Made by a program: the position numbers and the translations under genes
Shown here: positions 1-64,000 of the stretch, piece by piece
Position numbering within the stretch: position 1 is the stretch's first letter
Layout: every line of letters starts with the position of its first letter
Origin: Pontibacter aydingkolensis
GTDB lineage: Bacteria > Bacteroidota > Bacteroidia > Cytophagales > Hymenobacteraceae
Direction: 5' to 3'
Length of the DNA stretch: 64,000 bases
NCBI RefSeq assembly: GCF_019443125.1
Contig: NZ_JAHYXK010000005.1
Span: 186,001-250,000 of the forward strand
The notes under the pieces: generated by a model
The model's database searches: none
The model's input: only the letters and a program-made list of their open reading frames with translations
What the model was told of the DNA's origin: nothing

Positions 1-4
1 TACT

Positions 5-775
5 ATGGAAGCCACTGTTACCTTTCAAGACCAAACTTTTACGTTTAATCCGCTGCAACCGCTGGATATTTCGATGCCACTGCATAACCATGAAGTACAG
101 CCGGAATGCTTTTGGGCAGAGCCTGTTCAGTTTGACGTAATTCGGGTTGGCGACTTTGTAGGGAGCGTGGCAGAGGGAGGCAGCACCAATTACAAACGCA
201 TACATGTTACGCCGCATGGTAACGGCACCCACACTGAGTGCTACGGCCACATCTCCGCCGACGAGAACGCCACCATTCACAACTGCCTGAAACGTTTCCT
301 GTATGTAGCCCAGCTAGTAACCGTTCAACCCCAAAAGCAAGAGAACGGCGATGAGGTGGTGATGCTCGAAGACTTGAAAGCACAGCTGCGAAGTATAAAA
401 TGCGAGGCTGTTATACTTCGCACTTTGCCTAACTCCGATGATAAACTTACCCGCCACTACTCCGGCACTAACCCACCCTACCTGGAGCATACCATCGGGC
501 AGTACCTGGCTGAGAAAGGCATACAGCACCTGCTACTGGACCTGCCGTCTGTAGATCGTGAACTGGATGAGGGTAAGCTACTATGTCACCACGCTTTCTG
601 GCAATACCCGAAAAATACCCGTTGCGGCGCTACCATAACCGAGCTTATTTATGCACCAGATCATATTCCAGATGGTTTATACATGCTAAATCTGCAGATA
701 ACCAGTCTGCAATTAGATGCCAGCCCAAGCAAGCCCATACTTTATACTTTAGCACCAGTTTTTCCGGAGTTATAG
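5..775 (+). CDS. Cyclase family protein (kynurenine formamidase-like hydrolase)
   Basis: A 256-residue soluble protein of the metal-dependent cyclase/kynurenine formamidase fold. The family signature HxGTHxDxPxH appears as H71..G74-T75-H76-T-E78..H82, with Glu in place of the usual Asp, and the N-terminal D-I-S-M-P-L element (21-26) matches the family's opening strand. Such enzymes hydrolyse arylformamides or cyclic amides; the substrate here cannot be told from sequence. The ATG lies 5 bases from the window edge. It ends 7 bp before the CtlX-like gene on the same strand, so the two are probably co-transcribed. A link to amino-acid (citrulline or tryptophan) breakdown is inference from that pairing. 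Confidence 0.85.
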   Translation: MEATVTFQDQTFTFNPLQPLDISMPLHNHEVQPECFWAEPVQFDVIRVGDFVGSVAEGGSTNYKRIHVTPHGNGTHTECYGHISADENATIHNCLKRFLYVAQLVTVQPQKQENGDEVVMLEDLKAQLRSIKCEAVILRTLPNSDDKLTRHYSGTNPPYLEHTIGQYLAEKGIQHLLLDLPSVDRELDEGKLLCHHAFWQYPKNTRCGATITELIYAPDHIPDGLYMLNLQITSLQLDASPSKPILYTLAPVFPEL

Positions 776-782
776 AATTACC

Positions 783-1715
783 ATGAAACAAACCACCGAT
801 ACCATTTTGATGATCGAGCCGAGCAACTTCTGCTATAACCCGGATGCTGCTGAGACAAACAAATTTCAGAGAGCAGCTGAAGGGATGACGCCTGCCGAGG
901 TACAGGCCAGGGCGCTACAGGAGTTCAAATTAATGGTGCGGCAACTGGAGCAAGCCGGAATTGATGTAAATGTGATACAGGACGTGGAAAACTCCTGCAC
1001 ACCGGACTCTATCTTCCCGAACAACTGGTTCTCAACACACCAAAGCGGCCAGTTGGTTACTTACCCTATGGCACCTGCTAATCGCCGCGCAGAGCGCAGA
1101 CAAGATATTATTGATTTGCTGATGCAGAAGTATGGCTACAAAGAGCTCGTGCAGCTGGAGTATTTTGAAGACCTGCCAGAGCCTAAGTTCCTGGAAGGCA
1201 CCGGAAGTATGATACTGGACAGAGTGAATAAGATTGCTTATGCCGCCCTTTCGCCCAGAACGGAACCGGAGCCGCTTCAGGAGTTCTGCGAGAGGCTAAA
1301 GTATAAATTACATACTTTTAAGTCATACGGACCAACAGGCGAGTTAATTTACCATACCAATGTAATGCTTTGCGTAGGCGATACCTTTGCTGTGGCAGGG
1401 ATGGGTGTGGTAGACGAACAGGACAGAGAGCAACTACGCCTGCAACTGGAAAGCACCGGAAAAGAGATCATCGAACTTACCCCCAGCCAAACACACCACC
1501 ATTTTGCCGGCAACATGCTGCAGCTCCGCAACCGGCAAGGAGAAAGTATACTTGTTATGTCGGAGGCTGCTTATACTTCGCTTACTGAAGAGCAATTAGC
1601 AAAGCTGAGGAAACATAATGACCACCTGCTATACTTCCCGGTACACCTGATAGAGCAATGTGGTGGTGGCAGCGTACGCTGCATGATCGCCGAGATCTTT
1701 AAGCCGGAAATTTAA
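783..1715 (+). CDS. ctlX: CtlX-type citrulline utilisation hydrolase / arginine deiminase-related protein
   Basis: A 310-residue protein of the amidinotransferase/arginine deiminase (pentein) superfamily. Visible signatures are S-I-F-P-N-N-W-F-S (76-84), E-G-T-G-S-M (138-143), Y-H-T-N-V-M (190-195) and the C-terminal G-G-G-S-V-R-C (294-300), where Cys300 is the expected nucleophile and H191 a likely catalytic partner. Members named CtlX are reported as citrulline-degrading hydrolases; related proteins are dimethylarginine hydrolases, so the substrate is not certain. It follows the cyclase gene by 7 bp. The stop codon is directly abutted by a REPIN element, and metF converges from the other side. 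Confidence 0.85.
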   Translation: MKQTTDTILMIEPSNFCYNPDAAETNKFQRAAEGMTPAEVQARALQEFKLMVRQLEQAGIDVNVIQDVENSCTPDSIFPNNWFSTHQSGQLVTYPMAPANRRAERRQDIIDLLMQKYGYKELVQLEYFEDLPEPKFLEGTGSMILDRVNKIAYAALSPRTEPEPLQEFCERLKYKLHTFKSYGPTGELIYHTNVMLCVGDTFAVAGMGVVDEQDREQLRLQLESTGKEIIELTPSQTHHHFAGNMLQLRNRQGESILVMSEAAYTSLTEEQLAKLRKHNDHLLYFPVHLIEQCGGGSVRCMIAEIFKPEI

Positions 1716-1838
1716 AGACCTCGCAGCGTCCGGAGGGCCTGCGAGTGTCTGGAATTGAAAGGCCTTTGCTCGTGCAGAGTTACTGCTTCGCAGATGACAG
1801 GTCAGACGCTCGCGGGTCATAAAGACGCCGCAAGGTCT
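1716..1838 (-). repeat. REPIN copy 1: two inverted 35-nt REP sequences with spacer
   Basis: Two 35-nt imperfect palindromes at 1716-1750 and 1804-1838 are separated by 53 bp. Each begins AGAC and ends GTCT and contains CTCGC/GCGAG-type arms (CTCGCAG at 1720-1726 pairs with CTGCGAG at 1739-1745). Read on the minus strand the order is the same as in the copy beside the RAYT gene at 13470-13583: first the REP whose centre reads GTCTTTAnGACCCG, then the REP whose centre reads TCCGGACGCTG. The spacers also share CGAAGCA followed by GCCTTT. It fills the gap between the converging ctlX and metF genes and could end transcription from both. Confidence 0.85.
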
Positions 1839-1844
1839 GGTATA

Positions 1845-2801
1845 TTAAAACAGCGCTTCTGCCACTTTTCTTACCGATTCTGATTTACCCATAGAATAGT
1901 AATGCAGGCAAGGTACACCAAACTCCATCAGCTCTTTAGACTGCTTTATGGCCCACTCCACGCCAACCTGAGCAGCGGCTTTGTTATCCGAGCAGCCTTC
2001 AATAGCATCAGCCAGATCGCAAGGTATTTCTATATGAAACAAACTTGGTAAAAGTGTCAGCTGCGTTTTGGTAGTCATCGGCTTTAAACCCGGAATGATC
2101 GGCACGGTTATACCTTCTGCACGGCACTGGTTTACAAAGTCGAAGTACTTCTGGTTATCGAAGAACATCTGCGTTACAATGTAATCTGCCCCCAGCTCCA
2201 CCTTCTTTTTAAGCCAGCGCAGGTCAGATTTCAGGTTTGGCGCCTCGAAGTGCTTTTCAGGGTAGCCGGCCACGCCAATACAGAAGTCGGTGCAGCTGTT
2301 TGTCACTTGCTCATCGTCCAGGTAGCAGCCGTTGTTCATTGCTACCACTTGCTCTATCAGCTGCGATGCATAATGATGCCCGCCTGCCTCCGGTACAAAC
2401 CGCTGCTCGCTTTTTACGCAGTCGCCACGCAGTACCAGTACATTGTCTATACCTAAAAAGTGCAGGTCTATAAGTGCATTCTCAGTTTCTTCTCTGTTAA
2501 AGCCGCCGCAGATCAGGTGCGGCACCGTGTCTACTTTATAGTTGTTCTGGATGGCTGCGCAAATCCCTACCGTACCAGGGCGCTTTCGGGTCGTTATCTT
2601 CTCTAAAAGCCCGTTTTCACGTTTTTTGTACACATATTCTTCGCGGTGATAAGTCACATCAATAAAGGGTGGTTTAAATTCCATCAAAGGATCGATGTGA
2701 TTAAAAAGGGTTTTCATATTCTCGCCTTTCAGCGGAGGCAATATTTCAAACGTGAACAGGGTTTTCCCGTCAGCGTTTTTGAAGTGGTCTGTTACTTTCA
2801 A
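1845..2801 (-). CDS. metF: 5,10-methylenetetrahydrofolate reductase
   Basis: A 318-residue flavoprotein that reduces methylene-THF to methyl-THF, the methyl donor used by MetH. The N-terminal F-E-I-L-P-P-L-K-G-E-N and D-P-L-M-E-F-K-P-P-F-I-D-V-T-Y-H-R-E-E-Y segments are characteristic of bacterial MetF, as are G-G-F-N-R-E-E-T-E-N-A-L-I-D-L and the Q-M-F-F-D-N strand. The start must be TTG (2799-2801): an in-frame TAA lies two codons upstream and the family's N-terminus begins exactly at M-K-V-T-D-H. It lies downstream of metH on the same strand across a 306-bp spacer full of hairpin repeats, so co-transcription with metH is possible but not certain. Confidence 0.96.
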   Translation of the reverse strand: MKVTDHFKNADGKTLFTFEILPPLKGENMKTLFNHIDPLMEFKPPFIDVTYHREEYVYKKRENGLLEKITTRKRPGTVGICAAIQNNYKVDTVPHLICGGFNREETENALIDLHFLGIDNVLVLRGDCVKSEQRFVPEAGGHHYASQLIEQVVAMNNGCYLDDEQVTNSCTDFCIGVAGYPEKHFEAPNLKSDLRWLKKKVELGADYIVTQMFFDNQKYFDFVNQCRAEGITVPIIPGLKPMTTKTQLTLLPSLFHIEIPCDLADAIEGCSDNKAAAQVGVEWAIKQSKELMEFGVPCLHYYSMGKSESVRKVAEALF

Positions 2802-2824
2802 TTTATGTTAAATTGTTAGATGGT

Positions 2825-2863
2825 TACCCTTCCCCAGCCCTTCCCTAAAAACAGGGAAGGGAG
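2825..2863 (+). repeat. Hairpin repeat, family 2 (CCCTTCCC type), plus orientation
   Basis: CCCTTCCCT (2838-2846) pairs perfectly with AGGGAAGGG (2853-2861) around an AAAAAC loop, preceded by ACCCTTCCCCAG. The same layout, reversed, appears at 3091-3130, so the two form a distant inverted pair flanking the metF-metH spacer. Confidence 0.75.
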
Positions 2864-2945
2864 ATTAGAAGGACTTTAATTTTCTTTACTGTTCCAGATT
2901 TCCTGATCCGGAACTTTCTCTACTGCAGGTACTGCTATTCACTTT

Positions 2946-3018
2946 CCCCCCTGCACCCCTCCGAGAAGGGGACTTTCTGCTATTCCTAATTCCCCTCTCG
3001 AGAGGGGCTAGGGGTGTG
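2946..3018. repeat. Inverted pair of CCCCT...AGGGG hairpin repeats
   Basis: CCCCTCCGAGAAGGGG (2956-2971) and the perfect palindrome CCCCTCTCGAGAGGGG (2992-3007) are two copies of one hairpin repeat in opposite orientation: the first is preceded by CCCCCTGCA, the second followed by CTAGGGGTG. Repeats of this look are common between genes in Bacteroidota. They are nested inside the outer pair at 2825-2863 and 3091-3130. Confidence 0.7.
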
Positions 3019-3090
3019 TTTAGTCGCCTCTGCTTAATCTCACTTCACACAAAATCCACTTTTAAGATGACAGCAGGAGCAGCAGACATA

Positions 3091-3130
3091 AGCTCCCTCT
3101 CCTGTTTTTAGGAGAGGGTTGGGGAGAGGT
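3091..3130 (-). repeat. Hairpin repeat, family 2, overlapping the 3' end of metH
   Basis: CCCTCTCCT (3095-3103) pairs with AGGAGAGGG (3110-3118), followed by TTGGGGAGAGGT. On the minus strand it reads like the copy at 2825. The metH stop codon (3108-3110) lies inside it, so the last seven or so MetH residues (H-L-S-P-T-L-S) are encoded by the repeat. Confidence 0.7.
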
Positions 3131-6100
3131 GAACCGGCTTTGGCTCATAGTTCAGGTTCGGCGATAGCCAGCGTTCCAGTTCCTCCTTTGGCATGCCTTT
3201 GCGCTGCGCGATATCTGCTACCTGGTCTTCGCCTATCTTGCCCAGCCCGAAGTAGCGTGACTCAGGATGCGAGAAGTATAAACCGCTCACAGCTGCTGTC
3301 GGGTACATAGCAAGGTTCTCTGTAAGTACAACCCCTGACGCTCTTTCTGCATCCAGCAAATTAAACAGCGTTATCTTTTCGGTATGGTCCGGGCAGCCTG
3401 GGTAACCTGGCGCCGGGCGAATGCCTTTATAACTTTCCTTGATCAGGTCTTCGTTGGTCAGGCTCTCGTCTGGTGCATAACCCCACAGCTCTTTTCTTAC
3501 CTTAGCGTGCATCAGTTCTGCAAAGGCTTCAGCTAAACGGTCAGCCAGGGCTTTTACCATAATAGACTTATAATCATCATGCTCGGCTTCATACTTCTCC
3601 AGCAGTTTCTCTATGCCAAAGCCAACTGATACAACAAAGCCCCCAATGTAATCCTGCACACCGGTTTCTTTAGGGGCCACAAAATCAGAGAAAGCCAGGT
3701 TAGGTACGTTTCCGCCCTTCTTGCCCTGCTGCCTCAACGTATGAAACTCCGTTAACACGTTTTCACGTGAATCATCGGCGTATACTTCAATGGTATCGTC
3801 AGCCTCTACGTTTGCCGGATAGAAACCCACTACAGCTCTGGCCTCCAACAGCTGCTTATCCACGATCTCTTGTAACATTTGCCGGGCATCGTTAAACAGC
3901 TTTGTTGCTTCTGTGCCTAACTCCGGATCATTTAAGATTTTCGGATACTGGCGTTTAAGCTCCCACGTATGGAAGAACGGCGTCCAGTCAATGTACGGCA
4001 CTATCTCAGATAGCGGGTAGTTCGTGTATACTTTATTGCCGATGAAGCCTGGCTTGGTTGGCTGTGTTGTGCTCCAGTCTACTTTATACTTGTTGGCGCG
4101 GGCTTCTTCTATTGTTGCAAAAGCACGGTCTTTGGTGCGGTTCAGGTGGTCTTCGCGCAGCTTTTCATACTCGGCTTTTATCTCGGCTATGTACGTCTCT
4201 TTTTCGCTGCCCAACAGGCTGCTTACAACGGTTACACTTCGCGATGCATCGTGCACGTGCACTACCGGGCCACTGTACTGCGGCGCTATTTTTACAGCAG
4301 TATGTACTCTCGAAGTAGTAGCGCCACCAATCAGCAGCGGAATCTTCATGCCTCTACGTTCCATCTCCTGCGCCACGTACACCATCTCATCCAGCGAAGG
4401 CGTGATCAAGCCACTCAATCCAATAATATCTACCTGTTGCGCTTCAGCCTCAGCCAGGATCTTGTCCAACTGCACCATCACACCAAGGTCTATTACTTCG
4501 TAGTTGTTGCAGGCCAGTACCACACCCACAATATTTTTGCCGATGTCGTGCACGTCGCCTTTTACGGTAGCCATCAGTATAGTGCCTGCCGTTGATTTGG
4601 AGGTATCAGATGCCAGCTTCTCTGCCTCCATAAACGGCAACAGGTAGGCTACTGACTTCTTCATCACGCGCGCACTTTTTACAACCTGCGGCAAAAACAT
4701 CTTACCAGCACCAAAAAGGTCACCAACCACTGACATACCAGCCATCAGCGGTCCTTCTATTACCTCCAGCGTTTTGGTGGCTTTCTGGCGTGCTTCTTCG
4801 GTATCTTCCTCGATGTATTCTACGATGCCTTTTACCAGCGCATGCTTCAGGCGTTCTTCTACAGGTGCACTGCGCCAGGCATTGTCAGCAGCAGTAGCTG
4901 TTTTACCTTTGCCTTTGATTGTTTCGGCATAGGTTACCAGCTTTTCTGTTGCGTCCGGATGGCGGTTAAAAATTACGTCTTCCGTAAGGTCGCGGAGCTC
5001 TTTTGGCACTTCTTCGTAAATGCCCAGCATACCGGCGTTCACAATACCCATATCCATACCAGCCTGTACGGCGTGGTACAGGAACACTGTATGCATCGCC
5101 TCGCGCACAATATCGTTGCCACGGAATGAGAAAGACAGGTTACTTACCCCACCACTCACCAGCGCATGTGGCAGATTTTCCTTAATCCACTTTACTACCT
5201 CGATAAAGTCTACAGCGTAGTTGTTGTGCTCTTCTATGCCTGTAGCAATAGCCAGTATGTTCGGGTCAAAAATGATATCCTGCGGCGGGAAGCTAACTTC
5301 ATCTACAAGTATGCGATAAGAGCGTTCGCAGATCTCTTTACGGCGCTCCAGGGTATCTGCCTGCCCCTGCTCGTCAAAAGCCATTACCACTACGGCAGCA
5401 CCGTATTGGCGCACTTTTCGGGCCAGTTTTTTAAAGGCTTCTTCGCCTTCTTTTAAGCTGATAGAGTTAACTATACTTTTGCCCTGCACACATTTCAGAC
5501 CTGCTTCGATCACGCTCCATTTAGAAGAGTCGATCATGATAGGCAGCTTTGAAATATCCGGTTCGGAGGCTATCAGATTGAGGAAATCGGCCATGGCCTG
5601 CTCAGAGTCGAGCATGCCTTCGTCCATGTTCACGTCGATGATCTGTGCTCCGCCCTCTACCTGTTGCTGTGCCACGGCCAGTGCCTCTTCAAACTTTCCG
5701 TTAACGATAAGGCGGGAAAACATTTTAGAGCCGGTAACATTGGTACGTTCGCCGACATTTACAAAAAGGGTATCCTGGGTGATAGTTAGAGGCTCGAGGC
5801 CACTGAAGCGAGGGAGCGGAGGAACCGGAGTAGGAGTGTGCGGTTTATACTTTCGCACTAAGTCTGCAATTACTTTGGTGTGTACGGGTGTAGTGCCACA
5901 ACAACCACCCAGTATGTTTACCAGCCCCTCCTTCAGATACTCTTCTACAATGGCTCCCATTTGCTGGGCTGTTTCGTCGTAGCCACCAAAAGCGTTCGGT
6001 AAGCCGGCATTCGGGTAAGCACTGATGTAACAGTCTGATATTCTGGCAAGCTCCTGGATGTGTGTTTTTAATTGGCGTGCACCCAAGGCACAGTTAAAGC

Positions 6101-6827
6101 CCACACTAAGTATAGGCGCATGTGAGATGGAGTTATAGAAAGCCTCAACGGTTTGGCCTGATAAGGTACGGCCACTGGCATCGGTTATTGTTCCGGACAC
6201 CATGATCGGAAGTTCTTTACCGCCATCGTTTACAAATTGCTGTATTGCAAAAAGAGCGGCCTTACAGTTTAGCGTATCGAATACCGTTTCTACTAAAAGC
6301 AAATCAGATCCACCATCCACCAGGCCGCGCACTTGCTCATAGTATGCCTCTACCAGCTGGTCGAATGTTACGGCACGGTAGCCTGGGTTATTTACATCCG
6401 GAGAAAGCGAAGCGGTACGGTTCGTCGGGCCAATGGCACCGGCTACAAAACGTTTATGCGATGGGTCTTTAGCCTCTACTTCGTCTGCAGCCTCACGTGC
6501 TATTTTAGCCGACTCATAATTCAGTTCATATACAAGCTCCTCCAGGTGGTAATCTGCCATGGCTATACTTGTACCGCTAAAGGTATTGGTTTCAACAATG
6601 TCAGCGCCAGCCTCCAGGTACTCTGTATGTATAGCCTTGATGATATCGGGGCGGGTAATAGAGAGTAAGTCGTTATTGCCTTTCAGGTCGGAGGGATGAT
6701 CTTTAAAGCGCTGCCCTCGAAAATCGGCCTCAGTAAGCTCGTAACGCTGGATCATAGTACCCATTGCGCCGTCAAGCACAAGTACGCGTTCTTTCAATAT
6801 TTGGTAAATCGGATGTGATTTGGTCAT
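3108..6827 (-). CDS. metH: Cobalamin-dependent methionine synthase
   Basis: A 1239-residue enzyme transferring a methyl group from methyl-THF to homocysteine through cobalamin. Modules in order: homocysteine-binding barrel with zinc ligands Cys246 and G-G-C-C-G-T-T-P (Cys309/310); pterin-binding domain opening [11 protein letters not shown] (about 360-370); cobalamin cap and Rossmann domain with the D-x-H-x-x-G motif in G-D-V-H-D-I-G-K-N (about 750); and the SAM-binding reactivation domain with [12 protein letters not shown] near the C-terminus. Start chosen at the ATG 6825-6827; a longer frame to 6881 would run into the SAM riboswitch and does not match the family N-terminus. The C-terminal residues come from a hairpin repeat. 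Confidence 0.97.
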
Positions 6828-6831
6828 GTGT

Positions 6832-6882
6832 GGTGTCTTTCTTCTCGTAAGTCTTCTGCAATCACTTATCAAGAAAGACACC
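6832..6882 (-). promoter_or_regulatory. metH: Candidate expression platform: competing hairpin at the metH start
   Basis: A perfect 12-bp inverted repeat, GGTGTCTTTCTT (mRNA from 6882) and AAGAAAGACACC (mRNA to 6832), with a 27-nt loop. The 5' half is the 3' strand of aptamer P1, so it can pair either with P1 (15 bp) or with this downstream mimic (12 bp), not both. The downstream half ends 4 nt before the ATG at 6827. The pairing is seen in sequence; its regulatory direction is not settled. Confidence 0.6.
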
Positions 6883-7007
6883 CTAAGGCAGGATATACAA
6901 TCTTATCTTTTCCCGGCTAAAGTATAGCAGAGAAGGGAATTAGCACCAGGCTTGTACAAGGTTGCTAAGACGTCACAGGGCCCTATCCCTCAGTCTTTCT
7001 TGATAAG
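6865..7007 (-). ncRNA. SAM-I (S-box) riboswitch in the metH leader
   Basis: On the minus strand the P1 helix is a perfect 15-bp pair: CTTATCAAGAAAGAC (7007-6993) with its complement (6879-6865). Between them are the conserved SAM-I core pieces in order: GAGGGA, GGGCCC, AGCAACC and GGTGCTAATTCCC. The aptamer ends 37 nt before the metH ATG. No run of T follows P1, so control is probably at translation initiation or by another structure rather than by an intrinsic terminator. The assignment rests on established S-box conservation and the direct match with a methionine synthase gene. Confidence 0.95.
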
Positions 7008-7091
7008 AAGCTGCAATTTAAACAGATATATGTGAAATACGAAATCTTTTGAATATAGATGTGATCTGTTTTTGAAATGGCTATAAAACAG

Positions 7092-7116
7092 AAAAGGACA
7101 CTTGTGGTGTCCTTTT
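7092..7116. terminator. Hairpin with A/T flanks, possible bidirectional terminator
   Basis: AAAAGGACAC (7092-7101) pairs with GTGTCCTTTT (7107-7116) around TTGTG. It lies between the rpmA 3' side and the metH promoter region and may insulate the two transcripts. Confidence 0.55.
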
Positions 7117-7217
7117 CCTACTTAATCTGATCTGCTTTTAACGGCAAATCAAACTCTATGATATTATTTACGCCTACTACATGGCTTTGTTGCCTATTTG
7201 TTAAATATTCTTAAAAT

Positions 7218-7248
7218 AAAAAAGGGATACCGTGTGGCATCCCTTTTT
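7218..7248 (-). terminator. Intrinsic terminator of rplU-rpmA
   Basis: AAAAAGGGAT pairs with ATCCCTTTTT, giving a GC-poor hairpin with a T run when read on the minus strand, 28 bp after the rpmA stop. Confidence 0.75.
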
Positions 7249-7275
7249 ACTAACTGCTTTACAGTTATACTTTGC

Positions 7276-7545
7276 TTACGCTTCTGCTTCTACTCTTGGA
7301 ATTACAGAAACATAAGAACGGTTTTTAACGCTCTTTCTGAACTCTACAACGCCGTCGATCAAAGCGAACAGAGTATGGTCTTTGCCCATACCCACGTTTT
7401 TACCTGGGTGATGTGCAGTACCTCTTTGTCTTACAATGATGTTACCAGCGATGATGTCCTGGCCACCGTAAATCTTAACACCAAGTCGTTTAGAATGTGA
7501 CTCGCGGCCGTTATTAGAACTACCAGCTCCTTTTTTGTGTGCCAT
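7276..7545 (-). CDS. rpmA: 50S ribosomal protein L27
   Basis: An 89-residue ribosomal protein of the large subunit, reaching to the peptidyl transferase centre with its N-terminus. The opening [16 protein letters not shown] and the I-I-V-R-Q-R-G-T block are diagnostic. It begins directly with AHKKG and lacks the cleavable N-terminal extension found in some Firmicutes. It follows rplU by 74 bp on the same strand, the usual L21-L27 operon, and is followed by an intrinsic terminator. Confidence 0.98.
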
Positions 7546-7619
7546 TTTGTTTAACTATTTACTTCAGGTTAGCGGGGGCGTCACCTGAAAAGATTCTACG
7601 ATTAATTTCTTCTTACTGC

Positions 7620-7928
7620 TTAACCAATGCTCTCGATCAGGACTTTCGTATAGTGCTGGCGATGGCCATTCTTTTTACGATATCCTTTTCTTCTCTTCTT
7701 TTTGAAAACGATTACTTTGTCGCCTTTCACGTTGCCAAGGATTTTACCAACCACTTTAACACCGCTAACGAAAGGAGCACCTAAAGTAATGCTGCCGTTA
7801 TCATCAGTAAGAAGAACATTGGTGAACTCTACGGCGTCACCCTCATTGCCGGAAAGCTTGTTAGCGTAGATGAACTTGCCGCTCTCTACTTTGGTCTGTT
7901 GACCTGCGATTTCTACAATTGCGTACAT
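7620..7928 (-). CDS. rplU: 50S ribosomal protein L21
   Basis: A 102-residue 23S rRNA-binding protein. M-Y-A-I-V-E-I-A-G-Q-Q-T-K-V at the N-terminus and the basic C-terminal K-K-K-R-R-K-G-Y-R-K-K-N-G-H-R-Q block are typical of L21. The ATG at 7926-7928 is chosen over an in-frame codon at 7973 because the family starts at MYA[IV]. It is first gene of the L21-L27 operon; its upstream side is the DnaA-box-containing region before nrdB. Confidence 0.98.
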   Translation of the reverse strand: MYAIVEIAGQQTKVESGKFIYANKLSGNEGDAVEFTNVLLTDDNGSITLGAPFVSGVKVVGKILGNVKGDKVIVFKKKRRKGYRKKNGHRQHYTKVLIESIG

Positions 7929-8446
7929 CAGCTTCAATGTATGTTTAAAATTTAGTCTGCAAAAGTACGGCACATATTTTAATTATGCAACGCCTTGTAG
8001 TATAAATTGTTAAAGCCTACCCAAGTGTTACACACAAAAATGTGGATAACAATGTTGAAATCCACAACACGTTTTCAGAGCACCTCAAAATTAAGGCTTA
8101 ATCAACTAATTACTAACCTGATACAGGCCACTTGAGTAATCCACATTTTCAACACCCCATGTGTAAACCTGTTCTGGCTTTCACAAATCCTGCCCGCTTC
8201 TAGAAACTTTTACACACTAAATCACCTTCCATAACCCTATACAAATCTCTAAAACGCCATTACAACATCAAAAACGGCACTTAACAATGAATTTATAGTT
8301 TCTTAACAATATTATAACAAACCTATATAGTTGATAACTTATGTGGATAAGCATGTTTATTTCACCACAACCATCAAGCGCTCAACAACTTAAAATAGTG
8401 TGTATAAATTAAACAACTTTAGCCCCGGAATTCAAGTTCAATTCTA

Positions 8447-8454
8447 TATATTTG
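8447..8454 (+). promoter_or_regulatory. nrdB: Candidate nrdB -7 promoter element
   Basis: TATATTTG matches the Bacteroidota -7 consensus TAnnTTTG. It would give a leader of roughly 115 nt before the nrdB ATG. No clear -33 TTTG is seen at the expected distance. Confidence 0.45.
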
Positions 8455-8469
8455 AAGTCAGGATATTAC

Positions 8470-8541
8470 CGGATGCCAGTCAGACATCCGCTGAAAACTA
8501 AATTTCTTTTGGGGTGTTTTCTAAGCTAAACAGCTTACCCC
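8470..8541 (+). ncRNA. Two hairpins in the nrdB leader
   Basis: CGGATG (8470-8475) pairs with CATCCG (8485-8490). A second stem, GGGGT/ACCCC plus AAGCT/AGCTT with an asymmetric 7-nt bulge (8511-8541), follows. They lie between the candidate promoter and the ATG at 8573. No known riboswitch signature is recognised. Confidence 0.4.
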
Positions 8542-8572
8542 TTCAAGCAATAAAACACATACTTACTAGTTT

Positions 8573-9532
8573 ATGGAGCCAATTTTACAAGAGAACCCAA
8601 ACCGCTTTGTACTGTTCCCGATTCAGCACGACGACATCTGGCAGATGTATAAGAAGGCGGAGGCCAGCTTCTGGACTGCCGAAGAGATCGATTTATCGCA
8701 GGATATTAAAGACTGGGAAAACCTGAACGATGGCGAGCGCCACTTTATCAGCCACGTACTGGCGTTCTTTGCTGCCTCTGACGGGATTGTAAATGAGAAC
8801 CTGGCCATAAACTTTATGCAGGAAGTGCAGATACCTGAGGCACGTTGTTTCTATGGTTTCCAGATCATGATGGAGAACATCCACGCCGAGACATACTCAC
8901 TCCTTATAGACACCTATATAAAGAAGCAGTCTGAGAAAGACTACCTGTTCAATGCATTGGAGACAGTGCCGTGTGTGAAGAAAAAAGGAGAGTGGGCGCT
9001 TAAGTGGATCAACAGCGAAAACTTTACTGAGCGTCTGATCGCTTTTGCTGCCGTAGAAGGCATTTTCTTCTCTGGCTCTTTCTGCTCTATCTTCTGGCTT
9101 AAGAAGCGTGGCTTAATGCCTGGCTTAACTTTCTCTAACGAATTGATTAGCCGTGACGAAGGCCTGCACTGCGATTTCGCCTGCCTGCTATACTCTATGC
9201 TGAACAACAAACTGCCCGAAAGCCGTGTGCACGAGATCATCCGCGATGCGGTAACATTTGAGCAGGAGTTTGTGACAGATGCGCTGCCGGTAGACTTAAT
9301 TGGCATGAACGCTAAATTAATGAGCCAGTACATCGAGTTTGTAGCTGACCGTCTGTTAGTTGCTTTGGGCTGCAGTAAAATCTACAATGCGGCCAATCCA
9401 TTCGACTTTATGGAAATGATTTCGCTACAGGGCAAAACAAACTTCTTCGAGAAGCGCGTAGGCGAGTACCAGAAGGCCGGCGTAATGGGAGATAAAGACA
9501 AAAATGTTTTTTCTCTGGACGAAGACTTTTAA
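8573..9532 (+). CDS. nrdB: Class I ribonucleotide reductase, small (beta) subunit
   Basis: A 319-residue di-iron, radical-generating subunit that activates NrdA for conversion of ribonucleotides to deoxyribonucleotides. Expected carboxylate/His ligands are visible in [11 protein letters not shown], the [11 protein letters not shown] segment and later E-G-I-F-F-S-G-S and S-R-D-E-G-L-H. The C-terminal F-S-L-D-E-D-F tail is the acidic peptide that docks into NrdA. Unlike many operons it precedes nrdA, with a 356-bp structured gap. The DnaA-box cluster upstream suggests control linked to replication, by analogy with E. coli nrdAB. Confidence 0.97.
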
Positions 9533-9888
9533 TCTATATATAGATTTGCTATGTTTAGGAAGCCAAAGGGAAGAGGCCCATCTTCTTTCCCATCCTAAAC
9601 AATTACATACAACGCTTACCGCGCATTAGTCAAAGCTAATTAGCCTGGGCTAGTGCAGCGGAGACCTAGTTGGCAGCATCGCCACCTTACCGGGTATCTC
9701 TACCCTTCTATATAGTAAAAGCATTTTGCTTTACACATAATTAGTTGTACTACAACGGCTTATACTTTAAATACCGTATGGCAGTTTGAGGACCTTACAA
9801 AGTATAAACCCTGCTATAAAGCAGCAGGATCACCTATATAACCAAACTAAATAACCCGGGGCCTTTAACCTCGCTAATTGTATACATT
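9533..9888 (+). other. Structured nrdB-nrdA spacer
   Basis: A 356-bp stretch without a recognisable gene. GTTTAGGA (9553-9560) pairs with TCCTAAAC (9593-9600), enclosing a second, bulged stem of GGGAAGA against a TCTTC/TTTCCC strand. Smaller hairpins follow (TAGCC/GGCTA near 9640-9655, CTGCT/AGCAG near 9810-9828). TATACTT and AAGTATA copies lie near 9765 and 9797. No tRNA or known riboswitch was recognised; a second promoter for nrdA or an RNA element affecting subunit ratio is possible. Confidence 0.45.
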
Positions 9889-12267
9889 ATGTTAGTAGTT
9901 AAAAGAGACGGCAGACGCGAATCCGTCAAATTCGATAAGATTACAGCACGCATCGAGAAGCTGTGCTATGGCCTGCACATGGATTACGTGTCGCCAATTG
10001 AGGTAGCTAAAAAGGTGATTGACGGTATCTATGATGGTGTTACCACTGTAGAGCTGGACAACCTGGCAGCCGAAACAGCTGCATCGCTTACTACCAAGCA
10101 CCCGGATTATGCGGTATTGGCAGCGCGTGTGGCGATCTCTAACCTGCACAAAGTTACAAGCAAGTCGTTCTCGAACACCATGAAGCGGCTTTATACTTAC
10201 ACCGACCCTAAAACCGGTGAAAACGCTTCTTTGATCGCGAAAGATGTATATGAGATTATCCGTAAGAATGCGGCCCTGCTCGACTCAACCATCATTTACG
10301 ACCGCGACTATAACTACGATTTCTTCGGCTACAAAACCCTGGAGCGCTCATACTTACTGCGCCTGGACGGCAAGATCGTGGAACGTCCGCAGCACATGCT
10401 GATGCGTGTGGCCGTGGGTATACACAAAGAGGATATTGAGTCTGCTATTGAGACTTACAACCTGATGTCGGAGAAGTGGTTTACACATGCTACGCCAACA
10501 CTGTTTAACGCTGGTACGCCTAAACCGCAACTGTCGTCGTGCTTCCTGCTTGCCATGAAGGATGATAGCATACCAGGTATTTACGATACCCTGAAGCAAT
10601 GCGCACAGATTTCGCAAAGCGCCGGTGGTATTGGTTTGAGCATCCATAACGTAAGAGCAACTGGATCATACATCAAAGGCACCAACGGCACATCCAACGG
10701 CATCATCCCGATGCTGAAGGTGTTTAACGACACAGCCCGCTATGTAGACCAAGGTGGTGGCAAGCGTAAAGGCGCTTTCGCTATTTACCTGGAGCCATGG
10801 CACGCCGATATCTTTGACTTCCTGGAGTTGAAGAAGAACCACGGTAAAGAAGAAAACCGTGCCCGTGACCTGTTCTATGCCCTCTGGACGCCAGACTTGT
10901 TTATGAAGCGCGTAGAGGAAAACGGCGACTGGAGCCTGTTCTGCCCGAACGAAGCGCCTGGCCTTGCCGAGTGTTGGGGTAAAGATTTTGAGCGTCTGTA
11001 CGAGAAGTATGAGCGCGAAGGCCGTGCCCGCAAAACGGTAAAAGCACAGGACTTGTGGTTCCATATCCTGGAGTCGCAGATCGAGACTGGTACGCCATAC
11101 ATGCTGTACAAAGACCACGCAAACCGCAAGTCTAACCAGCAGAACCTTGGTACTATCAAGTCTTCGAACTTGTGTACCGAAATTATGGAGTACACCAGCG
11201 AAGATGAGGTAGCAGTTTGTAACCTGGCTTCTCTGGCACTGCCTCGCTTTGTGAAAGAGGAGAACGGCCACAAGACCTTCGACCACCAGAAGCTATTTGA
11301 TGTAACCTACCATGCTACTGTTAACCTGAACAAGGTTATCGACATAAACTATTACCCGGTAAAAGAGGCACAGAACTCGAATATGCGTCACCGCCCAATC
11401 GGTTTAGGTGTGCAGGGTCTGGCGGATACCTTTATTCACCTGCGCATGCCATTCGAAAGCGATGAGGCTAAAGGGTTGAACAAAGATATCTTCGAGACGA
11501 TTTACTTTGCCTCCATGACGGCTTCGAAGGACCTGGCTAAAAAGAATGGTGCTTACGAAACATTCAAAGGTTCTCCGTTAGCGGAAGGCAAGTTCCAGTT
11601 TGATATGTGGGGCGTTACGCCAGAGAGTGGCCGTTGGGATTGGGAAGAACTGCGCCAGGAAGTTGTGAAGCACGGTGTACGTAACTCGCTTTTAGTAGCG
11701 CCAATGCCTACTGCTTCTACTGCGCAGATTTTGGGTAACAACGAATCGTTCGAGCCTTATACTTCTAACATTTACCTGCGCCGCGTATTGTCTGGCGAGT
11801 TTATGGTAGTTAACAAGCATCTGCTTAAAGACCTGATCGCGCTTGGCCTATGGAATGATAACATGAAGAACCAGATCATCGCAGCCAACGGTTCTGTACA
11901 GGATATCCCGAACATCCCGCAGAACATCAAAGATCTTTATAAGACAGTGTGGGAGATCAGCCAGCGTACGGTAATCGACATGAGTGCTGATCGTGGCGCT
12001 TACATCTGCCAGAGCCAATCGCTGAACCTGCACGTAATGAATGTGAACTTCGGTAAGCTGACCTCGATGCACTTCCATGCATGGAAACGCGGCCTGAAAA
12101 CAGGTATGTATTACCTGCGCACCAAAGCCGCTGTAGACGCCATTAAGTTCACAGTTGAGAAACAAGCCGCTGAAACCCTATCACCGGTTTACAACCAGGA
12201 TCAGAATCGCAGCGACATGAGCTGCTCGCTGGATAACCCAGACGCTTGCGAAGCTTGCGGATCGTAA
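9889..12267 (+). CDS. nrdA: Class I ribonucleotide reductase, large (alpha) subunit
   Basis: A 792-residue catalytic subunit. An N-terminal ATP-cone for allosteric activity control covers roughly residues 1-95 (V-V-K-R-D-G-R-R-E onward). The catalytic barrel contains S-S-C-F-L-L (redox Cys), the loop S-S-N-L-C-T-E-I (thiyl-radical Cys region), V-A-V-C-N-L-A-S (second redox Cys) and [12 protein letters not shown] with the radical-path Tyr region downstream. The C-terminal C-E-A-C pair is the swinging thiol that accepts electrons from thioredoxin or glutaredoxin. Start is the ATG at 9889. A strong terminator follows the stop. Confidence 0.98.
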
Positions 12268-12274
12268 ATAACTA

Positions 12275-12310
12275 AAGAAGGAGGGCTGATTGTCCTCCTT
12301 CTTCTTTTTT
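12275..12310 (+). terminator. Intrinsic terminator of nrdA
   Basis: AAGAAGGAGG pairs with CCTCCTTCTT, followed by CTTTTTT. Confidence 0.85.
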
Positions 12311-12398
12311 CCTACCTATTCTATACTTCCTGTTGCTGCTGGCGTCCTGCTAGCGGATGGAATAATACTGTCTCAACTTTTAGCCCATCAAAAGAAAA

Positions 12399-13447
12399 AT
12401 GGATACTGTTACCATAACCGGCAGCGGTCTTAACTACATTATTGCAGATATAGTTAAGAAATACTCCCAAGAAAAAACATATTATCATCTTAAAGACGAA
12501 CTAGAACAAGCATATAACGATCTTTTGGGATTGAATAACTTGTGGGGAGAATTAGATGACATTCTTAATAGCCCAACATTAGCTTTTCCATCTAAAAATG
12601 GTGAAGAGATTATCCAGTACTACCAGTCTGTCTTTGAATCTAGTCTCTTCAAAAACATGATAAGTAGAGAGTACAATGTCGAATATTCTGCAGCTTCGCA
12701 TCAAAACCTACTTCAGGACGAAATTAAAAGAATTGGCTATCGTTTTCTGAGTTTGAAAAAAGAGGAGGATACAGCAACATTAAGAGGCTATTCCCTAACC
12801 TTGGGGAAAGCTTTCTACAGCTCCTCACAAAGAACAACATTGATAAGATGCATATCTATACCTTAAATTATGATGGTATACTTGATACTCTATTAACACA
12901 TCGAGGAAAAGGCTATCAAGGACAAGAATATCTGTTTAAGGACAGCTTCTACTTTGGTGATTTTCAACCAAGGAAGCTAGAAAGCTTACCGTTTCTTATG
13001 GCTCATCTACATGGCTCTTACAAGTTTAGAAGAGGTAGGCAGTTTACTTCAAAGCTAAGAAGGGAAGTTGTTAATGATAATCCAGTTATGATTTATAATA
13101 GTCCTAAGCTTAAGGAAGCTTTAATAAAGGAAGATACTGTATTGAAGACATATTATAATCAGCTATCAAAGGACCTTCAAACATACCAGAGGTTAATAAT
13201 ATTAGGTTGTTCTTTCAAAACTGAGCCTCACCTAAGGCACCTTATAGAAAAGTACTTTAATAGACATGGAACAGAAGTGATAGTATGTTCCGACAAGCCT
13301 GAAGAGATAGTATCAATTTTAGAACCACATTATAACTTTCCTATTTATACTCAATCAACAGAGCATGTAAAGTCAGAGAAGCAACTTATTGAGCTATTTG
13401 ATAAGCTATTTAGCGCTACGAGTATGGAGATACTTGCTACAGCATAA
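12399..13447 (+). pseudogene. Frameshifted SIR2-like (DUF4917-like) protein gene
   Basis: Two overlapping frames join into one protein of about 350 residues. The first frame (12399 on) opens with I-T-G-S-G-L-N, a Rossmann glycine loop. The second (ending 13447) carries Y-T-L-N-Y-D, H-L-H-G-S and I-L-G-C-S-F-K-T-E-P-H-L, motifs of SIR2-like NAD-binding-type proteins. The second frame stays open well upstream of its first ATG (12848), giving a natural N-P-N-L-G-E-S-F-like sequence, so the break lies near the TTTT at 12743-12746: one missing T restores the frame. SIR2-like genes are often antiphage, but no partner gene is present. The stretch is visibly more AT-rich than neighbouring genes, which hints at transfer. 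Family name is tentative. Confidence 0.65.
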
Positions 13448-13469
13448 TCAAGGTTGATGGAGGTTACAC

Positions 13470-13583
13470 AGACCTCGCGGTGTCTTTACGACCCGCGAGC
13501 GTCTAACCTACCAATACCCTATCAACGAAGCAACAGCCTTTACACACCAGACGCTCGCAGGACCTTCGGACGCTGCGAGGTCT
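13470..13583 (+). repeat. REPIN copy 2, beside the RAYT gene
   Basis: REP sequences at 13470-13504 and 13549-13583 face each other across a 44-bp spacer. The left one starts AGACCTCGCGGTGTCTTTAC and ends GCGAGCGTCT; the right one starts AGACGCTCGCAGGACC and ends CGCTGCGAGGTCT. Order, orientation and spacer landmarks (CGAAGCA, GCCTTT) match copy 1 at 1716-1838. It ends 28 bp from the stop codon of the RAYT gene. Confidence 0.88.
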
Positions 13584-13611
13584 ATCGGTTTAATACGAGG
13601 TCTTTAGTTTT

Positions 13612-14226
13612 TTATACTTCATCGCCTTCTATAAGCGGAGCTATACTTGTAAAATCGGCAGCGTTCTCATCGTGAAAGGCTTTATACTTTTCTCTGCCTC
13701 CAAACCACTCTAGCACCTCTTTCCGCTGCAGGGCTGTTTTGCCTTCTGAAAGTATACTATGGTAAGAGGAGTGAGGCCATCTGCTGAAATCATTTATCAA
13801 GCCATGATGCTGCGGGTTGAAATGGATATAAAAGACAAGCCTGGTAAAGTATGCATCAGAAGTAATCTCTTTTCTGCCAAACCTGTGCTGGAACAGCCGC
13901 CCAATACGGTTGTAGCGGTGGTTTATACTTTTAGCATAAGCATTGAGCAAGTGCCCCAACTGCCGCTCAATACTTACCAGCTTCGCTTCGTCTTCGCTTA
14001 TCAATTGTGGCTTTAAATCCTCCCCATCTTTTATCTGAACCAGGAAGTGAACGTGGTTAGGCAGCAGGCAATACGCAAAAGTATCAACATAAGACGCCAA
14101 GTGCTTCCTGTACAGCTGCAGAAAAAGGCCATAATTGTCCTGCTCTTTAAAGAGTGTCTCTTTGTTATTGCCACGGGTGTAGATGTGATAAAACTTATTC
14201 GGCTCCAGCGGTGACTTTTGTTGCAT
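13612..14226 (-). CDS. REP-associated tyrosine transposase (RAYT, IS200-like Y1 family)
   Basis: A 204-residue single-strand DNA transposase relative. The HUH metal-binding motif is H58-V-H60 in L-P-N-H-V-H-F-L-V; the RAYT-typical Y-I-H-F-N-P-Q-H-H-G-L is at about 133-143, followed by W-P-H-S-S-Y. RAYTs are single-copy domesticated transposases believed to move or maintain REP sequences by nicking at hairpins. A composite REP element lies immediately downstream and a matching copy occurs 12 kb away, which identifies the probable substrate. The gene appears intact. No terminal repeats of an ordinary insertion sequence are seen. Confidence 0.9.
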   Translation of the reverse strand: MQQKSPLEPNKFYHIYTRGNNKETLFKEQDNYGLFLQLYRKHLASYVDTFAYCLLPNHVHFLVQIKDGEDLKPQLISEDEAKLVSIERQLGHLLNAYAKSINHRYNRIGRLFQHRFGRKEITSDAYFTRLVFYIHFNPQHHGLINDFSRWPHSSYHSILSEGKTALQRKEVLEWFGGREKYKAFHDENAADFTSIAPLIEGDEV

Positions 14227-14334
14227 CTATACCCTTACATGAAATATCTATACTTAATGGTAGCAGATACGCTAAAAGAAGGCCTTCAGCAAGGCTGTAG
14301 CAATATACCGCTGCAAGCTTAACGGAGGCTCTTC

Positions 14335-15057
14335 CTAATACTCCAGCTCTACTTCTATGGTGTTATAGTATAGTGTAGTTGTTCCCTCGAAACCTGAGTC
14401 TGTGCCAACAATAATCCATAAACTGCCATTACTGTCAGTTGTAATCTCAATGGGGTTTTGCAGGTTATCTCTGTTAATAAGCCTGTACTCGAATGCATTG
14501 CCAGGTATACCTACATTTCCCAACACGACCATATCCTTGCCGCCCTGCGACTGTCCGCCTTTATCAATGTTCATCCTGATGTTGTTTCCGGCACCTTGTT
14601 CCTCTACTGGCATTGGCTCTATGGTAGCACCACCCGCCTTTAAGTAAACACTTGCCCCCGGGCTACCACCTATTCCTACAGATTCCTCGGGATACTGCGA
14701 AGCCAGCTCAATTTGAAAAGTGACACGGTAAGTATGATTGGGCTCAAGACCAGTAATCTGCTTTTTCATGAACATAAACAGGTCATCGCTTATGTTACGG
14801 CCAGACAACTTCATGGCCATGCTGTTCTCGCCTACTCCCGAGGGAAGATCTTCCCGGTCAAATTCAAACTCGAAGCGGCTTTCTTCCCAGTCTTTTGGAT
14901 AATCGGCAAATCCTCCTTCCCAGCCTTCAGCACTTTGGTTGAAGGTAAACACAAAGAACTCAGAAGGCGTGGCTGCTCCACCGTCATCATCATCGTTGCA
15001 GCCAAAACTAAACACAGCCAGGACATAGCAAAACAATAGTTTTATACTTGCTTTCAT
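14335..15057 (-). CDS. Secreted lipoprotein of unknown function
   Basis: A 240-residue protein with a lipoprotein signal: hydrophobic residues 5-18 followed by F-G-C-N-D-D-D-D, giving a lipidated Cys near position 20 and an acidic outer-membrane export-like stretch as seen in Bacteroidota surface lipoproteins. The mature part begins with F-F-V-F-T-F-N-Q-S-A-E-G-W-E-G and is rich in beta-type sequence, resembling a jelly-roll or carbohydrate-binding-like fold, but no family is recognised with confidence. It stands alone between the RAYT gene and a 282-bp gap. Confidence 0.75.
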   Translation of the reverse strand: MKASIKLLFCYVLAVFSFGCNDDDDGGAATPSEFFVFTFNQSAEGWEGGFADYPKDWEESRFEFEFDREDLPSGVGENSMAMKLSGRNISDDLFMFMKKQITGLEPNHTYRVTFQIELASQYPEESVGIGGSPGASVYLKAGGATIEPMPVEEQGAGNNIRMNIDKGGQSQGGKDMVVLGNVGIPGNAFEYRLINRDNLQNPIEITTDSNGSLWIIVGTDSGFEGTTTLYYNTIEVELEY

Positions 15058-15339
15058 AGTTATATATGTGTAATTGTATCAGGGGCTGAAGTATACCTTC
15101 CGAGGATAATGCTGAGGTGTTAACCAATTAATGCCATACAAAGCTCCAAAAGCAGCCCTTCATACATCTTACCTTCATACCTCTTATAAGCAGCATAAAA
15201 GTGAGTATCATTATAAGTACTTACCCAATGGGAAAAACAACATCAATATTGGGGAAAAACATGATTAAAACACATTATTAATTCCAGGGTTTATTTGAAA
15301 CTTTATAGTTAACTTTCATAATTCAAACTGGCACTAAGA

Positions 15340-15750
15340 ATGTTAATACCGAACAAATTTATTAAGCTTGAATATGACCCGGCAAAGGATGTACTATACT
15401 TTCAGTGGCCAGACTTTTATGAATATGCTGTGCCCGAACTAAAGTACATCCTGAAAAGCGTAACAGATACAATCAAAAGTTACGATATAAAATATCTTAT
15501 AATTGATGCCACAAAATCAGTTATCTCGATAAGTGATCCTTTATATGTGGAGGTAGCTACTCAGTTTAACATAGACCTTAAATCTACTCGCCTTAAAAGG
15601 TCTGCACGTATTGTCAATGATTTAACGGTTAGAGAAACTCAGATTAAGGAAATAAGAGAAAAGGCAGGCTTTTCTTTGGAAGTAAAGAGTTTTAAGAAGG
15701 CTGATGAAGCTCTGGAATGGTTTAGTCTTACTGATGCAATGGCTTTGTAA
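15340..15750 (+). CDS. Small STAS-like protein, paralogue 1
   Basis: A 136-residue cytosolic protein of no named function. It has an alternating strand/helix pattern (Y-L-I-I-D-A-T central strand, then helix) and ends with a segment, F-K-K-A-D-E-A-L-E-W-F, that recurs in the proteins encoded at 16657-17098, 17122-17544 and 17606-17807 (consensus hydrophobic-x-F-x-x-x-D-E-A-x-x-W-L). This looks like an anti-sigma-antagonist/SpoIIAA-type fold, but that is inference from pattern. ATG at 15340; a strong palindromic terminator follows. Confidence 0.7.
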   Translation: MLIPNKFIKLEYDPAKDVLYFQWPDFYEYAVPELKYILKSVTDTIKSYDIKYLIIDATKSVISISDPLYVEVATQFNIDLKSTRLKRSARIVNDLTVRETQIKEIREKAGFSLEVKSFKKADEALEWFSLTDAMAL

Positions 15751-15766
15751 CCATTTCCATTAGTAT

Positions 15767-15815
15767 AAAAAACATACAAGGCCGCTGATTGACGTCAGCG
15801 GCCTTGTATGTTTAT
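15767..15815. terminator. Bidirectional terminator
   Basis: A 19-bp perfect stem starts AAACATACAAGGCCGC at 15770 and closes at 15813 around a TTGACG loop, with A and T flanks. It serves the converging genes at 15750 and 15831. Confidence 0.88.
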
Positions 15816-15830
15816 AGGTAAAATGGCTGG

Positions 15831-16463
15831 TTACATTTGCTCACGGGTTACTGCTACTATTGCTACACGCCGGTTAAGCTGCCGGCCTCTGGCGGTTTCG
15901 TTTGTTGCCCTTGGGGCAGTCTCGCCCATAGCCTCTATAGACAACCTGTTTGCAGCAATGCCACCTTTATTCTGTAGCCAGTCTTTTACAGCATTGGCGC
16001 GCTCTGCAGATAGCTCTTTGTTATACTCGTTGCTGGCTCGTGCATCTGCATGCCCGAAAATTCGGATCTGACCATTCTGTGGCAAATCTTTTAACTCATT
16101 AACTATCTGTCGCAGCTTTTCTTCGCCCTCAGCCCTTATCTGAGCCTTATCTGTATCAAAAAGCAGGCGATCATCCATGGTGTAAATGTTGTATTCCTTC
16201 TCCTGTCGCATTTCTACGTTAGAGCCTTTCAGGTCAGGGTCATCTACAACGGGAGCATCCCAGTTTATGCCTGCCCAGAAATCCTCTCCTACATCTATTA
16301 TCTCAGCGCCGTCAGCTTCCATTCTTCCTCGTTCGTCTTCATACATCACAGCAGTATCTGCAGTAGCATCAGCAAGCGTATCGTTCTCAACATCTCCTTT
16401 TGGGTCGTTACAGGCAACTATAGCTCCAACTCCCATCAATAGTAGTACCGTATTAGTTTTCAT
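15831..16463 (-). CDS. OmpA-family peptidoglycan-binding lipoprotein
   Basis: A 210-residue protein with a lipoprotein signal (hydrophobic 5-16, then I-V-A-C at about 15-18) and a long acidic linker. The C-terminal half is an OmpA-like domain: L-L-F-D-T-D-K-A-Q-I opening, I-R-I-F-G-H-A-D-A-R-A, then N-x-x-L-S-x-x-R-A-x-A-V and the closing G-R-Q-L-N-R-R-V. It presumably anchors the outer membrane to peptidoglycan. It converges on the gene at 15340 through a shared terminator. Confidence 0.92.
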   Translation of the reverse strand: MKTNTVLLLMGVGAIVACNDPKGDVENDTLADATADTAVMYEDERGRMEADGAEIIDVGEDFWAGINWDAPVVDDPDLKGSNVEMRQEKEYNIYTMDDRLLFDTDKAQIRAEGEEKLRQIVNELKDLPQNGQIRIFGHADARASNEYNKELSAERANAVKDWLQNKGGIAANRLSIEAMGETAPRATNETARGRQLNRRVAIVAVTREQM

Positions 16464-16656
16464 AGTTTAATTTTTTTGGTTTTATACTTATCGTACGGGT
16501 GATGCATTACTTAGTTATTTAGAGCAAATGCTGTTTGTATATAACTCCGGAAGAAACTAGCAGGAAAAACAATATAAGGAATGTGACAAGGATAGTACGG
16601 ACCCATGCTAATAAAATCTACATTACTGGTACCAACGTAGAAAAGTATCATCGCCG

Positions 16657-17098
16657 TTAAGAAGCACCTCCTGCCACATTAGGCACTTCCTTTTCAAAAG
16701 GCATTCTCAGCCATTTCAGAGCCTCGTCTGTGTTATTAAAATCCCGAATAACAATATTACCCAAGCCGCCGCTTCGTTGTAACATATTTTCTATTTCCAT
16801 GCGATTAAACAGGTCATTGGACACGATAGAGGCCATACGCAGCAAGGGGCTGGTGAGTAACCGGGGAATAAACTCTTCTACTATCCACTGCTGGTCTTTC
16901 TGTCGGATCGCTTTCATGTTTCTGCGGTCTGCAAGCCAGTGGGTGAGTTTAAACTCGCTCACAACTTCGAGGCTTTTAAGGGGCGGTCTGGCGTATTTTA
17001 CTGCTGCTTGCAAAGCCTTTCCATTCGCCTATGCCTAAATGTTGCTCTTCGTCCAGATAGATTCGGATAGCATCATTCTCAAAGAATAACTTTATCAT
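16657..17098 (-). pseudogene. STAS-like protein, paralogue 2, frameshifted
   Basis: The ATG at 17096-17098 opens M-I-K-L-F-F-E-N-D-A-I-R-I-Y-L-D and continues to G-E-W-K-G-F-A before stopping at 16976. The rest of the domain lies in another frame (to 16657), with L-K-S-L-E-V-V-S-E-F, R-R-N-M-K-A-I-R-Q-K-D-Q-Q-W and D-F-N-N-T-D-E-A-L-K-W-L. Laid over the intact neighbour at 17122-17544 the two halves align end to end, with the break near 17000. Either the gene is dead or a single base is missing. Confidence 0.7.
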
Positions 17099-17121
17099 AA
17101 GCGTAGTAAGCCTAAATTAAT

Positions 17122-17544
17122 TTATTGTGCTACTGCGGCAGGAATAGGTGTTTTCAGCCACTCAAAAGCTTCGTCTTCGGCGTCAAATTCTTTGATAATC
17201 AGATCGCCAAAGTTACTACTACGCTTAAAGAGCTGTTCCATGGCCATGTTGTTAAAGATATCTCCCGAAACAATGATTGCCATGCGCCGGAGTGGGGATG
17301 CCAGCAGTTGTGGCATAAACTCTGCGATTACCCATTGCAGGTCTTGCTGCCGTATGGCAAGCATCTGGCGTTGGTCGGCCTGCCAACGGGAAATGTTGTA
17401 AGCTGTTATAAACTCCAGGCACCGCAGCCCGTTCTCCCTAAACTCTTTGCTGGATAAGAATCCACGCCACTCAGCCTTACCCATATTCATGTCTCTACTA
17501 TAGCTTAGCCTAAGCACATTGCTTTCGTAGTATAGCTCCTCCAT
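17122..17544 (-). CDS. Small STAS-like protein, paralogue 3 (intact)
   Basis: A 140-residue cytosolic protein. Key blocks shared with the neighbouring paralogue are G-x-x-E-W-R/K-G-F, R-x-M-x-A-I-R-Q-x-D-x-Q-W, a central M-A-I-I-V-S-x-D-x-F-N strand-helix, and the closing K-E-F-D-A-E-D-E-A-F-E-W-L. No signal peptide or membrane segment is visible. It lies 24 bp upstream of paralogue 2 on the same strand, a tandem duplication. Function unknown; a role in stress or light-dependent signalling would be guesswork. Confidence 0.75.
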   Translation of the reverse strand: MEELYYESNVLRLSYSRDMNMGKAEWRGFLSSKEFRENGLRCLEFITAYNISRWQADQRQMLAIRQQDLQWVIAEFMPQLLASPLRRMAIIVSGDIFNNMAMEQLFKRSSNFGDLIIKEFDAEDEAFEWLKTPIPAAVAQ

Positions 17545-17605
17545 ACAGTAACTAAATAACTTCTAAAACTATTGTGTACGCATATTTTACAGGAATGTAC
17601 CACTA

Positions 17606-17807
17606 TGAATATCACTTTAGCAAATGTTACAGCCTGATGCTCACTGGGTAAATCAGCTTCGATTTGAGTATTTATAAGCCTGGCTAACGCTTCATCTTCA
17701 TCATCGAAGTCCTTTATAGTAATACTACTCGTAAAGCCTCTTAGGTATACCACATTTATGTTTACAGCAGTTTTATACAAAATAGTATTTTTATATGGCA
17801 GGAACAA
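17606..17807 (-). pseudogene. Remnant of a fourth STAS-like paralogue (3' part)
   Basis: Only the tail of the family is recognisable: G-F-T-S-S-I-T-I-K-D-F-D-D-E-D-E-A-L-A-R-L, equal to the closing block of the two genes downstream. The N-terminal two thirds are missing and the frame then runs into unrelated sequence. It probably marks the oldest copy of the tandem array. Confidence 0.55.
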
Positions 17808-17840
17808 ATCAATAAGTATAGTTTTAGATAGAACAAAGGG

Positions 17841-17892
17841 CTATAAAACGACAAGACCTGCCTCATCTGAGGCAGGTCTTGTCGTTTTATAG
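17841..17892. terminator. Terminator with a perfect 25-bp stem
   Basis: A 52-bp palindrome beginning CTATAAAACGACAAGACC with only a 2-nt gap at its centre, 13 bp after the stop of the T9SS gene at 17905. Confidence 0.85.
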
Positions 17893-17904
17893 TGCTGTAT
17901 TACC

Positions 17905-19641
17905 TTATCGCTTTACAAAGCGAAGCGTTTCGTGTTTCTCACCGTCTGTCACGGAAACAAAGTAAGCACCGTTTTTGAGGTCGTTTACCGACATTGTAAC
18001 TTCGTGCTCTGTAACCTCCTTAAGCTGTTTAACTACTTTGCCAGTAGCATCCAATACGCTTATATGTACATTATTTCTAAGACCGGTCAGGCTTATGTTT
18101 ATTACATCTGTAGTTGCGGTAGGATAAAGTATAGACTTTGCTTCTAAACCAGCTAATCTGCCAGAAAACTCAACAGCAACTATACTTGAATAAGAAGTTT
18201 TACCATCAAAGTCTACTTGCAGCAAGCGATAATAGTTTACTCCCATAGCTGGCTTAACATCGTTATAAGTATAGTTAAGCTTTGTGCTGCTGTGGCCAGC
18301 TCCTGTTACTGTGCCTATTTTTTCGAAGTTTTTGCCATCATGGCTGCGCTCTACTTCAAAATGCTTGTTATTATTCTCGCTTGCAGTACTCCAGCTTAGC
18401 TTTGAGGTGTTGTTTAGCGCCGTGCCTTTAAAAGACATCAACTCTACTGGCAACACATTTATTGTCTGCTCATTTCTCCAGCTCAGGTTATGAATTGAGA
18501 TACCCTGGCGGCCATTACCATTGCGAATCTGCGAATCGTTACGATACTCAATTACCACACGCGTAACAGGCTTCGCAAAAGTAAGCGTTACATCTCCCTC
18601 AGCAGAGGTGTTATCATTTGCAAGCAGGCCTGAAAAAGCAGTTGGCACAGCAGAAGTGAACTGGTTATATGATGTAGTTTTAACCTTGCTCTTTTTAAGT
18701 TGTACCGCCACGCCATTATTATACCCTACAATATTGATTCTGTCTTTAAACTGGTCGGTTGCAATATCAACATCAAACAAACTAAACGATAAGTCTTTTA
18801 CCGACTTGTTCAGATCAAGTTGAATTACAGATCCTGTGGTGGGAGTAGCGCCAGTCTGTATCAGGGTAAAAGTTTTAGTACCGGCCTTAAAGTTTTTATC
18901 ATCTACTTTGGCTATTTCAAAGCTAACGCCTGAATTCACCTTTACAGACCAGCGCATAGTAACACCATCAACCTCATACGGCGAGGTAGAGGTAGGACCT
19001 GAAACCAGGAAAGGATTCTCATCTAATGGTCGGCTGGCCCAGCTAAATGTAGAGTAACCCTCGATCAGTTCACCTGTAAGGGTAATATCATCCACAGCAT
19101 AGTATGGATTGTTATCGCCACCGTTTAAAGTATAGTTAATCTCAATATAAATACTGATGTTATCGTAACCTAGTGCGCCTTGTGGCAATTTGATTGGTGT
19201 ACCGCCATTTACATGGTTCCACTGGCTGTTTACTGAATTGGTTGTAGTATAGAACTCGTGTCTTGTTACGCCGCCGTCAGCACTATAATAGGCTTTTACA
19301 GGCTCTGTTAAACTTGAGTTGGCCCCATTGCTCTTCCGTGGATTTCTGAACTGTTGCCAGGTTATAAACAGGCTACTGATGTTTCTGGTTGAGATAGAGT
19401 CGCGTAGGATCAGTGTTTTAGCCCCCGAAACTGTATTGCTGGTACGAGCATAATTAGCTTTGGATGAGAAAGCCAGTGTGCTTGCAGCAGCATCATTTGC
19501 TTGAGCTAGCACCCATGCTCCATTAACTGTAAACGCACTATTTGTTGTGCCACTAAAGTTTTCGTGATGAACAAGTGTTTGGCCAGAAGCTGCTGTAATA
19601 AGAGATAAGAAAAGAAGAACTAAAAGGTAAATGTTTTTCAT
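17905..19641 (-). CDS. Secreted protein with type IX secretion sorting domain
   Basis: A 578-residue protein. Signal peptide 1-20 ends at S-G-Q. The N-terminal half holds a lectin/jelly-roll-like region with A-V-D-D-I-T-L-T-G, typical of MAM- or carbohydrate-binding-like modules. Then L-P-V-E-L-M-S-F-K-G, a fibronectin-like linker frequent in this group (W-S-T-A-S-E-N-N-N-K-H-F-E-V-E-R-S), and a C-terminal T9SS domain from about 500 (Y-P-T-A-T-T-D-V-I-N-I to G-A-Y-F-V-S-V ending F-V-K-R). It is expected on the cell surface or outside. Partner unknown. Long AT-rich leader upstream. Confidence 0.85.
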   Translation of the reverse strand: MKNIYLLVLLFLSLITAASGQTLVHHENFSGTTNSAFTVNGAWVLAQANDAAASTLAFSSKANYARTSNTVSGAKTLILRDSISTRNISSLFITWQQFRNPRKSNGANSSLTEPVKAYYSADGGVTRHEFYTTTNSVNSQWNHVNGGTPIKLPQGALGYDNISIYIEINYTLNGGDNNPYYAVDDITLTGELIEGYSTFSWASRPLDENPFLVSGPTSTSPYEVDGVTMRWSVKVNSGVSFEIAKVDDKNFKAGTKTFTLIQTGATPTTGSVIQLDLNKSVKDLSFSLFDVDIATDQFKDRINIVGYNNGVAVQLKKSKVKTTSYNQFTSAVPTAFSGLLANDNTSAEGDVTLTFAKPVTRVVIEYRNDSQIRNGNGRQGISIHNLSWRNEQTINVLPVELMSFKGTALNNTSKLSWSTASENNNKHFEVERSHDGKNFEKIGTVTGAGHSSTKLNYTYNDVKPAMGVNYYRLLQVDFDGKTSYSSIVAVEFSGRLAGLEAKSILYPTATTDVINISLTGLRNNVHISVLDATGKVVKQLKEVTEHEVTMSVNDLKNGAYFVSVTDGEKHETLRFVKR

Positions 19642-20104
19642 ATAGCACTGTAAATAATAAATAGCCTATATGAAATAAATGCGCCAGTTAGCTGGCTACT
19701 TAATAACCTTTAATTGAATATATCTACATTTTAACTTAAATGTTTGACCATCAAATACTTAAATATTTAAAATTAAAATATTCTATTCCTATTGATAAGC
19801 CCCAAGACATGCAAGTATTCCCAAATATGGAAATTATTGTCACTGATGGGAATCTTTACAGAAAGGATTTCACTTGTGCTTAAAGTGTAACTGTGTTTAC
19901 CAAGCCGGCTTATACATAAACTTCGGCTAAAGACACTCTTCTTAACTCAGAAAATTAAGTTGGTACTCTATGTTATACTATGTAATAACAAAGGTTGATT
20001 TTACATCTGCCTACAGTTAGGCTTTGAAACTCTTCTTATTTAAACAAATATCTGGCATCTCATTTGCACTATTAAACACTAGAAAATAACGAGGAGAAAG
20101 ACTG
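19642..20104. other. AT-rich divergent intergenic region
   Basis: 463 bp between divergent genes, strongly AT-rich near 19735-19800. No open frame, tRNA or known RNA motif was recognised. AGGAG occurs 11 bp before the ATG at 20105, a Shine-Dalgarno-like site that is unusual for this phylum. Confidence 0.5.
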
Positions 20105-20491
20105 ATGATAAGATATGACAACAAAGATTTTCTGCACACCATTGCGCTGCACCTGGAACTTTTCAACACCATAGGGGGAGGTGTTAGCGAGACCTACGCA
20201 AAAGTAGAAAAAGGCCACCAGGAAGCTGTTATTGAAATTTGGGCAGCAACAACAGATCCGCAGAGCTTTAAAATAGCATTACGAAAAAATAAGTTAACAA
20301 TGAGTTCTGGCATAACCAGCCATTATAGTTCTAGTGTTAGAGCCCCCTTGTTTAGCCGCACATTTATACTGCCATCAGTTGTAAATCTGGTTCAGATTGA
20401 GGCTACTTACTTAGAAGGCAAGCTGCAGCTAAAACTGCCTTATCACCAATCTGTGGACAGGCCGAAAGAGATAAATATTAAACAACTATAA
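20105..20491 (+). CDS. Hsp20-like small protein
   Basis: A 128-residue protein whose C-terminal half follows the small heat-shock protein pattern: F-S-R-T-F-I-L-P-S-V-V at about 83-93, then I-E-A-T-Y-L-E-G-K-L-Q-L-K-L-P, resembling the alpha-crystallin closing strands (P...i-x-A-x-y-x-d-G-v-L-x-l-x-l-P). The N-terminal half lacks clear family features, so it is a divergent member at best. It would bind unfolded proteins in the cytosol. The stop overlaps the start of a palindromic terminator. Confidence 0.55.
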   Translation: MIRYDNKDFLHTIALHLELFNTIGGGVSETYAKVEKGHQEAVIEIWAATTDPQSFKIALRKNKLTMSSGITSHYSSSVRAPLFSRTFILPSVVNLVQIEATYLEGKLQLKLPYHQSVDRPKEINIKQL

Positions 20492-20526
20492 AACAAAAGG
20501 CGCCACTTAAGTGGCGCCTTTTGTTT
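20491..20526. terminator. Perfect 36-bp palindromic terminator
   Basis: AAACAAAAGGCGCCACTT is followed directly by its own reverse complement, ending in TTTTGTTT. It serves the converging genes at 20491 and 20544. Confidence 0.85.
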
Positions 20527-20543
20527 TAAATGGCTATTTATAC

Positions 20544-20813
20544 TTAAATACCGGGCTGCTTAAACTTTGCCTTAATAATGGATGTAAGAAAATCATGCAC
20601 TTCTACGGTTTCCTTGTCATAATCAAATGTATTGTAAGAGTCGGCTGAGGTTTGCTCTATCCGGCAACCGTTCTCAATCATCATAAATATCAGTTCCCGC
20701 AATCGGTAAGGGTGTCCGGCTATATTGATCACACACTCCATATCATTACTCTCCACGCGCAAAAACATGTGCTGCACATGGTTTACGTCCGTCATTACTT
20801 CCTGGTTAGACAT
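20544..20813 (-). CDS. Hypothetical protein
   Basis: An 89-residue soluble protein not recognised as a family member. A strand-rich start (H-M-F-L-R-V-E-S, C-V-I-N-I-A-G) leads into a helix with L-R-E-L-I-F-M-M-I-E-N and an acidic T-F-D-Y-D-K-E-T-V-E-V segment. ATG at 20811-20813; a converging terminator closes the gene. Confidence 0.6.
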   Translation of the reverse strand: MSNQEVMTDVNHVQHMFLRVESNDMECVINIAGHPYRLRELIFMMIENGCRIEQTSADSYNTFDYDKETVEVHDFLTSIIKAKFKQPGI

Positions 20814-20982
20814 AGGCTTTATACTTTGGCTATTGCTATAAGCCTGATACTACTAAAAAAGTGCCACACTATTGCCTTAAACAAGCTATTTGCAAAAAAC
20901 CTTATAAAGTTTCTGTCTATACTTTGATGAATACAACGGTTGCTGCACTCATTAAAAAGACTAACTCTGCAAATAAGACTCG

Positions 20983-21162
20983 CTATCTGCGAGGGTGCTC
21001 TTTGCGCCAGCCTACCACAAATATTATAAACCATACAGGGTAGAATGGTGACAGAATAGCGGCAAAGTATGGGTCTACGGCAAACATTAATACTGTTTGC
21101 ACTAACAGGGTTATGGCGGCCCCTATGATAGCTATTTTAAAGTAACGGTTTCGCAGGTTCAT
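20983..21162 (-). CDS. Small two-helix membrane protein
   Basis: A 59-residue protein starting M-N-L-R-N-R-Y-F-K with two membrane helices (I-A-I-I-G-A-A-I-T-L-L-V-Q and V-W-F-I-I-F-V-V-G-W) and a basic tail R-K-E-H-P-R-R. The ATG at 21160-21162 is preferred over a TTG at 21198 because the latter lies inside the upstream terminator hairpin. Function unknown. Confidence 0.6.
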   Translation of the reverse strand: MNLRNRYFKIAIIGAAITLLVQTVLMFAVDPYFAAILSPFYPVWFIIFVVGWRKEHPRR

Positions 21163-21192
21163 ACTTCCTATACGCACACGTACTAAAACAGC

Positions 21193-21218
21193 AGGCAAGC
21201 CAACTTACTGGCTTGCCT
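21193..21218 (-). terminator. Hairpin after the serine hydrolase pseudogene
   Basis: AGGCAAGCCA pairs with TGGCTTGCCT around ACTTAC; located 26 bp after the stop at 21244 on the minus strand. Confidence 0.65.
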
Positions 21219-21243
21219 ACAACCTAAATGTATATAGTATAAC

Positions 21244-22594
21244 TTAGTTTATTTTTTTAGCCGGCATAGCTCTTCCCCCGTGGTGCAGGTTCATTTTAGC
21301 TATCTGGCCATTCTCATCTTTCTCAAAAGTTACCTGCGCTGGTGCCACTTTTACAAAGAGCTTGTCTTCAGCCTCCGGAAAAACCTCGAACTTATCCTGC
21401 CCTGGCGCTTCAACAAACAACTGGCTTCCATTAACTTTTACAATGAAAGACATTTTTGGAGCAACCTGGTACTCTCCAGCGTATCTGGCAAGTTGTGTAG
21501 CATTAGTTCGCACAACTGGTATTTCAAACTTTTGCCCAAAACAATTGCCTGCACGTCTTTTGAAATCGGGCCGTTTACCTGCTGAGACTCATAATTGCTA
21601 AGTATGGTAATAACCATCTCATGTTCCGGGAATCTCATAAAGTTGGCTTTAAAACCGTTGATGGCCCCAGTGTGGCTTATACGCTTATTGCCACCCGGAG
21701 AATCTATAACCAAGCCATAGCTATAGTCTTTCATTACTGGAGTATATATTCGGTCTTTAGACGATTGGTTTAAAAGCTTATTCTCTCTAAGAGGCTGCAT
21801 CAAATTTAGCCATGTCCTGGGCGGTGCTGTACATGGCGCCGGCAGCATGGCACCAGCTCATATTGATTGATTTCGCCAGCTTACGGTCAGCGCCATCGTG
21901 GTTATAGCCTTCTGCCAAACTTTTTACAGGTTTGCTGAACTCAAGGCCGGTGAAACTCATCTTTAAAGGCTTGAGAATCTGCTTTTACAAAACCTTCTCG
22001 TACGGCTTGCCTGTTACTTTCTCTATTACCTGGGCTAATATGATAAAGCCTGTGCTGGAGTAATTCCGTTTAGCTCCTGGCTCAAAATCCAGAGGCATAT
22101 CTTTTATAAGCGTCAGTATATCGTTGGTGGTAGCTGGTTTTGTGTTTACATCTTTCCAATGGTTCACAAAATCAGGTAACCCTGATGTGTTGGAGAGCAA
22201 GTGATGCAAGGTGATATTTTCGCCATTAGGAAAATCGGGAAGGTATTTAGCCACCTTATCCTGTACATTTAACTGCTCCTGTAGCTGCATTACCAACACA
22301 GACGTGAAAGATTTTGTTAATGAGCCTATGCGATACTTTACTTCCGCCCCGTTAGCTATATCTTTCTCATAGTCGGCCATGCCGAAACCCTTATTATACA
22401 CAGGATCCCCGTTTTGATAACCATAACAGTGCCGCTAAAGGTGCCTTGTTGCAGATGGACATTCAGGTACAGGTACAGGTTGGCGGTAAAGTCTTGTGCG
22501 CTGGCTTTTATACTTACAAGGCATTTCGCCAAAAGTATAAACATGGTTTTGCTACGGCACAACATAGCAGACACTGAGACAAAATGTTTTTCAT
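21244..22594 (-). pseudogene. Serine hydrolase (class C beta-lactamase-like), multiply frameshifted
   Basis: Reading on the minus strand from ATG 22594 and switching frame several times gives an almost complete penicillin-binding-type serine hydrolase: signal peptide ending A-S-A-Q, G-F-G-M-A-D-Y, catalytic S-L-T-K (S-x-x-K), L-L-S-N-T-S-G-L-P-D, Y-S-S-T-G-F, a region around M-S-W-C-H, then S-H-T-G-A-I-N-G-F and a C-terminal lipocalin-like domain (L-A-R-Y-A-G-E-Y-Q-V). Breaks fall near 22540, 22400, 21980, 21800 and 21520. At least four independent indels rule out one sequencing slip and mark a dead gene, though the conserved motifs show that decay is recent. Confidence 0.85.
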
Positions 22595-22740
22595 AGTTTT
22601 ATTTTTAAAAGTGTTATAGAATACTTTAAGACAAAACTATGTGTGATTACGCCACTGAGCAAGCCCCAGATGGCAACATGTAGAACAGGCATTGCAGGTG
22701 GATGAACATGAAAAGTATAGGGACAAGTGAAAGGCAAAAA

Positions 22741-22767
22741 AATACCCGGCATTTATGGCCGGGTATT
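22741..22767 (-). terminator. Hairpin overlapping the 3' end of the gene at 22753
   Basis: AATACCCGGC and GGCCGGGTATT form a stem around ATTTAT. The gene's last codons and stop are inside it. Confidence 0.65.
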
Positions 22768-22980
22768 CATTAGTCTGAATGCTTCTGCTCTTGATATATC
22801 TTTTTCGACGATCAAAGGCGGGTCGTCGTCTTTTGCTACAACCAAAGTATAGTTGTTATTTTTATCCTGGTAATAAATAAGCGTAGTCAGGTCCTCGTAT
22901 CCGATACTAAAGATCTTACGTGGCTCATTTTTATACCTGTATTTATAATTATCTAATTTTATATTCCTCAATAACCTCAT
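22753..22980 (-). CDS. Hypothetical protein
   Basis: A 75-residue basic protein with two predicted beta strands (L-I-Y-Y-Q-D, Y-T-L-V-V-A-K) and a closing helix, S-R-A-E-A-F-R-L-M. No family recognised. The final residues N-T-R-P and the stop are encoded by the terminator hairpin. ATG at 22978-22980. Confidence 0.55.
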   Translation of the reverse strand: MRLLRNIKLDNYKYRYKNEPRKIFSIGYEDLTTLIYYQDKNNNYTLVVAKDDDPPLIVEKDISRAEAFRLMNTRP

Positions 22981-23246
22981 AATCCAACACCTTTCTGGTA
23001 TTTTAACGGTACTAAGGCCACCGAATGTTTCAAATACCAGAGTTATACCATTACTTTCTTGTTATCTTTATAGGAAAGCTCATTTTATAATTACATTCGA
23101 AAATTTTTATCTTACAACATATTATTATTAAGACATTTAAGTTGCACAGATACTAGTACTTTACTTTAACGGAACCCGACAAAATTGTGTTTGCTATCTG
23201 TACTTACTTGCCACCTGCTTTACAAAAGCTTTACAGTTTGGATAAT

Positions 23247-23647
23247 ATGGTAGACCAGCATCATCTTATCCTGCAGCTTAACCCTACCATGATAAAAGAG
23301 CGTTACAGAGAGCTGCTGCAAGTAATGCTACAGAGCAATTATCAAATGGGGGCTGCCTTTAACGTTGTAGGTAAATGTGTGGCCCTGTCTGGTTACTGGG
23401 TTAGTGCCAAGTTATACAGCGGCAAGTACCTGGAAGTTGATAACTTTGTGGTAGACGAAGCTTACCACAACGCAGGCATAGGCAAGCTGTTATCGGGCTG
23501 GATGCAGCGCGAAACCCTGCGGCTAAAATGTGAACCTTCATACTGGATGCTTATATTACGAACAGCACTGCGCAGCGCTTCTATTTCAGGGAGGGTTTTC
23601 ATATCAAGAGCTACCATTTTTTTAAAAGCATAATTAATGAGCAATAG
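23247..23647 (+). pseudogene. GNAT acetyltransferase with a frameshift
   Basis: From ATG 23247 the frame gives a GNAT fold: substrate-side strands, V-V-D-E-A-Y-H-N-A-G-I-G-K-L-L (acetyl-CoA loop). Near 23540 the open frame changes character; the other frame continues with L-D-A-Y-I-T-N-S-T-A-Q-R-F-Y-F-R-E-G-F, the classic GNAT C-terminus, and stops at 23645-23647, overlapping the next gene by 11 bp. One base change in length separates the two halves. In the current reading the protein would end in unrelated residues at 23633. Confidence 0.75.
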
Positions 23648-23945
23648 CGGAAAGTATAGCTGGCTTGTCTGGCTGTTCTATTTTATTGTCTTTGAGGCAG
23701 TTGTTTTTATCACTCTGCAATGGCTCCTGTCCGATTTAGGCATGAGCAACCAGTACCAGGCCGAAAACACTGTTGTGCCAAACTGGGTAAAAGCTGTTAT
23801 ATTTATATTACTATACATTCTGAGCCTGTTATTCGTTGTTATGATGATAAGCAGTTTTGTGCCCAATAAACACCGGGGGCAGTTAATGCGTTGGGTATAC
23901 CTGGCATTGCTCGGAATGGTAGTAATGTTATTCTTTTTATTTTAG
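23637..23945 (+). CDS. Small integral membrane protein
   Basis: A 102-residue protein with three membrane helices: W-L-V-W-L-F-Y-F-I-V-F (about 9-28), A-V-I-F-I-L-L-Y-I-L-S-L-L-F-V-V (about 53-72) and V-Y-L-A-L-L-G-M-V-V-M-L-F-F-L-F at the end. Its ATG overlaps the true end of the GNAT frame, suggesting a former translationally coupled pair. Function unknown. Confidence 0.65.
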   Translation: MSNSGKYSWLVWLFYFIVFEAVVFITLQWLLSDLGMSNQYQAENTVVPNWVKAVIFILLYILSLLFVVMMISSFVPNKHRGQLMRWVYLALLGMVVMLFFLF

Positions 23946-23986
23946 TGATGCCAGCACCAGTTGCCGGCATATTATTTATAAGACCA

Positions 23987-24718
23987 ATGAAAAAGCTAAT
24001 ATATCTCATACTCATTTGCCTGACGGCAGGCTTTACGGCAAACGCACAAATAGGGGAGGTAGAAAATATCCGCCAGGGCCGTTACTTTATCAGACACCAG
24101 AATGGCCAGATTATCTATGCAAATAAAGTTCAGCTAAAGTCTCCGATATTTAAGCAGAACCATTTTCTGCTCGACGACTCCCTGAAGTATAACCCGGGTA
24201 CTGTGGCTGCTTACCAGAATGAGGATGGCTATTTTGCGCGGGTAGATTATGGAAACAGTTACGACGATTTTGCCAAGCGCGTACTCGATGGCCCACGCAT
24301 CGATAAGTTTTATACTTCGCGCACGATGTATGATTATGGCTATGGTTATAACCCCTATGGGTTCGGAGGGCCACGCACCAGCCGCCGCCGCATCAACTTC
24401 TTTTCAAAAGACGATGGTCCGCTCTACCTCATGGACTACAATAACCTACGCGAAGCATTGGCAGACAACGCCGCTAGCATGCAAATACTGCAACAGCACC
24501 GCCGCAATAAAGTAATTAATACAGGAGTGTCTATAGTGGGCGCCGGCTTGGTGGCTATTGGCTCGCTGTCATCCATACAGAACAACCAAAGCTCCGGATT
24601 ATCGCCTCTAGTATATGCTGGGGCCGGCATTTTAGGTGCGCAGCTGGTGTTTAACCTCTTTCAGAAAGACAAGCTAACGCAGGCCATGGAAGTGTATAAC
24701 TACCAGGTACAACAGTAA
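23987..24718 (+). CDS. Secreted/periplasmic hypothetical protein
   Basis: A 243-residue protein with signal peptide M-K-K-L-I-Y-L-I-L...T-A-N-A before Q-I-G. The mature part has a beta-rich start (R-Y-F-I-R-H-Q-N-G-Q-I-I-Y), a Tyr/Gly-rich loop (Y-D-Y-G-Y-G-Y-N-P-Y-G-F-G-G) and a C-terminal hydrophobic stretch V-S-I-V-G-A-G-L-V-A-I-G and Y-A-G-A-G-I-L-G-A that may insert in a membrane. The ATG at 23987 is preferred over an upstream in-frame codon at 23891 because it starts the signal peptide. No family recognised. Confidence 0.7.
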   Translation: MKKLIYLILICLTAGFTANAQIGEVENIRQGRYFIRHQNGQIIYANKVQLKSPIFKQNHFLLDDSLKYNPGTVAAYQNEDGYFARVDYGNSYDDFAKRVLDGPRIDKFYTSRTMYDYGYGYNPYGFGGPRTSRRRINFFSKDDGPLYLMDYNNLREALADNAASMQILQQHRRNKVINTGVSIVGAGLVAIGSLSSIQNNQSSGLSPLVYAGAGILGAQLVFNLFQKDKLTQAMEVYNYQVQQ

Positions 24719-24772
24719 CTAAAAAGTATAAGCCTATAATTGCATACAGCCCCAAAGAGCTTCTGACTTACT

Positions 24773-25486
24773 ATGGAAAACCTTTTGTTATTGCACGGAG
24801 CCTTGGGCTCAGCAGCCACTTTATCGGATATTCAGCAGGCGCTACTTGGCAAGTATAATGTTTATACCCTGGACTTTTCCGGGCACGGTGGTTTGGCTAT
24901 TCCTCAACAACCATATAGTATGGATCTGTTTTCTAAGGATATACTGAAGCTCCTGGATGACCGGGGTATACAGCAAACGCATATCTTCGGATACAGTATG
25001 GGTGGCTATGCGGCTTTATACTTTGCATTGCAGTACCCGGAGCGAGTAAACAGCATTTTTACGCTGGCCACAAAATTTGCCTGGTCGCTGGAGGCTGCCG
25101 CTAAGGAAAGTAAGATGCTTAACCCGGAAAAGGTAGAGGAGAAGGTGCCACAATTTGCACATACATTATCTAAGCGCCATGCCCCACAGGATTGGAAACA
25201 GGTAATGCACAAAACAGCAGAAATGATGCAACACCTTGGGGCAACACCTGCTCTTACTTCTGATAATATGCCTCAGCTACAGATACCTGTATTATTTGGT
25301 ATCGGCGACAGAGACAATATGGTAACCATAGAGGAAACAATTTGGGCCTATAAGCTGCTGCCAAATGCCAGTCTGCTTGTGCTGCCTGCCACGCGCCACC
25401 CACTCGAAACCGTATCTGTAACCAGAATTACCTCAGAAATAGAACAGTTTACCGGCAATAAATCCCTGCATGCTGCCACCATATAG
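24773..25486 (+). CDS. Alpha/beta hydrolase
   Basis: A 237-residue cytosolic hydrolase. The oxyanion-hole L-L-L-H-G-A-L-G is at 4-11, the nucleophile elbow G-Y-S-M-G-G at about 74-79, the acid probably D in G-D-R-D-N-M, and the histidine in T-R-H-P-L-E. The size and motif spacing resemble esterases of the MenH/BioH group; the substrate is unknown. It is followed after 6 bp by the RlpA gene on the same strand. Confidence 0.88.
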   Translation: MENLLLLHGALGSAATLSDIQQALLGKYNVYTLDFSGHGGLAIPQQPYSMDLFSKDILKLLDDRGIQQTHIFGYSMGGYAALYFALQYPERVNSIFTLATKFAWSLEAAAKESKMLNPEKVEEKVPQFAHTLSKRHAPQDWKQVMHKTAEMMQHLGATPALTSDNMPQLQIPVLFGIGDRDNMVTIEETIWAYKLLPNASLLVLPATRHPLETVSVTRITSEIEQFTGNKSLHAATI

Positions 25487-25492
25487 AATAAT

Positions 25493-25915
25493 ATGAGTCT
25501 CTTACCATTTACCAAAGCTTTAAAACACATTAAACAAGTTTTTATACTTGCCCTACTTATAATAAGTACAAGCTCTTGTGCCAGCTCTTCAGCCAGTTTT
25601 GGGCAGCGCGGTTATACTGAAGAGGGCAAAGCATCTTACTATAGCCGTAAGCTACAAGGCCGTAAAATGGCTAACGGAGAGCCATACCGCAGAGGCAAAC
25701 TTACAGCAGCTCATAAAACACTGCCCTTTGGCACCAAGGTGAAAGTAACCAACCTCCAGAATAACCAAACAGTAAAGGTTAAGATAACCGACAGAGGACC
25801 TTATGCTAAAGGCAGGATTGTTGACCTCTCAGAGGCGGCTGCAAAGAAAATCGGATCGGTTAAAGCTGGCGTGGTACCTGTTAAAATGAAGGTAATTAAG
25901 CCTGCTGCAAAGTAG
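25493..25915 (+). CDS. rlpA: RlpA-like septal lipoprotein (double-psi beta-barrel)
   Basis: A 140-residue lipoprotein: hydrophobic 17-25, then S-T-S-S-C lipidation site near 29. The double-psi beta-barrel is recognised by G-K-A-S-Y-Y-S, G-x-x-M-A-N-G-E-P-Y, L-T-A-A-H-K-T-L-P-F-G-T-K-V-K-V-T-N and I-T-D-R-G-P-Y, which hold the catalytic His and Asp of RlpA lytic transglycosylases. There is no C-terminal SPOR domain, so it is a short form. It acts on denuded glycan in the periplasm. Confidence 0.9.
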   Translation: MSLLPFTKALKHIKQVFILALLIISTSSCASSSASFGQRGYTEEGKASYYSRKLQGRKMANGEPYRRGKLTAAHKTLPFGTKVKVTNLQNNQTVKVKITDRGPYAKGRIVDLSEAAAKKIGSVKAGVVPVKMKVIKPAAK

Positions 25916-26046
25916 TTAGATAACTATATATAAGCTTACTTATATACTAAAGATCGAACAATTGCGTTACTAGTAACAAACACCAACCTCTGCAATATAT
26001 CCAAATGATTTATTGTTTTTTACAAGATTTACATTTATTTTTGAGC

Positions 26047-26439
26047 ATGATTAAACTGTGGCAACCCGTACGAGAATTTTTGCCTGTAGTAGCTGTTGTA
26101 CTGCTGTGCTTAATCATCGTGCCGGTAGATCATGCAAATGGTAATAGCAACGGAAGCAACGGAGCTACTACTATTACCCCTCAACAAAATACTACTCCGG
26201 CTGTTACAACTGCAGCTTCTTCTGAAACAACTAAAACAGCTAAGCCTAAAGCGAAAGTAACTGCTATCAAACCGCAGAATAAATCTGTTCTGGATACTGA
26301 TGTTTTGGATAGCCCGATCGGTTATTTCAAAAAAGCCTTTTCTTCGGAAGAGGATGAAGCAGACGCCGCTTCTAATAGCGGAGCTGTTATGATTACAGTT
26401 AAAGCGCTTATCGCTACGCTGCTCTCCACTATTATGTAA
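26047..26439 (+). CDS. Small protein with N- and C-terminal hydrophobic segments
   Basis: About 130 residues from the ATG at 26047 (an in-frame ATG at 26005 is also possible). One membrane segment at the start (V-V-A-V-V-L-L-C-L-I-I-V), a low-complexity Asn/Ser/Thr/Pro linker with N-G-N-S-N-G-S-N-G, a short K-K-A-F-S-S-E-E-D-E-A-D acidic part and a second hydrophobic end (V-M-I-T-V-K-A-L-I-A-T-L-L-S-T-I-M). It could span the membrane twice or be exported. Unknown function. Confidence 0.55.
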   Translation: MIKLWQPVREFLPVVAVVLLCLIIVPVDHANGNSNGSNGATTITPQQNTTPAVTTAASSETTKTAKPKAKVTAIKPQNKSVLDTDVLDSPIGYFKKAFSSEEDEADAASNSGAVMITVKALIATLLSTIM

Positions 26440-26598
26440 TCATTTTTTATTGGCTCTGTAAAGAGGCTGGTTGATCAACTCTGCTCCTATACTTTTGCTG
26501 TACACGTATAGTCTCTTTCTCTGTTAACCTCCCTTATAGGTATCTTCTCTAAAGTATAACAAAGGCACAATACCCCGATTTATACTTATTAGTTTCTG

Positions 26599-27345
26599 CT
26601 AAAAGAAGTCGCCAAGTATGGCTAGTACAAGGCCGAGCAGTGTGGCAATGAGTTTATTGCGGTTAAAGTGATGGTCAGGGCTGGTTTCGAAAAGTATGGT
26701 AGTAGAAATATGCAGGAAGTTGCCCGCCACCAGGCCTGTAAGTGCAGTATAGATAAGCCCATCAGGTGCCTCTTGCGACAGAACTGTATTACTGAAAACA
26801 ATACCCAACGGGGAGCCAAGAGCAAAGATCAACAACCACAGAAACGCCTTCCGGAAATTCTCTAACCGCGACAGTAGCACCGACATCAACGCGAAGGCAG
26901 CCGGAATATGGTGTAAGGTAATACCCAGCAACACCAGGTAAAAGTTATCGTTTACGTGGTGGCTGTGATCTGCTGTGCCATACCTGTGCTCTACAAGTAT
27001 GCTGCCCTCCAGAAACGAGTGTACAAACAGGGAGCCCAGCAAAAGGAACGGCATAGAACCAACACGGCCATGATGATGGTGCATATGCCCATGCTCTACA
27101 CCATGTGAGAACAATTCAAGAATAAGTTGCAGAAAAAAGCCGGCCAAGATCCAATAGCCTACACCATAGCCGTTGCTATTCATAAGCACATCGGGCAGCA
27201 GGTGAATAATTGTAATTGTAAACAGGTAGGCTCCGCTAAAAGCCAGCGCCATCTTTAGCCACTTAGTGTCTGTGGGCGGAAATATCTTTACCAGAAACCC
27301 TGAGAAGACTACTGTAAAGAATAAAACAAGTATAGCTATGATCAT
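26599..27345 (-). CDS. ZIP family divalent metal transporter
   Basis: A 248-residue protein with about seven or eight membrane helices. ZIP hallmarks are the His-rich cytosolic loop H-G-V-E-H-G-H-M-H-H-H-H-G-R between helices 3 and 4, H-S-F-L-E-G in helix 4 and H-H-I-P-A-A-F-A in helix 5, the metal-coordinating pair of the family. It imports zinc, iron or manganese into the cytosol. It lies 12 bp downstream of the methyltransferase gene on the same strand. Similar to ZupT, but specificity is not set by sequence. Confidence 0.92.
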   Translation of the reverse strand: MIIAILVLFFTVVFSGFLVKIFPPTDTKWLKMALAFSGAYLFTITIIHLLPDVLMNSNGYGVGYWILAGFFLQLILELFSHGVEHGHMHHHHGRVGSMPFLLLGSLFVHSFLEGSILVEHRYGTADHSHHVNDNFYLVLLGITLHHIPAAFALMSVLLSRLENFRKAFLWLLIFALGSPLGIVFSNTVLSQEAPDGLIYTALTGLVAGNFLHISTTILFETSPDHHFNRNKLIATLLGLVLAILGDFF

Positions 27346-27357
27346 GCAGGGGTGGTG

Positions 27358-28095
27358 CTACTTCTTTAAAACAAAGATCATCCGATCGCTTTGCTCACGG
27401 TCGTACTTATTTAGCTGGTAATCTCCAAGTATTTCAACTAAGCGCAGGGGCGTCATCTTAAAGTACTCTATAAAGTCTTCTTCCCGTAAAGCCCGCACCC
27501 TTTCCTGAAACCGATATTCCTCTCCGTTATCGGTAAAGCTGATCGTTTTTACGATGAAGTCATGCTCCAAACCACGGTGTATTTTAAACTTTATGCCCTG
27601 TACCTCTTTTTCTTCGTCCGTAACTAGGTTTGCAATAACCTTATCAGTGTTCATAAAGTCTATCACCAGTTTACCGCCATGCTTCAGGCTTTCTGTTGTG
27701 GCGCACAAGGCAACTACATTTTCAGTTTCGTTATCAAAGTATCCAAAACTTGTAAACAGGTTAAGTATAAAATCGAAGCCTTCCGGCTTGTATACCTGGC
27801 GCATATCGTGCACATCGAAGTGTAACCGGTCATTTTCGTACTGCCTGGCATAGGCAATACTTTGCTCCGATAGGTCTATGCCCGTTACATCGTAGCCATG
27901 CTGGTTTAAGTATAGGGAGTGGCGCCCTTTGCCACAGGCCAGGTCCAGAATCTTCTCGTGCTGTTTTGGGTGGAGGTAAGCCAACAGGTTGTCCATAAAC
28001 AACTGCGCCTCTTCCAGATCACGGTCCTGATATAAAATATGGTAGTACGGAGAGTCGAACCACGTACTAAACCACTCTACTTCCTGTTGTGCCAT
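27358..28095 (-). CDS. Class I SAM-dependent methyltransferase
   Basis: A 245-residue cytosolic methyltransferase. Motif I reads I-L-D-L-A-C-G-K-G-R-H-S (about 46-57), motif II V-T-G-I-D-L-S, followed by H-F-D-V-H-D-M-R and F-D-F-I-L-N-L-F-T-S-F-G-Y. This subfamily, common in Bacteroidota, has no fixed substrate. It is followed by the ZIP transporter gene after 12 bp. Confidence 0.88.
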   Translation of the reverse strand: MAQQEVEWFSTWFDSPYYHILYQDRDLEEAQLFMDNLLAYLHPKQHEKILDLACGKGRHSLYLNQHGYDVTGIDLSEQSIAYARQYENDRLHFDVHDMRQVYKPEGFDFILNLFTSFGYFDNETENVVALCATTESLKHGGKLVIDFMNTDKVIANLVTDEEKEVQGIKFKIHRGLEHDFIVKTISFTDNGEEYRFQERVRALREEDFIEYFKMTPLRLVEILGDYQLNKYDREQSDRMIFVLKK

Positions 28096-28210
28096 TCGTG
28101 CGCTAAAAGCAATTGAGTTGCAAATATAAAGTATTCTAAGTAAAACCGGCTATACGTACAAAGGTAAACCCGTTGTTATAGTTGGCCACATAAAAACCCG
28201 TATGCCATAA

Positions 28211-28251
28211 AAAAGCCTGCCGCAGCTAAGTAAAAGCTGCGGCAGGCTTTT
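28211..28251 (-). terminator. Intrinsic terminator (17-bp stem)
   Basis: AAAAGCCTGCCGCAGCT pairs with AGCTGCGGCAGGCTTTT around AAGTAAA, 14 bp after the stop of the lipoprotein gene at 28265. Confidence 0.88.
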
Positions 28252-28264
28252 AAGAAGTCAAAAA

Positions 28265-28576
28265 TTAGCGCTTATTTGCGCCAGCTTCAGTGTTTGTCAG
28301 CGTTGCTTCTTTCACGCTATCACCCTTCTGGATAGTATTACCCCCCATGTCGTGGTTAGGCATTACTTCGTCTTCCTTCACATGAGTCTCGCTATGGTCT
28401 CCTGCATGAGCTGTAGCTTCGCCACCTGCGTCGCTAACGTTATAGGTATTGCGCATACCTGGCTCTACTGTGCTGTTAGATACTTTATTGTCTGGTCTCA
28501 GGTCTTTTGGCGTGTCACAAGACACCATAAACAAACCACAAACTGCGGCAAATACTGCGATTACGTTCTTATTCAT
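28265..28576 (-). CDS. Small lipoprotein
   Basis: A 103-residue protein with a lipoprotein signal (I-A-V-F-A-A-V-C-G-L-F-M-V-S-C, Cys near 20). The mature part is short, charged and His-rich (E-A-T-A-H-A-G-D-H-S-E-T-H-V), likely disordered. No family recognised. It has its own terminator. Confidence 0.7.
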   Translation of the reverse strand: MNKNVIAVFAAVCGLFMVSCDTPKDLRPDNKVSNSTVEPGMRNTYNVSDAGGEATAHAGDHSETHVKEDEVMPNHDMGGNTIQKGDSVKEATLTNTEAGANKR

Positions 28577-28692
28577 TTTTGTATGATTTTATACTTTATT
28601 TATAGTTGCCTTACTTACAAGTAAAGCAGCAATGCATTCTCTATTAATTATTTACGATTGTCCCATCAGCTTAGTTTATGGTACTGTAAATG

Positions 28693-29280
28693 CTAAGCCG
28701 TTAAGTTTTTGCGGCGCAGCAAACTATCCATCAGCTTAATATCATTCTGGCTGTTGAATATTCTGTAAGGCAGGTAAATAAATACCGGCACTTCAAATGT
28801 GCGCGCCAGCCAACCTTTCCAGCCTGTTGGCACCTGCGTACCTGTTGGCGGCTTCAGCCAAAGCATATAAGCATCATCACTGCGCTGTACTTTCTTTATC
28901 ATGTCCCAGGTCATGGTCATGCCTTCGCGCTCATTGCGCTTCATCAGTATCTGGCGGTTGTCAATATCATAGTTAAGCTTCTCGAACAGTACATTACCCT
29001 GCTCTATGCGTGTAATACCCATTACCTGCGCCGAACGCACAAGTATAAAAAGTATAGTTATGATTATGGCTACCGCAACCCACCACCACGAAAAGCTGAA
29101 AAGGGCAGGCAGCATAAAGATCGTTAGCGGAATTAAGGCGTACCACCATTCTTTTTTCCAGACTTGTGTTACGGCAATGCGCGTAAACAAGTCTTTGTCC
29201 ATCTGGTACTTTTTTGTTCGGATGGCACCCGGGGCCGGCCCCTGTGGCGCTCTGAAACCTCTTTGGTTTGGTTGCTGCAT
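28693..29280 (-). CDS. Membrane protein with YcxB-like domain
   Basis: A 195-residue protein. After a Gly/Pro/Arg-rich cytosolic start, two membrane helices are visible (Y-A-L-I-P-L-T-I-F-M-L-P-A-L-F and W-V-A-V-A-I-I-I-T-I-L-F-I-L). The soluble end (I-D-N-R-Q-I-L-M-K-R-N-E-R-E-G-M-T-M-T-W to P-V-F-I-Y-L-P-Y-R-I-F) has the strand pattern of YcxB/PH-like domains. Function unknown; this family name is tentative. Confidence 0.6.
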   Translation of the reverse strand: MQQPNQRGFRAPQGPAPGAIRTKKYQMDKDLFTRIAVTQVWKKEWWYALIPLTIFMLPALFSFSWWWVAVAIIITILFILVRSAQVMGITRIEQGNVLFEKLNYDIDNRQILMKRNEREGMTMTWDMIKKVQRSDDAYMLWLKPPTGTQVPTGWKGWLARTFEVPVFIYLPYRIFNSQNDIKLMDSLLRRKNLTA

Positions 29281-29384
29281 AAAATAAAAAATAAAACTCT
29301 CTGTCCCGTTTACTCTAAGGCCAAGCCTTTCAAAAGTATCAAGGTAAAAATATTTACTGCTTTACCAGCAGTGTTTGTTTGTTA

Positions 29385-30242
29385 TTAATAAGCTTTCAGG
29401 CTTATATCCATACTTTTGATCGAGTGCGTAAGCGCACCTACCGAGATAAAATCCACACCGCATTCTGCCACGGCACGAATAGTTTCTTCTGTTATTCCAC
29501 CTGATGCTTCTGTCTCATACTTGCCTCCAATTAGGGCAACTGCTTCACGCATCATATCAGTACTCATGTTATCGAGCATAATACGATGTATGCCTCCTGT
29601 TTCAAGCACTTGCTTTACTTCTTCCAGCGTGCGCGTTTCAACTTCTATCTTAAGGTCTTTTCCTTTTTCTTTAAGGTAGCGGTGTGTTGCTGTAATAGCC
29701 TGCTCTATACCACCGGCATAATCAACGTGGTTGTCTTTTAGCATAATCATGTCATACAAACCAAAACGGTGATTATGGCCACCTCCTATTACCACGGCCC
29801 ATTTCTCCATAATCCGGAAATTAGGGGTGGTTTTACGTGTATCCAATAGTTTGGTGCCAGTACCTTCAATCAGACTGGTTAGGTAATGGGTATAAGTGGC
29901 AATGCCGCTCATGCGCTGCATGCAGTTAAGCACTAGTCTTTCTGACGTAAGTATAGATTGAGCCTTGCCTTTTACAGTCAGGCCTATATCGCCATACTTT
30001 ACAGGTGTACCGTCCCGCAGCAGCACTTCTACCTCCAACTCCGGGTCTACGGCGTTAAAAATGTAACCGGCCAGCTCTACGCCTGCCAGTATGCCTTTGC
30101 CTTTAATAAGCAGTCGTGCCTGGTTTTGCGCATCGGCAGGTATCGAGGCTAGCGAAGAGTGGTCTCCGTCGCCAATATCCTCGGCCAGGGCTCGCGAGAT
30201 AAACTCGTTTATACTTTTTTCGGTCAGGTATGTCGGTTTCAC
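29385..30242 (-). CDS. nadC: Nicotinate-nucleotide pyrophosphorylase (carboxylating)
   Basis: A 285-residue enzyme of de novo NAD synthesis, converting quinolinate and PRPP to nicotinate mononucleotide. Diagnostic segments: A-L-A-E-D-I-G-D-G-D-H-S, R-M-S-G-I-A-T-Y-T, L-D-T-R-K-T-T-P-N-F-R, K-D-N-H and E-V-E-T-R-T-L, with E-A-S-G-G-I near the end. The start is GTG (30240-30242); no ATG is available in frame before the conserved N-terminus. The next gene upstream encodes a DUF4783 protein, a common neighbour in Bacteroidota. Confidence 0.97.
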   Translation of the reverse strand: MKPTYLTEKSINEFISRALAEDIGDGDHSSLASIPADAQNQARLLIKGKGILAGVELAGYIFNAVDPELEVEVLLRDGTPVKYGDIGLTVKGKAQSILTSERLVLNCMQRMSGIATYTHYLTSLIEGTGTKLLDTRKTTPNFRIMEKWAVVIGGGHNHRFGLYDMIMLKDNHVDYAGGIEQAITATHRYLKEKGKDLKIEVETRTLEEVKQVLETGGIHRIMLDNMSTDMMREAVALIGGKYETEASGGITEETIRAVAECGVDFISVGALTHSIKSMDISLKAY

Positions 30243-30255
30243 GGCACAAAAATAA

Positions 30256-30290
30256 AAAAAGGCTCGGAGTTTATACCGAGCCTTGTTAAA
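30256..30290 (-). terminator. Terminator after the DUF4783 gene
   Basis: GGCTCGG (30261-30267) pairs with CCGAGCC (30276-30282) with T-rich minus-strand tail, so the DUF4783 gene and nadC are likely separated in part. Confidence 0.75.
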
Positions 30291-30308
30291 AATCTCATTA
30301 TTATCTGC

Positions 30309-30710
30309 TTAATCTTTTATAAAGTTCATCGATTGTATCTTCGATTCCTTCATACGAACCAGTACCGTATAGGTGCCATTCTTGGATGTATACGTGCCTA
30401 TGGCATATTTCTGCCCTTTATCAGAGGCCCCCTGGTGGCTGTAAGAAAAGTCTACAGGAGGGTTTTTGCTAAAGAAGTTTTTCATCACGAACTCAGCTTG
30501 CGTGCTGCTGTAACTCGTAGCGTCACCGCTTTCGAGGGTGATTTCTACTACACTGCTAAAGTTACGCGCCAAATCTTTAGACGAACCAACTTTAATAGCT
30601 GACTTTACGCCACCCATCACATCGCCTTGCGCCACGGACTGCTCTGCTGTAAAAAACACAGCAGCCAACAACAACGAAAATACTACCGCAATCTGTTTTA
30701 AGTTTTTCAT
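30309..30710 (-). CDS. DUF4783 family secreted protein
   Basis: A 133-residue protein with signal peptide (V-V-F-S-L-L-L-A-A-V-F-F...S-V-A-Q). The mature part matches the DUF4783 pattern: G-D-V-M-G-G-V-K-S-A-I-K-V-G-S-S-K-D-L-A, then a cystatin/NTF2-like strand-rich part ending M-K-E-S-K-I-Q-S-M-N-F. Function unknown; the gene usually lies next to nadC, as here. A terminator follows. Confidence 0.82.
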   Translation of the reverse strand: MKNLKQIAVVFSLLLAAVFFTAEQSVAQGDVMGGVKSAIKVGSSKDLARNFSSVVEITLESGDATSYSSTQAEFVMKNFFSKNPPVDFSYSHQGASDKGQKYAIGTYTSKNGTYTVLVRMKESKIQSMNFIKD

Positions 30711-30912
30711 AAATTCTGTTTGTGATCTCTCAACCTCATTATAGCTAAAACTATGCCAAGTAAAGGCTCAGGCTAAACAATGCTAAGTTAGCACGAATAT
30801 CTAAATATATAAAAAAGAAAGCGCACTTGTGCAAGCTATTTAGCTAAACATTAACGCTTATAAGGCAGTAAACGTCACGAGCCCGGCCAAAGCTTCATTT
30901 AAAGTTTATACT

Positions 30913-30920
30913 TATATTTG
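30913..30920 (+). promoter_or_regulatory. gpmI: Candidate gpmI -7 promoter element adjoining the start codon
   Basis: TATATTTG matches TAnnTTTG and ends 4 bp before the gpmI ATG. If used, transcription would start at or within a base or two of the AUG, giving a leaderless message. A TATACTT lies immediately upstream. Confidence 0.45.
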
Positions 30921-30924
30921 TGCC

Positions 30925-32448
30925 ATGGATAAAAAGGTATTATTAGTGATTTTGGACGGATGGGGAATTACCACTATCCCAGAGGCTTCTGCCATTTTAA
31001 AAGCCCATACACCTTTCTACGATTCTATCCTGGAGAAGTATCCCAATACATACCTGCAGGCATCAGGCGAAGCCGTGGGCTTGCCAGAAGGGCAGATGGG
31101 CAACTCAGAGGTAGGGCACATGAACATTGGAGCTGGTCGTGTGGTGTACCAGGATCTGGTGCGCATTAACAAGACGATAGCAGAACGCAAACTGAGCAGC
31201 ATGCCTGTACTTGCCAATGCCTTTGCCTTCGCAAAAGAAAATAAGAAACCTGTCCACCTGATCGGCCTTTTATCAGACGGTGGCGTGCACTCCCATATAA
31301 ATCACCTGAAGGCCCTTTGCACCACAGCATTTGACTATGAGTTGAAAGAGGTTTACATACACGCTTTTACAGATGGCCGTGACACAGACCCGAAGGGGGG
31401 CGTAAAGTATATTAACGAACTGGAAGAGCACCTGGAAAACACAACCGGAACGATTGCCTCTATAGTTGGCCGTTACTACGCTATGGACCGCGATAACCGC
31501 TGGGAGCGCGTAAAGCTGGCTTATGACGTAATGGTGAAAGGGGAGGGCAAGCCATCACAGAACCTGATACAGTCGGTGCTGGAGTCATATAAAGACGGGG
31601 TGACCGATGAGTTTATAAAGCCTATTGTTAAGGTAAACAATGAGCAGCAGCCAATTGCCACCATACAGGAAGGCGATGTAGTGATCTGCTTTAACTTCAG
31701 GACAGACCGTGGCCGTGAAATTACGCAGGCTTTAACGCAGCGCGACTTTCCGGAGTACGATATGCACAAGCTTAACCTGCGCTACATTACCATGACCAAC
31801 TACGACGATACGTTTGTGGGCGTAGAGGCCATTTTTGACAAAGACAACCTGAACAACACATTAGGTGAAGTAATAGCCAAGGCCGGCAGAAAGCAGATCC
31901 GCATTGCAGAAACGGAGAAGTACCCGCATGTTACATTTTTCTTCTCGGGTGGACGCGAAACGCAGTTTGAAGGAGAGAAACGCTTGCTGTGCCCGTCTCC
32001 AAAAGTAGCCACTTACGACCTTCAGCCCGAAATGAGCGCATTTGAGATTCGTGACGCCATCGTGCCTGAACTAGAGCAAAGATCTGCTGACTTTATCTGC
32101 CTTAACTTTGCAAACCCGGATATGGTAGGCCATACTGGTGTATTCGAGGCAGCTGTAAAAGCCTGCGAAGTGGTAGACCAGTGTAATGAGAAAGTAATTA
32201 CAACTGCTCTGGCAAATGGTTACGACATCATCGTGATTGCAGACCATGGCAACGCCGACATGATGATAAACCCAGACGGTACGCCAAATACGGCCCATAC
32301 TACCAACCTGGTGCCTTGCATACTTGTAAGCAACGATTTTAAAGGCACGCTGCATCCAGGCAAACTCGGCGATCTGGCGCCAACTATATTACAGCTAATG
32401 GGTATAGAAAAGCCTGTAGAGATGGCTGGCGAAACATTGATAGACTAA
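30925..32448 (+). CDS. gpmI: 2,3-bisphosphoglycerate-independent phosphoglycerate mutase
   Basis: A 507-residue, manganese-dependent glycolytic enzyme interconverting 3- and 2-phosphoglycerate. The alkaline-phosphatase-type core starts with L-L-V-I-L-D-G-W-G; the phosphoserine nucleophile is S61 in Q-M-G-N-S-E-V-G-H-M-N-I-G. G-R-D-T-D-P, R-Y-Y-A-M-D-R-D-N-R-W and the late D-H-G-N-A-D metal site are all present. It is followed after 9 bp by a lipoprotein gene on the same strand. Confidence 0.98.
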   Translation: MDKKVLLVILDGWGITTIPEASAILKAHTPFYDSILEKYPNTYLQASGEAVGLPEGQMGNSEVGHMNIGAGRVVYQDLVRINKTIAERKLSSMPVLANAFAFAKENKKPVHLIGLLSDGGVHSHINHLKALCTTAFDYELKEVYIHAFTDGRDTDPKGGVKYINELEEHLENTTGTIASIVGRYYAMDRDNRWERVKLAYDVMVKGEGKPSQNLIQSVLESYKDGVTDEFIKPIVKVNNEQQPIATIQEGDVVICFNFRTDRGREITQALTQRDFPEYDMHKLNLRYITMTNYDDTFVGVEAIFDKDNLNNTLGEVIAKAGRKQIRIAETEKYPHVTFFFSGGRETQFEGEKRLLCPSPKVATYDLQPEMSAFEIRDAIVPELEQRSADFICLNFANPDMVGHTGVFEAAVKACEVVDQCNEKVITTALANGYDIIVIADHGNADMMINPDGTPNTAHTTNLVPCILVSNDFKGTLHPGKLGDLAPTILQLMGIEKPVEMAGETLID

Positions 32449-32457
32449 CTCAAAGCG

Positions 32458-33030
32458 ATGGCAAAGTATAGCATAGGTTTAATTCTGGGGTTGCTGCTGG
32501 CACTTACCGCCTGCGAACCGCCAGCACCAGTTGATACTAGTGCGGCTGGCGACTATAACCTGACGCTATACCTGCAGGAGCAAAAGGCGCATATGCAGGC
32601 TAAAAAGCCAATGGTGCTCAAGTCTGTTACCACTGGCGACAAACCCGTTGAAACCGTTGAGACAGACGAAATAGACTGGGAAGATGAGTTAGCTGTTTTT
32701 GAGCAGCTTGACCTGCGCAGGCCGGCCCTGGAGGATTACTACATGAAACAGGAAACTGTTTTAGAAAATGGCGACATAGCTGTAGAATATAAAAAGAAAG
32801 AAGAAAGCGAACCGCTGGTGCACTATCTGTACTTAACACTAACTCCTACCCGCCAACTAAAAGAGCTAAACGCCACGCTTCAGGATAAGAACCCGCTGTT
32901 TTATTCACGCCGCCATGTAACGCTGCAAACAGAACCTGAAACGGGCAATGTATCCAGCTATCGTATTACAGGCGTTCAAAAGCTTATCTTCAGCGATTCG
33001 CTGCATTTTAAGGTAGATGCCAACCTCTAG
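32458..33030 (+). CDS. Lipoprotein of unknown function
   Basis: A 190-residue protein with a lipoprotein signal (I-G-L-I-L-G-L-L-L-A-L-T-A-C, Cys near 19). The mature part starts acidic and Pro-rich, then has a helix-rich E-L-A-V-F-E-Q-L-D-L-R-R-P and a strand-rich C-terminal half (L-V-H-Y-L-Y-L-T-L-T-P-T). No family recognised. It follows gpmI by 9 bp, so it is probably co-transcribed. Confidence 0.7.
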   Translation: MAKYSIGLILGLLLALTACEPPAPVDTSAAGDYNLTLYLQEQKAHMQAKKPMVLKSVTTGDKPVETVETDEIDWEDELAVFEQLDLRRPALEDYYMKQETVLENGDIAVEYKKKEESEPLVHYLYLTLTPTRQLKELNATLQDKNPLFYSRRHVTLQTEPETGNVSSYRITGVQKLIFSDSLHFKVDANL

Positions 33031-33118
33031 TAACCTTCGTATAATCTTAGTATATTAGTAGGCCTAAGTCCCTAGTTATCCGGCACTTGCTTATTTATAC
33101 TTTACTCGCTGCAATTAC

Positions 33119-34615
33119 ATGCGCATATTTATACTTTTTGCTTTTCTTGTTTTATACTTTGCTTTACCTGGCGCTGCACAAGTGGCTCAACTGCAACGCA
33201 ATTGCGGCACAGAAGCTTATATTCAAACGCTAAAGCAACAGAACCCCGCTTTTGAGCAACTACAGCAGCAAGCAGAGCAGGCGGTGCAGCAGGCATTACA
33301 GCAGCAACAGCAAAACGGTCAATACCTGCGGCAGGCTACCATTACTATTCCGGTAGTGTTTCATGTACTGTACAACAATACAACCCAAAATGTATCTGAC
33401 GAGCAGCTTATCTCCCAACTCAACATCCTGAATGCTGACTTTAGAAGGTTGAATGCTGATGCTGCCAATACACCCTCTTACTTCCAGCCATTTGCAGCTG
33501 ATACTGAAATAGAGTTCTGCCTGGCAACCATTAACCCATCCGGCGAGCCCACCACAGGCATTACCCGCACCTCCACCACCCTCGAATCGTTTAATTATAT
33601 TACCGACGATGTAAAATATAGCAGCAAAGGTGGCAAAGATGCCTGGGATAGAAATCTGTACCTTAACATTTGGATCTGTAAGATTGACGATAACATTATT
33701 GGCTATGCCACGCCTCCCGGTGCACCCGCTTCTGCCGATGGTGTGGTTTTAGATTATACTACAGTAGGCGCACCTCCTTTTAATCGGTTTAACTCTCAGT
33801 TTAACCTGGGCCGTACTGCCACGCACGAAGTGGGACATTGGCTGGGCTTACGCCACATCTGGGGCAGCGGCTCTACCTGTAACGACAGCGACAATATACC
33901 TGATACGCCAAACCAATACGGAGAAAACTCTGGCTGCCCAGCCGGGATAAGAATTTCCTGCGACGATGCTCCTTACGGTGATATGTACCAAAACTACATG
34001 GATTACACCGATGACGCCTGTATGAACCTCTTTACCAGAGGCCAGGCCGCTTACATGCAAGCTGTATTAGGCACTTCAAGGGTTTCCATATTCAGCTCTC
34101 CTGTATGTACAGGCACGCTTCGCGCCGATTTTAAAACAGCCGCGGCTCACGACACCCTTGTTGCTGCCGGACGAACAGTAAAATTCTCTGATGCCTCTGT
34201 AGGGATCAAGCCTGCGTCATATTTCTGGGAGTTTGAAGGTGGTGTGCCGGCTACATCAACAGAACAGAATCCAACAGTATTGTATCCGCAGCCGGGCAAA
34301 TTCGATGTGAAGCTTACCATCGTTAACGGCGTATTTACAAGCACCGAGGTAAAAGAGGATTACATACATGTTACCGTTGACGACCTTATCGTATACCCTA
34401 ACCCAGCTACAGATTACTTAACCATAGAGCAACCGGCCAACATACTTATACGCCAGGTAGAGATGGTGAGCCATGTAGGCAAAACAGTGCTTACGGCAGA
34501 GGCTCGCAACAGAGTGTTGCGTCTGGATGTGCGTAATGTGCCTGCCGGTATATATTTCCTGCGCATAACCAGCACCAACGGCACTGCCATTAAAAAAGTA
34601 AGTGTGGTGCGATAA
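33119..34615 (+). CDS. M43-type zinc metalloprotease with PKD and T9SS domains
   Basis: A 498-residue secreted protease. Signal peptide 1-20; a Gln-rich propeptide region with long Q runs (about 40-66). The zinc-binding motif is H236-E-V-G-H-W-L-G-L-R-H246 (HExxHxxGxxH), typical of pappalysin/M43 (cytophagalysin) peptidases, with a Met-turn region Y-M-D-Y further on. A PKD domain covers roughly 335-420 (F-S-D-A-S-V-G..F-W-E-F-E-G-G) and a T9SS sorting domain the last 75 residues (Y-P-N-P-A-T-D-Y-L to G-I-Y-F-L-R-I). It acts outside the cell. Confidence 0.92.
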   Translation: MRIFILFAFLVLYFALPGAAQVAQLQRNCGTEAYIQTLKQQNPAFEQLQQQAEQAVQQALQQQQQNGQYLRQATITIPVVFHVLYNNTTQNVSDEQLISQLNILNADFRRLNADAANTPSYFQPFAADTEIEFCLATINPSGEPTTGITRTSTTLESFNYITDDVKYSSKGGKDAWDRNLYLNIWICKIDDNIIGYATPPGAPASADGVVLDYTTVGAPPFNRFNSQFNLGRTATHEVGHWLGLRHIWGSGSTCNDSDNIPDTPNQYGENSGCPAGIRISCDDAPYGDMYQNYMDYTDDACMNLFTRGQAAYMQAVLGTSRVSIFSSPVCTGTLRADFKTAAAHDTLVAAGRTVKFSDASVGIKPASYFWEFEGGVPATSTEQNPTVLYPQPGKFDVKLTIVNGVFTSTEVKEDYIHVTVDDLIVYPNPATDYLTIEQPANILIRQVEMVSHVGKTVLTAEARNRVLRLDVRNVPAGIYFLRITSTNGTAIKKVSVVR

Positions 34616-34755
34616 GCTTGATAGTTAATGGTTGATAGTTGTTAGTTACTGGAGAAAGATATTCCAAGTATGGCTTTAAACCGGCCAGAATCAATGCCTA
34701 ATTCCCGAGTTCACGTTACTCTAATAACTAATAACCAGTAACCAACAACCACTGC

Positions 34756-35175
34756 TTATTCCCCCTGCAGTGTTACTACGATAGTGCGTTTGGAAGCGTG
34801 GTTGCGGTGTTCGCAGAGATAAATGCCCTGCCAGGTGCCCAGGTTAAACTCTCCTTTAGAGATGGGCACTGATACAGACGAGCCAAGTATAGCCGCTTTT
34901 AAATGGGCCGGCATATCGTCAGATCCTTCTAATGTATGGCGGTAGTATGACTGGTTTTCAGGCACCATGTGGTTAAAGTGGCTCTCGAAATCCTGTCGCA
35001 CGGTTGGGTCTGCATCTTCGTTAATAGTTAAGCTGGCAGAAGTATGCTTGATAAAAATATGTGCCAGCCCTATGTTAATAGTTTCCAGCTCCGGCAGCTG
35101 CGCCACAATCAGGTCGGTAATTAGATGGAAGCCGCGTTTAACAGCAGGTAATCTTATCTCTTTCTGAAACCACAT
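34756..35175 (-). CDS. YjbQ-family protein (secondary thiamine-phosphate synthase type)
   Basis: A 139-residue protein starting M-W-F-Q-K-E-I-R-L-P. Family hallmarks are I-F-I-K-H-T-S-A-S-L-T-I-N-E-D-A-D-P-T-V-R and the late G-T-W-Q-G-I-Y-L-C-E-H-R. The ATG 35173-35175 fits the family start. Members have been reported to have weak thiamine-phosphate synthase activity; the real role is not known. It lies between low-complexity GTTGTTAGTTA-type intergenic stretches. Confidence 0.92.
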   Translation of the reverse strand: MWFQKEIRLPAVKRGFHLITDLIVAQLPELETINIGLAHIFIKHTSASLTINEDADPTVRQDFESHFNHMVPENQSYYRHTLEGSDDMPAHLKAAILGSSVSVPISKGEFNLGTWQGIYLCEHRNHASKRTIVVTLQGE

Positions 35176-35302
35176 AGTATTACAGTGAGTGAGTGAATAG
35201 TTATTCGTTGATCGTTTCAAAAGTATAGATCATTGACTAAAATACCGCTTGCTTATAAAGTATAAAATCATTCACTCATCCACAAACTCACTCATTCAAA
35301 AT

Positions 35303-36676
35303 TTAGTCAATAAGCCTCTCGAACGCGCCAGCGTCCGGTGAAGTTATACTACGGGTTTTTCCTTTGAGATCGGTAAGTATGGCCGGCAGAAATTTAGCGG
35401 CACTAGAGGCCGGAGATAGCGTATCGAGTTCAAAGTTTGCTTTGGCAGGAGCTTTAAACTTAGGCTCTTTGTTTAGAACGTTGCTATTGTTATCAAGATG
35501 CGGTTTGTATACTTCTGTGCGCAGCAGGTTATTACTGATATCAGGACCGGGGGCTAAGGGCGTTATCAGCACTTCATCCACTGCGTTGTAGCTATCAGAA
35601 TATATAATAGAATTTACCAGCTTTAGCGAGGTCGGCTGGTTTTTGATCTCGGTGCCGGGTATGAAATCAGCCACTACAAAAAGTGGTGTTTCGCGGAGCA
35701 GCGGGTTACTGTAGCTCACAATAGTAGAATACAGCACCTCATAATTACCTCCTCCAAGTCCGCCAAAGCCATACTGTCCACAGTTATGTATCAGCGTGTT
35801 GATGATCTTCACATCAGAAGTAAATGCCACAATACCATCTAAAAAAGCATACTGTATGGCGCACCCTTCCACCAAAGTTCCTGCTTTTCCGGGGTTACCG
35901 ATGCGCAAGCCATACAGCGTATTTTTGATGTCAGTATACTTTAGGCTGTTGTTGGCGCTCTTGGTAAGTATGCGTATGCCTTCCCATTGCCCAGGTGCTG
36001 TTAAATACTCTGCTTCTCGCCTGTAACCGCCAAATACTATACGTTCTTCTGGTGTGCCCTCTGCTAGCAGTTGCCCGTTTATAAGCAGTACCGACTTGTT
36101 GCTGCCGTATACTTTGGTGCCTTTATCGATGGTTAAGGTAGCGCCTTCCTGCACCAGCACCGTATCGAGCAGCACATGGGGTTTATCGTTACTCCAGGTG
36201 GTAGTTCCCGTAATTTCTTTTCTGTGGAAGTAGGCATTTTGCCCGTAGGCTACCAGCTTCACATTTTGCGCTTTCCCGTTTGTCCTGAAAAGTATAGAAT
36301 CGGCTACCAGAAAGGGCAGGTTGGCATCTGAGGGGTTGATATTAACTTTTACTAGTACATAAATGCTGTCACCGCCACGCAGCTCCAGGTTGTTTACAAG
36401 TGGGCTCTGCACACCGTTTACTGTAAGTTGGTACGCTGATGCGCCAGCTCCTGCCAAAGCGATCTCGCTTATTTTTACAGCTTTTTTATTCCGGTTGTAT
36501 ACTTTAAGGCGCTTGGTTATACTTCCTCTGCTTACAAATACAGTATCAAACAAAACGGTATCGCCTGAGAACTCCAGTACAGCATTTGGGTCTGTGGTAA
36601 TGATCTCGTCTTTTGGCTCACAACTGATAAGCGAGAGCAAAAACAACAGGGGAAGTATGGCAAGCAGGTATTTCAA
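35303..36676 (-). CDS. Beta-helix lipoprotein
   Basis: A 457-residue lipoprotein. Signal and lipobox L-L-S-L-I-S-C (Cys near 19). The N-terminal third is an Ig-like domain (L-E-F-S-G-D-T-V-L-F-D-T-V-F), then a right-handed parallel beta-helix with repeated strands (A-T-L-T-I-D-K-G-T-K-V-Y, Y-T-D-I-K-N-T-L-Y-G, V-K-I-I-N-T-L-I-H-N). It ends D-A-G-A-F-E-R, as many surface beta-helix proteins of this phylum do. The start is TTG (36674-36676), since a stop lies three codons upstream and the signal peptide begins here. Confidence 0.8.
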   Translation of the reverse strand: MKYLLAILPLLFLLSLISCEPKDEIITTDPNAVLEFSGDTVLFDTVFVSRGSITKRLKVYNRNKKAVKISEIALAGAGASAYQLTVNGVQSPLVNNLELRGGDSIYVLVKVNINPSDANLPFLVADSILFRTNGKAQNVKLVAYGQNAYFHRKEITGTTTWSNDKPHVLLDTVLVQEGATLTIDKGTKVYGSNKSVLLINGQLLAEGTPEERIVFGGYRREAEYLTAPGQWEGIRILTKSANNSLKYTDIKNTLYGLRIGNPGKAGTLVEGCAIQYAFLDGIVAFTSDVKIINTLIHNCGQYGFGGLGGGNYEVLYSTIVSYSNPLLRETPLFVVADFIPGTEIKNQPTSLKLVNSIIYSDSYNAVDEVLITPLAPGPDISNNLLRTEVYKPHLDNNSNVLNKEPKFKAPAKANFELDTLSPASSAAKFLPAILTDLKGKTRSITSPDAGAFERLID

Positions 36677-36882
36677 ACTTGGTTATTCGTTGTTAGTTAA
36701 TGGTTATTCGGAAGTATAAATGGTTGAATGACGAAATTGTCGTACTGCTTCTAATCTGAACGGTTTTTACAGAACTGATATTTTGAGGCTTCTTCTCTAA
36801 AAGCCTCAAAATTATACTTTAAAACTAAACTTAGGGTATAGCTATCAACAATTAAGCAATTTAACCATTAAGCTTAAATAAA

Positions 36883-36922
36883 AAAGGAATGCAGCGCGGC
36901 AAAAGCTTTACTACATTCCTTT
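36883..36922 (-). terminator. Terminator of prfA
   Basis: AAAGGAATG pairs with CATTCCTTT across a 22-nt loop, with T-rich minus-strand flank, 20 bp after the prfA stop. Confidence 0.6.
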
Positions 36923-36942
36923 GTATATCAGTTGCTGATGTA

Positions 36943-38019
36943 TTATTCTGCTGTGGCGCCTTCTTTCAGTCGCTCAGCGTTTTCAGCTATACGCAGTTCT
37001 TCAACAAAGTCGTCTATACCGCCTTCCATAACGTTAGGCAGGTTGTATACTGTATAACCAATACGGTGATCGGTTACACGGCCCTGTGGATAGTTGTACG
37101 TGCGGATCTTATCGGAACGATCGCCGCCGCCTACCATTGATTTACGCTGGGCACCTTCGGCCTCTAGTTTCTTGGCAAGCTCCTGCTCGTAAATACGAGA
37201 GCGAAGTACTGCCAATGCCTTATCAAAGTTCTTTAGCTGTGATTTCTGGTCCTGGCACTGCGCCACTAAGCCTGTTGGCAAGTGTGTTAAACGCACAGCC
37301 GAGTACGTCGTGTTAACCGACTGACCACCCGGGCCCGAAGAACAGAAAAGGTCTTTGCGGATATCGTTCATGTCGAGTTCAATATCAAACTCCTCTACCT
37401 CTGGCAACACTACCACCGAAGCTACCGAAGTATGAATGCGGCCCTGTGTTTCAGTGGCTGGTACACGCTGCACACGGTGCACACCCGACTCAAACTTAAG
37501 CTTGCCATACACATCCTCGCCAGACATGCCCACGATAATTTCTTTGTAACCGCCTGAAGTACCTTCTGTGGCATCGATCAGTTCGGTGCGCCAGCCCATT
37601 TTTTCAGCAAAGCGGGTATACATACGGTAAAGATCTCCGGCAAATATAGAGGCCTCATCGCCACCTGCACCTGCACGTATCTCCATAATGATGTCCTTGC
37701 TGTCGTTAGGGTCTTTTGGGATAAGCAGTTCTTTCAAAAGCTCTTCCATTTGCTCGCGCTGCGGGAGTAACTCATCCAGTTCCTCTTTTGCCATCTCACG
37801 GAAGTCCTCATCTTTCTCAGTGGCAATTACCTGCTTGGCATTGTCGATGTTACTCAGGATATTCAGGAACTTCTTATATTCAACTACAATCTTGTCAAGG
37901 TCTTTATACTCTTTGTTCAGCGACTTGAACTTCTTCATGTCGCTGGCCACATCAGGCTGGATAAGCAATTGGCTTACCTCCTCAAATCGCTGATTAATGG
38001 CTTCTAACTTATCTAACAT
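36943..38019 (-). CDS. prfA: Peptide chain release factor 1
   Basis: A 358-residue RF1 that reads UAA/UAG and releases the peptide. The GGQ catalytic motif is at 231-233 in [22 protein letters not shown] lies near 115-123. The context around the GGQ (V-R-L-T-H-L-P-T-G) is RF1-like. ATG at 38017-38019. Confidence 0.96.
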
Positions 38020-38328
38020 GGGTCTTGTGTGGTTATAGGCTGCAAAGATACTAAATTGGCGTCTAGATTATATAATCCATTTTGCGATCGGGCAATAATT
38101 CTGCAGTCGTAATTATTTCTATGCTATAACTTTAAAGTATGTAGTATAGTTTCCGACACGTTACAGATTTAATAGCATTACGCACGTGCACATTATAAGT
38201 AAAAGCTATAAGGGGATAAATTAAATCCATAAAGTCTATTACAGTATTTCCAACTGAAACTTTTACTTTTGGCACTAGTAAACCATAACATCAATAGAAT
38301 TAAGTTTTACATACCTAAATACAAAACT
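38020..38328. other. Divergent prfA/thioredoxin intergenic region
   Basis: 309 bp without a gene. Its right half is AT-rich and holds a TAnnTTTG promoter candidate for thioredoxin. No RNA gene recognised. Confidence 0.5.
38264..38271 (+). promoter_or_regulatory. Candidate promoter -7 element for the thioredoxin gene
   Basis: TACTTTTG fits TAnnTTTG and would give a leader of about 55 nt, A-rich just before the ATG as is usual in Bacteroidota. Confidence 0.45.
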
Positions 38329-38649
38329 ATGGCCGTTATACTTGCATCAGACAGCGATTTTCAGGAAGTCTTAAACTCAAACCAAAAGGTAGTAGTAAAA
38401 TACTACGCTGATTGGTGTGGCAGCTGCCGTTTGTTTTCGCCTAAGTTTAAGCGCATGTCTGATGATGAGAACTTTGCCAACGTGGCATTTGTAGATGTAA
38501 ACGCAGAAACAAGCCCGGAAGCACGCAAGCTGGCTAATGTTACTAACCTGCCTACTTTTGCCATTTTTAAAAACGGCCAGTTTGTAGACTCAGTGGCAGC
38601 CAGCAAAGAAGAAGCTGTACTTGAACTTATCCATAGACTAGACGCCTAA
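38329..38649 (+). CDS. Thioredoxin family protein
   Basis: A 106-residue thioredoxin fold. The redox site W-C-G-S-C lies at 29-33, with a CGSC rather than CGPC centre, and the cis-proline loop is N-L-P-T-F-A-I-F. No signal peptide from the ATG at 38329; an upstream in-frame ATG at 38269 adds no family sequence. It is followed after 9 bp by a DUF6952-like gene, the usual partner in this group, and both may act in peroxide defence. Confidence 0.93.
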   Translation: MAVILASDSDFQEVLNSNQKVVVKYYADWCGSCRLFSPKFKRMSDDENFANVAFVDVNAETSPEARKLANVTNLPTFAIFKNGQFVDSVAASKEEAVLELIHRLDA

Positions 38650-38658
38650 CTTACCAAC

Positions 38659-38901
38659 ATGAAAATACCTGCAATTAAAAAGCTTGTTGAAACCTACAAT
38701 TTAGAAGAACTAGGAGCTGCCGAAAATGCTCTGATGGAAGAGCAACCATTGACAATAGAGGTAGAAGGAGATGATGAAGGCGAGCAGCTTACCCATGTAT
38801 ATGCCGCCATCTGGATTATAAGCCACATGAACGCAAACAACGTTGACTTTAAGACCGCACTGCGCGAATACACCAAAAAAGTTCGGGTTTCTATAAACTA
38901 A
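38659..38901 (+). CDS. DUF6952-like small protein
   Basis: An 80-residue acidic protein. M-K-I-P-A-I-K-K-L-V-E at the start and A-A-I-W-I-I-S-H-M at the centre resemble the DUF6952 proteins found after thioredoxin-like genes in Cytophagales. No catalytic residues seen. A perfect palindromic terminator follows the stop. Confidence 0.65.
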   Translation: MKIPAIKKLVETYNLEELGAAENALMEEQPLTIEVEGDDEGEQLTHVYAAIWIISHMNANNVDFKTALREYTKKVRVSIN

Positions 38902-38909
38902 TTCATTCT

Positions 38910-38965
38910 AAGTATAAAACAGCAATGGCGCAGTCTGCAGACTGCGCCATTGCTGTTTTATACTT
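38910..38965. terminator. Perfect 56-bp palindrome, bidirectional terminator
   Basis: Both arms are exact reverse complements centred on CTGCAG. The outer ends are AAGTATAAAACAGC and its complement GCTGTTTTATACTT, so the window-wide heptamer forms the base of the stem. It lies between the converging DUF6952-like and TetR genes and overlaps the TetR stop by two bases. Confidence 0.88.
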
Positions 38966-39572
38966 ATATGCTGTTTCTTGAGAAAAACTCTTCGGCCTGC
39001 TTTCCTCCAGCCTCTGTACAAATGCCACGCACATAGTATAGGTAAATGCTCCGGAACACTTCAGCAAGGTTATACTTTTCCGGCGGAAACACCGCCGGGT
39101 TGATCATCATAAAGAATTGCTCCAGTATGATCTTTGTAACCAGTTGTAGGTTCAGGTCTTTCCGGAAGTAGCCTCCCAGCACACCCCGGTTTAATATCTC
39201 AGCGTTTACCTGCTGGTTGTCTGTAGTTACATACTCTATGGTTTCCTGCCAGGCTTCCGGAAACTTCTGCAGATCGGCTATAAACACTGGGTTTATCTGA
39301 TTCATTTTATTAATACCATTCACCAGCAACAGCATGATTTCCTCAACTGGGTTGGTAGCCTTTGCAAGCAGTTCTGCTTTTTCGCGTTTTTGCTGCTCAA
39401 TGTCAAACCGGGTCACCTGCAACACCATGTTTTCTTTACTCGAGAACAGTTCGTGAAAGGTAGAGGCCCTAATGTCCAGCTTACGGATTATATCAGCTTC
39501 TGAGTTGGTTTCTATGCCTTCTCTTTTAAATATCTGGAGTATCTCATCCAGAATCGTTTCCAGAAACGTCAT
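38964..39572 (-). CDS. TetR/AcrR-type transcriptional regulator
   Basis: A 202-residue regulator. The N-terminal helix-turn-helix is I-L-D-E-I-L-Q-I-F-K-R-E-G then A-D-I-I-R-K-L-D-I-R-A-S-T-F-H-E-L-F-S-S-K-E-N, the typical TetR pattern (S-x-x-F-x-x-x-F-x-x-K). The C-terminal ligand-binding part is helix-rich with no recognised ligand class. It is next to the CruF/CrtD genes on the same strand and could control them, which is inference from position. Confidence 0.85.
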   Translation of the reverse strand: MTFLETILDEILQIFKREGIETNSEADIIRKLDIRASTFHELFSSKENMVLQVTRFDIEQQKREKAELLAKATNPVEEIMLLLVNGINKMNQINPVFIADLQKFPEAWQETIEYVTTDNQQVNAEILNRGVLGGYFRKDLNLQLVTKIILEQFFMMINPAVFPPEKYNLAEVFRSIYLYYVRGICTEAGGKQAEEFFSRNSI

Positions 39573-39700
39573 TTTAGTAATAGTAATTTTTATTTAAAGC
39601 AGCTGATAAAGAGTAAAGGGCTATACTTGCCACATAATTAGCTACGCAAGTTAGCGCATTTGGTAACAACAAACCAGCATGTTCAACGCAAAAAGGCTAA

Positions 39701-40381
39701 CTACATTAACAGACAGATACTTACAAAAAAGAGCAGTTGCACAAAATATACAAAAAGCGCTAACCGGTTGCGTTTTATAAAAGCTGCTTTCTGGAAGTAT
39801 AACTGAAGTATAAATGCAACAATAAACCAGCCTACGTAATTTGATAAGGGTATATCGCTTTGGCTCCAGCTCCAAAAATCGAACCGCATGGCCACAGGTT
39901 CTATAAAATAATCGAGGAGAACCATTAAGCCGGCGCCAAGTATGGCTTTTGCAATCCAGTGCCAGTTACTGTAGTTGCTGATGTGGCCGGTAACGTAAAC
40001 CAGCATAAGCCAGTTCAGCCCAATAAGCACGGGTACCTCCCAAACTTTTAAGCCAAGCGCCTGCCCGTAAGTATAATCTCCGAACAATAGGCCGGTATGC
40101 ACTCCTACAACTTCTGAAAAATAACCGACGGCAAAAACAAGTATGGCGAAAAGTATGAATGCTCTGTTCCAGCTTCTATGAAAGGCAAACAACAGCGCAT
40201 TGGTAAGCAGCAGATTCATGGGAGTGAGGTTTTGGAAATAAGCAGGTTCACCGCTAAATAGCAAGCCCCAAAAACCCACCGCATGAAATATAACCAGCAC
40301 AGCCAATGCCAATGGCAGGCCATATTTGTTATACTTATACTTGCGGGTTATGTTCGCTTTTGTAGTAATGGTTTTAAGCAT
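39701..40381 (-). CDS. cruF: Carotenoid hydratase, CruF family
   Basis: A 226-residue membrane protein with six or seven helices. Family segments: G-D-Y-T-Y-G-Q-A-L-G-L-K-V-W-E-V-P-V-L-I-G-L-N-W, then D-Y-F-I-E-P-V-A-M-R-F-D-F-W-S-W, both conserved in carotenoid 1,2-hydratases of the CruF/DUF422 group. It adds water to the acyclic end of a gamma-carotene-type pigment. It overlaps crtD by 8 bp. The ATG at 40379-40381 is inside the crtD 3' end. Confidence 0.85.
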   Translation of the reverse strand: MLKTITTKANITRKYKYNKYGLPLALAVLVIFHAVGFWGLLFSGEPAYFQNLTPMNLLLTNALLFAFHRSWNRAFILFAILVFAVGYFSEVVGVHTGLLFGDYTYGQALGLKVWEVPVLIGLNWLMLVYVTGHISNYSNWHWIAKAILGAGLMVLLDYFIEPVAMRFDFWSWSQSDIPLSNYVGWFIVAFILQLYFQKAAFIKRNRLALFVYFVQLLFFVSICLLM

Positions 40382-41870
40382 GTTTAGGTGTATTTACTAC
40401 ATGATGTACTGCCGGGGCCAGTTCACCAACAATTTTAGCGGATAACAGACACAAAGGTATGCCGCCGCCGGGATGTACGCTACCGCCGCAAAAGTATAAG
40501 CCTTTTAGCTTATTACTGAAGTTTGGGTGCCGCAGAAACGCTGCCATCCTGTTGTTGGAACTGCTGCCATAAAGCGCGCCACCAAAAGAAGAAGTTTTGC
40601 TTTCAATCAGTATAGGGTCAAGCACCCGTTCTTCCTCTATCAGCGGCGCTATATCCGTTTTTAACATCTTGTTCAACTTCTGCAGCACCGCCTGCCGGGT
40701 GTCTGCCGTCAACTGCTCCCAATCTTGCCCCTGGTTATGCGGCACGTTTACCATTACAAACCAGTTCTCTGAACCAGCTGGCGCCTCCTGTGGGTCTGCT
40801 TTGGAGGTAATGTTGATATATACCGTTGGGTCAGGGCTTATACTTTTGTGCTTGAAGATGTGCTCGAACTCCGTTTTATAATCCTGGCTAAAGAAAATGT
40901 TGTGCACGTGCAGCTCCGGGAAAGTGCGTTTTATTCCCCAGTAAAAGATAAGTGCAGAACTGGACCGTGGCTGTTGCAGCGTTTTCTCAGGTGCTTTCTG
41001 GTTTGGTAGCAGCCTGCGGTAAGTAGGCACAACATCCATGTTGCTTACTACCACATCAGCTTTATATTTAGCCTGGCTGGTTTCTAAGCCTGTTACACTT
41101 TTGCCTGAAGTTAAAATCTGCTTTACCGCCTCATTATACTTAAACGTTACGCCTAGTTCTTCTGCCAGCTTTACCAAGCTGGCTGCAATGGCATAAATGC
41201 CTCCATCCGGGTAAAATGCACCTATATTGTGCTCCAGGTGCGGAATTATGTTGAGTGTGCCTGGCGCCTGGTAAGGGTCGGAACCATTATATGTGGCAAA
41301 CCTATCCAGCAACTGCACAAAACGGTGGTCTGAGAACTGCTTTGCGTTCTCCTGGTGCATGGTGGTGGTCAGGCCAAGGTCGGAGAGGCAACTTAATGCT
41401 TTCAGCACATCCGGGTTTATGTACGTATCCAGGCGGTGTAGTGATTTATGCAGAAAAGTATCTGCTGTGCCTTTATACAACTGTGCACTCTTAGCCAATG
41501 CATCCATGACTGCCTGCTCCGGCACGCCCAGCTGCTGGTTTACCTCTGCTGCAAATTTATCACCATTAGCATAAGCTTTAACATGGCTGCCATCAGCCCA
41601 GAAGTAATGGGTTATCGGATCAAGGCGGGTATAGGTAAAGTAATCGGATGGGTTACGGCCTGCCAGGGTAAAAAGCTCATCTACCAGGTGCGGCATGGTA
41701 AACAAAGACGGTCCTGCATCAAACCTGTACTTGCCCAGCCAGAACTCCTGCATTTTACCGCCGAAGGTTTCGTTGGCTTCAAAAACAGTTACGTCGAAGC
41801 CTTTTACAGCCAGCCGTATACTTGCTGCTATGCCTCCAATTCCGGCCCCGATAACGGCTGCTTTTGTCAT
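40374..41870 (-). CDS. crtD: 1-hydroxycarotenoid 3,4-desaturase-type phytoene desaturase relative
   Basis: A 498-residue FAD enzyme. The dinucleotide loop A-V-I-G-A-G-I-G-G-I-A-A-S starts at residue 5. The stretch Y-R-F-D-A-G-P-S-L-F-T-M-P and D-Y-F-T-Y-x-x-L-D-x-x-x-H-Y-F-W matches bacteroidetal CrtD better than CrtI, whose usual centre is F-D-x-G-P-T. The C-terminus has F-C-G-G-S-V-H-P-G-G-G-I-P. Its partner is the overlapping cruF, and the two reactions are consecutive (hydration, then 3,4-desaturation) in flexixanthin or saproxanthin synthesis. CrtI assignment is not fully excluded. Confidence 0.8.
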   Translation of the reverse strand: MTKAAVIGAGIGGIAASIRLAVKGFDVTVFEANETFGGKMQEFWLGKYRFDAGPSLFTMPHLVDELFTLAGRNPSDYFTYTRLDPITHYFWADGSHVKAYANGDKFAAEVNQQLGVPEQAVMDALAKSAQLYKGTADTFLHKSLHRLDTYINPDVLKALSCLSDLGLTTTMHQENAKQFSDHRFVQLLDRFATYNGSDPYQAPGTLNIIPHLEHNIGAFYPDGGIYAIAASLVKLAEELGVTFKYNEAVKQILTSGKSVTGLETSQAKYKADVVVSNMDVVPTYRRLLPNQKAPEKTLQQPRSSSALIFYWGIKRTFPELHVHNIFFSQDYKTEFEHIFKHKSISPDPTVYINITSKADPQEAPAGSENWFVMVNVPHNQGQDWEQLTADTRQAVLQKLNKMLKTDIAPLIEEERVLDPILIESKTSSFGGALYGSSSNNRMAAFLRHPNFSNKLKGLYFCGGSVHPGGGIPLCLLSAKIVGELAPAVHHVVNTPKHA

Positions 41871-41936
41871 AGTTAAATGTACGCAGTTTTATACTTTGTG
41901 CAGTAACTGTTTGAACAGGGTAAAGGTTTTAAAGAT

Positions 41937-42377
41937 TTATACTTTACCGAACATCCTCCTGTAAACCGGCTTACGCATACCAAACTGCAGCCTCATCAGC
42001 GGATACATTAACAGGTCGAGCAGTTTAAATCCGGTACTGTAGGTAATAATATCGTGGATGATAGCGCCGTTGCCATGCTTTGTAACTAGGTGCTTGTGGT
42101 GCCACTGGCGCAAAGGAGGGGGCAACTCCTGACCTTGGTCAATAAAGTATGCTTCGGTGTCGGTTATACTTCTGTCCGTGATCAGGCTGGTCCATCTAAA
42201 AGACTTAAAGCCTGTCTGCAGCTCCACTTCTACCACGTCGCCGGGCTCAGAGCCATCAAACCTGATCAGCTTTAGCTTAGGATAGGGAGGAGCCAACTTC
42301 CGAAACAGCTGCTCATCGAAGGAATTGAATACCTTGAGGTAATCCTGGGCTACGGCTGTTTTCAGGTGGACCTTCAT
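41937..42377 (-). CDS. SRPBCC family protein of the carotenoid cluster
   Basis: A 146-residue START-like lipid-binding protein. F-N-S-F-D-E-Q-L-F-R-K-L-A-P-P-Y-P and the closing hydrophobic helix L-L-D-L-L-M-Y-P-L-M-R-L-Q-F match the SRPBCC proteins found near carotenoid genes in Bacteroidota. It may carry or shield a pigment; no catalytic residues are known. It lies 66 bp upstream of crtD on the same strand. Confidence 0.75.
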   Translation of the reverse strand: MKVHLKTAVAQDYLKVFNSFDEQLFRKLAPPYPKLKLIRFDGSEPGDVVEVELQTGFKSFRWTSLITDRSITDTEAYFIDQGQELPPPLRQWHHKHLVTKHGNGAIIHDIITYSTGFKLLDLLMYPLMRLQFGMRKPVYRRMFGKV

Positions 42378-42429
42378 CTGGTGATTGTTGAATTGTTATT
42401 TTGCTAAATGGTTAATCAGTACTTAGCCC

Positions 42430-42464
42430 AGACGCTCGCAGGGCCTCCGGACACTTCGAGGTCT
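42430..42464 (+). repeat. Solitary REP sequence (35 nt)
   Basis: Starts AGACGCTCGCAGGGCCTC and ends CACTTCGAGGTCT. It is the right-hand type of the composite elements at 13470 and 1716, without a partner half, between the SRPBCC gene and the helicase gene. Confidence 0.85.
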
Positions 42465-42515
42465 TTTATACGTCATAACCTCTTCTTCAAACAAAAGTTA
42501 TACTTTCCCAAAACG

Positions 42516-42548
42516 AAAGCCGCTGCAATTTATACTTGCAGCGGCTTT
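42516..42548 (-). terminator. Terminator of the SNF2 helicase gene
   Basis: AAAGCCGCTGCA pairs with TGCAGCGGCTTT; the loop contains a TATACTT. Confidence 0.8.
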
Positions 42549-42595
42549 TATACTTTCTGCTGAACAACAATTTAACAATTCAGCCATTCAACATT

Positions 42596-45517
42596 TTAAC
42601 TCAACAGGTTATCAATATCCTCTTTTGTAAGGCTTTTGATAATGGTCTCGTCGGTGCTGATGAGGTCTGTTACCAGTTGTATCTTCCTGTTTTGCAGGGC
42701 CAGTATTTTTTCCTCTACGGTGTCTTTGGTGATAAACTTGTACGTAAATACTGTATTTCGCTGTCCGATGCGATGCGCTCTGTCTACTGCCTGTGCTTCT
42801 ACAGCCGGGTTCCACCATGGGTCAAGTATAAACACGTAGTCTGCTGCGGTTAAGTTAAGCCCTACGCCTCCTGCCTTTAGCGAGATCAGAAACACCTGTA
42901 TACTTTTATCATTCTGAAAACGCTCTACCTGCGCTTGCCTGTTTTTCGTATTGCCGTCCAGGTATGTATACGCTATTTCCTTTTCATCCAGAGACTTCCG
43001 TATAATTTCCAGGTGCTTCACAAACTGACTAAATATCAACACCTTATGCCCCTTGCCAACAATGTTCTTCGTCATCCTTAGCACCTCCTTCAGCTTACCC
43101 GACTCGCCTTCGTAACCGGCGTCTGTCATAAGTGGGTGGTTGGCTATCTGCCGCAATTTGGTCAGGCCCTGCAACAACATAAACTGGGTATTGCCCGGCC
43201 CATGCTCTTCCAGGTTTTTCAGAATTTTGTTGCGGTAGTATGATTTTGTCTCCTCGTAGGCATGCTCCTGCTCTTCCGTCATCTTACAGAAAGTGGTGTG
43301 CTCAATCTTCTCTGGCAGCTCTTTAGCTACCTGAGACTTATGTCTGCGAAGTATAAAAGGCTTGATAAGCGAGTGCAGTTTACGCGTTTTCTGCTCGTCC
43401 TTGTCTTTCTCTATCGGCTTTAAAAACTCGTTCCGGAAAAAATGCTGGTTGCCCAGTAAACCCGGGTTTATAAACGACATTTGCGCCCACAAATCCATCG
43501 TGCTGTTCTCTACAGGCGTACCCGTAAGTATAAGCCTGTGCCTTGATTTAAGCTCCCTAACCGAGCGCGATGTGTTGGAGTCCGGGTTTTTGATCGCCTG
43601 CGACTCATCCAGTATAATGTAATCGAAATAATAGGACTTAAGTAGTTCAGCATCCAGGCGCACAATGCCGTACGATGTCAGCACCACGTCATACTCTGAA
43701 AACAGCTCTACATTCTTTTCGCGGTAAGTACCGGTATAGTTAAGTATCCGCAGGCCTGGGGTAAACTTCTGCGCCTCGTTTATCCAATTATACACCAGCG
43801 AGGTTGGCATTACCAACAACGAAGCAGAATCAGCGCCGTTTTCTTTGCGATGTTGCAGCATGGCCAGTGTCTGTACTGTTTTACCCAAGCCCATATCGTC
43901 GGCAAGGCAGCCTCCGAACTTATAGTTCTGTACAAAGTGCAGCCAGTTGTAGCCTGCTTTCTGGTAAGGCCGCAATTCCCCATTAAAGCCCGCTGGCAAG
44001 GGCTGGTCTTCTATGGTTTCGAACTCACGCAGCTTTTCAAGCTTACGGCTCATAGTTACAGTAGCCAGATTGCCGTTCTGAAGATCGTTTACCAGTGCCA
44101 TGTGATGCTTTTTAAGCGTTAACTGGTCTTCGCCCTCAGCAAAGGCAAACAATTCTATGTACTGCGTAAACCACTCTTCCGGGATAATAGCTACCTGCCC
44201 GTTTGGTAGTATAAACTCGTTGTTTTTGGTAAGGATGTGGTTTTTTAGTTTGATAAAGGGAATCTCGAACTCACCAAAGCGTACGGTACCGTAAATATCA
44301 AACCAATCGTTTTTCTCAGTAATGCCTACATCCAGGGTTATCTCACCTATAAAATAGTTTTTGCCGTTCTTCTCGGCTTGTTGTACGGTAAAACCCAGTT
44401 CCTCCAGCTCCTGCAAATTATTGTTAAGCCACGAGAATGCATCACTTTTATCCAGAACGGCCTGCCCATTCTTAACTTCCAGCGTGCGTTTGTTTAGTTC
44501 TTTTGCAAAATCCTTTTCACGGTTAAGGTCTCGTATCAGCTTATGGAAGATGTAGGAATCCTCTGTTTTCTCCATACTTACGCTTACGCGCTTTGCCTCC
44601 TGCGTTTGCACCAGGTGCTCGCCATACATAAAAGCAAGGCTAAATAACACTTTATTACCTCCGCGCTCTGCTCTATTTTCTCCATTTGATTTGGCTGTGG
44701 ATGTATCTGTGGCCAGTATCTCTGAAAAGGTTAAGTATGGGCTTGGCTCATACTTTTCGCTTTTAATGTCAAAGCCTTTGTTAAAAACATCAAACGACTC
44801 TACCAACGGGGCCACGAACTTGCGGTAGTAGTTCTCCTCTAAAGAGCGCGGTATGGCTATAAACTTCTTGTTCAGGAAAGGTTGTAGCTTTTTGCCGTCT
44901 ATAGGTTTATCAAAGCTGTACACAACATCATTTAGCATAAGCCAGGCCGGCTCATAGCAAACCAAGGATGCATTCTTATACTGGAACTCAAGCTTTTCGC
45001 CTGCATACCTTATTCTCGGGAAGTAGTGCGTGTTTTCTTCGTTGCGCATGAAATGGAACAGCACCGAGGCTTTTTCAGGAGCCAGCTGTATTCTTTTCCA
45101 GGTTGGTTCGCCGTCTTTGCCCATAATAAACGTTTGCTTATCGTGGCGCAGCAACTCCAGTATCTTACCCATACGCCCCTGAATGTAGTGGCTTATGTTC
45201 TCCTGCAGGGATTTATCACCTTTCTCAGGGTCGTATACTTTTAAGAAAAAATCGGCTGGCGATACTTTTTTGGCTGCAAAGCGCTTTAGCACTGCGTCCT
45301 GCTGTATTTGGTCTATGAGTTGTATCAGCTTAAAATCGTCGGCATCAAGGCGGGAGGCGAATTCATCGGCGTTTTTAGCAGATATATTCTGATGCTGTAG
45401 GGTAAGCTGACCTTTGGAGTTTATTTGAACCACAAACGATTCGAACAGGTATCCCAGATACTCATGTTCAAATAGTGAATAAATTACCTGAAAAGGCTGA
45501 GTGGTATAAACTTTCAT
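42596..45517 (-). CDS. SNF2/RapA-type DEAD/H-box ATPase
   Basis: A 973-residue protein of the Swi2/Snf2 superfamily 2 ATPases. The N-terminal half is a bacterial SNF2-associated region of unknown role. The motor holds Walker A D-D-M-G-L-G-K-T (about 545), D-E-S-Q (motif II), S-G/T-P region L-T-G-T-P-V-E-N, and the C-terminal lobe D-P-W-W-N-P-A-V-E-A-Q-A-x-D-R-A-H-R-I-G-Q. It probably remodels DNA-protein complexes or helps RNA polymerase recycling. ATG at 45515-45517. Nothing nearby suggests a partner. Confidence 0.93.
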   Translation of the reverse strand: MKVYTTQPFQVIYSLFEHEYLGYLFESFVVQINSKGQLTLQHQNISAKNADEFASRLDADDFKLIQLIDQIQQDAVLKRFAAKKVSPADFFLKVYDPEKGDKSLQENISHYIQGRMGKILELLRHDKQTFIMGKDGEPTWKRIQLAPEKASVLFHFMRNEENTHYFPRIRYAGEKLEFQYKNASLVCYEPAWLMLNDVVYSFDKPIDGKKLQPFLNKKFIAIPRSLEENYYRKFVAPLVESFDVFNKGFDIKSEKYEPSPYLTFSEILATDTSTAKSNGENRAERGGNKVLFSLAFMYGEHLVQTQEAKRVSVSMEKTEDSYIFHKLIRDLNREKDFAKELNKRTLEVKNGQAVLDKSDAFSWLNNNLQELEELGFTVQQAEKNGKNYFIGEITLDVGITEKNDWFDIYGTVRFGEFEIPFIKLKNHILTKNNEFILPNGQVAIIPEEWFTQYIELFAFAEGEDQLTLKKHHMALVNDLQNGNLATVTMSRKLEKLREFETIEDQPLPAGFNGELRPYQKAGYNWLHFVQNYKFGGCLADDMGLGKTVQTLAMLQHRKENGADSASLLVMPTSLVYNWINEAQKFTPGLRILNYTGTYREKNVELFSEYDVVLTSYGIVRLDAELLKSYYFDYIILDESQAIKNPDSNTSRSVRELKSRHRLILTGTPVENSTMDLWAQMSFINPGLLGNQHFFRNEFLKPIEKDKDEQKTRKLHSLIKPFILRRHKSQVAKELPEKIEHTTFCKMTEEQEHAYEETKSYYRNKILKNLEEHGPGNTQFMLLQGLTKLRQIANHPLMTDAGYEGESGKLKEVLRMTKNIVGKGHKVLIFSQFVKHLEIIRKSLDEKEIAYTYLDGNTKNRQAQVERFQNDKSIQVFLISLKAGGVGLNLTAADYVFILDPWWNPAVEAQAVDRAHRIGQRNTVFTYKFITKDTVEEKILALQNRKIQLVTDLISTDETIIKSLTKEDIDNLLS

Positions 45518-45755
45518 GCCAAAGACAATTTTAGGACTTCAAATTTAGTCTTAAAATGGCTCATTTCCTACCAAAAAAATTGCTCTTAGCCTTTAATAAG
45601 CAACTATTGACTAAATTCTGAGCAAAACAGCGCTGTCTTCTAAAAGTTTTAAATCGCGCTTTATATTTAAGGATATTGTGTGAGGAATATGTACAGCTTG
45701 GCAGCCAACTTTGCAGAAAGGCTACCATCGGGAGCAGCAAGTATAATACTAAAGG

Positions 45756-46979
45756 CTACAGATTTTCGGTTACAGACATTGCTGCAGCTTTGCGTGCAGG
45801 CCTGATAGAAACAAGAAGAGTAATTACAATTATGGCCAGGCCCGTGAATACAAAGTCCTCAATATTCATTTTAACGGGGTATGCTTCTACTACTGAAGTA
45901 GCCATTCCCATACTTACCAGCCCAAACGTTTGCTGCAGGTTACAGATAAGCATGCCCAGCGTTAAGCCATAAGCTGCCCCGATAAACGCCACTAAAGCGC
46001 CTTCCAGCAAAAAAATGTTGCGAATGGTATTAGCTGTGGCACCCATAGAGGCAAGTATGGCAATATCTTTTTTCTTATCGATAACCAGCATCGACAGCGA
46101 GAAGAAGATGTTAAGCGATGCGATAAAAAGTATAAAAGCAAAGGTGATAAAAACGAACAGCTTCTCTACCTTAACGGCCCGCAAAAGACTAGTGTGTTGC
46201 TCATCGCTGTTCTGTATCTTAAACTCAGCACCCAGCAACTCCTGCAGCGAACGCTTTACCTGCTCAATCTTAAAGCCCTGCTCCACTTTTATCTCAAGTG
46301 CTGTGCGTCTTCGGCCATACTCCAGCAGCTCTTCGGCAAAGTTAAGGGGCACAAATACATAGGCATCGTCGTACTGCCGCTCTATGGCAAAAATACCTCC
46401 GGGAGTAATATTCAGGCTGTTAAAAGCTCCCTCTGGGTTTAACGGGTTAAATTTGGTATTGCGCGGGTATAGGAACTGCAATGGCACAAATTGGTTGTTT
46501 GGCCTTATAGAGAGCTGGTACTGCACGCCGCGCCCAATCAGCGCGTGGTAAGTATCATTATAGATCAATTCGCTGTTCCCCTCTACTACTGACTGGGGTA
46601 TTTCGTTCTGCTGGAAAAAGTTTTCGCTTACGCCTTTTACTTTAACCACCATTTGTCTGTCGTTATAGCGCAGCAGGGCGTTGTCTTCTATCACCTCCGA
46701 CACTACAGCCACACCGGGCATTTTCCGGATACGGTTCATAAACTCTGTATCCGTCTCAAACGACTTGCCCTCTACAGCTGTAATTTTAAGGTCAGGGTCG
46801 AAGCTTGAGTAAATCTCGCGGATAAGATCCTCCAGGCCATTGAAAACAGAAAGCACAATAATGAGTGCCGCAGACCCAACTGCCACGCCTATCATGGCAA
46901 TGTTGGATATGATACTGATGATGTTCCTCTTCTTTCTAGAGAAAAAATATCGCTTCGCTATCAGAAAAGGTACGTTCAT
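45756..46979 (-). CDS. FtsX/LolE-type ABC transporter permease
   Basis: A 407-residue inner-membrane protein. One helix near the N-terminus (I-I-S-N-I-A-M-I-G-V-A-V-G-S-A-A-L-I-I-V), a large periplasmic domain (about 45-270) and three C-terminal helices with I-A-I-L-A-S-M-G-A-T typical of LolC/LolE. It likely extracts lipoproteins for transport to the outer membrane; the ATPase gene is not in this window. ATG at 46977-46979. Confidence 0.9.
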   Translation of the reverse strand: MNVPFLIAKRYFFSRKKRNIISIISNIAMIGVAVGSAALIIVLSVFNGLEDLIREIYSSFDPDLKITAVEGKSFETDTEFMNRIRKMPGVAVVSEVIEDNALLRYNDRQMVVKVKGVSENFFQQNEIPQSVVEGNSELIYNDTYHALIGRGVQYQLSIRPNNQFVPLQFLYPRNTKFNPLNPEGAFNSLNITPGGIFAIERQYDDAYVFVPLNFAEELLEYGRRRTALEIKVEQGFKIEQVKRSLQELLGAEFKIQNSDEQHTSLLRAVKVEKLFVFITFAFILFIASLNIFFSLSMLVIDKKKDIAILASMGATANTIRNIFLLEGALVAFIGAAYGLTLGMLICNLQQTFGLVSMGMATSVVEAYPVKMNIEDFVFTGLAIIVITLLVSIRPARKAAAMSVTENL

Positions 46980-47054
46980 TTAGTTCGTTGTTTGTTAATC
47001 GTTATTCGTTGTTCGGATTTAACAATTAAACAATTTAGCAATTCAACAATTAAA

Positions 47055-47864
47055 TCACTTCCAGGCTTTTACGATCAGGCCGGTGCCTGAGGCATGCTTT
47101 CCGTTCACGTCCATCCAGTTCAAAACCATACTTACCGGGAAGGTAAGTATGTAGTAGAATGGCAGTATCAGGAAGAATATTTTGGATGTATTGAGCATCA
47201 GCATTGGGTACTTCATAGACAGGCGCCAGGATATTTGCCCCGGCTTGCCATACGAATAACGCGCCTCCACTCTTCTGAAACCTGCCAGTTTTAACTTATC
47301 CTGAATTTCTTTTATGTTGTAACCGTCGCGCACATGTTCCTCGATAAAAGATGTTTCATGGTCGCCGTGCACATCTGACCCTCCCTGGTCTGATGGTGTA
47401 GAGATGACCAGCATACCGCCAGAGCGCAACGATGCCTGAAAATTTTTGAACACCTCCACATCTTCCAGGATATGCTCCATCACGTCCACCGAAAGTATAA
47501 GGTCATAGCTGTTGGGTTCTTTATACTTAACCAGATCACCGATCTTAAACAGCACATTGTGCCTTCCGATTGCTCGTATAAAGCAATTACTGTCAGATAT
47601 CTGCTCTTCTTTAACATCTACGGCAAGTATACTCCACTTGCTGCTCATGCCCGACATGTAATAAGTATACTGCCCAAAACCAGAGCCTGCATCTAGTATG
47701 TACTGCTCTTTGTTTTTGCGGTTGGTTGCCCAATCGCGCAGTTCCTTATGCACATGCCATGTACGCAGCAAGAGCAGGTCTAGTAGATTGTAAAATATAC
47801 GGCGAAGAAAAGGCGTTTTATTAAATACATCGCCAAGCACGCGCTTAATAGGGTCGTACTGCAT
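47055..47864 (-). CDS. Class I SAM-dependent methyltransferase
   Basis: A 269-residue methyltransferase. Motif I is I-L-D-A-G-S-G-F-G-Q-Y-T (about 55-66); motif II is I-L-A-V-D-V-K; S-V-D-V-M-E-H-I-L-E-D follows, as in the UbiG/UbiE group. A C-terminal hydrophobic stretch (I-F-F-L-I-L-P-F-Y-Y-I-L-T-F-P) suggests membrane attachment. It lies 23 bp downstream of rbfA on the same strand. Substrate unknown. Confidence 0.85.
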   Translation of the reverse strand: MQYDPIKRVLGDVFNKTPFLRRIFYNLLDLLLLRTWHVHKELRDWATNRKNKEQYILDAGSGFGQYTYYMSGMSSKWSILAVDVKEEQISDSNCFIRAIGRHNVLFKIGDLVKYKEPNSYDLILSVDVMEHILEDVEVFKNFQASLRSGGMLVISTPSDQGGSDVHGDHETSFIEEHVRDGYNIKEIQDKLKLAGFRRVEARYSYGKPGQISWRLSMKYPMLMLNTSKIFFLILPFYYILTFPVSMVLNWMDVNGKHASGTGLIVKAWK

Positions 47865-47887
47865 AGGGTGAACTAAAGCTTATGCTT

Positions 47888-48292
47888 TTATTTGGTGTAT
47901 ATGTCGTCGTCTTCGTCTTCCTCTGGTGCCGGCGGTATTTCCAAACCAGAGAAAAGCTTGTCCATGTTGGCCGCGTACTCTGCAGTATCGTCCAGGTAAA
48001 ACGTCAGCTCTGGTATAACGCGCACCTGGCTTTTGATGCGTTGCGCCAGATGGTGGCGTATTGTTTTGGCATTCAGCCTTACCTCCAGCAGCAGTTCCTG
48101 CGGGTTAGGGGCCATCATAACACTTAGGTAAGTGCGTGCCAACCCTAGGTCAGGCGATACACGCACAGTACTTACTGATATAAAAGCGCCCCCAAACAGA
48201 TGCGGAACCTCACGCTGAAAGATGTCCGCCAATTCTTTCTGAATCAGGCGCGAAAATTTCTGTTGTCTTTTACTTTCCATACGAAGATGCAA
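47888..48292 (-). CDS. rbfA: Ribosome-binding factor A
   Basis: A 134-residue 30S maturation factor needed for 16S 5' processing and cold growth. The KH-like core is visible in S-R-L-I-Q-K-E-L-A-D-I-F, V-S-P-D-L-G-L-A-R-T-Y-L-S-V and the helix L-N-A-K-T-I-R-H-H-L-A-Q-R. The acidic tail P-P-A-P-E-E-D-E-D-D-D is a Bacteroidota feature. ATG at 48290-48292. Confidence 0.95.
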   Translation of the reverse strand: MHLRMESKRQQKFSRLIQKELADIFQREVPHLFGGAFISVSTVRVSPDLGLARTYLSVMMAPNPQELLLEVRLNAKTIRHHLAQRIKSQVRVIPELTFYLDDTAEYAANMDKLFSGLEIPPAPEEDEDDDIYTK

Positions 48293-48382
48293 ATATCATA
48301 TTAATTTCGCATTTTTACCCCAAAAGCGCCTTACTCATTTCGAGTTGGGCCAGTTTATAGTTTCTTCTAACTCTGTCTTTCC

Positions 48383-49786
48383 TTGATTAGTTACTTCCGA
48401 AGCATACTGCCTTCCCGACTGATCCTGCTGGTTATAATTTACCTTGCTATTCAGCTGCCTTTAATTTTATTGCGCCCTACGGCTACATCGCCAGAGTTGC
48501 TGCACATGCTGGTGGGCGAACGCCTGGCCGATGGCTTTAGCATGTACCGCGATGTGTTCGATAACACGGCTCCCCTGTCTGCCATGGTTTTCTGGCTACT
48601 TGATCTTTTATCCGGGCGGTCTTTTTTGGCCTACAGGCTTACAGCTGTTATACTTTTGCTATTGCAGGCCATACTTTTAAACGGCACCCTCAACCGGCAC
48701 AACGTTTACGCCAGCAAAAACTACCTGCCAGCGCTTTTATACCTGGTGCTTGGCAGTTTGTCCTTTGAGTTTAACATGCTTACGCCACTTCTTATAGGTA
48801 ACACCTTTATTATACTTTCGTTGCCTTATATTATTACACTATCTAAAGAGGGTTTTGATAACAACAGGCTTTTTGTGGGCGGGTTTATGCTTGGTATGGC
48901 TGCGCTGTGTTATTTGCCGCTGGCTATGTTTCTTATAGTGGGGGCTTTTGCTGTAATCTTTTTTGCATCCAATACCTTCCGTAGCTTTCTGCTGATGCTG
49001 TGTGGTTTTGCCTTCCCGTATGTAGTGCTGATGACCTATTACTTTTACAACGGAGCCTTATCTGAGTTTCTGGAGATGCACTTGTTCCGGCCATGGCAAC
49101 TGGAGGTTGCCTTCCTGAGGCCCCCGGCTGATGTAGCTAAACTGATGGCCATACCTGCCGTTATAGCCATACTTTCTTTCATGAGTGCTTCATCGCTGCC
49201 ACAGCGCCTTGTGTTTCAGGTTAAGTTTCAGCAGGTAATGGCCGTTTGGATGGTGGTTAGCTTACTGGTTATTTTTACCCGCGACGAGATTACAGTAGCT
49301 ACTTTTATACTTGCTCTTCCGCCTGTTGCCTACTTCAGCGAGTTTCTGTTTACTTCAGGGCAAAAGAAATGGGTGCTCAATTCGATATTCCTGATTGCAT
49401 TAGCCGGTGTGATCATACTTCGGTACCGTTCTGTTTTAAGTATAAACCAGTACCTGGCTTTAGATGAGTCTCCATTACTACTTACAGGTAGTCCCAACCC
49501 AATTGTTAGCAATAGCACGGTACTGGTGCTGGGTAAAGACCTGAATTATTATATTCACAATAAACCTGTTACCCCTTATCTTAACTGGGAACTTGCTCAG
49601 CGACATTTCGGAAACTTAGATGAGTATCTGGCTGTGTTTGAGATACATGAAAATTTTAAACGCGAAAAGCCAGCCTACCTGATAGACAAGATGGGATTGA
49701 TGCCTGAGTTAAAGTATAAATTGCCAGCCGTTTTTGGAAATTACGAGCAGGTTGAGAGAGATACCGATATATACAGGCTAAAATAA
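48383..49786 (+). CDS. Polytopic membrane protein (DUF6427-like)
   Basis: A 467-residue protein with about ten membrane helices. The N-terminal L-V-G-E-R-L-A-D-G-F-S-M-Y-R-D-V-F-D-N-T-A-P-L loop is the most conserved-looking part and recalls the DUF6427 family and glycosyltransferase-like membrane proteins. A TTG at 48383 is the only possible start ahead of it (in-frame stop at 48368). Function unknown. It converges on rpiB with a shared terminator. Confidence 0.72.
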   Translation: MISYFRSILPSRLILLVIIYLAIQLPLILLRPTATSPELLHMLVGERLADGFSMYRDVFDNTAPLSAMVFWLLDLLSGRSFLAYRLTAVILLLLQAILLNGTLNRHNVYASKNYLPALLYLVLGSLSFEFNMLTPLLIGNTFIILSLPYIITLSKEGFDNNRLFVGGFMLGMAALCYLPLAMFLIVGAFAVIFFASNTFRSFLLMLCGFAFPYVVLMTYYFYNGALSEFLEMHLFRPWQLEVAFLRPPADVAKLMAIPAVIAILSFMSASSLPQRLVFQVKFQQVMAVWMVVSLLVIFTRDEITVATFILALPPVAYFSEFLFTSGQKKWVLNSIFLIALAGVIILRYRSVLSINQYLALDESPLLLTGSPNPIVSNSTVLVLGKDLNYYIHNKPVTPYLNWELAQRHFGNLDEYLAVFEIHENFKREKPAYLIDKMGLMPELKYKLPAVFGNYEQVERDTDIYRLK

Positions 49787-49815
49787 AAATAGCTGCCTTA
49801 ACAGGCAGCTATTTT
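49786..49815. terminator. Bidirectional terminator
   Basis: AAAATAGCTGCCT pairs with AGGCAGCTATTTT around TAAC. It contains the last codons of rpiB and starts at the stop of the membrane protein gene. Confidence 0.85.
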
Positions 49816-50235
49816 ATCAACTCTATTCTGGTGGCGGCCACCTTCAAATTTTGTTTCCAGAAAAGCTTTCACCATTTCTCTGGCTGTTTCTTCTGTTACA
49901 AAGCGGGCTGGTATACAGAGTATATTGGCATTGTTGTGCTCGCGGGCTAGTTTAGCCAACTCAGGTGTCCAGCAAAGAGCTGCCCGAACTTCCTGGTATT
50001 TATTCGCCGTCATGGCTACTCCGTTTCCGCTACCGCAGATGAGTATTCCAAGGTCTGCGTCGCCGGCTATTACTGCCTTTGCCAATGGGTGCACATGGTC
50101 CGGATAGTCTACTGATGCTTCTGAATCAGGTCCGAAATCAACGCTCTCATAGCCCAGTTCAGCCAGTTCCTTTTTAAGCATACTTTTATAAGTATAACCT
50201 GCATGGTCTCCGCCTATTGCAATCTTGTTTGCCAT
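49798..50235 (-). CDS. rpiB: Ribose-5-phosphate isomerase B
   Basis: A 145-residue enzyme of the pentose phosphate path. I-A-I-G-G-D-H-A-G-Y at the start, I-C-G-S-G-N-G-V-A-M-T-A-N-K with the active Cys, and N-N-A-N-I-L-C-I-P-A-R-F are RpiB features. Its ATG overlaps the tatC stop by one base (TAATG), so the two are likely translationally coupled. Confidence 0.96.
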   Translation of the reverse strand: MANKIAIGGDHAGYTYKSMLKKELAELGYESVDFGPDSEASVDYPDHVHPLAKAVIAGDADLGILICGSGNGVAMTANKYQEVRAALCWTPELAKLAREHNNANILCIPARFVTEETAREMVKAFLETKFEGGRHQNRVDKIAAC

Positions 50236-51077
50236 TATAAGGTGTTATTTTCGTTAAGTCGCTTCAAATCTTTTGCCCTGATCGATCTTGATATGCTAAT
50301 ACTTGCCTCGTACAGCAGCATCAACGGCATCGAGATCAATAATTGGCTAATCACATCCGGAGGCGTAATAATTGCCCCAATAATAAGTATCACAATAAAC
50401 GCATGCCTGCGGTACAACTTCATTGTTTCAGCCGTGACCAGGCCAGCCTTTGTCAGGAAGTATACAATCACGGGCATCTCAAACATAAAGGCACATGCCA
50501 GGCAAAGCGTTGTTAACGTTGATATATACGAAGAAAGATCAAATTCATTAACAATAGTAGGGTCTACCTGATAACCTGCCAGGAAATTGATAGAGATAGG
50601 AGAGACTACATAGTAGCCAAACAGTAGGCCCATTGCAAAAAGTATAGACACAAAGAATACAGCCCCTTGTGAGTTTTTACGCTCCTGCTGGTATAGCCCT
50701 GGCTTTATAAATCGCCATATCTCCCAAAATGCATACGGGAAAGCACATGCCAGACCAAGTATAGCAGATACGAGCAAGTGCATTGTAAACTGTCCACTCA
50801 TTTGCCTGCTTTGTATGGTGAATCCCATTTCTTTTATACACAGCACATCTGAGCCTATACTTTCTCCTATCTGGCACATAACCCTATAACTTAAAAAGTC
50901 AGGCCTCGATGGGGCAAGTATAATGTCATGAAACACGAAGCCTTTCGCGAGAAAAGCAATAATCCCAAAAACGAAAATAGAGGCTAGCGCCCTGATGATG
51001 TGCCACCGCAGTTCTTCCAAATGATCCACAAAGGACATTTCCTGCGGTTGCTCTTCATCCATGTATGGTTGGTCCAT
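50235..51077 (-). CDS. tatC: Sec-independent protein translocase TatC
   Basis: A 280-residue inner-membrane protein of the twin-arginine export path. M-S-F-V-D-H-L-E-E-L-R-W is the conserved N-terminal tail that binds signal peptides; six helices follow, with P-Y-A-F-W-E-I-W-R-F-I-K-P-G-L-Y as the second key block. The ATG at 51075-51077 is preferred over the adjacent TTG at 51078. It sits between glyA and rpiB. No tatA gene is seen here. Confidence 0.96.
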   Translation of the reverse strand: MDQPYMDEEQPQEMSFVDHLEELRWHIIRALASIFVFGIIAFLAKGFVFHDIILAPSRPDFLSYRVMCQIGESIGSDVLCIKEMGFTIQSRQMSGQFTMHLLVSAILGLACAFPYAFWEIWRFIKPGLYQQERKNSQGAVFFVSILFAMGLLFGYYVVSPISINFLAGYQVDPTIVNEFDLSSYISTLTTLCLACAFMFEMPVIVYFLTKAGLVTAETMKLYRRHAFIVILIIGAIITPPDVISQLLISMPLMLLYEASISISRSIRAKDLKRLNENNTL

Positions 51078-51098
51078 CAAAATGGGTCCTATTCTTAA

Positions 51099-52373
51099 CT
51101 AGTAAGCGAAAAGCGGATAATCCTGCATCCACTTGTTTATTTCCTTGCGCACTTCGCTGATTCTGCTATCGTCATCGTGGTTTGTCAGGGTAGCATCTAT
51201 TAATTCCACTATGCGGCTCATGTCGTTTTCTTTTAAGCCACGGGTAGTGATGGCTGCTGTTCCCACACGCATACCAGACGTTACAAACGGTGATTTGTCA
51301 TCAAACGGCACCATGTTCTTATTGATGGTGATATCAGCTTTCACCAGCGTGTTCTCTGCCAGTTTTCCTGTTAAGCCTTTCGAACGCAGGTCGATCAGCA
51401 TCATGTGGTTGTCTGTGCCGCCAGAGATAATGTTATAACCACGCTCAACAAAGGCCTTTGCCATTGCCTGTGCATTTTGCTGCACCTGTTTTACATACGC
51501 CAGGTAATCATCAGACAGAGCCTCGAAGTATGCCACAGCTTTAGAAGCTATTACATGCTCCAAAGGGCCGCCCTGCGTTCCCGGGAAAACCGCACCATCC
51601 AGTACAGACGACATCATGCGCGTTTCTCCTTTTGGAGTTTTCAGGCCAAATGGGTTTTCAAAGTCTTTACCCATCATAATCATACCACCACGTGGGCCAC
51701 GCAGTGTTTTATGTGTGGTAGTGGTAACGATATGGCAGTGCTCAAACGGGTTATTCAATAAGCCTCTTGCAATCAACCCAGATGGGTGAGAGATATCAGC
51801 CAATAATAAAGCACCTACTTCATCGGCAGCCGCGCGCAGTTTTTTATAATCCCAGTCACGGCTATATGCCGAAGCTCCGCAAATGATAAGTTTTGGCTGC
51901 TCACGGCGGGCTGTTTCTACTACTTTATCAAAATCAATGAGACCAGTTTCCTGCTCAACGCCATAAAAAGATGGCTTGTACAGTTTACCAGAAAAGTTTA
52001 CAGGTGAACCATGCGTTAAATGACCTCCATGCGAAAGGTCAAACCCTAGTATCTTATCACCTGGCTGCAACACTGCTAGCATAACAGCAGCGTTTGCCTG
52101 TGCACCTGAGTGCGGCTGTACGTTTACCCACTCTACGCCAAACAGTTCTTTGGCCCGGTCAATAGCCAACTGCTCCGACAAGTCGACAATTTCGCAACCA
52201 CCGTAATAACGTTTGCCAGGCAACCCCTCGGCATACTTATTGGTCATTACGCTACCCATGGCCTGCATTACCTGATCCGAAACAAAGTTTTCAGAGGCAA
52301 TTAATTCTATACCATGTGTCTGTCTGGCTCTTTCCTTTTCTATCAGGTCAAATATCGCTGTATCTCTTTGCAT
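51099..52373 (-). CDS. glyA: Serine hydroxymethyltransferase
   Basis: A 424-residue PLP enzyme making glycine and methylene-THF from serine. The PLP lysine is in [24 protein letters not shown] and H-S-G-A-Q-A-N are the usual substrate/cofactor loops. It supplies methylene-THF to MetF, and through it to MetH, both encoded far to the left of this window. Gap to tatC is 21 bp. Confidence 0.98.
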
Positions 52374-52498
52374 TGCTTATGTTAGGTTTTATGCGTTCAA
52401 AATTAAAGTATGCCCCGCAATAAACCAATGTTTCAGGTGTTTATCTACGATGGATGCTCTCAGGCAGATTTAGGGCTTTGCAGGTAATTTAAGAAAAC

Positions 52499-52540
52499 AA
52501 AAAGCCGCTCCTGCTTAGTAGAGGCGGCTCTTTGAAAAAC
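52499..52540 (-). terminator. Terminator of the TIG-domain gene
   Basis: AAAGCCGC on the left pairs with GCGGCTCTTT on the right with a small internal mismatch, downstream of the stop at 52554. Confidence 0.6.
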
Positions 52541-52553
52541 TATAAAAGTATAA

Positions 52554-54803
52554 TTACTGCTTTATGAACTTTACCTGGTACACCTTTCCGCCAAGCTCAA
52601 TGGTTAGTATGTACATTCCCTTTTCTAATGTATCAACCATAGGTAAGTCTAACTCATTTGGCCCTTTTAGCACGATAACATCTCTACTATAAATGCGCTT
52701 GCCTGCTAACGAGCTCAGGTGCATGCTTGCTTTTACACTTTCATTTGAGTTAAGCACTAGCTTTGATCTGCTGTTAACCGGATTTGGCACCACTTTAGGC
52801 TGTGTTTGTTCCTTATAAGCTGAGGTTTCAATTGCCACTATATTGCTATAACTGGAAGTACCGTCAAAGTCTACCTGCTTAAGGCGGAAGTATAGCGTAT
52901 TCCCGTAGTTAAGCAGAAGCTGCTGGTGTTTGTAACTTGTAGCTGTAGAGCTGTTTCCTACTTTACTTGCAACTGTGGCTACTTTTGTAAAGTTATTCAA
53001 TGACCCAACAGCCATTTCTATCTCAAAGTGAGAGTTATCCTTTTCAGCTGCTGTTCTCCACTCAAATACTACATTCCTGTCTTTAGGCTTGGCTGTAAAG
53101 AAAACTAACTCTACAGGCATTGGCCCAACAGCTGTAGCATTAATAGCCAAGGTATTGCTTGTTGATCCCTGTGTATGTATAACAGACCCAGTATGAGGAC
53201 TTCCCGCCGCGGTTTCTGCCAGTGGAGCATACCTTACGTAAATTGTGGTAGCATTAAGCCTGTTGTTTGATACACCAGTCAAGTCTAAAGATCGGCTATA
53301 GACACCATCCAAAGCAGTTGAGATTGTAAAGGGACTCGTCGCATCACTAATATTAAGTGATACTGCAACTCCATTTGTTAAGCCTTGTCCACTTACCTGA
53401 TATTGTTGAACTTCAGTGCTGTTAGCAGGCACATCGGTAAAGCTGATTGTGTTGGGGGTAATAGTAATATATGCGTTAGTAATGGTATATGTTGCAGAAC
53501 TGTAATCAGATCCTCCTGATGCTATTACTCTTATTCTGCCGGTAGTTGCAGTAGCAGGGACTGTTACCCACAGTTCTGTATCGCTTATGACTGAGAAGTT
53601 AGTCGTACGAGCTTGATTTATATATATATCTGTTGTCCCAGTAAAATTCTGCCCATAAATTTTTATAGTAGTGCCTATAGGACCTGAAGATGGAGAGAAA
53701 GAATTGATTATAGGGGAACCTTCAACAGTAAATGTACCTGAGGAATATCCTTGCCCATTAATAGAACGAACTACAATTGATGCAGAGGAGGCCATATAAG
53801 GAACTTTGACTTTAATTTCATTTTCCGTCACAGATAAGAAAGCATTCGACTCTACAGTGCCACTTCCTATATATACATGAGTAGCTCCAGCAAAATTTTG
53901 ACCTGTTATAGTTATTACATCGCCCACACGTGCAGAGCTAGGATCAAAAGAATTTACAACAGGAGCACCTTCAACAGTAAATATACCTGAGGCAGTCACT
54001 TGCCCGTTAAGAGTTGTCACAACCACCCTACCTGTAGAGGCTAGCGCTGGAACTCTCACCCGCAGCTCCGTATCACTTACCATTTTAAAGTCAGTGGTCG
54101 AACCAATCCCTATACTTACTTTAGTTACATCCTTAAGATTCTGCCCATTAACTGTTATTTCAGCACCCACGGGACCCGAAGATGGAGTAAAACCGCTGAT
54201 TGTTGGTGCACCTGTGACTGTGAAATTTGTAGAACTTGTCACTTGCCCATTAAGAGTTCTCACGACCACTCTACCTGTAGAGGCTAGCGCTGGAACTCTC
54301 ACCCGCAGCTCCGTATCACTTACCATTGTAAAGTCAGTGGTCCATCCATTCCCTATATACACCCTAGTTACGTCCTTAAGGTTCTGCCCATTAACTGTTA
54401 TTTCAGCACCCACGGGACCCGAAGATGGAGTAAAACCGCTGATTGTTGGTGCACCTGTGACTGTGAAGTCTGTAGAACTGGACCCTTTACCACTGCTAGA
54501 CCATACTTGCAACTTGCCTGTGGCAGCATACTCATGTACCCTTAGCCTTATTTCTGTATTACTAACAATTGTAAAACTGGCTCCCATTAAACTTCCTATA
54601 AATACAGAAGAAGCATTGTTAAAATTAGTTCCCTTAATTATTAACTCATCTCCAACTCGGCCTTCAGAAGGTGAAAAAGAGGTAATAGTAGGAGCAGAGC
54701 TTTGTGCTTGGCTATCAACTACAGCACATAAGATGAGCATGCATTTTAACAGTAGTATTGCAAGCAGCTTGCTTTTACGAAGGTGAGCGTAAAGTTGTGC
54801 CAT
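52554..54803 (-). CDS. Secreted multi-TIG/IPT protein with T9SS sorting domain
   Basis: About 749 residues from the ATG at 54801-54803 (an in-frame TTG at 54842 adds 13). Signal peptide ends D-S-Q-A-Q. Five IPT/TIG immunoglobulin-like repeats of about 80 residues follow (openings such as P-T-I-S-G-F-T-P-S-S-G-P-V-G), then a spacer, L-P/M-P-V-E-L-V-F-F with a fibronectin-like linker, and a C-terminal T9SS domain (V-P-N-P-V-N-S-R-S-K-L ending F-I-K-Q). Repeats 2 and 3 are nearly identical in DNA. It is likely a surface adhesin or binding protein. Confidence 0.85.
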   Translation of the reverse strand: MAQLYAHLRKSKLLAILLLKCMLILCAVVDSQAQSSAPTITSFSPSEGRVGDELIIKGTNFNNASSVFIGSLMGASFTIVSNTEIRLRVHEYAATGKLQVWSSSGKGSSSTDFTVTGAPTISGFTPSSGPVGAEITVNGQNLKDVTRVYIGNGWTTDFTMVSDTELRVRVPALASTGRVVVRTLNGQVTSSTNFTVTGAPTISGFTPSSGPVGAEITVNGQNLKDVTKVSIGIGSTTDFKMVSDTELRVRVPALASTGRVVVTTLNGQVTASGIFTVEGAPVVNSFDPSSARVGDVITITGQNFAGATHVYIGSGTVESNAFLSVTENEIKVKVPYMASSASIVVRSINGQGYSSGTFTVEGSPIINSFSPSSGPIGTTIKIYGQNFTGTTDIYINQARTTNFSVISDTELWVTVPATATTGRIRVIASGGSDYSSATYTITNAYITITPNTISFTDVPANSTEVQQYQVSGQGLTNGVAVSLNISDATSPFTISTALDGVYSRSLDLTGVSNNRLNATTIYVRYAPLAETAAGSPHTGSVIHTQGSTSNTLAINATAVGPMPVELVFFTAKPKDRNVVFEWRTAAEKDNSHFEIEMAVGSLNNFTKVATVASKVGNSSTATSYKHQQLLLNYGNTLYFRLKQVDFDGTSSYSNIVAIETSAYKEQTQPKVVPNPVNSRSKLVLNSNESVKASMHLSSLAGKRIYSRDVIVLKGPNELDLPMVDTLEKGMYILTIELGGKVYQVKFIKQ
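53983..54468 (-). repeat. Tandem 243-bp repeat inside the TIG gene
   Basis: Two adjacent 81-codon units are close to identical; the plus-strand stretch CAGCACCCACGGGACCCGAA occurs at 54161 and 54404, and identity runs over 200 bp with scattered differences. A recent duplication is the simplest reading. Confidence 0.8.
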
Positions 54804-55171
54804 AGCCGTTTTTATAGTGTAAAAGTTCTTTCTTAACTGCAAGGTTTAATAATGTTCACAAAATAAGATAATTATTATGTGAAATCAGCAACTTTATATT
54901 AAAAATTTCGTAAACGGCTTCTACTAAATATAAAAATGTGTAAATCATATATATAAAAATGTATATGATTTTTTATGTTTAAATCTTTCTTAAAGCTAAC
55001 AGAACATAGGTTTGTATCTATCTGATTACACTTTTAGCGTCAAACGATAGAAGATATCGCTTTCTTTCCGAAAGCGTATACCTTGACTTCACACTTGGCT
55101 ATCTATTGACACAGACTCTCTAATAATCAAACAGTTAATTTTTAGTTTTTAGAAGTATTAGCCATAGGTTA
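54804..55171. other. AT-rich divergent-like gap
   Basis: 368 bp, very AT-rich. AAATCATATA (54942-54951) and TATATGATTT (54962-54971) form a 10-bp inverted repeat, and CGCTTTC/GAAAGCG (55058-55076) a small hairpin that may end the phosphoesterase transcript. No gene seen. Confidence 0.5.
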
Positions 55172-55867
55172 CTAGCTTTTGCGTGCTACTGCATAAGGCC
55201 TGTCAACGTTTGGAAGTATAAACAATTCCTGCGAATCCAGGTCTAGTGCAACAAGGTTACCAAATGCGGCATTTCTAAAGTACACGCATCCTGCATCGAG
55301 ATTAATTCTGGAGTCTTGGTGGTAAGCTGCTTTTTTTATACTATGCAAAGGAGTAGGAGTATGCCCATGCAATAAACGCTTGTTATTAATCTTGGCCCAG
55401 TCAATTTTATAATTGCGAATGTTCAACATTGCATCAGTATCCTTAAAGATATCTTTCTGATTAAAATCGAAGCCTGCATGCACTAAAAAGTAATCTGGCA
55501 GCTCTAAATAATAGGGCAGGGATTTGATAAACTGCACATATTTTTCAGGCAATTGCTCAAAGTGACTTATATTAAAGCTCTTTAGAGTCAGCTTTTTTTC
55601 TGGAGCGGTAAGGCTCAATGCCTTTTCTCCTTTTTTTGAGGCCTGTAGCAGCATCTGATCATGGTTACCGCGCAGGCAGAAAACCTGATAATGCTGTTTC
55701 TGGAGGTGAAGTATAAAATCAATGACGCCTTTGCTGTCCGGCCCTTTATTAACCAGATCTCCTAAAATATATAACTCATCTGTTTTTTTGAGCTTTAGCT
55801 GTTCCAATGCCATAGTTTTAAAGGTATGGGCACAACCGTGTATATCAGTCAGGGCGTATCGGGCCAT
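55172..55867 (-). CDS. Metallophosphoesterase (ApaH/serine-threonine phosphatase type)
   Basis: A 231-residue calcineurin-like phosphoesterase. Metal motifs in order: D-I-H-G (8-11), G-D-L-V-N-K-G-P-D (GDxxxxGxD), R-G-N-H-D (GNHD), H-A-G-F and H-G-H-T-P at the end. This is the PPP-type set seen in bacterial serine/threonine phosphatases and Ap4A hydrolases. Substrate unknown. ATG at 55865-55867. Confidence 0.9.
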   Translation of the reverse strand: MARYALTDIHGCAHTFKTMALEQLKLKKTDELYILGDLVNKGPDSKGVIDFILHLQKQHYQVFCLRGNHDQMLLQASKKGEKALSLTAPEKKLTLKSFNISHFEQLPEKYVQFIKSLPYYLELPDYFLVHAGFDFNQKDIFKDTDAMLNIRNYKIDWAKINNKRLLHGHTPTPLHSIKKAAYHQDSRINLDAGCVYFRNAAFGNLVALDLDSQELFILPNVDRPYAVARKS

Positions 55868-55904
55868 TGCGGTACAGGCTAGGTGTAAGCAAATATAAAA
55901 GAAA

Positions 55905-55930
55905 ATAGCACCCGTTTATGCAGGTGCTAT
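55905..55930 (-). terminator. Terminator after the gene at 55956
   Basis: ATAGCACC pairs with GGTGCTAT, followed on the minus strand by a T-rich tail. Confidence 0.65.
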
Positions 55931-55955
55931 CTCTGTAGTGAGCGTTAGGTAACGC

Positions 55956-56195
55956 TTAATTATATTTATTGTTATCTATTTCCGGCTTGTTAGTGTTCCG
56001 GTTAGGGTTGTTAGTTTTAAGATTTTCCCCTGCAGCCTTGTCCGGCCCCTCAGTATGCTTCTTCTTTAGCTCTTCATGCTGTGCCCTTGTCTGATTTGGG
56101 TCAACTGGCTTGGCGCCTGCATTTTTGTCCTGGCCTCTGCCTGTAGGTTTTCCTTTATTTTCAGAGCTTGGTTGTGTGTGCTTATATGATGGCAT
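55956..56195 (-). CDS. Small disordered hydrophilic protein
   Basis: A 79-residue, Asn/Lys/Pro-rich protein with no hydrophobic core (P-S-Y-K-H-T-Q-P-S-S-E-N-K-G-K-P). Composition is like desiccation/general-stress hydrophilins. It lies 34 bp from the next such gene and near an SDR gene on the same strand. Function unknown; the stress link is inference from composition and neighbours. Confidence 0.55.
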   Translation of the reverse strand: MPSYKHTQPSSENKGKPTGRGQDKNAGAKPVDPNQTRAQHEELKKKHTEGPDKAAGENLKTNNPNRNTNKPEIDNNKYN

Positions 56196-56229
56196 AATGT
56201 CCTCCTTTGTATTAGTTACTTAATTAAAT

Positions 56230-56532
56230 TTACGTACCGCGACCTTCATCTTCGGTTCGCATATTGTCTGGCGGCGGCGTACCGTCATCGGCATAATCGT
56301 TTACGCCAGTTGCGGATGGTCCTTCAGAAGCAGTGTCGCTACCAAAGCCTTCTTTACCGTCGCGGTTACCGAAGCCACCTCGCTGGTGTTCGTTTTTTGG
56401 CGGATCTGCCCCGGGTATGATATGCCCGGCCCTCATTTCCTCTTCGCTGGTGTCGTCTTCTATTACTCGTATGGGCCGCTTATTAGGTCCCTGGCCTTGC
56501 AACCTCGTCTCGTTATCTTTATTTTCAGCCAT
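56230..56532 (-). CDS. Small disordered acidic protein
   Basis: A 100-residue, Asp/Glu/Gly/Pro-rich protein (V-I-E-D-D-T-S-E-E-E-M-R-A-G; R-G-G-F-G-N-R-D-G-K-E). Likely unfolded. Forms a pair with the gene at 55956 and follows the SDR gene by 86 bp. No known family. Confidence 0.55.
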   Translation of the reverse strand: MAENKDNETRLQGQGPNKRPIRVIEDDTSEEEMRAGHIIPGADPPKNEHQRGGFGNRDGKEGFGSDTASEGPSATGVNDYADDGTPPPDNMRTEDEGRGT

Positions 56533-56618
56533 AGTGCTTCTTGTTTTAAATCATGCCCTTTAAATGCTTCAATTTTTATTGTTTTACTCTATTTTATGGG
56601 CTATGGTTTAACTCTTTT

Positions 56619-57488
56619 TTAAGAACCAACCTGTTCACCGCCATTCACATGTATAATTTGCCCGGTTATATACGACCCATCCTCAGAAGCCAGCAACACA
56701 TAGGCCGGAGCTACCTCGGAGGGTTGCCCAGGACGCTTGAGGGGAACGTTGCTGCCAAACTCTTTTACTTTTTTAGCGTCGAATGAAGCCGGAATAAGGG
56801 GAGTCCAGATAGGGCCGGGGGCTACACCATTTACTCGTATGTTTTTTTCGGCCAGATTAGCCGACAACGATCTGGTAAAAGCAGTGATGGCCCCCTTAGT
56901 AGAGGCGTAATCCATGAGGTGATGGCTGCCGCGATAGGAGGTAACAGAGGTGGAGTTGATAATACTGCTGCCCTCTTTCATGTGCTCCAAAGCTGCCTTT
57001 GTTATGTAAAACATGCTAAAGATGTTTGTTTCAAATGTTTTCTGAAGTTGATCTTTTGAAATGTCCTTCAGGTCCTGTTGTTCGTGTTGCTCTGCCGCAT
57101 TATTTACGAGTATATCCAGTTGGCCCAGTTCTTTCACAGTTTGCTTCACGGCTTTTTTACAAAAGGCCTCATCGCCAACATCTCCGGCTATCACCACACA
57201 TTTACGACCTTCTGCTTCGATCATTTGCTTTGTAGCGTCTGCATCTTTGTCCTCATCCAGGTATACGATGGCAACATCCGCCCCTTCGCGGGCAAAATGC
57301 ACAGCCACGGCACGGCCAATACCACTGTCTCCGCCTGTTATCAGGGCTACTTTTCCTTTTAATTTGTCGCTGCCTTTATAGTTATCACGTATTACCTCTG
57401 GCTCAGGATTCATTTTATACTCGTTTCCTGGCTGGTCTTTCTGTGTTTGGGGCGGCATAGACTTAGGTTTCTTATCCATAGTTTTCAT
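56619..57488 (-). CDS. Short-chain dehydrogenase/reductase, general-stress type
   Basis: A 289-residue NAD(P)-dependent oxidoreductase. A 40-residue hydrophilic N-terminal extension (K-P-K-S-M-P-P-Q-T-Q) precedes the Rossmann loop T-G-G-D-S-G-I-G-R (about 52-60); N-N-A-A and the catalytic S..Y-A-S-T-K set follow, ending V-N-G-G. The extended form resembles YhdF/YdaD-type stress SDRs of other bacteria. Substrate unknown. It heads the stress-like cluster. Confidence 0.9.
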   Translation of the reverse strand: MKTMDKKPKSMPPQTQKDQPGNEYKMNPEPEVIRDNYKGSDKLKGKVALITGGDSGIGRAVAVHFAREGADVAIVYLDEDKDADATKQMIEAEGRKCVVIAGDVGDEAFCKKAVKQTVKELGQLDILVNNAAEQHEQQDLKDISKDQLQKTFETNIFSMFYITKAALEHMKEGSSIINSTSVTSYRGSHHLMDYASTKGAITAFTRSLSANLAEKNIRVNGVAPGPIWTPLIPASFDAKKVKEFGSNVPLKRPGQPSEVAPAYVLLASEDGSYITGQIIHVNGGEQVGS

Positions 57489-57640
57489 AGCTTTATAGTA
57501 TAAATATGCATTTTGTATTGCTCTAGCCTATACGCCTGTTTTTCAGGCTGTGTTCTTTCAGAGCTACAAAGTCAAACAAAAGCAGCAGCAGAATAGACAG
57601 TAAACCAGTCTATCTTTAAGTATAAATTTATTAAAAAACT

Positions 57641-57889
57641 ATGTGGAGAGAAGAAGATAACATGCTAAAGCGATCGCTTAAGTTTAAGGATTTTAAACAA
57701 GCTATGACATTTATGAACCAGGTGGCCGAGGTGGCCGAAGAATTAAACCACCACCCATGGTGGAGCAATGTATACAATAAAATAGAGATTGAGCTTACTA
57801 CACACGATGCCGGTAACACTGTTACCGAAAAGGACTTTGAGCTGGCTCAGAAAATCGACCAGATTTACGACAGTTTAATTGTTGACTGA
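57641..57889 (+). CDS. 4a-hydroxytetrahydrobiopterin dehydratase (PCD/DCoH family)
   Basis: An 82-residue protein. The active-site block E-L-N-H-H-P-W-W-S-N-V-Y-N is diagnostic of pterin-4a-carbinolamine dehydratases; it is followed by L-T-T-H-D. The enzyme regenerates pterin cofactor after aromatic amino-acid hydroxylation. No hydroxylase gene lies in this window. ATG at 57641. Confidence 0.93.
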   Translation: MWREEDNMLKRSLKFKDFKQAMTFMNQVAEVAEELNHHPWWSNVYNKIEIELTTHDAGNTVTEKDFELAQKIDQIYDSLIVD

Positions 57890-58005
57890 TACTTTTACAA
57901 AGTATAAATGTTGATCTCTTTTTAGACTACTGCGTTAGGGTTTTATACTTTAGCCAACAAACAATCAGCAATTATCAATCAACAATTAAGTAGTATCTTT
58001 GGGCT

Positions 58006-58716
58006 ATGCAGGAACCTGAGAAAACCAATTTATACTTAGTGCCAACACCTATTGGCAACCTGGAAGATATAACCTTGCGGGCAATACGTGTGCTGAAAGA
58101 AGTGGATGTTATACTTGCCGAAGATACCCGCACCAGCGGCAAACTGCTGCAGCACCTGGGCATTGAAAAGCGCATGCATAGCCACCATCTGCATAACGAA
58201 CACAAAGCCACTACGCACTTAGTAGACCGTATGAAAACAGGGGAGGTGATGGCTTTGATCTCTGATGCCGGCACACCGGGCATATCTGACCCTGGTTTTT
58301 ACTTGGTGCGTGAGTGTCTTAAAAATGATTTGAAAGTAGAATGTTTACCTGGTGCCACAGCCTTTGTTCCTGCACTGGTAAAATCCGGGTTTACTACCGA
58401 CAGATTTACATTTGAGGGTTTTCTGCCTATAAAAAAGGGACGCCAGACACGCCTGCAGAGTTTAGCAAACGAAGAACGCACCATGATCTTTTATGAATCT
58501 CCTCACCGCCTGCTAAAAACACTTACGCAGTTTAAAGAATATTTTGGCGGAGAGCGCATGGTCTCTGTTTCACGTGAAATATCCAAGATGTTTGAAGAAA
58601 CCATTAACGGGACTTTAGACGAACTTATCCATATTTTTACCACCAAAGCGATTAAAGGCGAGTTTGTAATTGTACTGTCAGGAGAGAAGGCTGGCAAAGC
58701 ATCAAGCGCCGAATAA
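58006..58716 (+). CDS. rsmI: 16S rRNA (cytidine1402-2'-O)-methyltransferase
   Basis: A 236-residue methyltransferase of the tetrapyrrole-methylase fold. L-V-P-T-P-I-G-N-L-E-D-I-T-L-R-A at the start, E-D-T-R-T-S-G-K-L-L, S-D-A-G-T-P-G-I-S-D-P-G and L-P-G-A-T-A-F-V-P-A-L are the classical RsmI blocks. It is shorter than E. coli RsmI, lacking the extra C-terminal domain, as in other Bacteroidota. The next gene follows after 3 bp. Confidence 0.96.
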   Translation: MQEPEKTNLYLVPTPIGNLEDITLRAIRVLKEVDVILAEDTRTSGKLLQHLGIEKRMHSHHLHNEHKATTHLVDRMKTGEVMALISDAGTPGISDPGFYLVRECLKNDLKVECLPGATAFVPALVKSGFTTDRFTFEGFLPIKKGRQTRLQSLANEERTMIFYESPHRLLKTLTQFKEYFGGERMVSVSREISKMFEETINGTLDELIHIFTTKAIKGEFVIVLSGEKAGKASSAE

Positions 58717-58719
58717 AGT

Positions 58720-59937
58720 ATGAAAGGATTCTTTAAAAAGATTAGCCTGTTTTTACTGTTGTTATTTTTCGCAGTGCAGGCAAAGGCACAGTTCGAAGGG
58801 TTAAGCATTTCACCAGAGGCTAAAATCAGTTTGATCACCTGCTCCAGCGGCGATGATCTGTATGCTGTATTCGGCCATAGTGCTGTTCGGGTTCAAGATC
58901 CGTCTCTGGGTATGGATGTGATCTTTAATTACGGCACCTTCGATTTTAATGAGCCTAATTTTTATCTGAAGTTTGCACGTGGTAAGCTTAACTATAAATT
59001 ATCAGCAGCGCACTTCCAGGATTTTGTGTACAGCTACGCCCAGGACAACCGCTCAGTGTTCGAGCAGGAATTAAACCTTACACCTGAGCAGAAGCAGAAA
59101 TACTGGCTGTTTTTAACGAACAATTACCTGCCAGCAAATCGCTTTTATCTCTACGACTTCTTTTTTGACAACTGTGCTACCCGCATACGCGATGGCCTGG
59201 AAGCTACTTTCCCGGACCAAATAAAGTATAACCTCGATTACCTGGATAAAAACTACAGTTTCCGGAACCTGATCGATCTATACTTGCCGCCGCAGCCTTG
59301 GGGAGATTTTGGTATCGACCTGGCCTTAGGAGCAAGAATTGACCGTGAAGCAACTCCTTACGAATACATGTTCCTGCCGGACTACCTGTCAGAGGGTTTT
59401 GAAAATGCCACCATCACGCAGAACGGGCAGGCAGTACAGCTTACAGGAAAACAGGTGCCGGTTTTTGTGCAGGAGCCACCAACAGAGCAGCCCTTTTCGC
59501 TGTTTACTCCAACTATACTTTGCTGGATACTTTTTATAGTTGCCGCAGTTGTTACTTTCCTTAATTTTAAGAAGGGCAGCCGCTCCCGAACATTTGACTT
59601 TATACTTTTCTTTGCCGCCGGTTTGCTGGGCATTGTTATGCTGCTGCTTTGGTTTGCCACCGACCACCAGGCAACAGCCTATAACTTTAACCTTTTGTGG
59701 GCCATACCTACACATGTTGTAGTAGCGTTTTTACTAGGCAAGAAAGTATTACCTACCTGGGTGAGAAAATATATGGCCATAACAGGATTAGTAACCGGTA
59801 TACTTACTATTTCGTGGTGGCTGATACCTCAGGAGCCTCACGCCGCTTTTATACCATTGGGTTTAACCTTGTTCCTGAGAGCCGAGTATATTGCCTGGTT
59901 TGAGAAGAAGAAAGAATTAGTAACCGCCAAAGCATAA
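58720..59937 (+). CDS. DUF4105 (Lnb N-terminal domain) membrane protein
   Basis: A 405-residue protein with signal peptide (F-L-L-L-L-F-F-A-V-Q-A-K-A-Q). The exported part (about 25-255) has the DUF4105 pattern: L-I-T-C-S-S-G-D-D-L-Y-A-V-F-G-H-S-A-V-R-V with conserved Cys/His, and F-F-D-N-C-A-T-R-I-R. The C-terminus has five or so membrane helices. Related domains occur in a lacto-N-biosidase chaperone-like region; true role unknown. It is within an apparent operon rsmI-this gene-IMPase. Confidence 0.85.
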   Translation: MKGFFKKISLFLLLLFFAVQAKAQFEGLSISPEAKISLITCSSGDDLYAVFGHSAVRVQDPSLGMDVIFNYGTFDFNEPNFYLKFARGKLNYKLSAAHFQDFVYSYAQDNRSVFEQELNLTPEQKQKYWLFLTNNYLPANRFYLYDFFFDNCATRIRDGLEATFPDQIKYNLDYLDKNYSFRNLIDLYLPPQPWGDFGIDLALGARIDREATPYEYMFLPDYLSEGFENATITQNGQAVQLTGKQVPVFVQEPPTEQPFSLFTPTILCWILFIVAAVVTFLNFKKGSRSRTFDFILFFAAGLLGIVMLLLWFATDHQATAYNFNLLWAIPTHVVVAFLLGKKVLPTWVRKYMAITGLVTGILTISWWLIPQEPHAAFIPLGLTLFLRAEYIAWFEKKKELVTAKA

Positions 59938-59940
59938 ACT

Positions 59941-60744
59941 ATGAACTTACACCAGCTTAGCCAAAACCTAAACATACTCGCCCGAAGAGTAGGCGCTTTT
60001 ATCAAGGCAGAGGGCGAAAACTTTGATCGCTCTAAGGTAGAGATGAAAGGCTTTAACAACCTGGTGTCTTATGTAGATAAGCAGGCTGAGGAGCAGCTGG
60101 TAGAAGGCTTGCGTGAATTATTGCCCGAGGCCGGCTTTATTACCGAAGAGGAGACGGACAATACCAAAGGTGAACGCTTTAACTGGATAATAGACCCGCT
60201 AGATGGCACCACCAACTTTACGCACAGCTTACCGGCCTATTCTGTAAGTGTGGCCTTGATGGATGGCAAAGAGGTAGTGCTTGGTGTAGTATACGAACCA
60301 AACCGCGACGAATGCTTCTGGGCTTACAAAGGCGGCGGCGCTTTTTGCAACGACAAACAAATTAATGTGTCGGAGGCTAAAACGATCGGAGACTCCCTTA
60401 TAGCAACCGGCTTCCCGTACTACGAATTTGGCCTAACCCAACAATACTTAAAGGTGCTGGGCAGCTTTATGGGCAAGTCGCATGGCGTGCGCCGACTGGG
60501 CTCTGCCGCTTTAGACTTGGCGTATGTGGCCATTGGCCGGTTCGAAGGCTTTTTTGAATATAACCTGAATGCCTGGGATGTGGCCGGAGGTGCTATTATT
60601 GTGCAGGAAGCAGGCGGCAAACTATCTAAATTTACAGCAGGCGGAGACTACATTTTTGGCCGTGAGATTGTGGCCAGTAACGGGCATGTTCACCAGGAGA
60701 TGCTCGATACAATTGCCGAACACTGGAAAAGCGCCGGCAAATAA
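59941..60744 (+). CDS. suhB: Inositol monophosphatase family protein
   Basis: A 267-residue, magnesium-dependent phosphatase. Metal ligands are E70 in I-T-E-E-E-T, D85-P-L-D88-G-T-T-N-F, and the late A-W-D-V-A-G-G-A motif. It hydrolyses inositol-1-phosphate or related sugar phosphates; in other bacteria SuhB also affects rRNA transcription. Start 3 bp after the previous stop. Confidence 0.95.
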   Translation: MNLHQLSQNLNILARRVGAFIKAEGENFDRSKVEMKGFNNLVSYVDKQAEEQLVEGLRELLPEAGFITEEETDNTKGERFNWIIDPLDGTTNFTHSLPAYSVSVALMDGKEVVLGVVYEPNRDECFWAYKGGGAFCNDKQINVSEAKTIGDSLIATGFPYYEFGLTQQYLKVLGSFMGKSHGVRRLGSAALDLAYVAIGRFEGFFEYNLNAWDVAGGAIIVQEAGGKLSKFTAGGDYIFGREIVASNGHVHQEMLDTIAEHWKSAGK

Positions 60745-60752
60745 ACTTTTTA

Positions 60753-60760
60753 TACTTTTG
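60753..60760 (+). promoter_or_regulatory. Candidate -7 promoter element made by a TATACTTTTG copy
   Basis: TACTTTTG (TAnnTTTG) is the tail of TATACTTTTG at 60751-60760 and lies 17 bp before the ATG at 60778. Confidence 0.45.
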
Positions 60761-60777
60761 CAGAGTTACGTTAACAT

Positions 60778-60954
60778 ATGGTACAAGAGCTCATCATACT
60801 TCTGGTTTTTCTGGCAGCTGCTTTTTACATGGGCCGTTTAATTTACCGCAGTTTTGCAGCTAAAAGCGGCTGCGTAAAAGGCTGTGGCACTGCATGCTCC
60901 ACCATCGACTTCAAAAAAATTCAGCAAGACCTGGAGAGATCAATGAATAATTAG
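60778..60954 (+). CDS. FeoB-associated Cys-rich mini membrane protein
   Basis: A 58-residue protein: M-V-Q-E-L-I-I-L-L-V-F-L-A-A-A-F-Y-M-G-R-L-I-Y opens with one membrane helix; the cytosolic end has G-C-V-K-G-C-G-T-A-C, three close cysteines, then K-K-I-Q-Q-D-L-E. This matches the FeoB-associated Cys-rich membrane protein family (PF12669 type), normally beside the ferrous-iron transporter FeoB. No feoB is in the window, so it is an orphan here. It is separated from suhB by 33 bp. Confidence 0.8.
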   Translation: MVQELIILLVFLAAAFYMGRLIYRSFAAKSGCVKGCGTACSTIDFKKIQQDLERSMNN

Positions 60955-61102
60955 GTAATTAATAATGAGTTATGTCGAATAAGTAATCAGTAATACTTAA
61001 TCACTTAAATTCATTATTGATTCGTCATTAATTCTGTATCCAAACTTTGTTTTTGCGTATAGTTCTATACTTACCATTAGAACACAAAACATACGAACTG
61101 TT

Positions 61103-61441
61103 ATGCAAGATAAAGTTGAAGAAAGATCCCTTGTAAACGTACTTAACCGCCTGCGCAAAGACGGCTACAAGTATGATTTTAAAGTTTCCGGCGACGGCAG
61201 ACTTTGCACCATGGAAGAGAAAGACATGTTTGGGCCAGAGCAGGTTCGCATTGTTGACTTCTATAGATTTGAGGGCGAAAGCGACCCGGACGACATGTCT
61301 ATACTTTACGCTCTTGAAACAAGCAGTGGCTTAAAAGGAACCATCTCTAACTCTTATGGCCCTTATGCTGATGAAAGTGTAGATAATTTTCTGAAGCAGG
61401 TAGAAGACCTAGGCAAGAACCTGGATAAAAAAGACAAGTAA
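61103..61441 (+). CDS. Conserved small protein (family often mis-labelled phosphoribosylpyrophosphate synthetase)
   Basis: A 112-residue cytosolic protein. The F-Y-R-F-E-G-E-S-D-P-D-D-M-S-I-L-Y-A-L-E core matches a family of about 100-residue Bacteroidota proteins that databases often name PRPP synthetase without reason; none of the PRPP-binding motifs is present. Real function unknown. A strong terminator follows. Confidence 0.75.
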   Translation: MQDKVEERSLVNVLNRLRKDGYKYDFKVSGDGRLCTMEEKDMFGPEQVRIVDFYRFEGESDPDDMSILYALETSSGLKGTISNSYGPYADESVDNFLKQVEDLGKNLDKKDK

Positions 61442-61480
61442 AACAGAAAGGGCCGATGCAAAATCGGCCCTTTCTGTTTT
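61440..61480. terminator. Bidirectional terminator
   Basis: AAACAGAAAGGGCCGAT pairs with ATCGGCCCTTTCTGTTT around GCAAA, between converging genes. Confidence 0.88.
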
Positions 61481-61494
61481 AAATCAATTTATTG

Positions 61495-62418
61495 CTAATT
61501 TTCGTTAGTTCGGCCTTCTTTTAAAGAAGCATTTATACTTTGCAGCTCATCGCTTAGCCTGTCGCCGCCCTTAATTGCAAAGTCTAGCGTACGGATAGGG
61601 AATGGAATGACAATGTTATTCGCATCAAAAGCCTTTTTAATGCGGATTATCGCATCGCTTTTGGCTCCAACATAATCTACCTGCCGGCTGTAGCTTACCC
61701 AGAACCTGGCCTTAAAGTTGATGGAGCTGTCTCCAAAAGCATCATACATCACCTCTACGTCACGGGTTTTAACCCGGTTCTTCACATCTTCCAGCGCCTC
61801 TATCACAATTTTCTGTACCCGCTCCAGGTCTTCGGCATATGAAATACCCACCTCCAGGTCTACGCGCCTGGTCCCATGAAAAGACAAGTTTGTGACGGGA
61901 TTTTCAAATACCATCTTGTTGGGCAGCTTTACCAACTCACCCGTTGGCTTACGTATATCTATGGTGCGTAGAGTTATGCGTTCAATCACACCAAAGTAGT
62001 CATTAGTCTCTATCATATCGCCTACACCAAATGGTTTCTGCACAGCAATAATCACCCCCGAAATAAAGTTGGCCGCAATATCCTGAAAGGCAAAACCCAG
62101 GGCCAAACCAATAATACCAACACCAGCCAGCAGCGAAACAACTACCTTATCGAGCTTTAAAACACTTAGTACAAAGAAAAAGCCAATAAGTATTAGCGTT
62201 AAGTATAGTAATGTGGAGATCAGGTTGTTAAGTGCAGTACTATGAGAGAAACGGCTTATTACATTATCTAACCCTCTGCGAATTACCCTGGCTATGTAAA
62301 AGGTTAATATTAGCAGGATAAGTGCCACAAAAAGGTTTGGCAACAGCAATATTATCTGGTTTCCCCAAACCTCCAGCTTGTTAATTAGCAGCTCCAGGGC
62401 ATTGTTGATGTCTTTCAT
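61495..62418 (-). CDS. Small-conductance mechanosensitive channel (MscS type)
   Basis: A 307-residue inner-membrane channel. Helices near 22-44, 61-88 and 90-125; the pore helix is A-G-V-G-I-I-G-L-A-L-G-F-A-F-Q-D-I-A-A-N-F-I-S-G, with the small-residue pattern of MscS TM3, followed by the beta domain (F-G-V-G-D-M-I-E; V-K-L-P-N-K-M-V-F-E-N-P). It relieves turgor on osmotic downshock. ATG at 62416-62418; 42 bp downstream of the radical SAM gene on the same strand. Confidence 0.93.
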   Translation of the reverse strand: MKDINNALELLINKLEVWGNQIILLLPNLFVALILLILTFYIARVIRRGLDNVISRFSHSTALNNLISTLLYLTLILIGFFFVLSVLKLDKVVVSLLAGVGIIGLALGFAFQDIAANFISGVIIAVQKPFGVGDMIETNDYFGVIERITLRTIDIRKPTGELVKLPNKMVFENPVTNLSFHGTRRVDLEVGISYAEDLERVQKIVIEALEDVKNRVKTRDVEVMYDAFGDSSINFKARFWVSYSRQVDYVGAKSDAIIRIKKAFDANNIVIPFPIRTLDFAIKGGDRLSDELQSINASLKEGRTNEN

Positions 62419-62460
62419 ATTTTACAGTAATGTTATACTTCTACTTCAGATCTGTCTTTT

Positions 62461-63483
62461 TCAAGCCCATACTTTGGTACCTTCCGTGCAGTTGCGGCAC
62501 ATCTCTATATTGGCACGGGAGCCCAGCAGTGTTTGCCGGAATTTGTTATACTTTGGCCCGCGCCATACATCTTTAAAGCTATGCTCTTTTAAGTCTCCCT
62601 GCCTGTATTCGGCGTCTTTATCAAAGCAACAGGGCACTACCAGGCCATCCCAGGTTATTACACAGGAGTGCCACATTTTCCAGCAGTGGTTTAACAGTTT
62701 GTTTTTGATCGTATAGCTGCCATCGCCATTATTTTTATACCTCGAGTAATAATCTATAGTGGGTATAAGCGGAGAGCCTTGCTCATAATCATAGATCTGG
62801 GCTGTTTTAAACACCACCTCATCTACACCCAGCTCCTGCGCCAGTTGCTGTACGTCCTGCAATTGGTGCTCGTTGGGCCTCACCACCAGAAACTGAAACA
62901 TGACGTGCGGTGTTTTGGACTTCAGCTTTTTTTTCCAGTTTATTATGTTGCGTGTACCCTCCAGCACCTTATCCAGTTTGCCGCCAACCCTGTAAGCGGC
63001 ATAAGTTTCCTGGGTAGTACCGTCAATAGATACTATCAGGCGGTCCAGTCCGGATTCTACGGTTTTACGTGCTGTTTTATCGTCTAAATAATGCGCATTG
63101 GTAGAGGTAGCAGTGTAAATGCCTTTGCCGGACGCGTACTTTACCAGTTCCAAAAAATTTTTGTGCAGGTATGGCTCCCCCTGAAAGTAGAAGATGAGGT
63201 ACAGCAGCCGCTTGTGAAGCTGGTCTATGGTGCTTTTAAAAAGCTCGTCGGGCAGCATACCGGTTGGCCTGGTAAAAGAGCGCAGGCCGCTGGGGCACTC
63301 AGGGCAGCGCAGGTTACAGGAGGTAGTCGGCTCCAGCGATATACTTAAGGGTAGCCCCCAATGTACGGCTTTGCCAGTAACTTTAGAAACCAGGTAGCTG
63401 CTTACAACCTGTGCTGCATTAAAGGCACGCTGCGGCGTCAGTTTCGACAAAAAATTAAACCCATCGGTCAGGTGCAGCTTCAT
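62461..63483 (-). CDS. Radical SAM/SPASM domain protein
   Basis: A 340-residue iron-sulfur enzyme. The radical SAM cluster motif is C56-N-L-R-C60-P-E-C63. The SPASM region supplies further cysteines: C-W-K-M-W-H-S-C, V-P-C-C-F-D-K-D and M-C-R-N-C. Such enzymes often modify peptides or act in sugar/lipid metabolism; no precursor peptide gene is visible next to it, so the substrate is unknown. ATG at 63481-63483. Confidence 0.9.
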   Translation of the reverse strand: MKLHLTDGFNFLSKLTPQRAFNAAQVVSSYLVSKVTGKAVHWGLPLSISLEPTTSCNLRCPECPSGLRSFTRPTGMLPDELFKSTIDQLHKRLLYLIFYFQGEPYLHKNFLELVKYASGKGIYTATSTNAHYLDDKTARKTVESGLDRLIVSIDGTTQETYAAYRVGGKLDKVLEGTRNIINWKKKLKSKTPHVMFQFLVVRPNEHQLQDVQQLAQELGVDEVVFKTAQIYDYEQGSPLIPTIDYYSRYKNNGDGSYTIKNKLLNHCWKMWHSCVITWDGLVVPCCFDKDAEYRQGDLKEHSFKDVWRGPKYNKFRQTLLGSRANIEMCRNCTEGTKVWA

Positions 63484-63544
63484 GTGGTTATGTGGCTAAA
63501 GTATAGCTAAAGGCTTTGTAGTTGGTAATTCTGTATAAAATAAA

Positions 63545-63565
63545 GGGCAGCCGTTCTGGCTGCCC
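63545..63565 (-). terminator. Terminator of the baeRF-type gene
   Basis: GGGCAGCC and GGCTGCCC around GTTCT, with a T-rich minus-strand tail (TTTATTTTA). Confidence 0.8.
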
Positions 63566-63610
63566 CTCTAAGTTATACTTTCTGGTTTTAAAGACCAAAA
63601 ACAGGTTTTC

Positions 63611-64000
63611 TTAATACCTGAACAAGGCCTTTACGTTGCCTTGTGCTTCGCTTAACTCGTTTAAACCGTTGTAGCTGCTTACAAATACTTTGCCGCCCTG
63701 GGCAATGGTTTTGATAGCTGCCAGGTTTATCAGGTCGTGGTCGCCGCGCTGATACTCTTTGTGCACCTCTGCTGTTGCTTTTGCTGCATCGTAGCTGCCC
63801 CAAACAGGCTCGCTTGGCGAGATAAATAGCGTGTCTACACGGCCATGAACTGCCTCTGCGGCCACAGTAGCAATATCTTCAGAGGTAGAACCGGTGCCTG
63901 CCACGTTTTGATAACGTGTTAGTGAATCAGTGTGGCTTTGCTGCATAATTGGCTTAATTAATTTCAGCGCTTTGGCATGCAGGTCGTTTGCATTGTCGAT
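63611..64000 (-). CDS. C-terminal part of a baeRF-type protein (partial)
   Basis: The frame is open to the window edge (I-D-N-A-N-D-L-H-A at 64000), so the 5' part is missing. About 130 residues are visible. The pattern V-D-T-L-F-I-S...D-L-I-N-L-A-A-I-K-T-I-A-Q-G-G-K-V-F and the closing A-L-F-R-Y fit the C-terminal lobe of bacterial archaeo-eukaryotic release factor (baeRF, family 3-like) proteins, some of which are thought to act on ribosomes. The in-frame ATG at 63946 is not the start. Confidence 0.75.
   Translation of the reverse strand: MDNANDLHAKALKLIKPIMQQSHTDSLTRYQNVAGTGSTSEDIATVAAEAVHGRVDTLFISPSEPVWGSYDAAKATAEVHKEYQRGDHDLINLAAIKTIAQGGKVFVSSYNGLNELSEAQGNVKALFRY

Follow-up and report, generated by a model that had tools for sequence, protein, structure and literature searches.

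A probable REPIN-RAYT system of Bacteroidota type in Pontibacter

The window analysed here, a 64,000-nucleotide stretch of the Pontibacter aydingkolensis genome, contains a RAYT gene with two inverted hairpin repeats next to it. Combining the repeat population of this genome with a survey of the genus, we consider it very probable that the gene and the repeats together make up the Bacteroidota type of REPIN-RAYT system. The original prediction, made from the sequence of the window, is partly supported by our analysis; it was right in kind, and too strong in calling the system active and in its claim to novelty.

The RAYT and its hairpins

As predicted, a gene with HUH and Y-I-H-x-N-P motifs is followed directly downstream by two inverted 35-nt REPs, and both the open reading frame and the repeats were found at the expected positions. 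The RAYT frame (13612..14226, minus strand, stop codon 13612-13614) is intact and encodes a TnpA-REP-type Y1 HUH protein of 204 aa with the motifs N57-H58-V59-H60 and Y133-I-H-F-N-P. The protein matches the NCBIfam model NF047646 (REP_Tyr_transpos) with an E-value of 1.1e-17 and 64.3 bits, below the curated cut-off of 80, which is a threshold for naming and no biological criterion. A Pfam search of the protein gave no match. Its sole PDB sequence match is 4ER8, a structure of E. coli TnpA-REP with its REP hairpin. The same entry is the top Foldseek match (E 1.4e-9; 17% identity in the structural alignment) of an AlphaFold model with a pLDDT of 85.5 and low confidence at residues ~70-80, and is followed by the ISDra2 and IS608 transposases. 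The HUH and catalytic tyrosine motifs together with the match of the model to 4ER8 identify the Y1 HUH fold of a RAYT/TnpA-REP. This fold is shared with the IS200/IS605 transposases (IS608, ISDra2), whose hairpin ends differ between left and right. Those elements are self-mobile and multicopy, whereas the RAYT of this type is present in one copy in its genome, stands at a fixed locus and showed no self-mobility.

The REPIN adjacent to the RAYT lies 31 nt downstream of it and consists of two inverted 35-nt hairpins with unlike loops. The L half (13470..13504, head on the minus strand) is of A type, with the inner stem GTC/GAC and the loop GTAAA. The spacer (13505..13548, no strand) carries the polar landmark ACGAAGCAACAGCCT. 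The R half (13549..13583, head on the plus strand) is of B type; its inner stem is G-A-C / G-A-C with an A.A mismatch, its loop is CTTCG and its 5' flank is CC. A second REPIN in the window (1716-1838) has the opposite orientation to the first (13470-13583), with the R half at 1716..1750 (minus strand), the spacer at 1751..1803 (no strand) and the L half at 1804..1838 (plus strand). The window also contains one lone R half (42430..42464, plus strand).

The halves follow the consensus 5'-AGAC R CTCGCRG GNC NNNNN GNC R CYGCGAG GTCT-3', which folds into a 4-bp foot and a 7-bp stem separated by a 1-base bulge in the 5' arm and then, beyond a 1-base bulge in the 3' arm, into a 3-bp inner stem that closes a 5-nt loop. 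It had been proposed that the two halves belong to different subtypes. Their loops and inner stems do differ, but both share the bulged 14-pair stem, and the L and R halves are one hairpin architecture rather than unrelated sequences. Four loop classes were distinguished, T (GTC/GAC), C (GACC/GGAC), S (GAGC/GCAC) and H (GTT/AAC), along with three stem classes, CTCGC, CTAGC and CTCAC. A half is usually flanked by CC at its 5' end and T at its 3' end (96% in genome G001). The GT[AG]G tetranucleotide found at the 5' foot of canonical GTAG-type REPs is absent from the flank sequences and their composition, and an Rfam search gave no family that fits these hairpins.

DNA folding reproduces the consensus hairpin exactly for the L half and nearly so for the R half, with z-scores of about -4.5 to -5.2 and about -2.3 to -2.9, respectively. 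Over 63 hairpin variants, 53 double-sided pair changes were counted versus 14 in shuffles, and shifting the pairing partner along the hairpin abolishes pairing in this test.

A bipartite, polar repeat dispersed through the genome

The prediction implied a repeat family extending through the genome. Searching the 4.72 Mb Pontibacter genome that contains the window with hairpin models and patterns gave 70 model matches, far beyond the three elements of the window; these halves make up two dozen or so pairs, and the others are single. A reversed control pattern had zero matches in 50 genomes. The folding scores, the covariation, the 70 matches and the empty control establish that the hairpins are not due to chance.

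Pairing is strongly biased towards unlike halves. In nine genomes, 51 of 54 pairs are heterotypic versus 36 expected, and 3 are homotypic versus 18.2 expected; the expectation comes from within-genome shuffling, and the pairs are partly copies of copies, which leaves fewer independent events than 54. After each spacer was oriented by its own halves, the motif CGN(A/G)GC(A/T)(A/G) was found in the forward direction in 20 of 24 spacers and in reverse in 4, compared to ~0.3 in shuffled spacers. The REPIN is thus a bipartite and polar unit, as had been anticipated in the description of a defined bipartite element whose spacer keeps landmarks. The added statement that the halves always come in the same order needs to be relaxed, since one polarity prevails but the motif is reversed in those four spacers. 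Two inverted REPs, a short spacer and a mostly intergenic dispersal are the features by which a REPIN is recognised, and all three are seen here.

RAYT clades, RAYT loss and orphan repeats

Among 50 Pontibacter genomes, a RAYT of this type is intact in 12, broken in 7 and missing from 31; one genome (G006) carries one RAYT of each of two clades. Hairpins adjoin all 13 intact genes examined, mostly as R halves that face the gene from one or both sides, so each of these genes is flanked by its own REP family, as in a REPtron. In the RAYT tree, clade 1 contains 8 genes (support 98/99) and clade 2 contains 5. Clade 1 is flanked by CTCGC or CTAGC stems and clade 2 by CTCAC stems in 13 of 13 cases (Fisher P 0.0008, phylogeny ignored). 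The CTAGC variant clusters in a small number of genomes, including the sister pair G032/G026, where it is found both at the RAYT and elsewhere in the genome.

Clade-1 RAYTs adjoin nrdA and clade-2 RAYTs adjoin a Clp ATPase gene, a locus that also holds a clade-2-type RAYT in Rufibacter, Adhaeribacter and Sabulibacter. In the window, the conserved neighbour that fixes the RAYT locus is an open reading frame (9889..12267, plus strand; 92-98% protein identity across the genus) that we take to be nrdA, the ribonucleotide reductase large subunit. Since each clade keeps to its own locus, the RAYT is an immobile gene inherited vertically. Its dN/dS is 0.04-0.18 for pairs with unsaturated dS, many pairs being saturated, and the RAYTs of the genus are under purifying selection. 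Synteny at nrdA and the Clp ATPase gene and the low dN/dS together mark the RAYT as a domesticated gene that is passed on vertically.

Between nrdA and the REPIN lies a SIR2-like gene (12399..13447, plus strand, PF13289) in two overlapping frames, 12399-12866 and 12848-13447. It is one open reading frame in the relative G035, suggesting a frameshift or a sequencing error. The interval between nrdA and the RAYT/REP locus (12399-13447; loci L236-L265) holds a small gene that differs by Pontibacter species. Several of these variable genes are defence-like (SIR2_2, Abi_C, Mrr_cat), and the stretch downstream of nrdA is possibly a small defence hotspot.

The original prediction expected strains without the RAYT to be without the repeats. 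This is not the case, as 30 of the 31 RAYT-less genomes have at least one model match and at least five have 45 or more (at least 56 in G001, 67 in G018, 50 in G017, 90 in G065 and 45 in G066). Among the matches listed, after filtering, the median number of hairpins per genome is 37 with an intact RAYT, 16 with a broken one and 9 with none (intact versus none, Mann-Whitney P 0.0003, phylogeny ignored). The nrdA-OmpA interval can often still be made out in genomes without the RAYT, and a lone REP frequently persists in it. In G035, the SIR2-like gene is followed by the L half and then by what is left of the next gene; the RAYT and the R half are gone. G022, G030 and G065 still contain short stretches that resemble a RAYT. 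The RAYT has been lost repeatedly in the genus, leaving REP scars at the emptied locus. The link between REP and RAYT survives the finding of repeats in RAYT-less genomes because the loss is visible in pseudogenes, fragments and scars, and because clade and stem class match in all 13 cases.

Orphan populations of this size mean that the repeats alone no longer imply current activity. They may reflect recent RAYT loss, mobilisation in trans or selection on the repeats. A Pontibacter genome can have as many as ten RAYT-family genes, mostly encoding proteins of ~180-220 aa, and one of these could move the orphan repeats in the same genome. G001, a two-contig assembly in which no RAYT was detected, has eight identical R halves, as expected if another protein copied them. 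However, no such hairpin was found close to 29 of the 30 other RAYT-family genes whose loci were examined, and recent RAYT loss, of which many genomes keep remnants or scars, accounts equally for what is seen. We regard a mover in trans as improbable. RAYT-family genes near nrdA in G065, G017 and G030 were considered as cognate enzymes of orphan CTAGC hairpins and rejected, since the hairpins are not on both sides there and other RAYT-like loci are nearly always hairpin-free. In G023 (C42:165881-167227), a second RAYT-family frame is located between two fragments of a broken RAYT, as if inserted.

Selection on the repeats leads to a different view, in which the host keeps the hairpins as elements of its own, either transcription terminators or 3' structures that stabilise mRNA, and their link to the RAYT is incidental or secondary. 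The hairpins are scarce in divergent promoter regions and frequent between convergent genes, with 5 and 29 of 74 flanking-gene arrangements, respectively; random placement would put 25% in the divergent class (P 7e-5). Several relatives carry a terminator-like hairpin at the position of the REPIN at 1716-1838, and the populations outlive the RAYT. On the other hand, only one or two T usually follow a hairpin and there is no T run, and hairpin presence varies between close species. Such a view also has to accommodate the hairpins next to all intact Pontibacter RAYTs of this type, a stem class that tracks the RAYT clade, and their near absence from the loci of other RAYT-family genes. We consider it very unlikely, and a REPIN-RAYT system remains the preferred reading.

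Repeats were also found near RAYT homologues outside Pontibacter, in other Bacteroidota and in Chloroflexota. Palindromes of the form ACCTnnCAGGT...ACCTGnnAGGT occur within 400 nt of 21 of 73 such homologues or inside the gene. There are 61 copies in 56 kb near the homologues versus 7 in 317 kb farther off, a density ratio of 49 that is somewhat too high because the 56 kb omits the gene bodies. In eight homologues the palindrome lies in the uninterrupted RAYT frame between the HUH and Tyr motifs and is read in several different frames; these insertions are at about residues 62-91 (L167, L168, L172, L174, L177, L191, L193 and L215), in other Bacteroidota, Chloroflexota and other MAGs. Judged from their sequences, the Pontibacter and Rufibacter hairpins may be palindromes of the ACCTnnCAGGT type with added bulges.

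Mobility, mechanism and relation to known systems

Five REPIN sites were checked against G061, which at 98% NrdA identity is the nearest relative that we found. The REPIN is present at two of the orthologous sites, one of which has a different R half, and absent from three; the notion that all REPIN copies are old was rejected on these three. No REPIN is found at the G061 site orthologous to 1716-1838. A clean insertion with exact ends was seen at none of the five sites, because the orthologous intergenic DNA is too diverged. The comparison suggests that REPINs have inserted at species-specific sites.

The system had been described as likely active or recent. Activity is unproven, and RAYT-less genomes contain large orphan populations. 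It is well possible, although somewhat short of an even chance, that the RAYT has been retained for another cellular function and that REPs are no longer moved in this strain. Such a fossil would be compatible with a REPIN-RAYT system as regards identity, differing solely in current activity. The divergence of copies in the genome (~70-80% alike over whole units), the persistence of orphans elsewhere and the two sites common to G061 are in line with a fossil. Pointing the other way, the RAYT is intact with all its motifs and under strong purifying selection, the L halves of the genome are nearly identical to one another, and the match between RAYT and REP has been kept across the genus.

In the mechanism that we propose for the REPIN-RAYT system, the RAYT would act as an HUH (Y1) single-strand endonuclease that stays at one chromosomal place. 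Its most likely target is the bulged hairpin of the REP within single-stranded DNA such as the lagging-strand template. It would cut beside the hairpin foot via Tyr133 and then join the ends. Cutting and joining could copy the L-spacer-R unit, or the R half alone, to other intergenic places, and the repeats would persist as orphans after RAYT loss. Recognition of single-stranded DNA, cleavage at CT-type sites and strand transfer are assumed by analogy to the E. coli, Stenotrophomonas and Marinomonas enzymes. Cleavage of the E. coli REP requires the GTAG foot and the bulge, and occurs at CT (PMC8266576). The 4-bp foot AGAC/GTCT with its one-base bulge, followed by T, may play the guide and cleavage-site role of the canonical GTAG. 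A bolder proposal would be that the REPIN is obligately heterodimeric, with a distinct role for each hairpin as for the left and right ends of IS608, that the polar unit and not the single REP replicates, that AGAC/GTCT and the bulge form a new guide and cleavage code, and that the two RAYT lineages maintain two non-interacting populations in one genus. We put this forward tentatively and think it rather unlikely as a whole.

Among known systems, TnpAY1 subclass 2.6 (Bertels RAYT group 5) comprises Bacteroidetes RAYTs flanked by atypical repeated hairpins (PMC6006769). The Pontibacter RAYT resembles it in host phylum, in the NH[LIV]H motif, in a Y motif starting with YIH and in non-GTAG atypical structures with copies elsewhere (PMC6006769), the structures being likened to the Pontibacter hairpins by description and not by sequence. 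It differs in having YIHFNP instead of YIH[QN]NP, LFQ at the apparent WQ position, and 204 aa versus a median of 179. REPs inserted in frame in the RAYT gene, between the HUH and Y motifs, have been reported for subclass 2.4 (Bertels group 4) alone, a subclass that also occurs in Bacteroidetes (PMC6006769). The eight homologues with palindromes between the HUH and Y motifs are reminiscent of this subclass, but its GT[AG]G feet and YIxNNP motif are both missing here. The E. coli REPtron (4ER8; Y/Z2 REPs) is the best structural match and likewise has a bulged REP, inverted pairs of two subtypes and asymmetric REPINs (PMC8266576, PMC8049555, PMC6006769). It has a GTAG foot where Pontibacter has AGAC/GTCT and a bulge, its protein shares 17% identity in the structural alignment, and it belongs to another phylum.

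A genuine RAYT with REPINs in Bacteroidota is thus upheld, but the novelty claimed for it is reduced, because Bacteroidetes RAYTs with atypical hairpins (PMC6006769), asymmetric REPINs in enterobacteria (PMC8049555) and REP heterodimers (PMC3733652) were already known. None of the papers covered by our literature search deals with Pontibacter REPs. REPIN-RAYT biology comes almost wholly from Proteobacteria, and Pontibacter widens this base with a case in which RAYT-REP co-evolution and loss are well resolved. One genus with 50 sequenced species offers intact, broken and missing RAYTs, many at a fixed locus, together with two lineages with matching hairpin classes and orphan repeats. The use of the RAYT to its host and the lifetime of REP populations after RAYT loss become testable, and the hairpins put sequences to the ‘atypical’ REPs described for this group of RAYTs.

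Several other features of the window were recorded. The heptamer TATACTT/AAGTATA occurs 148 times versus 20.6 expected (order-2 Markov), on both strands and in genic and intergenic DNA. It is also frequent in the loci of G001 (L116-L155; 184 versus 13.9 expected) and not enriched in Rufibacter loci (1 versus 1.5). A SAM riboswitch (RF00162, 71 bits) lies at 6900-7009 on the minus strand, a perfect 29-nt inverted repeat without spacer at 38909-38966, and a tandem duplication of 243 nt, 93% identical, at 53995-54480.
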